DNA of 34,302 bases, from assembly GCA_021813325.1 (NCBI GenBank), contig JAKALA010000046.1:1-34302 (forward strand), written 5' to 3'. Source of the DNA: a bacterium. Lineage in GTDB: Bacteria > Verrucomicrobiota > Verrucomicrobiia > Limisphaerales > UBA11358. This document shows positions 1 through 34,302 of this stretch, in pieces (the first letter of the stretch is position 1; each line of letters opens with the position of its first letter). The position numbers and the translations under genes were made by a program. The notes beneath the pieces were generated by a model, which saw only the letters and a program-made list of their open reading frames with translations, searched no databases and had not been told where the DNA came from.

Positions 1-2
1 CG

Positions 3-26
3 CGTTGCATCAAATTAAAAGACACC
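3..26 (+). repeat. Left terminal inverted repeat of the IS
   Basis: It starts CGTTGCATCA and ends AAAAGACACC. It pairs with the right repeat at 1346-1370, with a short divergent block in the middle (AATT against CGGGA). Confidence 0.65.
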
Positions 27-68
27 GGGGAAGTTTTCGGCTGAGGGGCCGAAAGGGGTCGTTGACTC

Positions 69-1289
69 ATGGGAAAAAGACACCGGAAAAAGCCGGTGCC
101 GATGAACATGAGTCGAGAGATCAAAGAAGACCTGTTGCCCCGATTGAAGGCTCGTTACGCCCAGCGCGGACGAGAAGGACGCAGCCGCATGCTCGATGAG
201 CTGTGCCTGGATTATCACTACGAACGCAAATACGCCATCAAGCTGCTGGGCGGCAAGCTGCCCGAGCCCAGCGGACGCAAGAAACCCGGCCCAGACCCAA
301 AGTATGCGCTCATCGAGCCGGTTGTGCGCACGATCTGGCTGGCGGCCGAACAACCCTGCGGCAAACGTCTGGCTCCGGCACTGGAACTGTGGCTCCCGCA
401 TTACGAGCGCCACCATGAACGCCTCAACAGTCGGCAGCGCCAACTCATCAAGAGCGTCAGTTCGGCCACGCTGGACCGGCTCTTGGCAGCGGCGCGCGCC
501 GCGCACCCGCTGCGGGGATTGAGCGGCACCAAACCCGGAAGCCTGCTGCGGACCGAGATTCCGATTCGCACCGACAACTGGGACATTACGCAGCCGGGCT
601 TTCTGGAAGCCGACACGGTGGCGCATTGCGGCGGCAGCCTGGCGGGCGACTTCATCTGGAGCGCCATTTTCACGGATATTTGCAGCGCCTGGACCGGGGG
701 CCGGGCCGTGTGGAACAAGGGCGCGGCAGGGGTGGTGGCCGCCGTGGAAAGTGTGGAGGCGGCCTTGCCGTTCGAGTTGCTGGGCTTCGACAGCGACAAC
801 GGGAGCGAGTTCTTGAACCATCATTTGCGCGATCACTTTGCGTTGCGCAAAAAGCCGGTGGGCTTCACGCGCTCGCGGCCCTATCACAAGGATGACAACG
901 CGCACGTCGAGCAGAAGAACTGGATGTGGCCGCGGCAACTCTTGGGCTACGGGCGCCTGGAAGATTCGATGCTGGTTGAACCGATCAACGAACTGTATCG
1001 GCAGGCCTGGGGGCCGCTGATGAACTTCTTTCTGCCGGGATTGAAGCTGGCGGAGAAGTGGCGCGAGCGCAGCCAGTGGCACAAGCGATACGAACCTGCG
1101 CAGACAGCGTATCAACGTTTGATGCATTCCCCGAAGCTTCCCCGCAAGACGCGCCGGGAACTGCGGGATCGGTTCGAGAGTTTGGATCCCTTTGCGCTGA
1201 AGCAGGACGTGGAAAAGCGATTGAAGAAAATCCTCCGTGGCGCGGAAGTCGCCAACCGCCCGAAGGGCACTCCTCCGCAATGGGGTTGA
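69..1289 (+). CDS. Integrase-core (DDE) transposase
   Basis: A 406-aa transposase that would catalyse cut-and-paste or copy-paste movement of the surrounding IS. The N-terminal ~85 residues are basic and helical, likely DNA-binding. An RNase H-like rve core follows, with candidate catalytic residues Asp182 (LEADTV), Asp243 (DSDNGSEF) and Glu281 (NAHVEQKN); the last two are 37 residues apart, as expected for a DDE core. The conserved DNGSEF and HVEQKN strings are typical of IS481-like and ISNCY-like integrases. The ATG at 69 lies within the inner copy of the terminal repeat; Met12 or Met14 are alternative starts. The frame is intact, so the element may still be active. Confidence 0.85.
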   Translation: MGKRHRKKPVPMNMSREIKEDLLPRLKARYAQRGREGRSRMLDELCLDYHYERKYAIKLLGGKLPEPSGRKKPGPDPKYALIEPVVRTIWLAAEQPCGKRLAPALELWLPHYERHHERLNSRQRQLIKSVSSATLDRLLAAARAAHPLRGLSGTKPGSLLRTEIPIRTDNWDITQPGFLEADTVAHCGGSLAGDFIWSAIFTDICSAWTGGRAVWNKGAAGVVAAVESVEAALPFELLGFDSDNGSEFLNHHLRDHFALRKKPVGFTRSRPYHKDDNAHVEQKNWMWPRQLLGYGRLEDSMLVEPINELYRQAWGPLMNFFLPGLKLAEKWRERSQWHKRYEPAQTAYQRLMHSPKLPRKTRRELRDRFESLDPFALKQDVEKRLKKILRGAEVANRPKGTPPQWG

Positions 1290-1345
1290 CACTTCATCTA
1301 CCATAAACAGCGAAACAACACCGTGAGTCACTGACCTTCACCTCT

Positions 1346-1370
1346 GGTGTCTTTTTCCCGTGATGCAACG
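1346..1370 (-). repeat. Right terminal inverted repeat of the IS
   Basis: Read on the minus strand it starts CGTTGCATCA and continues through CGGGAAAAAGACACC. That inner part is closer to the second left copy at 71-84 than to the outermost left repeat. Confidence 0.65.
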
Positions 1371-1700
1371 GGCTATGCAAACGGCGGCGGTTGTAAAACA
1401 CTTCCATGAAATCAAAGATGGCTTGGCGAGCTTCGGCTCTGGTTTTGAAGTGGCGACGGTAGATCAATTCGTGTTTGAGGGTGCTCCAGAAGGATTCCAT
1501 GGTGGTATTGTCGTAGCAGTTGGCTTTGCGACTCATGGAGGCGATGGCCTGCGCGTGCTGGAGGGCGTGGCGATAGACGAGACTGGCATACTGAACGCCG
1601 CGGTCGGAATGAAAGACCAGGCCTGCGGGCGGCTGCCCCTGGGTCTGGGAAACGCCAGCCCGGGTGTTGTCCTGGCTCCACCACTGGCTCCAGGCGCAAG
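1371..1700 (-). pseudogene. IS3-family transposase (OrfB) fragment
   Basis: The C-terminal half of an IS3-type OrfB transposase. Visible are the second catalytic Asp in FHSDRGVQY and the catalytic Glu in NTTMESFWSTLKHEL, followed by the family's C-terminal hallmark FYNRRRLHS. The first catalytic Asp (normally in a W-x-D-I-T-Y context) is missing, and sequence upstream of about 1660 no longer resembles the family. At 1371 the frame runs straight into the terminal repeat of the neighbouring IS, so the tail of the protein is also lost. It is therefore inactive. The upstream boundary towards the glycosidase gene is uncertain; I place it near 1660-1740. Confidence 0.75.
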
Positions 1701-1780
1701 CAAACGCTACGCCCTGACTCATTGTTCCGATAATCAGTGAGAATTGGTATGAGATGTCGATTTGGAACTGGCTGGGATCA

Positions 1781-4700
1781 TCAATTGCTGCCGGCATCGA
1801 TGTCCGTCGTGGCGGTGCGGACCCGATGATATTCCAGTTTTGAGCCATTTTCTTGCAGGGGCGGCCCGGCGTAGATTACCGCGAGTTCAGCCAGTGAGGC
1901 CGATTTATCCGCGCCAAAACCGGAAAGTGCGGTCAAGCGAAGCTGTTTCGCGCTGATGGTTTTGCCAAATATAATTGTCTGTGGATTAAACGTGGAAGCG
2001 AGTGTGCCACGTGCGAGGCTCTGCCAATTCGTTCCGTCGGCGCTGGATTCGACCATGTATTCGCGAATATCGCCCTGATGTTCACGATGATTTTGACGCG
2101 GCATGAGCACCAAGCCAGTCATGGCCACCGGTTGGGGAAAGGTGATGACAATTTCGTGCGGTGGATTCGATCCGCGTCCCCGGTTGTCGGCGCTGCGCCA
2201 GAACGAGTTTGGGTCGCCGTCGATGATTTCGTTCGCCTTTCTGCCGTCACCTTGGGCAGAAGCGCCCAATTTTTGCATGACGAGATTATCAAAGAACAGG
2301 CTGTCAAACTGGGCGTTGGAAATTTCTGTGGCGGGTTGGAATTGCGCGCCGGCCATATAAGTTTCCAACGAATGACGTAGTTGTGGGCCGGCAGGAGCGG
2401 CGTTCAAATTGGCGGAACACACAAGCAATTTCCCATTGCCCACCCGCGCTTCGAAAATGACGCCGAGTTTATAATTGCGGTTCCAATCATCAATGGCGGA
2501 AACGATGGGTTTCAAGTTGTGCGGCAAACCATCGAGATTTACAGCGCGCGAGTTGCGGATGATGTCGGTCCATTGCCAGTCGCAATTGGCATCTGTGGGA
2601 AATTCGGCGAGGGCAGGGGAGTTGGTATCGCACCAAAGGCCGAGTATGCGGCTCCAGGTTGGTCCCATGAGCGCGTTCCAAAAAATGGGGACACGTGCCA
2701 GCGGCGGACTCCACCAGCTTAAATCGGCCAGGCGCGGCGTGAACAAAACTTTCTTGCCCTGTGCCAGAGCTTGTTCGGCTTCCGCCGGCGAACTCGTGGC
2801 GAGGAAATTTGCATGGGACGGAGCGGGTGGTTGATTCGATGGGTAGAGCCAGAAATTCCAGTCGTTGGCGAAAGGCGGATTGTCTGTTTGCACGATGAGT
2901 TTATAGGCTGCGGGGGCGGGCAAGCCGGCTAGCGCAACTGTTATGGTGCCGAGCGGAATATTTTTGCCGAGCGGAATCATGATTTTACCCAGCCAGCCGT
3001 TGGTGACGATGAAACCGGATGAATTTACAACAGACCAAGTGCAATGTGTATCCGGCAGGTCGGCGGCACCGAAGTTGGCGATTTCAACGGGAACTTCAAA
3101 TTTATCGGCCGTGGTGAAGACGCGCTGGTGCAACCACGCCAGCGGCACAACCGAGTTGCAGAATTTTTTGAATTCATCGGGCGTGACGCAGCCTTTGCTT
3201 TGCCAAAGCGGATCAAGCACTCCGATGAGGGCGGTGCCCTGGCCGGTGTAATCGTGCAGGTCGAGCAATTGAAATCCACCCAGTCCCGGCGTGCGCAACG
3301 CGGCTTCGATTTCCTCCTTGTAACAGGCGAGTTGAAAGCGTCCTGAAGCATGGGCGAATTCATGATTCATCTCCAGCACACCATGCGCGGCGGCTGAGTC
3401 GCGAAAGATTTCAAAATTTCCGGGGCGCATGAAACCGGTGAGTTTTTGAATGATGTCGAAATCTGGATACGCACACCACTGGCCGACTTCATGAGCAATA
3501 ACCGGCACCGTCACGCCTTCGATGGCGCTTTGATAATCGCCGCCAAACCAGCCGCGTTCGCCGCGCACACGATTTGCTCCGATGCGGCCCAAATCCAGAA
3601 AATCCGCTCCGCCATTGAGCGGTTCGCCGGGCGAATCGATGAGCGACCAGCCGGTGTCCGGCGTGTAGAGATGGCGCGGATCTTCGGTGCGGAAATGTTT
3701 TACCCACTCCGGCAAAACTTGTTTCCAGTGTCCGGCCGCTTCGTTGCTGGCTGAGACCAGCAGCAGCGAAGGGTGGTTGCCGTAACATTTAATGATGCGT
3801 TCGGTTTCAGAGTAAAGCTGTTGAGTGACGTCGCTTTCCGGAGAAAATGGATTCCACATACCGGGTTCGACTTGCAGGTAAAAGCCAAGTTCATCGGCCG
3901 CTGTGAATGCGGCTTCGGGCGGACACCACGAGTGAAACCGTATGTGATTTAGCCCGTAATCCTTGCAAGTTTGGATGATTTTCTTCCACGAATCGACATC
4001 TGTGGCAGGATAACCGGTCAGCGGAAAATCGCCTCCGAAATGCGTGCCGCGCAGGAAAAGCGGCTTGCCGTTCAGGATGAATTGCGTGCCGTCGGTGTGA
4101 AGGTCGCGGAGGCCGAAGCTCACCGGATAGGTCATGAGTGGATGGCCACCGCTGCTGGCAAAAAGTTGCAGCGTGAATGATATCAGATTCGGATGAAATT
4201 CGTCCCACAGTTTTGCTTTCGGGAGCGGAATTTTCAACTCGGCCGTTCCGCCTCCAGAATTCCAATTGATGGCGATGGAAGTCGGCACGTTAATCGAACC
4301 CATTCCACCGAAAACGGCCGCGATGTTGCCTGTGCCGGCCTGCCCGGTTATGTTCATAATCTTAATTTTTACCAGCGCGGTTTTATTGGTGACGTCCACG
4401 AAAACTTGCGCATCGTCAATCCACACCGGCGGTGTGGCGCGCAATTCAATTTTGCCGATGATGCCGTTCCAGGCTTGATCGAGCGAATCGGAAACACTGT
4501 GAGAGTCGGGGCGATAGGGCAGAATCATCCGATTATCCACACGCACGGTCAGGCGATGTTTGCCGGGCGGAACTAGCCCGAGGCCATATTCATGCGGTGT
4601 GCAGAGGCTGATGTCAGAGCCAATTTCCTTGTTGTCGAGCCAGACGGTGGATTTCCATTTGGGCCGTTCCAGGAACAGCATGACCCGCTTGCCGTTCCAA

Positions 4701-5080
4701 TCTGCGGGGATTTCGACGTCGCGTTGATACCACGCGGCGCCGAGATAATGTCTCGGCGGCTGGCAGAGAAACGGCACTTTCACGCTGCCAGCATTGGTGT
4801 AAGCGGCGTATTCCTGGCGCAAATACCAAGAATGATCATAGAGCGACAGCACCCACGGTGTGGTGGTGGAAATTTGATCGCCGTAACCTTGCGCCTCCAG
4901 AATGCCCGGCAACTGAATCTCGTCCGGCAGAATTTTGCTAAACCAACTTTCCCGCTGACCAACATCGTTGCGGTCGAGGGCAAAGCGCCATGCACCGGCG
5001 AGCGGCAGCTTTTCAGCGGCAGCGCCCGTAAGAACTAGGGTCAACCAGGTGAGGATGGCAAAAAGTTGTTTTCTCATCAT
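1781..5080 (-). CDS. Secreted glycoside hydrolase family 2 protein with C-terminal F5/8-type (discoidin) domain
   Basis: A 1,099-aa exported glycosidase of the GH2 clan (beta-galactosidase, glucuronidase or mannosidase type; substrate not deducible). Residues 1-22 are a signal peptide. A jelly-roll sugar-binding domain covers about 25-215, an Ig-like domain about 220-325, and a TIM barrel starts near 330. The acid/base is Glu447 in the Asn-Glu pair of VSASNEAAG, and the nucleophile is probably Glu531 in VIAHEVGQW. A coagulation factor 5/8-like carbohydrate-binding domain lies near 950-1075. It is the last gene of the sugar operon, 65 nt after the MFS gene. The final ~25 residues lie close to the IS3 debris, so the original tail may have been replaced. 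It is a paralogue of the enzyme at 6577-9642. Confidence 0.85.
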   Translation of the reverse strand: MMRKQLFAILTWLTLVLTGAAAEKLPLAGAWRFALDRNDVGQRESWFSKILPDEIQLPGILEAQGYGDQISTTTPWVLSLYDHSWYLRQEYAAYTNAGSVKVPFLCQPPRHYLGAAWYQRDVEIPADWNGKRVMLFLERPKWKSTVWLDNKEIGSDISLCTPHEYGLGLVPPGKHRLTVRVDNRMILPYRPDSHSVSDSLDQAWNGIIGKIELRATPPVWIDDAQVFVDVTNKTALVKIKIMNITGQAGTGNIAAVFGGMGSINVPTSIAINWNSGGGTAELKIPLPKAKLWDEFHPNLISFTLQLFASSGGHPLMTYPVSFGLRDLHTDGTQFILNGKPLFLRGTHFGGDFPLTGYPATDVDSWKKIIQTCKDYGLNHIRFHSWCPPEAAFTAADELGFYLQVEPGMWNPFSPESDVTQQLYSETERIIKCYGNHPSLLLVSASNEAAGHWKQVLPEWVKHFRTEDPRHLYTPDTGWSLIDSPGEPLNGGADFLDLGRIGANRVRGERGWFGGDYQSAIEGVTVPVIAHEVGQWCAYPDFDIIQKLTGFMRPGNFEIFRDSAAAHGVLEMNHEFAHASGRFQLACYKEEIEAALRTPGLGGFQLLDLHDYTGQGTALIGVLDPLWQSKGCVTPDEFKKFCNSVVPLAWLHQRVFTTADKFEVPVEIANFGAADLPDTHCTWSVVNSSGFIVTNGWLGKIMIPLGKNIPLGTITVALAGLPAPAAYKLIVQTDNPPFANDWNFWLYPSNQPPAPSHANFLATSSPAEAEQALAQGKKVLFTPRLADLSWWSPPLARVPIFWNALMGPTWSRILGLWCDTNSPALAEFPTDANCDWQWTDIIRNSRAVNLDGLPHNLKPIVSAIDDWNRNYKLGVIFEARVGNGKLLVCSANLNAAPAGPQLRHSLETYMAGAQFQPATEISNAQFDSLFFDNLVMQKLGASAQGDGRKANEIIDGDPNSFWRSADNRGRGSNPPHEIVITFPQPVAMTGLVLMPRQNHREHQGDIREYMVESSADGTNWQSLARGTLASTFNPQTIIFGKTISAKQLRLTALSGFGADKSASLAELAVIYAGPPLQENGSKLEYHRVRTATTDIDAGSN

Positions 5081-5145
5081 CGGCTTAATGGCGGGAGGCT
5101 AACGAGTTATCGATACCTGGAAAGTCACCAAATCTGGCGAGCCAT

Positions 5146-6567
5146 TTAATCCACAAGTTCACGCTCAATTTGTTCAAGCGACTTGTTCTTGGTCTCGGGC
5201 AGCTTTGCAAAAATATAGATGAAGCCCGCCACGCAGATCACAGCGTAAAGCCAAAAGGTTCCGTCCGCGCCCAGCTTTTTGTTCAGGATCGGGAACGTAT
5301 AGGTCAGCAAGAAACACGCGAGCCACAAGGCTGTGACGGCGATCGCCATCGCCGCGCCGCGGATGCGGTTGGGGAAAATCTCCGAGATGACCACCCACGT
5401 CACCGGCGCGAGCGAGAGGGAATAGCAGGCGATGGCCGACAGCACGAGCAACAACAAGGGCTGGCCGGTCATCTGCGCGTGGAAACAAATACCCAGAATG
5501 GCGTAAATCACGGCCAGTCCTGCCGCGCCAAACAACATCAGTGGTCGGCGGCCCAGCCGGTCCACCGTGCCGAGCGCGACGAACGTGAACGCGAGGTTGA
5601 CCGACCCGGTCCACGCGATGTTTTTGAGCACCGTTGAAATATCATAACCGGCGGCTTTGAAGATTTCCTCCGCGTAGTTGAAAATCGTGTTGATGCCGCA
5701 CCACTGCTGGAACACCGCCAGAACCACGCCTAGCATGAGGACTTTGCGCATCTTGGGGTCCAGCAGGTCCGCGAATCGCACGCGTTGGATTTCTTCCTTG
5801 GCCAGCGTGGAATTGATTTCAGCCACCGCCGCCCCGGCGTAATGCTCACCGCCAATTTTGTTCAGCACCGTTTTCGCTGAGTCGGCCCGGCCGTTTTTGG
5901 CGAGCCAGCGCGGGCTTTCGGGAATGAGAAACATGCCGAGGAAAAACAGTGTGGCGGGAATCGCCGTCAGGCCGAACATCCAGCGCCAGCCCATCTGCCC
6001 GAACCACGAGTTGCGGATGAATTCATCGGGTGCGCCCGCAGGCAGATTTCTTACGAGCGACCAATTCACCACTTGGGCCGCCAGCACGCCGATGACGATC
6101 ATGAGCTGGTTGATAGAAACGAGCCGGCCGCGCATCTGCGGCGGAGCGACTTCCGCGATATACATCGGCGACAGATTCGAGGCGAGTCCGATGGCCGCGC
6201 CGCCAAGAATCCGCCACACCACAAAGATGAAGAACGTGGATGCAAGCGCATTGCCAATAGACGTTACGACGAACAAGAACGCCGAGACGATCAATAGCTT
6301 TTTGCGTCCGAACTTGTCGCTCAAAGCGCCGGCGCCCAGCGCCCCGACCAAGCAACCGATGAGCGCGCAACTGTTCGCCCAGCCGATTTGCGCTTCGCTG
6401 GTCAGTTGAAAGTAGCGTTGAAAAAACGGTTTCGCGCCGCCGATCACGACCCAGTCCCAGCCAAAGAGCAATCCGCCCATCGCGGACACGCTGGAAATGA
6501 GCCAAACGTAGCCAAGATTTAGCCGGACTTTGAGGTCTGTCGGTTCTGCTTTGGAAATGGTAATCAT
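5146..6567 (-). CDS. MFS sugar porter (sugar:proton symporter type)
   Basis: A 473-aa inner-membrane transporter of the major facilitator superfamily, sugar porter branch (XylE/GLUT-like), with about 12 hydrophobic helices. Family signatures are visible: GALSDKFGRKK in the loop after TM2 (residues ~80-90), MYIAEVAPPQMRGR before TM5, PESPRWL at the start of the central loop, and PETKNKSLEQIE at the C terminus. It probably imports the monosaccharide released by the flanking GH2 enzymes, driven by a proton gradient. Its start lies only 9 nt after the upstream GH2 stop, so the two are almost certainly co-transcribed. The exact sugar cannot be read from the sequence. Confidence 0.9.
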   Translation of the reverse strand: MITISKAEPTDLKVRLNLGYVWLISSVSAMGGLLFGWDWVVIGGAKPFFQRYFQLTSEAQIGWANSCALIGCLVGALGAGALSDKFGRKKLLIVSAFLFVVTSIGNALASTFFIFVVWRILGGAAIGLASNLSPMYIAEVAPPQMRGRLVSINQLMIVIGVLAAQVVNWSLVRNLPAGAPDEFIRNSWFGQMGWRWMFGLTAIPATLFFLGMFLIPESPRWLAKNGRADSAKTVLNKIGGEHYAGAAVAEINSTLAKEEIQRVRFADLLDPKMRKVLMLGVVLAVFQQWCGINTIFNYAEEIFKAAGYDISTVLKNIAWTGSVNLAFTFVALGTVDRLGRRPLMLFGAAGLAVIYAILGICFHAQMTGQPLLLLVLSAIACYSLSLAPVTWVVISEIFPNRIRGAAMAIAVTALWLACFLLTYTFPILNKKLGADGTFWLYAVICVAGFIYIFAKLPETKNKSLEQIERELVD

Positions 6568-6576
6568 GATAACCAG

Positions 6577-9500
6577 TTAGTGTTTAGCCGGTATGAGGTT
6601 GATCTCTGCGACCGATGCCCACGGACCATCGGAGTAGCTGCTCATCGCCACCAACTTGAGAAATTTCGCCGTCACTGGCGTGGTGAAACGGACAGTCTTC
6701 AAATCAGTATTGTCAGCAAAAGTTCCTTCGGCCACAGCTCTGCCCCAATGCTCGCCGTCGTCGCTCGCGCAAACCGCGTATTGCTTGATCCAACCATTGT
6801 GATTGCCGTCTTGACGCGGCAGCACAGTGAGGCCGGTAAGTTTCGCCGGGCGGGGCAACTCCAGTTTCAGCCAGTGCGGAAATCCTGGAGCCGGGGCGCG
6901 CCAAGCCGTATGCCAGAACGTGTCCGGATCGCCGTCAATCGCCTGTTCCGCTCCATACTCTGCCGATTCGCAACTGTCGGCACAAGCCATGGCAAATTCG
7001 GGTTCAAAAAGCTTTTCGAGCAATCCGGTGTCAAGCGGCCCCGCCGGGGCGAATTTCGGCGAGCTGACATAGGCATAAAGGCTTGCCAGCAACTGTCGCG
7101 CAGCCGGATCGTTGGTCTGTTTTGGCAAATCAAAACCGCTGACGATCAAGGAACCAGAGCTCACGCGTCCCTCGAAGATGATTCCCAACTTGTGGTTGCG
7201 GGCGAAGTTGTCAATCACCTGCACTAGCGGATGGTAATCCGCAGGCGTGTCGTCGAGCACAAACTCCCGCGAATGTTGCATGAGATCATACCACTGCCAG
7301 TCGGTGTTCATTTCGGTCGGAAATTGGGCGAAGAGCGGGTTTTGCGGATCACAGAGAATTCCCATCGTGTTCGGTTGTTGCTGCGGAAACCAGACGGGAC
7401 TCCAGAACACCGGTAGAAAACTGCCGCGCAGGGTTTGTTTCGGATTGCGCGTATGCGGAAAGAAAACCACTTTTTTGCCGGCAGTCAAAGCGTATTTGGC
7501 GTCTTCCCATTGGTCACAAACCGTGACGTTCGCCGGTGGTAGGGGCAGGACTTTGGCGGGATAAACCCAGATGTTCCAGTTGTTGAAAAATGTTGTCCCC
7601 TTGATTCCGAGACTGATATTGAGTTTGCCTGGCACAGACGCGGAGGCGAGCGAAGCGTGAATTTCACCGAGCGGCGTGAGTGTGCCGGTCGGGGCAGTCA
7701 CGGACGACAATTTGCCAGAGACGACTTCGTGTCCGTGTCCGTCCCGGATATTCCAGACAGGTTGCGCTCCGCCCAAATCCGCCGGCCCGTAGTTTGCCAG
7801 GTCGGCGTTGGCTGTGAAGGTTTCGTCGCTGGTATAAATGCGTTTGGGCATTCGCAACAGCGGCACGGTCGGCGAACAATACCGGCGAAATTGTTTGGGG
7901 GTGACGAAGCCTTTGGCATTCCAAAACGCATCAAGCGGCCCGACCAATGCCGTTCCCTGAGTTGGGTAATCATGCAGGTCCAGCAGGGAAAAACCGCCAT
8001 AGTCCGGGGTGCGTAGCAGCACCTCAATTTCCTCCTTATAAAGCAGCGTGGCAAAACGACCGCAGGCCTGGACGAAATCCGGTTCCTGAGCGAGCAAATG
8101 TTTTTTCGCCATGTCGTCGCGGATTAACTCAAAGTTTTTCAGGGCCAGCACGCCGTTCCATTTCTGGATTTCATGGAAATCCGGCCAATACACCCACTGG
8201 CCGATTTCGTGGCCGACCATCGGGCGTCGGTCACTGGCGACGACCTGGCGCAAATCGCGTTCAGTGCCAGGGCTGCGGATGCCGCGTCCGTCAGGGGTCT
8301 CCGTCCACTGCCGGTTGGTGGCGGTCTGCCCTCCCGATGACGACGAATAAAGATGACGCGGGTCATGCTGGATCAGCATGTCCAACCACTTTGCCGTCGT
8401 AGCGCCAGCGTCCCACAGTTCGTTGCCGACTGTCATCAAACAAAAGGATGGATGATTTCCGTAAACATCCACGATCCGCTTTAATTCCGCCTCAATAAAG
8501 TTATCTCGATCTGGATTTTTACCCGCTTGGACATTAGCCTGGGGGCCTTCCACTTGAAGCATGACGCCGACTTCATCTGCCGCGGTAAACGCCGCATCCG
8601 GAGGACACCATGAATGGAAGCGGATGAAGTTCAAACCGTAGGACTTTTCAATTTGAAAAATACGGCGCCAAGATTCCACGTCTGTCGGGGGATAACCGGT
8701 CAATGGCCACACGGAACATTCCAACGTGCCGCGCAAAAATATCGGACGATCGTTCAGGGTGAATTGCGTGCCATTCTCCGCAAATTGCCTCATGCCAAAA
8801 CGAACCGTGCGCTTGTCGTCGCCAAGCTTTACAGTGACTACGCTCACGTTTGGTGAAAATTCATCCCACAGCTTCGCATCACGCATATCCACGATAACTT
8901 GGGCTTCACCGCCGCCCTTATTCCAAGCAATGTCCTGGCTTTTGCCATTGACAATCAATTGGCCCTGGCCCGGATGGCCGGTGGCGTTGCCAACCCTCAC
9001 CACGACGCGTGCCTGCATTTTAGCCACATCTGGATAGACTTGCACGGCCTCAAGCCACACCGATGGCGTGGCCTTGAGTTCCATCCGGCCGACAATGCCG
9101 TTCATGTTGCCCCAAGTGCCGCCAAACAGTGCCGATACAAAACGGCCAAGATCTAACTTCACCGTGTTGTTCACGCAAATGGTCAGCCGATGTTTGCCCG
9201 GGGTGACATGGGTGCCAAAATCCACAACGTGTGGTGCTATCAAACTATCCTGTGTCCCAATCAGCCGGTCATCCAGCCAGACGGTCGTCACCCAGCGGCA
9301 TCGTTCCAGAATCAATGTTAAACGTTTTCCCTCCCAGCCGGCAGGAATTTCAATGTCGCGCTGATACCACGCCGGGCCGGCGTAGTCGAAACGCCGCCAA
9401 GGCCCGGCCAACGTTGGTGACTCGGTGTTCTTCGGTCCCAGCCCGGCATCGTCCATGGTGCCGGGCAGTTGAATCTGCGTCGCATCAGACAATCGAGTCG

Positions 9501-9642
9501 CATAGACCGGCGCGTTGGTATCGGCGATTTCAAAGCGCCATTTCCCCGCCAGCGAAACGGTCTCTTTCGCCCGCACCGAAGCGGGGGAAATCAAGATCAG
9601 GGTGCTGGCAAGTAGGAACTTTTGAAGCAACAGTTTCATCAT
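6577..9642 (-). CDS. Secreted glycoside hydrolase family 2 protein with C-terminal F5/8-type domain
   Basis: A 1,021-aa GH2-type exo-glycosidase with a signal peptide (residues ~1-25). It has the same architecture as the enzyme at 1781-5080: sugar-binding domain (~30-190), Ig-like domain (~195-285), TIM barrel (from ~290), C-terminal discoidin-like domain (~900-1015). The predicted acid/base is Glu408 (TVGNELWD) and the nucleophile Glu479 (MVGHEIGQW). The shared strings RFHSWCPP and AAFTAADE show that the two enzymes are paralogues, though far from identical. It sits 36 nt after the DUF5107 gene and 9 nt before the MFS gene. The two enzymes may act on different linkages of one glycan; that is inference. 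Confidence 0.87.
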   Translation of the reverse strand: MMKLLLQKFLLASTLILISPASVRAKETVSLAGKWRFEIADTNAPVYATRLSDATQIQLPGTMDDAGLGPKNTESPTLAGPWRRFDYAGPAWYQRDIEIPAGWEGKRLTLILERCRWVTTVWLDDRLIGTQDSLIAPHVVDFGTHVTPGKHRLTICVNNTVKLDLGRFVSALFGGTWGNMNGIVGRMELKATPSVWLEAVQVYPDVAKMQARVVVRVGNATGHPGQGQLIVNGKSQDIAWNKGGGEAQVIVDMRDAKLWDEFSPNVSVVTVKLGDDKRTVRFGMRQFAENGTQFTLNDRPIFLRGTLECSVWPLTGYPPTDVESWRRIFQIEKSYGLNFIRFHSWCPPDAAFTAADEVGVMLQVEGPQANVQAGKNPDRDNFIEAELKRIVDVYGNHPSFCLMTVGNELWDAGATTAKWLDMLIQHDPRHLYSSSSGGQTATNRQWTETPDGRGIRSPGTERDLRQVVASDRRPMVGHEIGQWVYWPDFHEIQKWNGVLALKNFELIRDDMAKKHLLAQEPDFVQACGRFATLLYKEEIEVLLRTPDYGGFSLLDLHDYPTQGTALVGPLDAFWNAKGFVTPKQFRRYCSPTVPLLRMPKRIYTSDETFTANADLANYGPADLGGAQPVWNIRDGHGHEVVSGKLSSVTAPTGTLTPLGEIHASLASASVPGKLNISLGIKGTTFFNNWNIWVYPAKVLPLPPANVTVCDQWEDAKYALTAGKKVVFFPHTRNPKQTLRGSFLPVFWSPVWFPQQQPNTMGILCDPQNPLFAQFPTEMNTDWQWYDLMQHSREFVLDDTPADYHPLVQVIDNFARNHKLGIIFEGRVSSGSLIVSGFDLPKQTNDPAARQLLASLYAYVSSPKFAPAGPLDTGLLEKLFEPEFAMACADSCESAEYGAEQAIDGDPDTFWHTAWRAPAPGFPHWLKLELPRPAKLTGLTVLPRQDGNHNGWIKQYAVCASDDGEHWGRAVAEGTFADNTDLKTVRFTTPVTAKFLKLVAMSSYSDGPWASVAEINLIPAKH

Positions 9643-9678
9643 GGTTTGAGAGTTTTGTTCTGGAAAAAGTGGTTTTAT

Positions 9679-12600
9679 CTAGCAGCGGTTACGCTTGCGT
9701 CGCTCAGAAAGTGCCAGTGTCCTGGTTGTGAGAGTTGCGAGCGCCGCCATTTTGGATTCTTTTAAAATGATTGTGATTTCCCTGGATAAATCGTTGGCCG
9801 CAGCGTGATTTGGATCTCGCAACAGCACCTCCCGCACTAATTTTTCAGCTGCGGCTATGCTGCCCAACCCCAGCCGTGCTTGGGCTTGCAGGAACAGCGC
9901 CGCGGTTTCCTGCCGGAACTGGATGTCGTCGTCGAACAACAACATGGTCGGTAGCGAAGTGGCAAAGTAATCAATCTTGGCCTCGCTTTTCTGTAGTTGT
10001 CGGGCGTAAGCCAGCAGATCGTGAAACAGTTTTTTGGCCCTTACCGGTTGGGCGAGTTTTTCCCAAGCCAGCGCGGAATAGTAAGTCATTTCGCTGAAGG
10101 CGCGGACGCTCATTTCCTGGAAATCACCCTTGCATGTCGCGGCGGTGAGCCAATGCAGTTTGGCTTTCCTAGCCTCGCCAGCCGCTGCCAGCGCGCAGCC
10201 CAGCCAGTAATGGATGTCGCTCTGGTTCGCGAGCAAATGCTTGGCCTCGCCGAGGTTTAATGGCGCGGTGAGAGCGGCTTGAAAATGTTCGATGGCAAGG
10301 GTAGGGCGCGTCACTCCGCGCGCGCCGCGCTTGTCTGCTCGCCCCCCGGCGCGCAGAGGACTGCGCACCCCACCCTGGCCAAGAACCTTGCGTCCCAAGG
10401 CCAGATGCGATCGGACCCATTGTCCCAGAGGGCCGCCTTCGCCGCCTTCCCATGGCTGGAAATTCCGGGCGCTGACCAATGCTAGAGCCTTCTCATGCTG
10501 GCCAACCTGATTGTAGAGCGCGCACAACTCCACGCTCAAATCGTCGCGCTGCTGCACGAGAACGAGGCGTTTTTCAAGTTCACGCAACCGTTTCTCGGGT
10601 TTCTCGCCGAGGCGTTTCCAAAGCTGGTCGCGTTCGTAGAGCAAACGGCCATCCGCAGGATTCACTTTGACCGCGCGGTCATACGCCGCGCGTGACTTGG
10701 CGGGATTCCCGAGGATGTTGAAATAGCCGATGCCCAGATTGCGCCAGGTAATCGAGAAGTTTCCATCAAGCCGGGCCGACTTTTCCCAGAGTCGGATTGC
10801 CTCGACGTGGCGACGGCGGTCGTAAAGTAAATTGCCGAGATAATAAGGTGCCTTGGCATCGCGTGGATTCACAGCCATGGCGGCTTCCAGAATGGCGATT
10901 TCTTCCAGCCGCGCCGGGAAACAATAATCCGCCGGCAACGTTGCCGCACGTTTGAAATGTTTCAATGCTGCTTTGCTGCCGCCACGTTTTTGTTCGAGCC
11001 AGCCCAGCGTGTAGTGAACAAGCGGCAACGCGCCCCAGTTTTGGTCCGACAATCCCAACGGGACTGAGGCATCCAGACCAGGGTTGGCATTATGGCGACT
11101 ACCCTGGGTGAGTGACGAAGGATTCTGCAATCCTGAAGGGGTTGTGCCGCCGATTGATGCAACCCATTCAGGGTTGTGTAATGATCCGGAGACTCCCCGG
11201 GGTAGCTCATTCGTCGCAACCCTGGGCTGTGTGCTAGGATCCCGTTGGGATTCTTTTGTGCGTGAAGCGAGGATTATGATTGCATTTTCAAACAATCCGG
11301 CCCGGGCGTAATCGTGCGCTACGTCGAGGCAGATTTGGTGATCACACTTCAATACATCGCCATTCAGATGACGGGCCCACCAGTCAAGCGGGTCAAGGGC
11401 GAGAGTGTCACGTAAGACAGCCATCGCGGCTGTCTCCAAATTTTTTCTTTCAATTCGAGACAGGCGCGACGCCTGTCCTACGGCAGTCAGCTTCCGCAGC
11501 ACGATTACTTTCAAATTTCGGGCACGGAGGTTGTCCGTGTCGAACCGTAGTGAACGGTTCAAGTGTTCCAGTGCTGTGGTCCAATCGCGGCGGACGCAAT
11601 CGATCTCGGCCAGCGCATGATAGCTGGCGGCTGCCCAAGCCTGATTCCACGTGGCTTTGTAGAACGCGGCGTAAGCGTTGGCAAGAAGCTGCGCCCCCTC
11701 ACCCTGACCCTCTTCCCTGATGGGGGCGAGGGAATGGATACGTTGGCGCAAGGCCAGACCGAGGTGATAGAGCGGTTCGCCGTCGTAAGGATTGGAGTTG
11801 CGACGGGTCAGGCGTTCGATGGCTGTGCGAAAGTGCGTTTCCGCAAGTTCGAGTTCGCCGCGTTTGAAATGCCAGAGGCCGAGCGCGTTGTTGCAGCGGG
11901 CGTCCAGCGGATCGCGACGCAAGGCTTCGCGCCAATAGAGGCTCGGACATCGCGTGGCGTGACGATACTGGTTCAGATGCAGTCCGGTGAGATAAAGTTC
12001 GTCGGTGCTGGAGATTTCCGATGCGGCTGGTGGTTCCGTCGCAGGCGGTGGAACTTTGCCGATGACACGCTTCTTCGGCTGATAAGAAATGATTTCCGTG
12101 CCGGAGCTATCAGTCACGCGCAGGAGCAAATCTGTTTCAGTGACGCCGCGCGGCAGTTTGATTTCGGAGACGAATGGTGTGCCGGGCGTGAGGTCGCGGG
12201 TGGTTTTGAGAAGAGATTTACCTTTCGCAACGAGCAAAATTGTTGACCCTCCAAGTTTTTTTGTCACCGAAACTCCCAGTCGCATAAAGGTCTGCGAGGT
12301 TTTGGAGTGCGCCGGCCCACCGGCGCTTTTCGAGCGCGGCAGAGGACTGCCACTCTCCAAGACGCAAAGCGAGATCGCCGCATCTAGGTTGGCATGCTGC
12401 GCTGGGCCGATATCCTGGATCGGATACCAATATTGGCTCCACGTTTTCGTCTCGCCGGGCTGGAGGAAAGCGAAGTCCGGCTGGTTGTCGGTGTAAACAC
12501 CGGCCATGATCTCGATGTAGGGACCGAATTCATCCAATTGTGGCGGCGACGCCTCCGTCGCCGAATCCACTTTGCCATCTGCGACGAGGGCGTCGCCGCC

Positions 12601-13650
12601 ACGGCTGATACGCCCGGTCAGGTTGCGGTCCCACGCGTAGCCAAAATCGTGATTGCCCCACGTCCACTGTTTCTTGCCGGGTGAGATGTGGTGATTGGCA
12701 ATGTGGACGATGCCGGCCTGCGCCGCGTAATCGTAGCCGCCGAAGAAATCTTCCTGGCTACCCATGCACATGTAGGAAGTCGGCACGGGAATGTTGGCGT
12801 AAAACGAAAGATCATTCGGCGCGTAATCGGGAATTTCCGATTTCCGATTTCCGATTTCCGATTTGCCTCCGCAATGCGCCGGAATGAATTGCGACGGCAT
12901 TTCGCTCTGAGGAACGCCTTTGCGACCGCGTTTGCCGTAGTTGACGCCGTAGTAATGGCCTTGTGCCAGTGGATACTCGCTGATTGAGCGGCGCGCGTGG
13001 TCGGCGACGTAATAAACGTCCGGCGGGAAAAAACTTTGATACGCCTCATGCACGCGCGTGGCAACGTTGGCCCACCAGAGAAACGTTTGCGTGAGCTGCG
13101 TGCGATTGTAGGCGCGGACCTTGAGTTCGACATACGCCTTGCCCGGATGTAGGCAAATGCCGTGCATGCCTTTCATGCGCGCCATCGGATCGTGATCGCT
13201 GCACCAGACCGTAACCGAGCCGTCGGCGTGCTTTTCGATTTCGTGATCGACCGGCAGAAACGTTGCGGGACGATGATGCTGCGGCCAGTTAAACTCAATG
13301 CCGCCGGAAATCCAAGGACCAGCCAGACCCACCAGCGCAGGCTTGATGACATGCTGGTTGTAGATTATGTCGTAGTCATTGGTCTTGTCCCGAATGGCGT
13401 GGATGCGTCCGCCGATTTCTGGCAGCACCAGCACGCGCAGAAATTCATTTTCGATCCAGATCGCCTGCCACTTGCGGTCCACGGACTTTTCGGCGATGCG
13501 GTCGGTGAAGGGCATAGGATAAACCTTGCCGCTGCTGCCCTGATAAACCCGCTTCGCCAGGAACATCGGATTTTTGTCCGGCGGCGCGGGCAGATGCGTC
13601 GGGAGCGTGATGGTCGTGCGCGAAACTTGGACTGAGTTTTTCTGGCTCAT
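9679..13650 (-). CDS. DUF5107 domain and tetratricopeptide repeat protein carrying in-frame repeat insertions
   Basis: A 1,323-aa protein. The N-terminal ~330 residues form a DUF5107 domain (a beta-rich domain of unknown function often near glycoside hydrolases), with GGIEFNWPQHHRP at 116-128. The rest is mostly TPR helices, including the family block WEGGEGG..GQWVRSHLALGR near 1070. No signal peptide is visible. At least seven segments look foreign: residues about 263-272, 350-371, 431-450, 637-654, 724-747, 803-869 and 1092-1117. They match DNA palindromes or tandem repeats and interrupt otherwise regular domains, and all keep the frame. Without them the protein would be near 1,140 aa. It is the first gene of the sugar operon, starting 99 bp from the divergent AraC gene. 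Its role in sugar use is unknown. Confidence 0.8.
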   Translation of the reverse strand: MSQKNSVQVSRTTITLPTHLPAPPDKNPMFLAKRVYQGSSGKVYPMPFTDRIAEKSVDRKWQAIWIENEFLRVLVLPEIGGRIHAIRDKTNDYDIIYNQHVIKPALVGLAGPWISGGIEFNWPQHHRPATFLPVDHEIEKHADGSVTVWCSDHDPMARMKGMHGICLHPGKAYVELKVRAYNRTQLTQTFLWWANVATRVHEAYQSFFPPDVYYVADHARRSISEYPLAQGHYYGVNYGKRGRKGVPQSEMPSQFIPAHCGGKSEIGNRKSEIPDYAPNDLSFYANIPVPTSYMCMGSQEDFFGGYDYAAQAGIVHIANHHISPGKKQWTWGNHDFGYAWDRNLTGRISRGGDALVADGKVDSATEASPPQLDEFGPYIEIMAGVYTDNQPDFAFLQPGETKTWSQYWYPIQDIGPAQHANLDAAISLCVLESGSPLPRSKSAGGPAHSKTSQTFMRLGVSVTKKLGGSTILLVAKGKSLLKTTRDLTPGTPFVSEIKLPRGVTETDLLLRVTDSSGTEIISYQPKKRVIGKVPPPATEPPAASEISSTDELYLTGLHLNQYRHATRCPSLYWREALRRDPLDARCNNALGLWHFKRGELELAETHFRTAIERLTRRNSNPYDGEPLYHLGLALRQRIHSLAPIREEGQGEGAQLLANAYAAFYKATWNQAWAAASYHALAEIDCVRRDWTTALEHLNRSLRFDTDNLRARNLKVIVLRKLTAVGQASRLSRIERKNLETAAMAVLRDTLALDPLDWWARHLNGDVLKCDHQICLDVAHDYARAGLFENAIIILASRTKESQRDPSTQPRVATNELPRGVSGSLHNPEWVASIGGTTPSGLQNPSSLTQGSRHNANPGLDASVPLGLSDQNWGALPLVHYTLGWLEQKRGGSKAALKHFKRAATLPADYCFPARLEEIAILEAAMAVNPRDAKAPYYLGNLLYDRRRHVEAIRLWEKSARLDGNFSITWRNLGIGYFNILGNPAKSRAAYDRAVKVNPADGRLLYERDQLWKRLGEKPEKRLRELEKRLVLVQQRDDLSVELCALYNQVGQHEKALALVSARNFQPWEGGEGGPLGQWVRSHLALGRKVLGQGGVRSPLRAGGRADKRGARGVTRPTLAIEHFQAALTAPLNLGEAKHLLANQSDIHYWLGCALAAAGEARKAKLHWLTAATCKGDFQEMSVRAFSEMTYYSALAWEKLAQPVRAKKLFHDLLAYARQLQKSEAKIDYFATSLPTMLLFDDDIQFRQETAALFLQAQARLGLGSIAAAEKLVREVLLRDPNHAAANDLSREITIILKESKMAALATLTTRTLALSERRKRNRC
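10299..10375. repeat. In-frame GC-rich palindromic insertion in the DUF5107/TPR gene
   Basis: About 77 bp bounded by GGGTAGGG (10299-10306) and CCCCACCC (10368-10375), an imperfect inverted pair. It is read as an Arg/Gly-rich stretch (residues ~1092-1117: GVRSPLRAGGRADKRGARG) that splits a TPR helix pair between LGRKVLGQG and LAIEHFQAAL. Confidence 0.55.
11051..11252. repeat. 202-bp palindromic MITE-like element inserted in frame
   Basis: It is bounded by 13-bp perfect inverted repeats AATCCCAACGGGA (11051-11063) and its complement (11240-11252). A second nested pair, CCAGGGTTG (11078-11086) with CAACCCTGG (11217-11225), lies inside, followed by CCAGGGT/ACCCTGG (11078-11084, 11101-11107) and CAACCC/GGGTTG (11160-11165, 11171-11176). 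The element is read through as a polar, Pro/Ser/Asn-rich linker (residues ~800-867) between two TPRs. No transposase is encoded within it. Confidence 0.75.
11412..11481. repeat. REP-like double hairpin inserted in frame
   Basis: Two perfect hairpins stand back to back: GACAGCC/GGCTGTC (11416-11422, 11428-11434) and GACAGGCG/CGCCTGTC (11459-11466, 11470-11477). The outer ends GTAAGACAG and CTGTCCTAC are themselves an imperfect inverted pair. It is read as GQASRLSRIERKNLETAAMA (residues ~724-747) in the TPR region. Confidence 0.7.
11690..11741. repeat. Short palindromic insertion in frame
   Basis: The imperfect inverted pair CCCTCACCC (11696-11704) and GGGCGAGGG (11724-11732) encloses a pyrimidine-rich loop. 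It is read as SLAPIREEGQGEGAQ, interrupting a TPR just before AYAAFYKATWNQAW. Confidence 0.5.
12302..12360. repeat. Palindromic insertion in frame
   Basis: The ends TTGGAG (12302-12307) and CTCCAA (12355-12360) are complementary. Inside lies a perfect 7-bp hairpin GCGCCGG/CCGGCGC with a 4-nt loop (12309-12326). It is read as ESGSPLPRSKSAGGPAHSKT (residues ~431-450). Confidence 0.6.
12540..12602. repeat. 14-bp perfect inverted repeat inserted in frame
   Basis: GTGGCGGCGACGCC (12540-12553) is exactly complementary to 12589-12602, with a 35-nt loop. It is read as GGDALVADGKVDSATEASPP (residues ~350-371) inside the DUF5107 domain. Confidence 0.65.
12835..12863. repeat. 7-bp tandem repeat (TTCCGAT)4 inside the DUF5107 domain
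   Basis: Four perfect tandem copies of TTCCGAT (12835-12862) plus a partial copy. On the coding strand they give KSEIGNRKSEI. A 7-bp unit shifts frame each copy, so three copies give one full cycle; the four-copy tract plus its flank keeps the gene open. Confidence 0.8.
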
Positions 13651-13684
13651 GTTTGGAACGGGTAAATCCTAGTGGAACTGCCGG

Positions 13685-13713
13685 TTGCTGCCTATGGAGG
13701 ATGTGATGATAGA
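13685..13713 (+). promoter_or_regulatory. Candidate promoter of the araC-type gene in the divergent intergenic region
   Basis: TTGCTG (13685-13690), a 17-nt spacer, then GATAGA (13708-13713), 36 nt before the regulator's ATG. This is a weak sigma-70-like match. The 99-bp region 13651-13749 must also hold the promoter and regulator site of the minus-strand sugar operon, but I could not single them out. Confidence 0.25.
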
Positions 13714-13749
13714 CATGGATAATTTTCCTGACTTTGTTATTTTGCGGAC

Positions 13750-14637
13750 ATGAACCGCACGCAAAAAGGCGAAGGCTTTCCCGGCCAACGGATCTTCGTT
13801 CTGCCGCGTCGGGTGGTGTGGTTAGCCCAACAACAACCGCTCACGGCGGGATTGTTGCCCACGGACGCGGGATTTTTCCCACATGCTTCTGGTCATCTGC
13901 GCGAGCGAAGCGGACTGTCAGAGCAGGCGATTTTCATCTATTGCGTCAAAGGGGCGGGCTGGTGCGAGATCGCTGGAGAAATGCGCACAGTTCGAGTTGG
14001 TGAATTGTTGGTGATTCCGCTGCGGATGGATCATGTCTATGGTGCGGATGAGGAAAATCCCTGGACGATTTATTGGTTTCATGCCCAGGGAACATTGCTG
14101 GAGAATTTTCTTTCCGAGCTGAAAGTGGGGGCAGGCAGTCCACTGGTCTTTTTGGGAGAAGATCCGCAGGTGCTGGCGCTTTTTGAAGAGTTGCTGGAAG
14201 TGCTGAAGCACGGTTATACGCCGCAGCAGATGTTGCACGCTTCACAGGCGCTGGCACATCTGATGGCGGTCATGATCCGACATCGGCACGAGAACTGGCG
14301 TGAGGAGCCGGACTCGCAACAGAAGATCAACCGGACGGTGGCTTATATGAAGGAACATCTCGGCCAGACATTGATGCTCGACCAACTGGCGGCCCTGGCC
14401 AATCTTTCGCGCTCGCGCTATGCGGCGTTGTTCAAGGAACAGACGGGCTTTGCGCCGATCGATTATTTCAACCGGCTCCGGATGCATCAAGCGTGTCAAT
14501 GGCTGGATACAACCGGCTGGAGCGTGAAGGGTATTGCCAGCCGGTTGGGCTACGAAGATCCGCTTTATTTTTCCCGCGTGTTCCGGGCGGTGACAGAAAT
14601 GTCGCCCGTGGCTTACCGACGCCAGCGCAAGGGTTGA
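13750..14637 (+). CDS. AraC-family transcriptional regulator
   Basis: A 295-aa regulator. Residues ~30-150 form a cupin-like sensor arm (FIYCVKGAGWCEI..MRTVRVGELLVIPLRMDHVY) of the AraC ligand-binding type. Residues ~190-293 hold two helix-turn-helix motifs; the second ends in the family signature GYEDPLYFSRVFRAVTEMSP. It is transcribed away from the DUF5107-GH2-MFS-GH2 operon and is most likely its sugar-responsive activator; the ligand is unknown. The ATG at 13750 gives a full-length protein. The downstream gene is convergent. Confidence 0.9.
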   Translation: MNRTQKGEGFPGQRIFVLPRRVVWLAQQQPLTAGLLPTDAGFFPHASGHLRERSGLSEQAIFIYCVKGAGWCEIAGEMRTVRVGELLVIPLRMDHVYGADEENPWTIYWFHAQGTLLENFLSELKVGAGSPLVFLGEDPQVLALFEELLEVLKHGYTPQQMLHASQALAHLMAVMIRHRHENWREEPDSQQKINRTVAYMKEHLGQTLMLDQLAALANLSRSRYAALFKEQTGFAPIDYFNRLRMHQACQWLDTTGWSVKGIASRLGYEDPLYFSRVFRAVTEMSPVAYRRQRKG

Positions 14638-14770
14638 TTGATTTGAATAATCAAGCCGGTGGCGGGTTCAATGTGTGATGGGTGACATCGGCTTTCATCC
14701 GGTCGTTTCGGGCGTCGCGTTCGAAACCGTGAGACGATTGTTCCGCTCGGAAATTAAGGGTTTTACCCGA

Positions 14771-16300
14771 TCACTGCCCGCGCGCGAATTTCCTGATGGC
14801 TTCAATCAGCCCATCCGTTGTGTATTCCTTGGCTTCCAGCGTGGGCTTGAGTCCGAGGGCGGTGATGGCTTTGGTGGTTTCGGGTCCAATGGAAGCCAGT
14901 TTGAGTTGTGGAAATTGGTTCATCAACTTGGGCAAATCGAAGCGGGTGTGGAAATGCTCGACGGTTGATCCACTGGTAAAAGTGACCCAATTCGCGCCTT
15001 CCTCTTGCAGACGGGCAGCCGCGCCGGTGCGATCCTCGGTTTCTGCCACGGTCTTATAAACGGGAATATCATCCACGATGGCGCCTTCTTCTGTGAGCGC
15101 TTGCGGCAGGTCTTTGTTCGCAACCTCGGCGCGCAGCAGGCACATTTTGACGTTCTCAATGTTTTGATATTTCTTGAACGCCGCCACGATTTTTTTGCCC
15201 AGGTATTCCTCGGGCATCAGGTCCACTTGCAAATGCAGTTCGCGCAATTTGGCTGCCGTCGCCGGGCCCACTGCGGCAATGCGGGCGCCGCCCAGATCGC
15301 GCATGTCTTGGAAACGTTTGAAGAATAAATCAAAGAAAGCGGTGACCCCGTTGGCGCTGGTAAAGATCAGCCATTCGTAGGAATTGAGTTCGAGCAACGC
15401 TTCCACCACGGCCATCTTTTCAGTGGGCTCGGTAATTTTGATTGTTGGCACTTCCAGAACATCGGCGCCCAGTTGAGTCAGTCGGGTGGCAAAAGTGCCT
15501 GCCTGGACGGAACGCCGCGTTACTACAATGCGCTGGCCAAACAACGGTTTGCGTTCGAACCAATTCAACTTGTCCCGCAAAGTAACCACATCGCCCAAAA
15601 TGGAAATGGCCGGCGGTTGCAAATTCTCCCGGGCGGCCAAATCGGCAATGGTGCCGAGCGTGCCGGCAACCGATTTTTGACGACCGGTGGTTCCGCGATG
15701 GACGATGGCCACCGGCGTGGCGGCGGGCATGCCGTGAGCGATGAGGGATTTCGTCCAGTCCGCCAGATTATCCATGCCCATCAGCACGACTTTGGTGCCG
15801 GGAATCTTGGCAATCTGTTCGTATCGCAGGGCCGTGTGAGCATCGGCGGAATCACTGTGGCCCGTGAAGACCGTAAAGCTGGAACAATGTTCCCGATGAG
15901 TCAGCGGAATGCCGGCGTAATTGGCGGCGGCGACGACGGAAGAAACGCCTGGAACAACTTCAAAAGAAATTCCATTGGCCACCAGCGCTTCGGCCTCTTC
16001 TCCGCCGCGTCCAAAAATGAACGGATCGCCACCTTTCAATCGCACGACGGTTTTGCCCGCTTTGGCGTGGGTGATCATGAGTTCAGTGAGTTGCTCCTGC
16101 GAGAGTCCACCGTCGCGTTTGTGGTTGCCGCGTTTCAATATTTCAGCGGTGGGCGAGGCGAGGTGTAATAATTCTGGATTGGCCAAAACGTCGCTAATGA
16201 TGACGTCCGCGGTGCGCAATAGTTCCGCACCACGCAACGTGAGCAAACCGGCGTCGCCGGGGCCGGCGCCTACGAGATAAATATTCCCTTTGAAATTCAC
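14771..16300 (-). CDS. Uroporphyrinogen-III C-methyltransferase / uroporphyrinogen-III synthase fusion
   Basis: A 509-aa cytosolic bifunctional enzyme (CobA-HemD). Residues 1-~240 are the SAM-dependent methyltransferase (SUMT), with the glycine-rich VGAGPGDAGLLTLRG near the N terminus and VRLKGGDPFIFGRGGEEAE. This domain methylates uroporphyrinogen III to precorrin-2 for siroheme or cobalamin. Residues ~255-505 are the HemD domain, which cyclises and inverts ring D of hydroxymethylbilane (FTSANGV, AAVGPATA, FTSGSTV, IGPETT). Such fusions are known in several phyla. The usual upstream partner hemC is not adjacent: the next gene upstream is the divergent rplB. The downstream araC-type gene is convergent. 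Confidence 0.93.
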   Translation of the reverse strand: MNFKGNIYLVGAGPGDAGLLTLRGAELLRTADVIISDVLANPELLHLASPTAEILKRGNHKRDGGLSQEQLTELMITHAKAGKTVVRLKGGDPFIFGRGGEEAEALVANGISFEVVPGVSSVVAAANYAGIPLTHREHCSSFTVFTGHSDSADAHTALRYEQIAKIPGTKVVLMGMDNLADWTKSLIAHGMPAATPVAIVHRGTTGRQKSVAGTLGTIADLAARENLQPPAISILGDVVTLRDKLNWFERKPLFGQRIVVTRRSVQAGTFATRLTQLGADVLEVPTIKITEPTEKMAVVEALLELNSYEWLIFTSANGVTAFFDLFFKRFQDMRDLGGARIAAVGPATAAKLRELHLQVDLMPEEYLGKKIVAAFKKYQNIENVKMCLLRAEVANKDLPQALTEEGAIVDDIPVYKTVAETEDRTGAAARLQEEGANWVTFTSGSTVEHFHTRFDLPKLMNQFPQLKLASIGPETTKAITALGLKPTLEAKEYTTDGLIEAIRKFARGQ

Positions 16301-16618
16301 TGCGACAATTTATCGAAAAGGGCAGGGCGGGCAATGCCAGAGCGATTTTCAAGGTGCAATTCATTGGCAGAGAACCGGGAAATCTGCGGAAGTATGGAAT
16401 GGACGAAGGATGGATTAGTCTGCCGGCCTGATTTTAGTGTGCGAAAATTCCTCAAAATAGTTATTGCTAAGTAATTCAGGTTTGATATTGTCCTCGCTCC
16501 TCGCCGCCCGAAAAGGTCGCAGGACAGCATGTTCGCAGGCCGATAACTGAATTCCCAGCCAGGGACAGGAATGATGGCCAGCTGACTTCAAAGTTGCTGA
16601 AAAATACTTTTTGTCATT
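16301..16618. other. Divergent intergenic region between cobA-hemD and the ribosomal operon
   Basis: 318 bp with no convincing gene. It should carry the promoters of both transcription units and a long untranslated leader for rplB. The 3' part (16580-16618) is AU-rich with no Shine-Dalgarno-like purine run before the rplB ATG. I saw no strong hairpin that would mark an r-protein autoregulatory site. Confidence 0.6.
16464..16491 (+). promoter_or_regulatory. Candidate promoter of the ribosomal-protein operon
   Basis: TTGCTA (16464-16469), a 16-nt spacer and TATTGT (16486-16491) in an AT-rich patch, about 125 nt before rplB. It is the best sigma-70-like pair I see in the region, but only a moderate match. 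Confidence 0.3.
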
Positions 16619-17473
16619 ATGCCAGTTAAAACATTTAGACCGCTGACGCCGTCCACGCGATACATCACGATCGCGGACTTCAGCGATATTACCAAGGCGA
16701 AGCCGGAGAAGTCGCTCGTCGAAATTCGCAAGAAGACCGGTGGTCGTAACAACTACGGCCGCGTCACTGCGCGTGGTATCGGTGGTGGTCACAAGCAAAA
16801 GATCCGGTTGGTGGATTTCAAACGTAATAAGCACGGTGTGGAAGCTACGGTTGCGGCGATCGAATATGATCCGATGCGTTCGGCGCGTTTGGCGCTGTTG
16901 CAGTATGCTGACGGTGAAAAGCGCTATATCATCGCCCCGGTTGGTATTCAGGTTGGCAAGAAGGTCAGCAGCGGTCCGACGGCTCCTCCCGAGGTGGGTA
17001 ATGCCTTGCCGCTCAAGTCGATTCCGGTCAGCTCGCCCATTCATAATTTGGAATTGGCACCCGGTCGCGGTGGTCAGATTGTTCGTTCCGCTGGCGGTGC
17101 GGCTACCTTGATGTCGCGTGATGAGGGTTACGCTCAGATTCGCCTGCCTTCCGGTGAAATTCGCAAGGTGAACGAAGAGTGCTACGCCACAATTGGTCAA
17201 GTGGGTAATACGGAGCACGAAAATGTCATTTTAGGCAAAGCGGGTCGCACTCGCCATCGTGGCCATCGCGGTATTACACGGGGTATGGCTCGCAACCCGG
17301 TGGATCACCCCAACGGTGGTGGTCAGGGCAAGTCCAAAGGCGGTGGTGGTTGGCAGCAGCTCATGTCGCCTTGGGGCAAAGTGGCCAAGGGGGGCAAGAC
17401 GCGCGCCAAATACAAGCATTCCAATCGTTTCATTGTGGTTCGTCGTAACGGACTGCCAGTCAAAATCAAGTAA
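16619..17473 (+). CDS. rplB: 50S ribosomal protein L2
   Basis: A 284-aa L2, a core 23S rRNA-binding protein near the peptidyl transferase centre. Family blocks present: GRNNYGRVTARGIGGGHKQ, the SPIHNLELAPGRGGQ motif, and the C-terminal PVDHP loop. Asp229-His230 of the loop (D228/H229 in E. coli) are kept, but the next conserved His is Asn232 and a usual Glu is Gln236. L2 is the first gene of this operon; S10, L3, L4 and L23, which usually precede it, are absent upstream. No Shine-Dalgarno sequence precedes the ATG. S19 follows after 6 nt. Confidence 0.97.
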   Translation: MPVKTFRPLTPSTRYITIADFSDITKAKPEKSLVEIRKKTGGRNNYGRVTARGIGGGHKQKIRLVDFKRNKHGVEATVAAIEYDPMRSARLALLQYADGEKRYIIAPVGIQVGKKVSSGPTAPPEVGNALPLKSIPVSSPIHNLELAPGRGGQIVRSAGGAATLMSRDEGYAQIRLPSGEIRKVNEECYATIGQVGNTEHENVILGKAGRTRHRGHRGITRGMARNPVDHPNGGGQGKSKGGGGWQQLMSPWGKVAKGGKTRAKYKHSNRFIVVRRNGLPVKIK

Positions 17474-17479
17474 TCATTT

Positions 17480-17761
17480 ATGGGACGCTCGATAAAAAAA
17501 GGTCCGTATGTTGACGCCGGTTTGCTGGAAAAAATCCAGAAAGCCAAAAGCACCAACCAAAAAAGCCCGATCAAAACCTGGTCGCGCCGTTCCACCATCA
17601 CGCCTGAATTCATTGGTCTGACGTTCACGGTTCACAATGGGAAGGTGTTCAACCCGATTTTTGTGACCGAAAACATGGTGGGTCACAAGCTTGGTGAATT
17701 TTCACTCACGCGCACGTTTAAGAAACACGGCGCTCACACCGCGAAGGCGGAAGCCAAATAG
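17480..17761 (+). CDS. rpsS: 30S ribosomal protein S19
   Basis: 93 aa, normal length. It starts [12 protein letters not shown] and carries the family block [20 protein letters not shown] followed by [23 protein letters not shown]19 binds the head of the 30S subunit near the A site with S13. It lies 6 nt after rplB and 6 nt before rplV, both spacers U-rich and without a Shine-Dalgarno motif, which suggests translational coupling. Confidence 0.97.
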
Positions 17762-17767
17762 TTTATT

Positions 17768-18100
17768 ATGGAAGTTTTCGCAATCTCCAAGAACATCCCG
17801 ATGTCAGCGCAGAAAATGCGCGAAGTCGTGCGTCAGATTCAAGGTTTGCCGGCGCTACAGGCCGAGGCGGTTTTGGCGGTCGTTCCGCGCAAAGGTGCCC
17901 GGTTTGTTGCCAAGACGCTGCATTCGGCGATCGCCAATGCGGAAAACAACAACAAGCTTCGTCCCGAAACCCTGCGCATCAAAGAGGCGGTGGCGGGAAC
18001 GGCAACCACGATCAAGCGTTTTCAGCCCAAGGCCCGCGGTTCTGCCGGCCCGATCCTGAAGCGCCGCTGCCACATCAAAATCACTTTGTCCGACGAATAA
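17768..18100 (+). CDS. rplV: 50S ribosomal protein L22
   Basis: 110 aa, normal length. It shows the L22 hallmarks [19 protein letters not shown] at the N terminus, ANAENNNKL mid-protein, and the long beta-hairpin segment [20 protein letters not shown], which lines the nascent-peptide exit tunnel. The Arg/Ala-rich hairpin tip, where macrolide-resistance mutations occur in other bacteria, looks standard. The gene ends one base before the rpsC start. Confidence 0.97.
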
Positions 18101-18101
18101 T

Positions 18102-18776
18102 ATGGGCCAAAAAACCAATCCAATCGGTTTGCGCGTCGCAGTAAACAAAGACTGGCGCTCCAAGTGGTATGCCGACAAAAAAGATTTCGGCAAGTTGCTC
18201 AACGAAGATCGCGAAATTCGCGAACTGCTTAAGAAGAAGCTGGAGTCGGCTTCGGTGCCCAAGATTTTGATTGAGCGCGCGACCAATCGTTGCCGCGTCA
18301 CGATTTTGACCGCGCGTCCGGGTGTGGTCATTGGCCGCAAAGGTTCGGAAATTGACAAGCTCAAGGAAGAACTGAGCAAGAAGACCGGCAAGGAAGTTTA
18401 CGTTGACATCGTCGAAGTCAAGCAGCCTGAGCTGGATGCCCAGCTCGTGGCGGAAAACATCGCGTTGCAGCTTGAGCGGCGTGTTTCGTTCCGCCGCGCC
18501 ATGAAAAAAGCGTTGCAGACTGCCAAGGATTTTGGCGCGGAAGGCATCAAGGTTCGCGCCGGGGGGCGCTTGGGGGGCGCGGAACTGGCCCGGGTGGAAA
18601 TGTATCACTGGGGCCGCGTGCCGTTGCATACGCTTCGGGCGAACATTGACTATGGTTTTGCCGAGGCCAAGACGGTGTATGGCAAGCTTGGCATCAAGTG
18701 CTGGATTTGCAAAGGTGACAACAAGCCGCAGAAGAAGGCGGAAAACAAGCCGGAAACTGTTCCGGCTGCCAGCTAA
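18102..18776 (+). CDS. rpsC: 30S ribosomal protein S3
   Basis: 224 aa. The N-terminal [12 protein letters not shown] and the KH domain with the GxxG loop ([20 protein letters not shown]) identify S3, which forms the mRNA entry channel with S4 and S5. The C-terminal domain carries [12 protein letters not shown]. The last ~20 residues are a Lys/Asn/Glu-rich tail beyond the conserved fold. It starts 1 nt after the rplV stop, so translation is probably coupled. Confidence 0.97.
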
Positions 18777-18798
18777 TTTTTGAGAAAGTTTTTTTGTT

Positions 18799-19221
18799 AT
18801 GGCAATGCAACCGGCAAGAGTGAAGTTTCGCAAGATGCACCGCGGCAATCGCGCGGGACTAGCGATGAGTGGCAATACGGTCGCCTTTGGTGAGTATGGA
18901 TTGATGGCGCTGGAGCGCTGCTGGATGGACGGCAAACAGTTGGAGGCGTGTCGTGTGGCCATTGCGCGCCACATGAAGCGCAAGGGCAAGATGTGGATCC
19001 GGGTGTTTCCGCAGAAATCCTACACCAAGAAGCCTTTGGAAACCCGAATGGGTAAGGGGAAAGCGCCCTTGGAAGGCTGGGTGGCGGTGATTCGTCCGGC
19101 GAACATTTTATTTGAAGTGGACGGCGTTTCTGAAGCGGATGCGCGTGAGTCCATGCGCCTGGCGGCGGCCAAGTTGCCGATCAAAACCAAGTTTATTTCG
19201 CGTCACGCCCACGCGAGCTGA
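18799..19221 (+). CDS. rplP: 50S ribosomal protein L16
   Basis: 140 aa, normal length. It contains the family blocks [21 protein letters not shown] and [20 protein letters not shown], all typical of L16, which positions tRNA at the A site. The conserved arginine-containing segment [15 protein letters not shown] is present. A 22-nt gap with a T-run and a weak GAGAAAG separates it from rpsC. It lies directly before rpmC with a 6-nt spacer. Confidence 0.97.
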
Positions 19222-19227
19222 TAAGTC

Positions 19228-19428
19228 ATGAAATTTGCTGAAATCAAAGACCTGACGCCGGTGGAGTTGGCGGCCAAGAGCCGTGACCTCCGGCACGAGA
19301 TGTTCAATCTGCGCCTGCAGCAGGCCAGCGCCCAGCTTGAGAAGCCGGCCCGCCTGCGCACGTTGCGCAAGGACATTGCGCGAATCGAAACCCGTATTTC
19401 TGCCTTGCGTAACAAGGCGTCCAAATAA
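19228..19428 (+). CDS. rpmC: 50S ribosomal protein L29
   Basis: 66 aa, two long helices as expected. It starts MKFAEIKDLTPVELAAKSRD and carries the conserved LRHEMFNLRLQQASAQLEKP, then RLRTLRKDIARIETR. L29 sits at the peptide exit site next to L23 and takes part in docking factors such as SRP and trigger factor. Stop-to-start spacers on both sides are 6 nt. Confidence 0.95.
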   Translation: MKFAEIKDLTPVELAAKSRDLRHEMFNLRLQQASAQLEKPARLRTLRKDIARIETRISALRNKASK

Positions 19429-19434
19429 TTTCGT

Positions 19435-19719
19435 ATGGCTGAAGCAACCAATAACGTGGCAACGACCGGCAAGCGCAAACAGCGCATCGGTGAAGTTGTT
19501 TCGAACAAGATGACCAAAACGATTGTAGTGCGCGTGCAGCGCCGGTTTCCGCATCCGCAATACAAGAAAGTGGTCACGTCTTATAAGAAATTTTACGCCC
19601 ACGATGAAAACGCGGTGGCCAAGATCGGTGATACGGTTTGCATTGAGGAATCGCGCCCGTTGTCCAAGCTGAAACGCTGGACGCTTGTCAAGGTGATGGA
19701 AAGCGCAGTCGCAGCCTGA
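19435..19719 (+). CDS. rpsQ: 30S ribosomal protein S17
   Basis: 94 aa, slightly longer than usual because of an N-terminal extension of about 12 residues ([13 protein letters not shown]). The core OB-fold has [19 protein letters not shown] and the basic loop [19 protein letters not shown], then [19 protein letters not shown]17 is a primary 16S rRNA-binding protein. It is 10 nt from rplN. Confidence 0.96.
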
Positions 19720-19729
19720 TTTTAATTTT

Positions 19730-20095
19730 ATGTTGCAAGTTCGATCCAGTTTGGATGTGGCGGACAACACCGGAGCCAAGGTGGCTTGGAACATCGGGGT
19801 GTTGGGACGCAATCAGACGTATGCCGGCATCGGCGACGTCATCAAGGTTCACATCAAGGAGGCCGCGCCGGACGGCTCGGTGAAGAAGGGGGAAGTGCAT
19901 GACGCCGTCGTGGTGCGCACCAAACACATCATCAATCGTGCGGACGGTTCGGTCCTGCGGTTTGACCGCAACGCCTGTGTGATTATTGACAAGGAAATGA
20001 ACCCCAAGGGCACGCGAATTTTCGGCCCGGTCGCCCGCGAGCTGCGCGACAAGAAGTTCATGAAAATCATTTCGCTCGCGCCCGAAGTCATTTGA
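19730..20095 (+). CDS. rplN: 50S ribosomal protein L14
   Basis: 121 aa, normal length. It starts [20 protein letters not shown] and holds the L14 signature with [17 protein letters not shown] and [21 protein letters not shown], ending [19 protein letters not shown]14 forms an intersubunit bridge and is the docking site of the silencing factor RsfS. rplX follows after 5 nt. Confidence 0.97.
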
Positions 20096-20100
20096 AGGTT

Positions 20101-20340
20101 ATGCCAAAGTTTCATGTTAAAAAGGGCGACCAGGTCGTCGTCATCGCCGGCAAGGAAAAGGGCAAGAGCGGCAAGATCATTGCCGTTCTGACCAAGAAAG
20201 AACGCGTGATCGTCGAAGGATTGCAGATGATCAAGAAGCATGTGCGCAAGAGCCAGCAGAACCCGAATGGCGCGATCGTTGAACGTGAAGGTTCAATCCA
20301 TATTTCGAATGTGAAAAAAGCGGAGGCTGCTGCCGCGTAA
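20101..20340 (+). CDS. rplX: 50S ribosomal protein L24
   Basis: 79 aa. The KOW motif KKGDQVVVIAGKEKGKSG identifies L24, an early assembly initiator of the 50S subunit. I chose the ATG at 20101 (MPKFHVKKGD), which has a GAAGG Shine-Dalgarno-like run just upstream overlapping the rplN stop. An in-frame TTG at 20092 would add only three residues. The 34-nt gap to rplE contains the repeated hairpin described separately. Confidence 0.95.
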   Translation: MPKFHVKKGDQVVVIAGKEKGKSGKIIAVLTKKERVIVEGLQMIKKHVRKSQQNPNGAIVEREGSIHISNVKKAEAAAA

Positions 20341-20348
20341 ATCAGTTT

Positions 20349-20366
20349 TCACGGCAAAATCCGTGA
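20349..20366 (+). promoter_or_regulatory. Hairpin copy 1, upstream of rplE
   Basis: TCACGG-CAAAAT-CCGTGA, a perfect 6-bp stem with a 6-nt loop, ending 8 nt before the rplE ATG. A 16-nt core (CACGGCAAAATCCGTG) is identical to the hairpin before rplR (22225-22242). Confidence 0.7.
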
Positions 20367-20374
20367 GAGGTAAA

Positions 20375-20917
20375 ATGAAAGCCAGACTTTACAAGAAATA
20401 CAACGACGAAGTGGTGCCGGCGCTCAAAGCCAAGCACAATTTCAAAAACGTCCATCAGATTCCCAAGTTCGTTAAGATCGTGGTGAACATGGGGGTGAGC
20501 GCGTCCAACGAGAAAGGCGCCATTGATGACGCCGCGAAAGACCTCTCTTTGCTGACGGGCCGCAAGCCGGCCATCAGCCGCTCCCGCAAGGACGTGGCCA
20601 ATTTCAAGCTCCGCAAAAATCAGGCGATCGGCTGCCGGGTGACGCTGCGGGGCGACGCGATGTTTGAATTTTTTGACCGCTTGGTCGCTGCGGCCTTGCC
20701 GCGTATCCGTGACTTCCGTGGATTCAGCCCGCGCAAGTTTGACGGTCGTGGGAATTACACGTTCGGCGTGCCGGATCAGGCGATTTTCCCGGAAATTGAA
20801 CTGGAAAAGATCAAGCGCCAGCAGGGCATGGACATCACCATTGTCACCACGGCGGCAAACGACGTAGAAGGCTTGGATTTATTGCGGTTGATGGGTTTCC
20901 CATTCTCTGAAAAATAA
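20375..20917 (+). CDS. rplE: 50S ribosomal protein L5
   Basis: 180 aa, normal length. It begins MKARLYKKYNDEVVPALK and carries FVKIVVNMGVSASNEKG, the loop GRKPAISRSRKDVANFKLR, and GNYTFGVPDQAIFPEIE. L5 binds 5S rRNA and contacts P-site tRNA. I use the ATG at 20375, preceded by the purine run GAGAGG. A GTG at 20363 is in frame but would fall inside the upstream hairpin. rpsN follows after 15 nt. Confidence 0.96.
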   Translation: MKARLYKKYNDEVVPALKAKHNFKNVHQIPKFVKIVVNMGVSASNEKGAIDDAAKDLSLLTGRKPAISRSRKDVANFKLRKNQAIGCRVTLRGDAMFEFFDRLVAAALPRIRDFRGFSPRKFDGRGNYTFGVPDQAIFPEIELEKIKRQQGMDITIVTTAANDVEGLDLLRLMGFPFSEK

Positions 20918-20932
20918 TTTAAGATCGAATTT

Positions 20933-21202
20933 ATGGCCAAGAAATCATGGTTGGAGCGTAACAAGCGCAAAGCCGAAACGGTTAAGAAATACGCCGCCAT
21001 CCGCGCGGAAATGAAAGCCAAGCGCGACTACGCGGGGCTGTCGAGCCTGCCGCGTGACGCCAGCCCGACCCGCGTGGTGAATCGTTGCTCGATGAGCGGA
21101 CGTCGCCGCGGTTACTGGCGCAAGTTTGGCGTTTCGCGTCTGACGTTCCGTGAAGCCGCGTTGAACGGTTTGATTCCGGGCGTAACCAAGGCCAGTTGGT
21201 GA
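20933..21202 (+). CDS. rpsN: 30S ribosomal protein S14 (zinc-independent long form)
   Basis: 89 aa, the long C-minus type of S14. It has the family block [20 protein letters not shown] followed by [24 protein letters not shown]. Only one cysteine remains, so it cannot form the four-Cys zinc knuckle of the short form. The following 75-nt gap before rpsH is one of the longest inside the operon; it holds a weak imperfect dyad (TCGTC 21225-21229, GACGA 21247-21251) and no gene. Confidence 0.96.
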
Positions 21203-21277
21203 AGTTTTAGATTCGTGCTTGCTGTCGTCGCCACACTGGTGATGGGGACGAAACGAAGCGCGAAGGTTTGAAATACT

Positions 21278-21664
21278 ATGAGTGATCCTATTTCTGATAT
21301 GTTGACCCGCCTCCGCAATGCGGGGGCCGCGCAGTTGCCGATAATCCGGTTGCCGCACTCCCGCATCAAGGAAAGCCTGGCCAAGCTGTTGCAAAGCGAG
21401 GGCTATGTGGGCGAGGTCGCGGTTGAGGGCGACGTGAAAAAAGTTCTGAAAATCAGCCTGAAATTCAACGGCAAGAAGAGCGTTATCGAAGGTCTCAAAC
21501 GCATCAGCAAGCCTGGTTTGCGCCGCTATGTCGGCTCCACGGAAATTCCCCGTGTGCGCGGCGGCCTGGGGATCGCGGTGGTTTCCACCTCTGAAGGCGT
21601 CATGACGGATGGCCAGGCGCGCAAAAAAAAACTCGGCGGTGAATTGCTCTGCTACATCTGGTAA
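21278..21664 (+). CDS. rpsH: 30S ribosomal protein S8
   Basis: 128 aa, normal length. It starts MSDPISDMLTRLRNAG and ends with the signature VSTSEGVMTDGQARKKKLGGELLCYIW. S8 is a primary 16S rRNA binder in the platform; in E. coli it also represses the spc operon by binding mRNA near rplE. Whether that control exists here is unknown, although hairpins are present before rplE and rplR. A GCGAAGG purine run lies 11 nt before the ATG. Confidence 0.97.
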   Translation: MSDPISDMLTRLRNAGAAQLPIIRLPHSRIKESLAKLLQSEGYVGEVAVEGDVKKVLKISLKFNGKKSVIEGLKRISKPGLRRYVGSTEIPRVRGGLGIAVVSTSEGVMTDGQARKKKLGGELLCYIW

Positions 21665-21670
21665 AATTTT

Positions 21671-22207
21671 ATGTCGCGAATTGGAAAAATACCGATCGTC
21701 ATTCCGCCCAAAGTAAAGGTGGAAGTCGCGGGCAAGCTAGTTTCAGTTGAAGGTCCAAAAGGCAAATTGAAACTGGATCTGCCGCCCCGCACCCGTTGCA
21801 CGGTGGAAAATGGCCGGGCTCTGCTGCATCGCGATGGGGATGCCCCTCGCGACAAGGCTTTGCACGGCTTGAGCCGCGCGTTGGTTTGGAACATGGTCAA
21901 GGGTTGCAGCGAGGGCTTTGTCAAGAAGCTTGAAATTCAAGGCGTCGGCTTCAAGGCGGCCGTCCAAGGCAAGGTGGTCAACCTTGCGCTGGGCTTTTCG
22001 CATCCGATCAACTATGAAATTCCCGATCAGGTCAAAGTGACCGTCGAGGAAAACACCAAGCTGACGATTGAAGGCCCGGACAAGATGCTCGTGGGCAAGG
22101 TGGCCTCGGAGATTCGCAGCTTCTACCCGCCGGAACCTTACAAAGGCAAGGGTGTTCGCTATGTGGGCGAGCACGTCCAACGCAAGGAAGGCAAGACGGT
22201 TCAATAA
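21671..22207 (+). CDS. rplF: 50S ribosomal protein L6
   Basis: 178 aa, normal length. It begins MSRIGKIPIVIPPKVKVEV and has GPKGKLKLDLPP, then KKLEIQGVGFKAAVQGKVVN and the C-terminal PEPYKGKGVRYVGEHVQRKEGK. L6 lies near the factor-binding site and sarcin-ricin loop. It is separated from rpsH by 6 nt, and from rplR by a 45-nt gap containing the second copy of the repeated hairpin. Confidence 0.97.
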   Translation: MSRIGKIPIVIPPKVKVEVAGKLVSVEGPKGKLKLDLPPRTRCTVENGRALLHRDGDAPRDKALHGLSRALVWNMVKGCSEGFVKKLEIQGVGFKAAVQGKVVNLALGFSHPINYEIPDQVKVTVEENTKLTIEGPDKMLVGKVASEIRSFYPPEPYKGKGVRYVGEHVQRKEGKTVQ

Positions 22208-22224
22208 TTAAACGAAAAATTTAG

Positions 22225-22242
22225 CCACGGCAAAATCCGTGG
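22225..22242 (+). promoter_or_regulatory. Hairpin copy 2, upstream of rplR
   Basis: CCACGG-CAAAAT-CCGTGG, a perfect 6-bp stem ending 10 nt before the rplR ATG. Relative to the rplE copy, the outermost pair changes from T-A to C-G while the core and loop stay identical. Confidence 0.7.
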
Positions 22243-22252
22243 ACATATTGAG

Positions 22253-22618
22253 ATGAGAACGGAAAAGAAAATCAAGCTGAAGCAGCTTCGCCGGTGGCGA
22301 ATCCGCAAGAAGGTGTCGGGGACGGCCGAACGTCCGCGCATGAGCGTCTGCTTCACCAATGAAAACATCCACGTGCAGTTCATCGACGATGTGGCCGGCA
22401 AAACGCTGGCGGCAACCTCCACGGTGAGCAAGAGCACGCCTGATCGCGAGAAGCTTTCGGCGAATGTCAACAGCGCCAAGACCGTCGGGTCGCTGGCGGC
22501 AAAGGCAGCGATGGAAAAAGGAATCAGAGCCGTGGTCTTCGATCGGGCCGGCAATCGATTCACCGGCAAGGTCAAGGCGCTGGCGGATGCCGCGCGTGAG
22601 GCTGGACTGAAATTTTAA
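22253..22618 (+). CDS. rplR: 50S ribosomal protein L18
   Basis: 121 aa, normal length. The N-terminal basic arm (KKIKLKQLRRWRIRKKVSGT) and RPRMSVCFTNENIHVQFIDD identify L18, which carries 5S rRNA into the ribosome with L5. The C-terminal AVVFDRAGNRFTGKVKALAD and AAREAGLKF are standard. The ATG is preceded by a short hairpin and the run TTGAG rather than a clear Shine-Dalgarno motif. Confidence 0.96.
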   Translation: MRTEKKIKLKQLRRWRIRKKVSGTAERPRMSVCFTNENIHVQFIDDVAGKTLAATSTVSKSTPDREKLSANVNSAKTVGSLAAKAAMEKGIRAVVFDRAGNRFTGKVKALADAAREAGLKF

Positions 22619-22638
22619 CCTGAACCGGAGATTTTACT

Positions 22639-23280
22639 GTGGCTGAAACTGAAATTATCGAAAATAGCGAACAACAACCGCAGGCCCAACGTGAACCCCG
22701 TGAGCAACGCGGCGGTCAACGCGGACGCGGTGGTCGTTCGGGAGGCCGTCGTCCCGCAGACGAATCTCGCGAAGGCGACGATCTCGCTGAAAAGGTCGTT
22801 TACATCAATCGTTCTTCCAAAGTGGTGAAAGGCGGGCGGCGTTTTAAATTTAGCGCCCTCGTTGTGGTTGGCGACAAGAAGGGCCGCGTGGGAGTCGCGC
22901 TGGGCAAAGCGGCGGAAGTGGCTGATGCCATCCGTCGCGGAGGCGAACTGGCCCGCAACAAGATGCAGGCGGTTTCGTTAAGCGCATCGACGATTCCCCA
23001 TGAAGTTTTTTGCTGTTACGGCGGGGCGAAAATTTTGCTCCGTCCGGCTTCACCTGGAACGGGGATTATTGCCGGCAAAACAGTGCGTGCGGTTCTGGAA
23101 TCAGCCGGGGTAAAGGATATTTTGACCAAATCGCTTGGCTCCAAGAATGCGGCGAATGTGGTGAAAGCCACGCTCAACGGCTTGTTGAGCCTGCGGACCC
23201 GTGAGCAAATTTATAAAAACCGCGGGTTGGAACTGAAGAAAGTAACGCCGGCACCTGCGGTTGAGCCGGTGGCGGCCTGA
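22639..23280 (+). CDS. rpsE: 30S ribosomal protein S5 with RGG-rich N-terminal extension
   Basis: 213 aa with a GTG start and a GGAG motif upstream (22627-22630). The core begins near residue 50 (EKVVYINRSSKVVKGGRRF) and contains VVVGDKKGRVGVALGKAAEV and the conserved RPASPGTGIIAGKTVRAVLE. S5 lies at the mRNA entry and affects decoding accuracy. The first ~48 residues are Gln/Arg/Gly-rich with RGG-like repeats (EQRGGQRGRGGRSGG), absent from typical S5. The C terminus also has a short Ala/Pro/Val tail. The usual next gene rpmD (L30) is absent; rplO follows after 13 nt. Confidence 0.95.
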   Translation: MAETEIIENSEQQPQAQREPREQRGGQRGRGGRSGGRRPADESREGDDLAEKVVYINRSSKVVKGGRRFKFSALVVVGDKKGRVGVALGKAAEVADAIRRGGELARNKMQAVSLSASTIPHEVFCCYGGAKILLRPASPGTGIIAGKTVRAVLESAGVKDILTKSLGSKNAANVVKATLNGLLSLRTREQIYKNRGLELKKVTPAPAVEPVAA

Positions 23281-23293
23281 TTAGAATTTTTTT

Positions 23294-23770
23294 ATGCGAC
23301 TGCACACTCTTAAACCTCGTCCCGGATCAAAGCACCGGCGCAAACGCTTGGGCCAGGGCGAATCCAGCGGCCGTGGCAAAACGGCCGGTCGTGGCGGCAA
23401 GGGCCAGAGCGCCCGTTCCGGTAGTTCCATTCGTGTGGGTTTCGAAGGTGGCCAGATGCCGCTTTTGCGCCGCATTCCCAAGCGCGGGTTTAACAATGCC
23501 CGGTTTGCCACCCAGTATCTCCCGGTAAATGTCGGAGATTTGAACCAGTTTGAAGATGGGGCGCGAGTGGATGAAACCGCCTTGCGCTCTGTGGGACTCG
23601 CCAACGGCGCGGCGGATGGCATCAAAATCCTCGGCGGCGGCGATCTTACCAAAACGCTAATTGTTGTCGTCAGTGCCATCAGTGCTTCGGCCAAGACCAA
23701 GATTGAAGCCAAAGGCGGCACTGTCGAAATCATCGCCTGCAAAAAGGCTGCGCAACCAGTCAAGGCATAA
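23294..23770 (+). CDS. rplO: 50S ribosomal protein L15
   Basis: 158 aa. The N terminus MRLHTLKPRPGSKHRRKRLG and the Gly/Arg-rich GRGKTAGRGGKGQSARSG are typical of the L15 extension that reaches into the 50S interior. FEGGQMPLLRRIPKRGFNN is the conserved L15 block. The C-terminal part, ending KAAQPVKA, is ordinary. It precedes secY by 12 nt. Confidence 0.96.
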   Translation: MRLHTLKPRPGSKHRRKRLGQGESSGRGKTAGRGGKGQSARSGSSIRVGFEGGQMPLLRRIPKRGFNNARFATQYLPVNVGDLNQFEDGARVDETALRSVGLANGAADGIKILGGGDLTKTLIVVVSAISASAKTKIEAKGGTVEIIACKKAAQPVKA

Positions 23771-23782
23771 CAGGGCTGAAGA

Positions 23783-25177
23783 ATGTTTCGATCCATCGCC
23801 AGCACGCTCAGTAATTGTTTCAAGATTCCGGAATTAAAATCCCGGATTTGGTTTACCCTTGGAATTCTGGCGGTCTGCCGCTTGCTGGCGGTTATCCGCA
23901 TTCCAGGGTTGGACGGCCAGGCATTGTCCGCCTTTTTTAATCAGCAGCAACAGGGGGCGGGGGGATTGTTGACCATGTATAACACGTTCGCGGGCGGTGC
24001 TTTTGAGCATTGCGCGATCGGTTCCTTGGGCATCATGCCCTACATTAGTGCGACGATTATCATTCAATTGCTTACCGCTGTGATTCCGCGTTTAAGCAAA
24101 ATGGCCCGCGAAGAAGGCGGCCGCACGAAGATTGTTCAATATGGCCGTTATTTGACGGTTTTGTTGTGCATTGGCCAAGGCGCTTATTTTGCCGGGAGTT
24201 GGCTAAACCCTCAAAAAGCGTTTCAAGGCTTTCAGGGGCAGCTGGTGTTGATTGACAACCATTGGGTTTATTATTTTGTCGCGGTCACGGTGATGACCAC
24301 CGGCACCATGTTACTGATGTGGTTGGGGGAACAAATCACGGATCGCGGCATTGGCAATGGTGTCTCATTGGTGATTACCATTGGCATTTTGGCCCGCTTG
24401 CCCAACGCCGCGCAGGGTTTGATTGACATGTTTTCCACGCATGGTGGAACGACTGAACCCGCGCACAACATTGTAACCACGGGCGTGGTTTTGGCGTTGT
24501 TGATGGTTTTGGTCATTGGGGGAGTTATAGCAATTACACAGGCTCAACGCAAAATTCCCGTGCAATATGCTCAACGCGCCGTTGGTCGCAAGATGTATTC
24601 TGGCGGGACATCCTTCATGCCTTTGCGGGTGAACTATGCGGGCGTAATGCCGATCATTTTTGCCCAGTCCATTTTAATGTTCCCTCAGCCGGTGCTGACT
24701 TGGTTGTCGCACAGCATCAAGCTCCAGGTTCTAGCCGACTTTTTTCAAAGTTTGGCCATTCAGATGGGTTACGGCTCATTCTTATACCTGACCATTTATG
24801 CGGCGATGATTTTGTTCTTCTCTTATTTCTGGGTCGCCACGCAGTTTAACGAAATTCAGATCGCGGACGACTTGAAGAAAAATGGCGGTTATATCCCGGG
24901 CGTCCGCCCGGGGCAGGGAACCAGCGACTATTTGCACAACGCCATGAGCCGGATCACGTTGGCGGGGGCGATTTTCCTGACGATTATTGCCACCATTCCG
25001 ATTATTTTGTCCCGCAAGATGAATATTGATCAAAATGTCGCCCAGTTTTTCGGGGGAACGAGTATTTTGATCGCGGTGGGTGTTCTGTTGGACACCATGC
25101 GGCAGGTGGAATCACATCTCATGATGCGCCATTATGACGGCTTTTTGAAGAAGGGTCGTTTGCGCGGGCGTTTCTAG
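23783..25177 (+). CDS. secY: Protein translocase subunit SecY
   Basis: 464 aa with about ten hydrophobic helices: the channel of the Sec translocon in the inner membrane. Visible family elements are the plug region after TM1 (IRIPGLDGQAL), LGIMPYISATIIIQLL at TM2, the cytosolic loop AQRKIPVQYAQR, and the loop NGGYIPGVRPGQGTSDYL before the last helices. The long periplasmic segment around GQGAYFAGSWLNPQKAFQG is within family variation. It overlaps no neighbour; map starts 4 nt after its stop. Confidence 0.97.
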   Translation: MFRSIASTLSNCFKIPELKSRIWFTLGILAVCRLLAVIRIPGLDGQALSAFFNQQQQGAGGLLTMYNTFAGGAFEHCAIGSLGIMPYISATIIIQLLTAVIPRLSKMAREEGGRTKIVQYGRYLTVLLCIGQGAYFAGSWLNPQKAFQGFQGQLVLIDNHWVYYFVAVTVMTTGTMLLMWLGEQITDRGIGNGVSLVITIGILARLPNAAQGLIDMFSTHGGTTEPAHNIVTTGVVLALLMVLVIGGVIAITQAQRKIPVQYAQRAVGRKMYSGGTSFMPLRVNYAGVMPIIFAQSILMFPQPVLTWLSHSIKLQVLADFFQSLAIQMGYGSFLYLTIYAAMILFFSYFWVATQFNEIQIADDLKKNGGYIPGVRPGQGTSDYLHNAMSRITLAGAIFLTIIATIPIILSRKMNIDQNVAQFFGGTSILIAVGVLLDTMRQVESHLMMRHYDGFLKKGRLRGRF

Positions 25178-25181
25178 GCTT

Positions 25182-25952
25182 GTGGCTGGAATCAAGCTCA
25201 AGACTGAGGATGACCTTAGGTTGATGCGCCCTGCGGGTGCCATCGCGGGGAAAGTGCTGGATGAGATGGCCGCGTATGTAAAGCCGGGGTTGACGACGCG
25301 TCAACTGGATCATTTTGCCGCCGAGCGGATCAAGAGTTACGATGCGAAAAGCGCGTTTCTTGGTTACCACGGTTATCCGTGCCACACATGTTTGTCGGTC
25401 AATGACGAAGTGGTGCATGGGTTGGCCAGCGAACGCGAATTGAGGTTTGGTGATATTGTAAGCATCGACATCGGTGTTGCTTACAAAGGTTTTATTGGGG
25501 ATACGGCCCGCACAGTGGTGGTTGGCGGGTGCAGTTTGGCGGCGCAACGACTTTTGGAAGTGACGGAGCAATCGCTTTATTTGGGGATTGCCCAAGCCAA
25601 ACCAGGCAACCGGGTTGTGGATGTATCGGTTGCGGTGCAGCAGTTTGTTGAGCAAAACGGTTTTAGCGTGGTGCGGGAATTTGTCGGCCATGGCGTCGGA
25701 CGCTCAATGCACGAGGAGCCGCAAGTGCCCAATTTCGATGAAGGAAAAAAAAACTCACCGAAATTGAAGCCGGGCATGACCATCGCGATTGAGCCGATGG
25801 TGAATGCCGGTCGTCCCGAGGTAAAAATCTTGAAAGACGGCTGGACAGTAGTAACGCGAGATGGTTCACTATCTGCCCATTTTGAACATACAGTTTTGGT
25901 GACGGATAATGAGCCGGAAATTTTAACATGGGTGAAGCCGCGTTTCGAGTAG
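25182..25952 (+). CDS. map: Methionine aminopeptidase, type I
   Basis: 256 aa. It removes the initiator methionine from nascent proteins. All five metal ligands of the pita-bread fold are in place: Asp96, Asp107, His170, Glu204 and Glu235, along with His79 and His177 in the active site (VGHGVGRSMHEEP, AIEPM, FEHTV). The start is a GTG at 25182; a TTG at 25180 is out of frame. adk, which often lies between secY and map, is absent. The 3' end overlaps infA by 25 nt in a different frame. Confidence 0.95.
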   Translation: MAGIKLKTEDDLRLMRPAGAIAGKVLDEMAAYVKPGLTTRQLDHFAAERIKSYDAKSAFLGYHGYPCHTCLSVNDEVVHGLASERELRFGDIVSIDIGVAYKGFIGDTARTVVVGGCSLAAQRLLEVTEQSLYLGIAQAKPGNRVVDVSVAVQQFVEQNGFSVVREFVGHGVGRSMHEEPQVPNFDEGKKNSPKLKPGMTIAIEPMVNAGRPEVKILKDGWTVVTRDGSLSAHFEHTVLVTDNEPEILTWVKPRFE

Positions 25953-26152
25953 AAGCCTGTGTCACGGAAACAATGAGCAACGGCACGTTTCGCGTGGAAC
26001 TGGCAAACGGACACCGGCTCAGGGCATTTGTCACCGGACGTGACAAGCGAAATTTTGCCGGTCTGAGACCGGGCGACAAAGTAAAGTTGCAACTGACGCC
26101 TTACGACTTGAGTGTGGGGCGTATTATAGTCGAAAAAGCGAAAGAGATTTAA
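25928..26152 (+). CDS. infA: Translation initiation factor IF-1
   Basis: 74 aa, the normal size. The OB-fold signature [20 protein letters not shown] and the C-terminal [20 protein letters not shown] identify IF-1, which occupies the ribosomal A site during initiation. The start ATG at 25928 lies inside the end of map, giving a 25-nt overlap; later Met (residue 16) would cut into the fold. The N terminus [15 protein letters not shown] replaces the usual KED-type start. rpmJ begins 1 nt after its stop. Confidence 0.93.
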
Positions 26153-26153
26153 C

Positions 26154-26267
26154 ATGAAAGTCAGAGCATCGGTAAAAAAAATGTGCGAACACTGCCGCAT
26201 CATTCGACGCCGCGGTGTGATTCGCGTCATTTGCACAAACAAACGTCACAAACAACGTCAAGGTTAA
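26154..26267 (+). CDS. rpmJ: 50S ribosomal protein L36
   Basis: 37 aa, the expected size. [20 protein letters not shown] is followed by a basic C terminus ending KRHKQRQG. The zinc ligands Cys11, Cys14, Cys27 and His32 are present, so this is the zinc-binding (C-plus) form, in contrast to the zinc-free S14. It lies between infA (1 nt) and rpsM (10 nt), its classic position. Confidence 0.96.
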
Positions 26268-26277
26268 TTAAGATTTT

Positions 26278-26673
26278 ATGGCACGCATCATTGGTGTTGA
26301 AGTTCCGCCAAACAAGCGCATCGACATTGCGCTCCGCTACATTTATGGCATCGGCCCGGTTAACGCGAAAGAAATTCTCGAACGCGCCAACATCGATCCG
26401 GCCATCCGCGCGAAAGATTTGACCGAGGCCCAGCTCTCGCAAATTGTCCACGCCATTCAAGAGGGCAAGTATGTCATTGAAGGCGACCTGCGCCGTGAAT
26501 TGGGCATGAACCTCAAACGCCTGCAAGGCATCAAATGCTATCGTGGCATCCGCCACATGCGCAGTCTGCCCGTCCGTGGTCAGCGCACCCAGACCAATGC
26601 CCGCACTCGCAAAGGCCCCCGCAAGACGGTCGGTGTGCAACGCAACCCGAATGCCAAGACCGGCATCCACTAA
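26278..26673 (+). CDS. rpsM: 30S ribosomal protein S13
   Basis: 131 aa. It begins [20 protein letters not shown] and contains [14 protein letters not shown], then [20 protein letters not shown] and [20 protein letters not shown]13 bridges the 30S head to the 50S subunit and contacts P-site tRNA. Length and motifs are standard. It is 15 nt upstream of rpsK. Confidence 0.97.
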
Positions 26674-26688
26674 TCACTAAATTTCGTT

Positions 26689-27258
26689 ATGTCCGAAGAA
26701 AAAAAGAAACCTGCCGCGCCCAAGAAGGAAAAAGAAGTGAAAGCTGATGCTGCCGCTCCCGCACCAGCGGAAGCCAAGCACGCCAAAAAAGCTGCCGCTC
26801 CGGCCGAAGCCGCTCCGGTTGAGCCGACCGTGGTCAGTGCGCCGACGGCGGCTGAACTTCTGGGTGAAGATCCCAATGCGAAGAAGGTCGTCAAGGCGAA
26901 ACACGCCAAAAATATTGCGGCGGGTATCGCCAATATACTCGCCACCTTCAATAACACGCAGGTTACGATCACCGACGCGCAAGGCAATTTGATCGGTTGG
27001 TCCAGCGCCGGACGCGTTGGTTTCAAAGGCTCCCGCAAAAGCACGGCTTATGCGGCGCAAATGGTTGCCCAAGACGCGGCTCGCCAGGCGATGTCTCATG
27101 GCATGAAAGAAGTGGAAATTCGCGTCAAGGGTCCGGGTTCCGGTCGTGAATCGGCCATTCGCGCGCTTCAGGCTATTGGTTTGGAAATCAGCACCATCAA
27201 GGACGTAACGCCGGTGCCGCACAATGGTTGCCGTCCGCGCAAAAAACGCCGCGTCTAA
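26689..27258 (+). CDS. rpsK: 30S ribosomal protein S11 with long Ala/Lys/Pro N-terminal extension
   Basis: 189 aa against a usual ~130. The core begins near residue 72 ([20 protein letters not shown]) and has [32 protein letters not shown] and the end [14 protein letters not shown]11 sits on the platform at the mRNA exit. The first ~65 residues are low-complexity Lys, Ala, Pro and Glu, and look disordered. The ATG at 26689 is 15 nt after rpsM. The reading frame from it to the core is open and without another strong start, so the extension is probably real. Confidence 0.94.
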
Positions 27259-27291
27259 GCCATCAACTTAAACTTTTAATCATCTACTAAA

Positions 27292-27900
27292 ATGGCTCGT
27301 TATACAGGTCCCCGCGTTCGCATCAGCCGTCGTTTCGGCACGCCGATTTTTGGTCCGACGAAATATCTTGAACGCCGCAATTACGGTCCGGGTGTTCATG
27401 GTCCCAAGTCGCGTCGCAAGACCACCGAATACGGTGAAGGTCTGATTGAAAAACAAAAGCTGCGCTACTACTACGGCCTCATGGAAAAGCAATTCCGTGG
27501 CGTCTATGAAAAAGCGCTGCGACGCCGCGGTGTGACGGGTGAGCAAATGCTGCAGATTCTTGAGACCCGGCTGGACAACGTGGTTTACCAGCTTGGTTTT
27601 GCCAACACCCGTGCGGCGGCCCGCCAAATGGTTGGTCATGGCCATATCACGGTGAATGGGCGCAAGGCGGCGATTGCTTCTTACGCCCTGAAAGTCAACG
27701 ATGTTGTTTGTGTGAAAAACAGCAACGTCTCGCGTCAGCTTGCAACCAAGAATTTGGAAGTGTCCGCCAGCCGTGCGGTGCCGGATTGGCTTTCTTTGAA
27801 CAAGGAAGATCTCAAAGGGGTCATCATGCGCGTTCCGACTCGCGATGAAATCCAGCCGATCGCCAATGAGCAGGCTGTTGTCGAATTTTATTCCCGCTAA
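27292..27900 (+). CDS. rpsD: 30S ribosomal protein S4
   Basis: 202 aa. It starts MARYTGPRVRISRRFGTPIF and shows LERRNYGPGVHGP and the S4 domain with LETRLDNVVYQLGFANTRA, then ARQMVGHGHITVNGRK. It is the zinc-free form, with no N-terminal Cys cluster. S4 nucleates 30S assembly and, in some bacteria, represses the alpha operon. The 87-nt gap to rpoA is the longest in this operon and contains a strong hairpin. Confidence 0.97.
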   Translation: MARYTGPRVRISRRFGTPIFGPTKYLERRNYGPGVHGPKSRRKTTEYGEGLIEKQKLRYYYGLMEKQFRGVYEKALRRRGVTGEQMLQILETRLDNVVYQLGFANTRAAARQMVGHGHITVNGRKAAIASYALKVNDVVCVKNSNVSRQLATKNLEVSASRAVPDWLSLNKEDLKGVIMRVPTRDEIQPIANEQAVVEFYSR

Positions 27901-27926
27901 ACCAGTATCACAGACAATTATACGGG

Positions 27927-27960
27927 CTTTGCTGGCGGGGAATAAAATTGGCCGGCAAAG
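27927..27960 (+). promoter_or_regulatory. Stem-loop between rpsD and rpoA
   Basis: CTTTGCTGGC (27927-27936) pairs with GCCGGCAAAG (27951-27960): ten pairs including one G-U, with a 14-nt loop. No U-run follows, so it is not a standard intrinsic terminator. It could be an RNA-processing, attenuation or stability element setting RpoA apart from the r-proteins. Confidence 0.55.
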
Positions 27961-27987
27961 TCAGATTAAAATTGTCGAAAGGAAAAT

Positions 27988-29001
27988 ATGCCAGTTCGTT
28001 TAGGTCGTTTTGAAATGCCCAAGCGGTTGCAAAAGGATGAAGCTTCTGCAACCGAAATCTACGCCAAGTTTGTTGCTGATCCCTTTGAAACGGGTTTTGG
28101 TCATACCATTGGCAACTCTCTCCGCCGCGTGCTGCTTTCCTCGCTGGAAGGTGCCGCCATTACATCGGTTCGCGTGGATGGAGCCATGCACGAATTCGCC
28201 ACCATTGACGGGGTCGCCGAGGACATGACGGACATCGTGTTGAACCTCAAAAAGGTCAAGTTTAAAGCGCACACCCGCGATGAGCAGGTGTTGCTGCTCT
28301 CGGTGAACAAGGAAGGTGCGGTTACTGCGGCTGACATTCAGGCCAACCAGAATCTGGAGTTGGTCAATCCTGGTCAGCACATTTGCACTTTGGACAAGAA
28401 GAAAAAGCTGGAAATGGAACTGACGGTTAAAGTTGGACGCGGTTTCTGTCCCAGCGACGAAAACAAAAAGCCCGGCCAGCCCATCGGGGTGGTGGCAATT
28501 GACTCCATCTTTTCTCCGGTAACCCGCGTTCGTTATGGTGTGGAGGCGGCCCGCGTTGGCAACCGCACGGACTATGACCGTTTGGTTCTGGAAATTTGGA
28601 CGGATGGACGCATTTCGCCTGATGACGCGTTGACCCAGGCCTCGGCCATCTTGGCCCATCACCTGGATGTGTTCGTGGGTTATGACAAGAACGCCATCGA
28701 ATTTGAAGAAGCCGCCGATAAGCAGGATGATGAAAAGGCCAAGCTCAAGAAATTGTTGAACATGAGTGTCAACGAAATCGAGCTTAGCGTTCGCGCGGCC
28801 AACTGTCTTAACAACGCCAACATCACGACCGTCGGTCAGTTGGCGATGAAGACCGAGCAGGAAATGCTCAAGTATCGCAACTTCGGCAAGAAGTCGCTCA
28901 ACGAAATTAAGGACAAACTGACGTCGCTCAACCTCTCGCTCGGCATGAACTTCGAGCCGGGTCTGGTGGATGCGCCGAAGGAAGAAGCGAAAGCCAGCTA
29001 A
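27988..29001 (+). CDS. rpoA: DNA-directed RNA polymerase subunit alpha
   Basis: 337 aa, normal length. The N-terminal dimerisation domain has FGHTIGNSLRRVLLSSLEGAA and GVAEDMTDIVLNLK. The C-terminal domain (about 250-325), which binds UP elements and activators, has LSVRAANCLNNANITTVGQL and the helix FGKKSLNEIKDKL. A purine-rich GAAAGGA (27977-27983) serves as a better ribosome binding site than those of most upstream genes. rplQ follows after 9 nt. Confidence 0.97.
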   Translation: MPVRLGRFEMPKRLQKDEASATEIYAKFVADPFETGFGHTIGNSLRRVLLSSLEGAAITSVRVDGAMHEFATIDGVAEDMTDIVLNLKKVKFKAHTRDEQVLLLSVNKEGAVTAADIQANQNLELVNPGQHICTLDKKKKLEMELTVKVGRGFCPSDENKKPGQPIGVVAIDSIFSPVTRVRYGVEAARVGNRTDYDRLVLEIWTDGRISPDDALTQASAILAHHLDVFVGYDKNAIEFEEAADKQDDEKAKLKKLLNMSVNEIELSVRAANCLNNANITTVGQLAMKTEQEMLKYRNFGKKSLNEIKDKLTSLNLSLGMNFEPGLVDAPKEEAKAS

Positions 29002-29010
29002 GGAATTCCC

Positions 29011-29433
29011 ATGAGACATTTGAAGCGCACGGCCAAACTGGGCCGCACCTCGGAGCATCGCAACGCGATGCTTGCCAATCTCGTTTGCAGCCTGATCGAG
29101 CACAAGCGGGTGACCACCACTTTGGCCAAAGCCAAAGCCGCCCGCTCGGTTGCCGAAAAAATGGTCACCCTCGGTAAAAAGGGAACCATTCATCATCGCC
29201 GTCTGGCGGTGGCGCGGTTGCATCAGGAAAAGGCGGCCAAAATCCTGTTCAAGGAAATTGCCCCCGCATTCAAAGATCGCAGCAGTGGTTACACGCGGAT
29301 CATCAAGCTCGGTCAGCGCCCCGGCGATGCTGCCCAGTGTGCCATTCTTGAATGGGTTGATACGATGGTTGCAGCGGCTCCCGCTGCGCCCGCAGCAGCT
29401 CCGGCAGAAGCCAAGCCGGAAACAGCAAAATAA
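29011..29433 (+). CDS. rplQ: 50S ribosomal protein L17 with Ala/Pro-rich tail
   Basis: 140 aa. MRHLKRTAKLGRTSEHRNAM, with NLVCSLIEHKRVTTTLAKAK directly after it, is the L17 N terminus; GYTRIIKLGQRPGDAAQCAI is the conserved C-terminal block. L17 lines the outside of the exit tunnel. About 20 extra C-terminal residues are Ala/Pro/Glu-rich. It is the last gene of the operon, followed by an intrinsic terminator. Confidence 0.96.
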   Translation: MRHLKRTAKLGRTSEHRNAMLANLVCSLIEHKRVTTTLAKAKAARSVAEKMVTLGKKGTIHHRRLAVARLHQEKAAKILFKEIAPAFKDRSSGYTRIIKLGQRPGDAAQCAILEWVDTMVAAAPAAPAAAPAEAKPETAK

Positions 29434-29450
29434 TTCAATTTGAGAAATTC

Positions 29451-29480
29451 AAAGCCCGCTCAACTTGAGCGGGCTTTTTT
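29451..29480 (+). terminator. Intrinsic terminator ending the ribosomal operon
   Basis: AAGCCCGCTC-AACTT-GAGCGGGCTT followed by a T-run (29475-29480). A 10-bp GC-rich stem plus six Ts makes this a strong terminator. An A-run on the left side means it may also serve the convergent minus-strand gene at 29499. Confidence 0.9.
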
Positions 29481-29498
29481 GTTGCCGTGAAGCATGGT

Positions 29499-29765
29499 TC
29501 AGTGCAGGCAGAAAAAAATAAATGCGAGCAACAGCAGCACGGCCGTAATCCACCAGAACCAGCGCAGTCCAACTGGTTTTACTGGCTTCTCTCCGAATTC
29601 CTCTTCGACGAATTTTTCATGATCAAAATGCTCGTCGGGAATTCCCAGATGGTTGGCGTAAGCTGAATCAGACCACCCGGTCTCTTCGTCCGCGCCGCAT
29701 TCCGGACAAGCTTTGGCATTTTGCGGCAGTGCCGCGCCGCAATTGGGACATACGTTCAACACCAC
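29499..29765 (-). CDS. Small zinc-ribbon membrane protein
   Basis: 88 aa of unknown function. Two Cys pairs, Cys6/Cys9 (CPNCG) and Cys20/Cys23 (CPECG), form a predicted zinc ribbon. An acidic middle (residues 25-60) follows, and one hydrophobic helix near 67-87 (WFWWITAVLLLLAFIFFCLH) anchors the C terminus. Such zinc-ribbon and TM proteins are widespread and mostly uncharacterised. The start is a GTG at 29765, with a second GTG one codon later; no good ribosome binding site is seen. It is last in a run of minus-strand genes. Confidence 0.7.
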   Translation of the reverse strand: MVLNVCPNCGAALPQNAKACPECGADEETGWSDSAYANHLGIPDEHFDHEKFVEEEFGEKPVKPVGLRWFWWITAVLLLLAFIFFCLH

Positions 29766-29807
29766 TTTTAAGCACTATTACAGAGTTAGGTAAAATTAAA
29801 AGCAAGG

Positions 29808-30398
29808 TCATCCGCCAACGCCGGCATATTCTTCATCAGTCTTTAACTCCAGGCCCATCAGCACATAGTCATGTGAGATGGCCTGCATGTCTTTGACGTA
29901 GTCGTCCAACCGCACCAATTCGCGAAAACCAAGCAGGGCAAACATTTTCATGGCGGCCGGTTGTTCACCAATGAATTCGGCTTCGGCCTTTTCCAACCCG
30001 GCAGAACGGGCGAGTTCAAGCAATTCACTGATAAGGGTTCTGGCCAGACCCAGACCGCGAAAATCGGGGTGGACAAGCACGCTGACGCGGCCAATGTGTC
30101 TTTTCCAGCCGCCAAGCTGCTGATGAAGTGTCGCCACGCCGACGATTTCTCCGTCGATCAAACCCAGCAAGGGAAGATTCCGTCCGTAGTCAATGTTTTT
30201 GCACCAGTCGCGAATGACTTTGAGGTCTTGCACCCGATGTTTGATGAACATCCTTTCACGTTCCGGGATGCCTTGAAACAGCCGGTGAAACTCTTTTTCA
30301 TCTTCCGGTTTCAGCGGGCGCAGCGCCGCCTTTTTGCCGTTCTTGAGCTGGAGTTTTTTGGGGTATTGTTGTAATTCAAAATCAATACTGGAAGACAT
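29808..30398 (-). CDS. GNAT-family N-acetyltransferase
   Basis: 196 aa. It transfers an acetyl group from acetyl-CoA to an unknown acceptor. The acetyl-CoA-binding motif A is visible as VSVLVHPDFRGLGLARTLIS, with the QxxGxG-like loop as RGLGLA, and the C-terminal segment AMKMFALLGFRELVRLDDYV is typical of the fold. I chose the ATG at 30398 (MSSSIDFELQQ) because AAGGAAA precedes it; the 30 extra codons upstream show no family similarity. It is 58 nt downstream of the hypothetical gene at 30457-31179. Confidence 0.83.
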   Translation of the reverse strand: MSSSIDFELQQYPKKLQLKNGKKAALRPLKPEDEKEFHRLFQGIPERERMFIKHRVQDLKVIRDWCKNIDYGRNLPLLGLIDGEIVGVATLHQQLGGWKRHIGRVSVLVHPDFRGLGLARTLISELLELARSAGLEKAEAEFIGEQPAAMKMFALLGFRELVRLDDYVKDMQAISHDYVLMGLELKTDEEYAGVGG

Positions 30399-30456
30399 AA
30401 GTTTCCTTTCTTGGCCGCACTGTGCGGTGCTTGTCGATTTCCTGCAACCAAAATCT

Positions 30457-31179
30457 TCAGATGAACGCGGATCCGCCGGCGATGCCAATGGCCTGACGGG
30501 GGGAATTCAGTTTGACTTCTGCGGGGTCCAGACTCCACCGGGCGGCCAGCTGAGGGACTTTTGCAAAATTTGATTCGGCCTCAAGTCCACAGGCGGCCAT
30601 TTCTCCGTAGCCGAACAGCTTCGCGCCGATTTCGATTTCTGGCAGCGTTTCAATTCCCTGGTTCCAGACGGTTTCACCTGCCCAGGCATAAGCCCGGGTC
30701 ACACAGCCGTCGTCCAATCTGGCCCAGGCATGGTGGTGGAGCAGGCGGCTGGCATAAAAGTATTGCACATGCCCGACTTTTTTGCTGACGGCGGTCAAAA
30801 AGAGAAACGTCGCGTCCACGTCATCGGTGGGGTTGGGCAGGCCCATGCCGGTGACAATAACCCAGCCGTGAACACGGGGGCTGATGAAAAATTCATATTC
30901 TCCGGTCAACCCTTCGGCCCATGAGCATGGCTCAACGCGATGGATGCCCAGCGCCAACCTGACGGCTTCCGGCGATGCCGAGCGAATGGCCAGCCAACAA
31001 CACGGGCGCCTCGGGAGGTTGCTACGAAATGAAGGCGTCCGTTTTTCGGCCAAAGGTTTGGCGCGTAATCGTTCCCGACGATGAATCGCCAGCATCCAGC
31101 CGAGAATGATGAAGCCAATGCCCAATGCCAGTCCTTGCATGGCCAGGAGCATCAGCGGAATGGCGTTTACCGAATCCAC
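30457..31179 (-). CDS. Conserved hypothetical protein with N-terminal membrane helix
   Basis: 240 aa that I cannot assign. Residues ~8-30 are hydrophobic (LMLLAMQGLALGIGFIILGW), followed by a basic stretch (HRRERLRAK), which predicts one N-terminal TM segment with a cytoplasmic remainder. The soluble part includes WAEGLTGEYEFFISP, the repeated His of LLHHHAWARL, and AYAWAGETVWNQG. The start is a GTG at 31179; a later Met at residue 10 is possible. It lies 41 nt downstream of cutA on the same strand. Confidence 0.65.
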   Translation of the reverse strand: MDSVNAIPLMLLAMQGLALGIGFIILGWMLAIHRRERLRAKPLAEKRTPSFRSNLPRRPCCWLAIRSASPEAVRLALGIHRVEPCSWAEGLTGEYEFFISPRVHGWVIVTGMGLPNPTDDVDATFLFLTAVSKKVGHVQYFYASRLLHHHAWARLDDGCVTRAYAWAGETVWNQGIETLPEIEIGAKLFGYGEMAACGLEAESNFAKVPQLAARWSLDPAEVKLNSPRQAIGIAGGSAFI

Positions 31180-31220
31180 ATTGCAAATTTACGCTTGCCA
31201 AGGAATGGTTCAACCAAAAT

Positions 31221-31547
31221 TCAATCACAACTGGCAGAAAGCCATTGAAGATATTTACCTGTTCCCGAATTCAGCGATACGGTGACAATTTCCGGCGTGT
31301 CATATGGATGTCGGTCCAAGATCAATGCTTCCAGGGCGGCAATTTTGGTCCGGCGCGTTTTCAGAATCATCAAGACTTCCGCGCTGGACTCAATTTTGTC
31401 CTGCCACCAATAGTGTGATTCGATTTTGGGAACCAAATTGGCGCAGGCTGCGAGCTTGTTTTCGAGCAGCGATTTGGCAAGTATCCGGGCCGTTTTCAGG
31501 TCCGGTGTGGTCACCAAAACGATCAAAAAACGGGCGGCTGATTTCAT
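31221..31547 (-). CDS. cutA: Divalent-cation tolerance protein CutA
   Basis: 108 aa, normal length. CutA is a small trimeric PII-like protein associated with copper and other divalent-metal tolerance; its exact function remains unclear. Conserved elements are LVTTPDLKTARILAKSLLEN, KLAACANLVPKIESHYWWQD, EVLMILKTRRTKIAALEA and HPYDTPEIVTV. It starts 3 nt after the stop of the oxidoreductase gene, so the two are likely co-transcribed. Confidence 0.93.
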   Translation of the reverse strand: MKSAARFLIVLVTTPDLKTARILAKSLLENKLAACANLVPKIESHYWWQDKIESSAEVLMILKTRRTKIAALEALILDRHPYDTPEIVTVSLNSGTGKYLQWLSASCD

Positions 31548-31550
31548 GCC

Positions 31551-32678
31551 TCAGTTCAATTTTACCACTTTGCCGGTATTGGCGGATTTGTGCGCGGCAT
31601 CCAAAATCCGGACTACCGTCACGTTTGCGTCGAGCGATGCCAAGCCGGTCGGTTTAATTTCTTTGCGCACCACGGCGGCAAGGTAGGAGAGAGGATCGCC
31701 ATTGATTCCAGTTAAAGCCGGCAAGGTGGATTCTTGTTCAGCCGGATGTTTGGCGGTGCGCACGCGCAACACATCGGATTGCGGCACGAGCACTGAGCCG
31801 GTTTGGCCGTAGATTTCCATGTCTTTCCGGTCGAATGGCCAGTTCCACGAAGGCTGAAGAATCACTTGTGCTTTCGGATAGTTGAGCACGATGGTCGCGT
31901 CGTCTTCCACCTTGGGATACACGTCAGGCTTGATGGTTTTGGCGACGGCAAACACGGAGATTGGCGCGGCTCCGTCCATGAACCAGGTCGCCAAATCCGC
32001 GCCATAGCAGCCGAAATCATTGATGGCGCCGCCGCCATCGAGAATCGGATCGGTCAGCCATGCCAGGAAATTTGTCGAACAGCCAATTTCCTTGGGACCG
32101 CGATGGCCATGATGGAACACCATTTTGCGAATGTCGCCGATTTCGTGTTCGTCGTGCACCAATTTGAAGGCCGCCTGATTGCCCGGATACCAACTGGTTT
32201 CGTAATTCACGATCAATTGGATGCCACTCTTTTTCACCGCGGCTGCGATTGCCCGCGCCTGTTTCATATTTGTGGCCAAGGGTTTTTCCATCATGACGTC
32301 CACGCCATGGGCGGCACAGAATTCGACCACGCGTTGATGATCATAGGTGGAGGTGAAAGTTGCCACCGCCTGCACATTAGTGTGGGCGAAGAGATTTTCA
32401 AGACTCGGATAAAACAAGTCGCGGGCAAGGTGAAAACGCCGGCTGTAACGCGTGATCAGGTCCTGGTTGGTCTCGACGATGCCCACCAGTTGCACGTCGG
32501 TGCGTCCAACAAACCGGGGTATGAATCCGAGCGCGTGATCATGACACAAACCGGCCAGCGCAATGCGCACCGGCGGAACGGCCGGGTCCGCGTTTGCCGG
32601 CAAAGCCAGAAATAAAACGGCGCCAATGAATGCGCAGGCGATGACTTGGTTCAGCTTTTTCATTTGCAGGGTAAACAT
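31551..32678 (-). CDS. Exported Gfo/Idh/MocA-family oxidoreductase
   Basis: About 375 aa. An N-terminal signal peptide (MKKLNQVIACAFIGAVLFLA, ending in PANA) predicts export. A Rossmann domain follows (VRIALAGLCHDHALGF; then the family EKP motif in VDVMMEKPLATN), and then the alpha/beta C-terminal domain. Family members use NAD(P) to oxidise or reduce sugars and related polyols. The glycine motif is GLCHDH rather than the usual GxGxxG. I use ATG 32678; ATG 32663 (MKKLNQ) is equally possible. The longer open frame upstream runs into the IS21-type remnant and is not native. Confidence 0.85.
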   Translation of the reverse strand: MFTLQMKKLNQVIACAFIGAVLFLALPANADPAVPPVRIALAGLCHDHALGFIPRFVGRTDVQLVGIVETNQDLITRYSRRFHLARDLFYPSLENLFAHTNVQAVATFTSTYDHQRVVEFCAAHGVDVMMEKPLATNMKQARAIAAAVKKSGIQLIVNYETSWYPGNQAAFKLVHDEHEIGDIRKMVFHHGHRGPKEIGCSTNFLAWLTDPILDGGGAINDFGCYGADLATWFMDGAAPISVFAVAKTIKPDVYPKVEDDATIVLNYPKAQVILQPSWNWPFDRKDMEIYGQTGSVLVPQSDVLRVRTAKHPAEQESTLPALTGINGDPLSYLAAVVRKEIKPTGLASLDANVTVVRILDAAHKSANTGKVVKLN

Positions 32679-32701
32679 AAAATTTGCACTCGGTGTTTTA
32701 C

Positions 32702-32725
32702 TGTCATCGAGCGGAACAAAAGCGG
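32702..32725 (+). repeat. Terminal inverted repeat of the MITE-like element (istB 3' side)
   Basis: Starts TGTCATCGAGCGG. It is complementary to 33019-33042 apart from one base (G against A at position 8). Confidence 0.7.
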
Positions 32726-32843
32726 GCAGTGGTGAGCGATTCAAAACCGGCCACTTTGAGGTGAGAGATTCATATCATTTTGTTTTTTCCAATCAAGGGA
32801 TTTCGCTTCGAGGTGGCACGGGCGGAACCGGACAGCGAGCCGT

Positions 32844-33010
32844 TCAGCTCGCCGGTTCTGCGGTCGAAGTGTCGTTGGACTTCCGGTTTTTCTTGGTTTT
32901 CTGACTGACAAATGGCGCTTCTTTGACGCGATAGCTTTTGCCGGTGATGACGATGACCTGGGCATGGTGCAGGAACCGATCCAGGATGGCCCGGCAGTGG
33001 GCACGTCGGA
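32844..33010 (-). pseudogene. IstB-type transposition helper ATPase, C-terminal fragment
   Basis: About 55 residues resembling the end of IstB, the AAA+ helper of IS21 transposition: RAILDRFLHHAQVIVITGKS followed by YRVKEAPF and a basic tail. The Walker motifs and everything upstream are gone. At its stop codon lies an imperfect hairpin (GAACCGG/CCGGTTC with inner CGAGC/GCTCG, 32825-32858) that may have been the element's terminator. Confidence 0.7.
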
Positions 33011-33018
33011 CACCGCTG

Positions 33019-33042
33019 GCCGCTTTTGTTCCGCTTGATGAC
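33019..33042 (-). repeat. Terminal inverted repeat of the MITE-like element (distal side)
   Basis: Read on the minus strand it starts TGTCATCAAGCGG. It directly abuts the surviving istB fragment, which marks an internal deletion. Confidence 0.7.
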
Positions 33043-33365
33043 ACAACTGTGTTCCGGCCTCTGAACAGACTCCTCTGGGTTATGTGATCTTGTTTTTGCG
33101 TGGCTGGCTTGAGCGATTTGATCGCTTCGACAATTCCTAGGAGTTTGCTTTTTGGAATGCTGGAATCTCGCGCCTTGGAAATCAGGAGGATCGGCTTGGC
33201 TATTGTGGTTTTAGCGGCTGAACTTATTGGTATTGTAATTGCTGGGTATTTTAATGTTGTTAAATGGGATACAGAAGTCCCAAAACAGGTCGATACTAGC
33301 CTTAAAAATAGATGTGTGACAACCGGCCCGAAATCCTTAAACTTAAATCTTGGAACGATGACATT
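33043..33365. other. Non-coding region upstream of the PEP-CTERM gene
   Basis: About 320 bp, AT-richer than its surroundings. I see no recognisable gene, RNA or strong hairpin. An open frame at 33100-33369 has no family resemblance and overlaps the start of the next gene, so I do not call it. The promoter of the exported protein should lie here. Confidence 0.5.
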
Positions 33366-34094
33366 ATGAAAAGCCCAATGAAGAAAATTTTCTTCGCCAT
33401 TGGAGATGGAGGATTGTGGGTAACGCTCGCCGTTTTGCTTGCAGGGATCGGCGAGGTTAAGGCCAATTTGGTAACTTATAGCCTGAATGACTTTGGCGGC
33501 AACAGTCATATTGTGTTCGGCCAGTTGCCGCAGTTCGATCCGGCATTGGGCCAACTGACAAGTGTCAGAATCCAGTTTGATGGTTCGGTAGCCTGTTCGT
33601 ATCTGGTGGTGAACAACTCATCCATCGACACGCCTTTCGCCTTTTCCGTTTCAGCCCTTGCCACTATGAGCGGCGGTATTTTGTCTGCCTCCGGCGCACA
33701 AACCACCAGCTTTAACGGAATCGTCCCGGCCAACTCTTTTTTTTCCGTGGATGATGCGATTGGAGTTTCAGGCGTTGCTGAAACATCGCTGGCCTCAGAC
33801 TTGGCTTCCTTCATCGGCACCAGTTTCGTCGGGGGATATGGATCTGGTGAATGCAACTTGATCGCCTCGGACCCTTCCAATCTGGATTACTGGAGTATGT
33901 ATCCCACCGGTGATTTTAATGGTTACGAGCAAATCTCTTATACCTACACCCCATATAGCCAGCTAACTATTGCCGCTGTTTCTGAGCCTGCCACCACGAT
34001 CACCGGTGTATTACTGCTGGCGCCTTTTGGGGTGCAGGGTTTCAAACACCTTCGAAAGGTAAGCGTCACGCCAGCGACCTTCTTGACAGGGTGA
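33366..34094 (+). CDS. Exported choice-of-anchor protein with PEP-CTERM-like sorting signal
   Basis: 242 aa. A signal peptide covers about residues 1-33 (ends EVKA-N). The body is beta-rich, Ser/Gly-rich, with QLPQFDPALGQLTSVRIQFD and a following GSV, the pattern of the choice-of-anchor E type domain. The C terminus has VSEPATTITGVLLLAPFG, a PEP-like tripeptide, a hydrophobic helix and a basic KHLRK: a PEP-CTERM-type signal, processed by an exosortase in other Gram-negatives. SEP replaces the usual PEP, and about 12 residues follow the basic cluster. I chose ATG 33366; ATG 33378 is also possible. Confidence 0.75.
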   Translation: MKSPMKKIFFAIGDGGLWVTLAVLLAGIGEVKANLVTYSLNDFGGNSHIVFGQLPQFDPALGQLTSVRIQFDGSVACSYLVVNNSSIDTPFAFSVSALATMSGGILSASGAQTTSFNGIVPANSFFSVDDAIGVSGVAETSLASDLASFIGTSFVGGYGSGECNLIASDPSNLDYWSMYPTGDFNGYEQISYTYTPYSQLTIAAVSEPATTITGVLLLAPFGVQGFKHLRKVSVTPATFLTG

Positions 34095-34112
34095 TCTCAG
34101 AGATTTTGTAGA

Positions 34113-34136
34113 TATCAGAGCGGATTGGCTCTGATA
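34113..34136 (+). terminator. Candidate terminator hairpin after the PEP-CTERM gene
   Basis: TATCAGAGC (34113-34121) and GCTCTGATA (34128-34136) form a perfect 9-bp stem with a 6-nt loop, 18 nt after the stop. No T-run follows, so it is a weak terminator or part of the neighbouring IS end. Confidence 0.4.
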
Positions 34137-34158
34137 GTTATGATAGTTATGATAGTTC
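34132..34158. repeat. Three tandem copies of a 9-bp unit
   Basis: TGATAGTTA, TGATAGTTA, TGATAGTTC in a row. It overlaps the right arm of the hairpin and the stop codon of the IS66 gene. Confidence 0.85.
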
Positions 34159-34302
34159 TGGGAGTTGTTGCTGACTTTTGATCCAAGCCGCCGGAGTCAC
34201 TTCTGGGATCTGGCGGTTGGTCATGTTAGGCAGACGGGTCAGCACATCGCGCAAGTAAACGAAGGGGTCTTGGCTGCGTCGGCGGCAACATTCGATGAGC
34301 GT
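34147..34302 (-). CDS. IS66-family transposase (TnpC), C-terminal end
   Basis: 51 codons and a stop, open to the window edge. The peptide TLIECCRRRSQDPFVYLRDV continues as LTRLPNMTNRQIPEVTPAAW, which is the C-terminal tail of IS66 TnpC (the YLRDVLTRLP..N....EVTPAAW pattern). The rest lies beyond the window. The tandem 9-bp repeats at its stop may be a local duplication made near the element's end. Confidence 0.8.
   Translation of the reverse strand, partial: TLIECCRRRSQDPFVYLRDVLTRLPNMTNRQIPEVTPAAWIKSQQQLPELS

Follow-up and report, generated by a model that had tools for sequence, protein, structure and literature searches.

In-frame repeat inserts in the linkers of a DUF5107/TPR gene, and RAYT genes that lie in frame inside ClpB and other host proteins

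A single DUF5107/TPR gene of the analysed window (the entire 34,302-base contig C37, one of the 123 contigs that make up a 4.28-Mb assembly) carries six in-frame insertions of five or six repeat kinds, and repeats of one of these families flank a RAYT gene that lies in frame, without a stop codon of its own, inside clpB of the same genome. We give a probability of roughly 0.8 to our overall reading, in which the gene is a sink of mostly REPINs lodged in tolerant linkers, the same elements have entered other genes and RAYT genes are embedded in host proteins. The stop-less RAYT inside a host protein recurs in many genes and, judged by record titles, in several phyla.

Results and discussion

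Six inserts in one gene

The host gene (9679..13650, minus strand) is a single uninterrupted open frame of 1323 aa that encodes a DUF5107 domain (residues 42-345) followed by TPRs. A protein search with the window gene among 59 relatives gave matches in 53, many of them just distant TPR proteins. The alignment was therefore built on 15 full-length orthologues (L057-L071), 14 from the same genus and one (L065) from the same order, with a sixteenth long locus (L072) left out; these orthologues are 69-77% identical to the window protein in the matched N-terminal stretch. Linker lengths were measured with a search expression, which left a few rows unmatched and gave for L067 at the 11412 linker a value that is an artefact. 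An AlphaFold model of the TPR part of the window protein (757 aa, single sequence) was discarded as useless (mean pLDDT 36).

The first-pass annotation had proposed seven in-frame insertions of several different repeat elements. Six of the seven segments are indeed missing from the 15 orthologues compared and comprise five or six repeat kinds; the seventh proved to be a tandem repeat in a linker of ordinary length. Insert A (10299..10375) is a GTAG-tagged REP doublet with a GCAGAGGACTGC core that adds about 21 aa; it is missing from the orthologues, and L059 and L069 hold 22 and 11 aa of other sequence at this linker. Insert B (11051..11252), a 202-bp element with 36-bp imperfect inverted arms, adds 63 aa at a linker where L058, L061, L062, L064 and L069 hold different inserts of 14-21 aa. 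Insert C (11412..11481) is a REPIN in which two REPs of the GACAGGCGTCGCGCCTGTC type, tagged GTAG/GTAA, stand inverted to each other; it adds about 15 aa and is absent in 14 of the 15 orthologues, L057 having another 11 aa. Insert D (11690..11741) is a CCCTCACCCTGACCCTC / GGGGGCGAGGG element, and its linker has at most 2 extra residues in 12 of the 15 orthologues and 13, 25 and 34 residues of other sequence in L057, L060 and L071. Insert E (12302..12360), a REP-like doublet that has the GCAGAGGACTGC core in common with A, adds about 21 aa (21 to 23) and is absent in all 15. Insert F (12540..12602), a REPIN with arms GTGGCGGCGACGCC in inverted order, adds 22 aa and is absent in 14 of the 15, with a different 15 aa in L062; it belongs to the same family as the REPs that flank the RAYT inside clpB. 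Segment G (12835..12863) is a 7-bp tandem of TTTCCGA without extra insertion. At this linker 12 of the 14 measured orthologues are about as long as the window or longer (7 to 36 residues over the shortest, with 8 in the window), the linker being short only in L064 and L067 among those measured and, in the alignment, in L065; L057 and L058, for example, carry other 7-bp tandems there, as judged by eye.

Clear palindromes had been claimed for all segments but one. DNA folding of the inserted columns only, compared with 100 mononucleotide shuffles, gave z-scores of -5.4 (12540), -3.7 (11412), -3.4 (12302) and -2.7 (11051), which bear the claim out for four inserts, and of -1.8 (10299) and -1.5 (part of 11690), so that the palindrome signal is weak in two of the six. 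If REPs are taken as palindromes of 20-40 bp that are often GTAG-tagged and are repeated in the genome, A, C and F fit by sequence (copies of family F begin GTGG or GTAG), E has the core of A without the GTAG tag, and B, D and G fall outside, D and G not being clearly REPINs. An inverted REP pair forming one hairpin unit is clear in F and C and imperfect in A and E. By these sequence features, A, C, E and F have the look of REPINs (doublets of REP-type palindromes) and not of Rickettsia palindromic elements. A search of the window with Rfam at gathering thresholds, insert B included, gave zero matches.

Repeated occupation of the same linkers

The sequences that fill these linkers, and the positions of the inserts, are not conserved between species. 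At the DNA level, with kinds assigned by eye, the 11051 linker holds B in the window, a D-like element in both L058 and L061, a C-like REPIN in L062 (z -5.4), another palindrome in L064 (z -5.3) and, in L069, an insert of no clear kind with z near 0, the remaining orthologues being short or nearly so; this amounts to four clear element kinds across five species. The 12540 linker holds REPIN F in the window and a C-like element in L062 and is empty in the 14 others, so that by eye C-like elements stand at two linkers of the L062 orthologue. At the 10299 linker, A is found in the window and 7-bp tandems with other sequence in L059 and L069. Among all orthologue inserts of at least 10 aa (n = 19, inserted columns only), two have z below -5 and one has z -2.1; the rest lie between -1.4 and 1.0, no better than shuffles. 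The presence of unlike elements at the same few linkers would be expected from tolerance of the protein, or else from targeting. The suggestion in the first-pass annotation that TPR linkers tolerate such inserts was thus right in kind, given that these linkers are filled by different sequence in other species.

Copies elsewhere in the genome

Comparison of the window gene DNA with the genome at E<=1 gave 48 matches, the gene itself included. Elsewhere in the genome there are 17 copies of the 12540 type, 5 of the 10299 type, 5 of the 11412 type (one arm), one full and one partial copy of the 11051 type and 1 of the 12835 type; the 12302 and 11690 types have zero copies elsewhere at this threshold. 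The GCAGAGGACTGC core occurs at 9 genomic places with at most 1 mismatch, 5 of them exact and two of these inside the window gene, and the reversed control pattern at 6. The 11690 core occurs at 17 places with at most 2 mismatches, of which many may be chance because its control gave 9. Since the inserts are missing from orthologues and most of them have copies elsewhere, those of family F also between genes (5 sites), neither observation that had been named as counting against inserted repeats, segments shared by distant orthologues or present once in the genome, describes them.

A high-copy repeat family was considered and rejected on a 14-mer census of a 358-kb sample (window included), in which the maximum count was 4; the families are accordingly low-copy. 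The families were recognised through their occurrence in the window gene, and for this reason we attach no probability to the clustering of elements there.

Family F allows the distribution of sites to be followed most closely. Its core occurs with at most 1 mismatch at 89 places (control 35), and the 23 exact ones and three others were examined. The 23 exact places make up 18 sites: at least 8 in frame in Pfam-confirmed genes (aconitase, the window gene, HGD-D, SelB, a nucleotidyl transferase, near its start, DapF, ThiC and the second valS site), 5 in long frames on contigs C7, C10, C21, C50 and C79, some of which may be chance and one of which resembles acetate kinase by eye, and 5 intergenic. 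With two one-mismatch sites that were included because they were already known (the first valS site and clpB), the family has 10 genic, 5 long-frame and 5 intergenic sites among 20. Of the A/E family, copies stand in frame in AroA and two further long frames, and family D is represented in a purL-like frame and in one of 1005 aa (hosts by eye); for several further A/E and D copies, and for the second full copy of element B (C7:71575-71790), no long frame runs across. The window gene is therefore not the sole host of these families, since they also stand in frame in aconitase, SelB, ThiC, ValS, DapF, AroA, ClpB and others. Its remark that the neighbouring genes are free of them agrees with our search, in which no clear copy was seen in the other 30 kb of the window and four family-F matches with 2 mismatches look like chance.

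Three further observations concern the surroundings of these copies. The five intergenic F copies (L101, L102, L105, L106, L107) stand, by eye and with variation, within an outer inverted sequence TGTAGAAAAGATG ... CATCTTTTCTACA that the genic F copies are without, so the intergenic REPs perhaps lie inside a larger inverted repeat as a composite MITE. Several REPs are clustered in frame near the start of a 440-aa acetate kinase-like frame (C7:73526-73631, by eye). Translated matches to the element B stretch, with stops, were seen in other genomes of the order.

A RAYT in frame inside clpB

A search of the genome with PF01797 returned five matches, four of them above the cut-off. One is a complete RAYT (C26:33804-34319) in frame within clpB (fusion at C26:32631-35591, L007 / L116), with family-F REPs on both sides in inverted order (C26:33695 and C26:34428) and ClpB host families recognised by Pfam on both sides. 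This RAYT is without its own stop codon. Free RAYT relatives end in a stop codon, which an element that resides within a reading frame would have had to lose. The clpB frame runs unbroken through the F-flanked RAYT, from which we predict that the transposase is produced as a ClpB domain. Among the remaining Y1 matches, the one on C76 resembles IS200 TnpA by eye, and those on C78 and C3 are partial or weak. A free-standing Y1 transposase (C10:22444) is flanked by AGCCCAGC...GCTGGGT palindromes that were not seen in the window gene. For families A/E, B, C, D and G no partner RAYT was found, which leaves F as the one family linked to a RAYT in this genome.

Three species, those of L151, L152 and the own genome, carry the clpB fusion as an open frame. 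The fused frames measure 1128, 1149 and 1137 aa. A search of 36 genus genomes recovered it whole and without stops in G013 (87% identical) and G031 (80%). Other species of the genus have ClpB without the RAYT, with a linker of 45-53 aa in 16 of 20 (the remaining 4 were unmatched by the search expression) against 289-318 aa in the fused proteins. Some of the empty linkers hold short palindromes of other kinds, for example in L129 and L127 (by eye). Between the own genome (G000) and G013, pS is 0.56 for the RAYT and 0.51 for the host; the RAYT has diverged about in step with its host, as expected if it was inherited.

Embedded RAYTs in other genes and, by record titles, other phyla

Searches at the level of the genus, the order and named genomes were ranked by a query built on fused RAYTs, so that the proportions given here are not frequencies. 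Within 49 genus genomes (E<=1e-30), 9 of 47 matches lie in open frames of at least 764 aa and the other 38 in frames of 204-393; in one of the nine (G066:C44) the RAYT is near the frame end and repeats are inside the RAYT. Across 245 genomes of the order (E<=1e-40), 30 of 108 matches, from 24 genomes, lie in frames of at least 600 aa; the own clpB is the host that was examined in this set, and one of the 30 long frames (G082:C530) contains a TGA. The scan of named genomes gave at least 446 RAYT relatives; among the best 80, 42 have frames of at least 420 aa, and the frames of the remaining 38 span 155-324 aa.

Hosts of the 42 named fused frames among these best 80 include carB, leuS, dnaE, priA and hsdR. 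One site in carB, recognised by its flanks, holds a RAYT in eight loci (L171, L194, L196, L209, L212, L220, L223, L225), and one site in leuS in six (L175, L188, L189, L195, L204, L235). RAYT relatives with very long frames proved to lie within a DinG-like helicase, at one site of PriA in two species and likewise at one site of DnaE in two species. The dnaE gene of L213 has a second RAYT site besides the common one, and where L148 has just a REPIN in a dnaE linker, L213 has an entire RAYT element (by eye). The Pfam scan, which covered 12 of the 42 named fused frames, several of which end at contig edges, supports as hosts SNF2 helicase, MgsA, CarB, LeuS, HsdR (two kinds) and Eco57I methylase, and further an adenosine deaminase with a Cas_NE0113 part, NUDIX and DUF1156. 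In L222 the RAYT is at the end of the host, L187 is carB by resemblance only and the hosts of L197 and L227 are unassigned. All 42 named fused records are titled MAG or uncultured. Their titles name Verrucomicrobiota, Lentisphaerota, Planctomycetota, Bacteroidota, Chlorobiota, Pseudomonadota and Methylomirabilota, although bins can be misnamed; the carB and leuS fusions are in records titled Verrucomicrobiota or its groups.

State of the embedded transposases and their hosts

Y1_Tnp (PF01797) was found in 15 of 16 scanned fusions; 12 of the 16 have host families at both ends and 4 at one. All 42 fused and all 37 free named RAYTs examined have the HxH motif, a uniformity that in part reflects the design of the named scan, which looked for the peptide FV[VI]MPNHV; the tyrosine motif is present in 41 of the 42 fused. 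Residues 462-613 of a LeuS-RAYT model match IS608 TnpA (2a6o_A) with Z 11.6 over 99 aligned residues at 2.5 A; the AlphaFold model, made from six sequences, is poor (mean pLDDT 48, about 70 in the RAYT part) and is read as a fold match only.

In clpB, dN/dS is 0.09-0.16 for the RAYT and 0.085-0.13 for the host. In the 15 of 36 pairs in which it was computable (no RAYT value resulted for the other 21), RAYT dN/dS is 0.075-0.176, close to that of the hosts. The dN/dS analysis drew on 5 of 6 leuS loci, 6 of the 9 presumed carB loci and 4 of 8 for hsdR, and its values are approximate, most pairs being close to saturation at synonymous sites. In six fusions the sequences to either side of the RAYT retain the LeuRS core, as far as the contigs reach, with HVGH in 6 of 6 and KMSKS in all five not cut by a contig end (both of which we take to be the LeuRS motifs of those names).

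Words of at least 14 bp shared by both flanks occur in 32 of the 37 fused RAYTs with sufficient flank and in 31 of 38 free ones; in control flanks 1.25 kb further out they occur in 0 of 30 and 0 of 31. In a quick tree of 106 RAYTs (L207, L250 and L261 dropped as short, L258 unmatched, L265 on a very long branch), 49 of the 51 fused rows are distinct (L201 equals the G035 row and L203 the G030 priA row) and RAYTs of one host gene tend to neighbour each other. The fused state changes 19 times on this tree, at least 8 of the changes being forced by strongly supported branches, against a mean of 35 for shuffled states. The carB loci L171 and L220 have close hosts (pS 0.33) and distant RAYTs (pS 0.86, and apart in the tree as well), so this site was entered or refilled more than once.

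Inteins also reside in frame at recurrent sites of essential genes such as dnaE, and the embedded RAYTs resemble them in occupying recurrent core-gene sites in frame. The difference is that no intein or Hint family was found in the 16 fused proteins scanned (thresholds E<=0.001 and E<=1e-5), that nothing suggests splicing, and that the enzyme is a HUH tyrosine transposase.

Proposed explanation and its alternatives

In the explanation that we favour, small non-autonomous mobile repeats, mostly REPINs, would have landed in frame in the linkers of a tolerant solenoid protein. REPINs are pairs of REP palindromes whose movement is ascribed to RAYT tyrosine transposases. The insertion of REPINs and RAYT elements is itself probably blind to the reading frame; copies that shift the frame, add a stop or disturb folding would be lost, and what remains would be linker inserts read as short polar peptides. 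For family F, the RAYT that F REPs flank in clpB is a likely autonomous partner. The RAYT would mobilise the REPINs, the fused proteins may be made and active, and selection rather than targeting would pick the linkers; these steps are read from sequence comparison. Residence in a core gene would give constant RAYT expression and make deletion costly.

The linkers could instead be chosen at the DNA level, the gene being a preferred target whose features or linkers the elements home to and not a place where they are sorted by tolerance. We regard this as possible but doubtful. It would account for different sequence filling the same linkers in different species, for the RAYT sites in common within leuS (six species), carB (eight loci), priA (two) and dnaE (two), and for the repeated entry or refilling of the carB site of L171 and L220; yet unlike families at one linker should not have one target sequence in common, and linkers between TPR helices and domain borders are presumably where any insert survives. 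That the inserts are kept because their peptides act, for example by regulating or relocating the protein, seems to us unlikely. The first arm of F inserts in nine Pfam-checked hosts is read, by eye, in two of the three frames (GGDA type 6, VAATP type 3, arginine-rich 0), and the embedded RAYT domains have low dN/dS, both of which would agree with such a function. The positions and sequences of the inserts are, however, not conserved between species, and the arginine-rich frame can be avoided without any positive function of the inserts; with equal use of the frames, 0 of 9 would come about with a probability of about 0.03.

Embedded RAYTs could also mark broken host genes or assembly errors, a notion that the metagenomic origin of all named fused records (by title) and the TGA in G082:C530, one of the 30 long frames, keep in view. 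We consider it very improbable, because dN/dS is low in host and RAYT alike, the LeuRS motifs are kept (HVGH 6 of 6, KMSKS in the uncut five) and the same fusions recur in several independent assemblies. Nor does the genome seem to hold a substitute for its fused ClpB: the other matches to the fusion in G000 are only 51-55% and 37% identical, so no second close ClpB was seen.

Relation to known elements

Intragenic REPs are known from the verrucomicrobium Opitutus terrae, in which REP palindromes lie in frame inside ORFs, sometimes two per gene (uvrA), the doublets encode 20-30 aa, placement in linkers or loops was considered, a link of GTAG REPs to RAYT genes was proposed and replication and repair genes are among the hosts (PMC3733652). 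What differs here is that six inserts of several families share one gene, with relatives carrying other sequence at the same linkers, and that whole RAYT genes stand in frame inside host proteins, of which the sections of that report on intragenic GTAG REPs make no mention (PMC3733652). REPINs were described as REP doublets in the form of inverted repeats, the RAYT of the same genome being flanked by the same REPs (PMC3116915). The elements here are alike in their inverted doublets and, for family F, in the RAYT flanked by the same REPs; they differ in that REPINs and RAYTs are placed in extragenic space in the relevant sections of that work (PMC3116915), whereas at least 8 of the 18 exact F sites are genic and 5 intergenic.

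The likeness to Rickettsia palindromic elements that the first-pass annotation drew applies to the in-frame insertion of palindromes into unrelated genes (PMC10969869, PMC3733652), while the doublets better fit GTAG-type REPs and REPINs tied to RAYTs. The Rickettsia elements are about 150 bp long and form ten families (PMC10969869), and CGTC repeats, including RPE-4 and RPE-6, are listed without association to a transposase in the classification concerned (PMC3733652); the inserts are set apart from them here by description and not by RPE sequence. A survey of TnpA-REP proteins, which belong to the same superfamily as the embedded RAYTs, discarded, in its account of data selection, a small number of proteins of surprising length, which it explained as fusions of genes or mistakes of annotation (PMC6006769). 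In the open-licence literature on REPs and RAYTs inside genes we found no account of RAYT genes in frame in hosts. The window gene is thus an extreme case of the already known intragenic REPs, and the embedded RAYT is a novel form.

Biological meaning

We lean slightly towards an unrecognised transposon lifestyle, in which stop-less RAYTs would live as translated domains of core proteins, refill linkers and sow REPINs across the proteome, with the DUF5107 gene and its six inserts as the extreme case. If this is true, the RAYTs in ClpB, CarB, LeuS, DnaE, PriA, HsdR and others would be expressed with the host gene and protected by it from deletion, transposase genes would be carried as domains of core proteins and repetitive extragenic palindromes would be a proteome-wide source of in-frame peptides. 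This would offer a testable explanation for the persistence of RAYTs. Annotators should also be aware that a long protein carrying a transposase domain in mid-sequence may be genuine and need not be discarded as an error. The inserts would also provide a natural experiment on which protein loops tolerate insertion, and a route to new linkers and domains.
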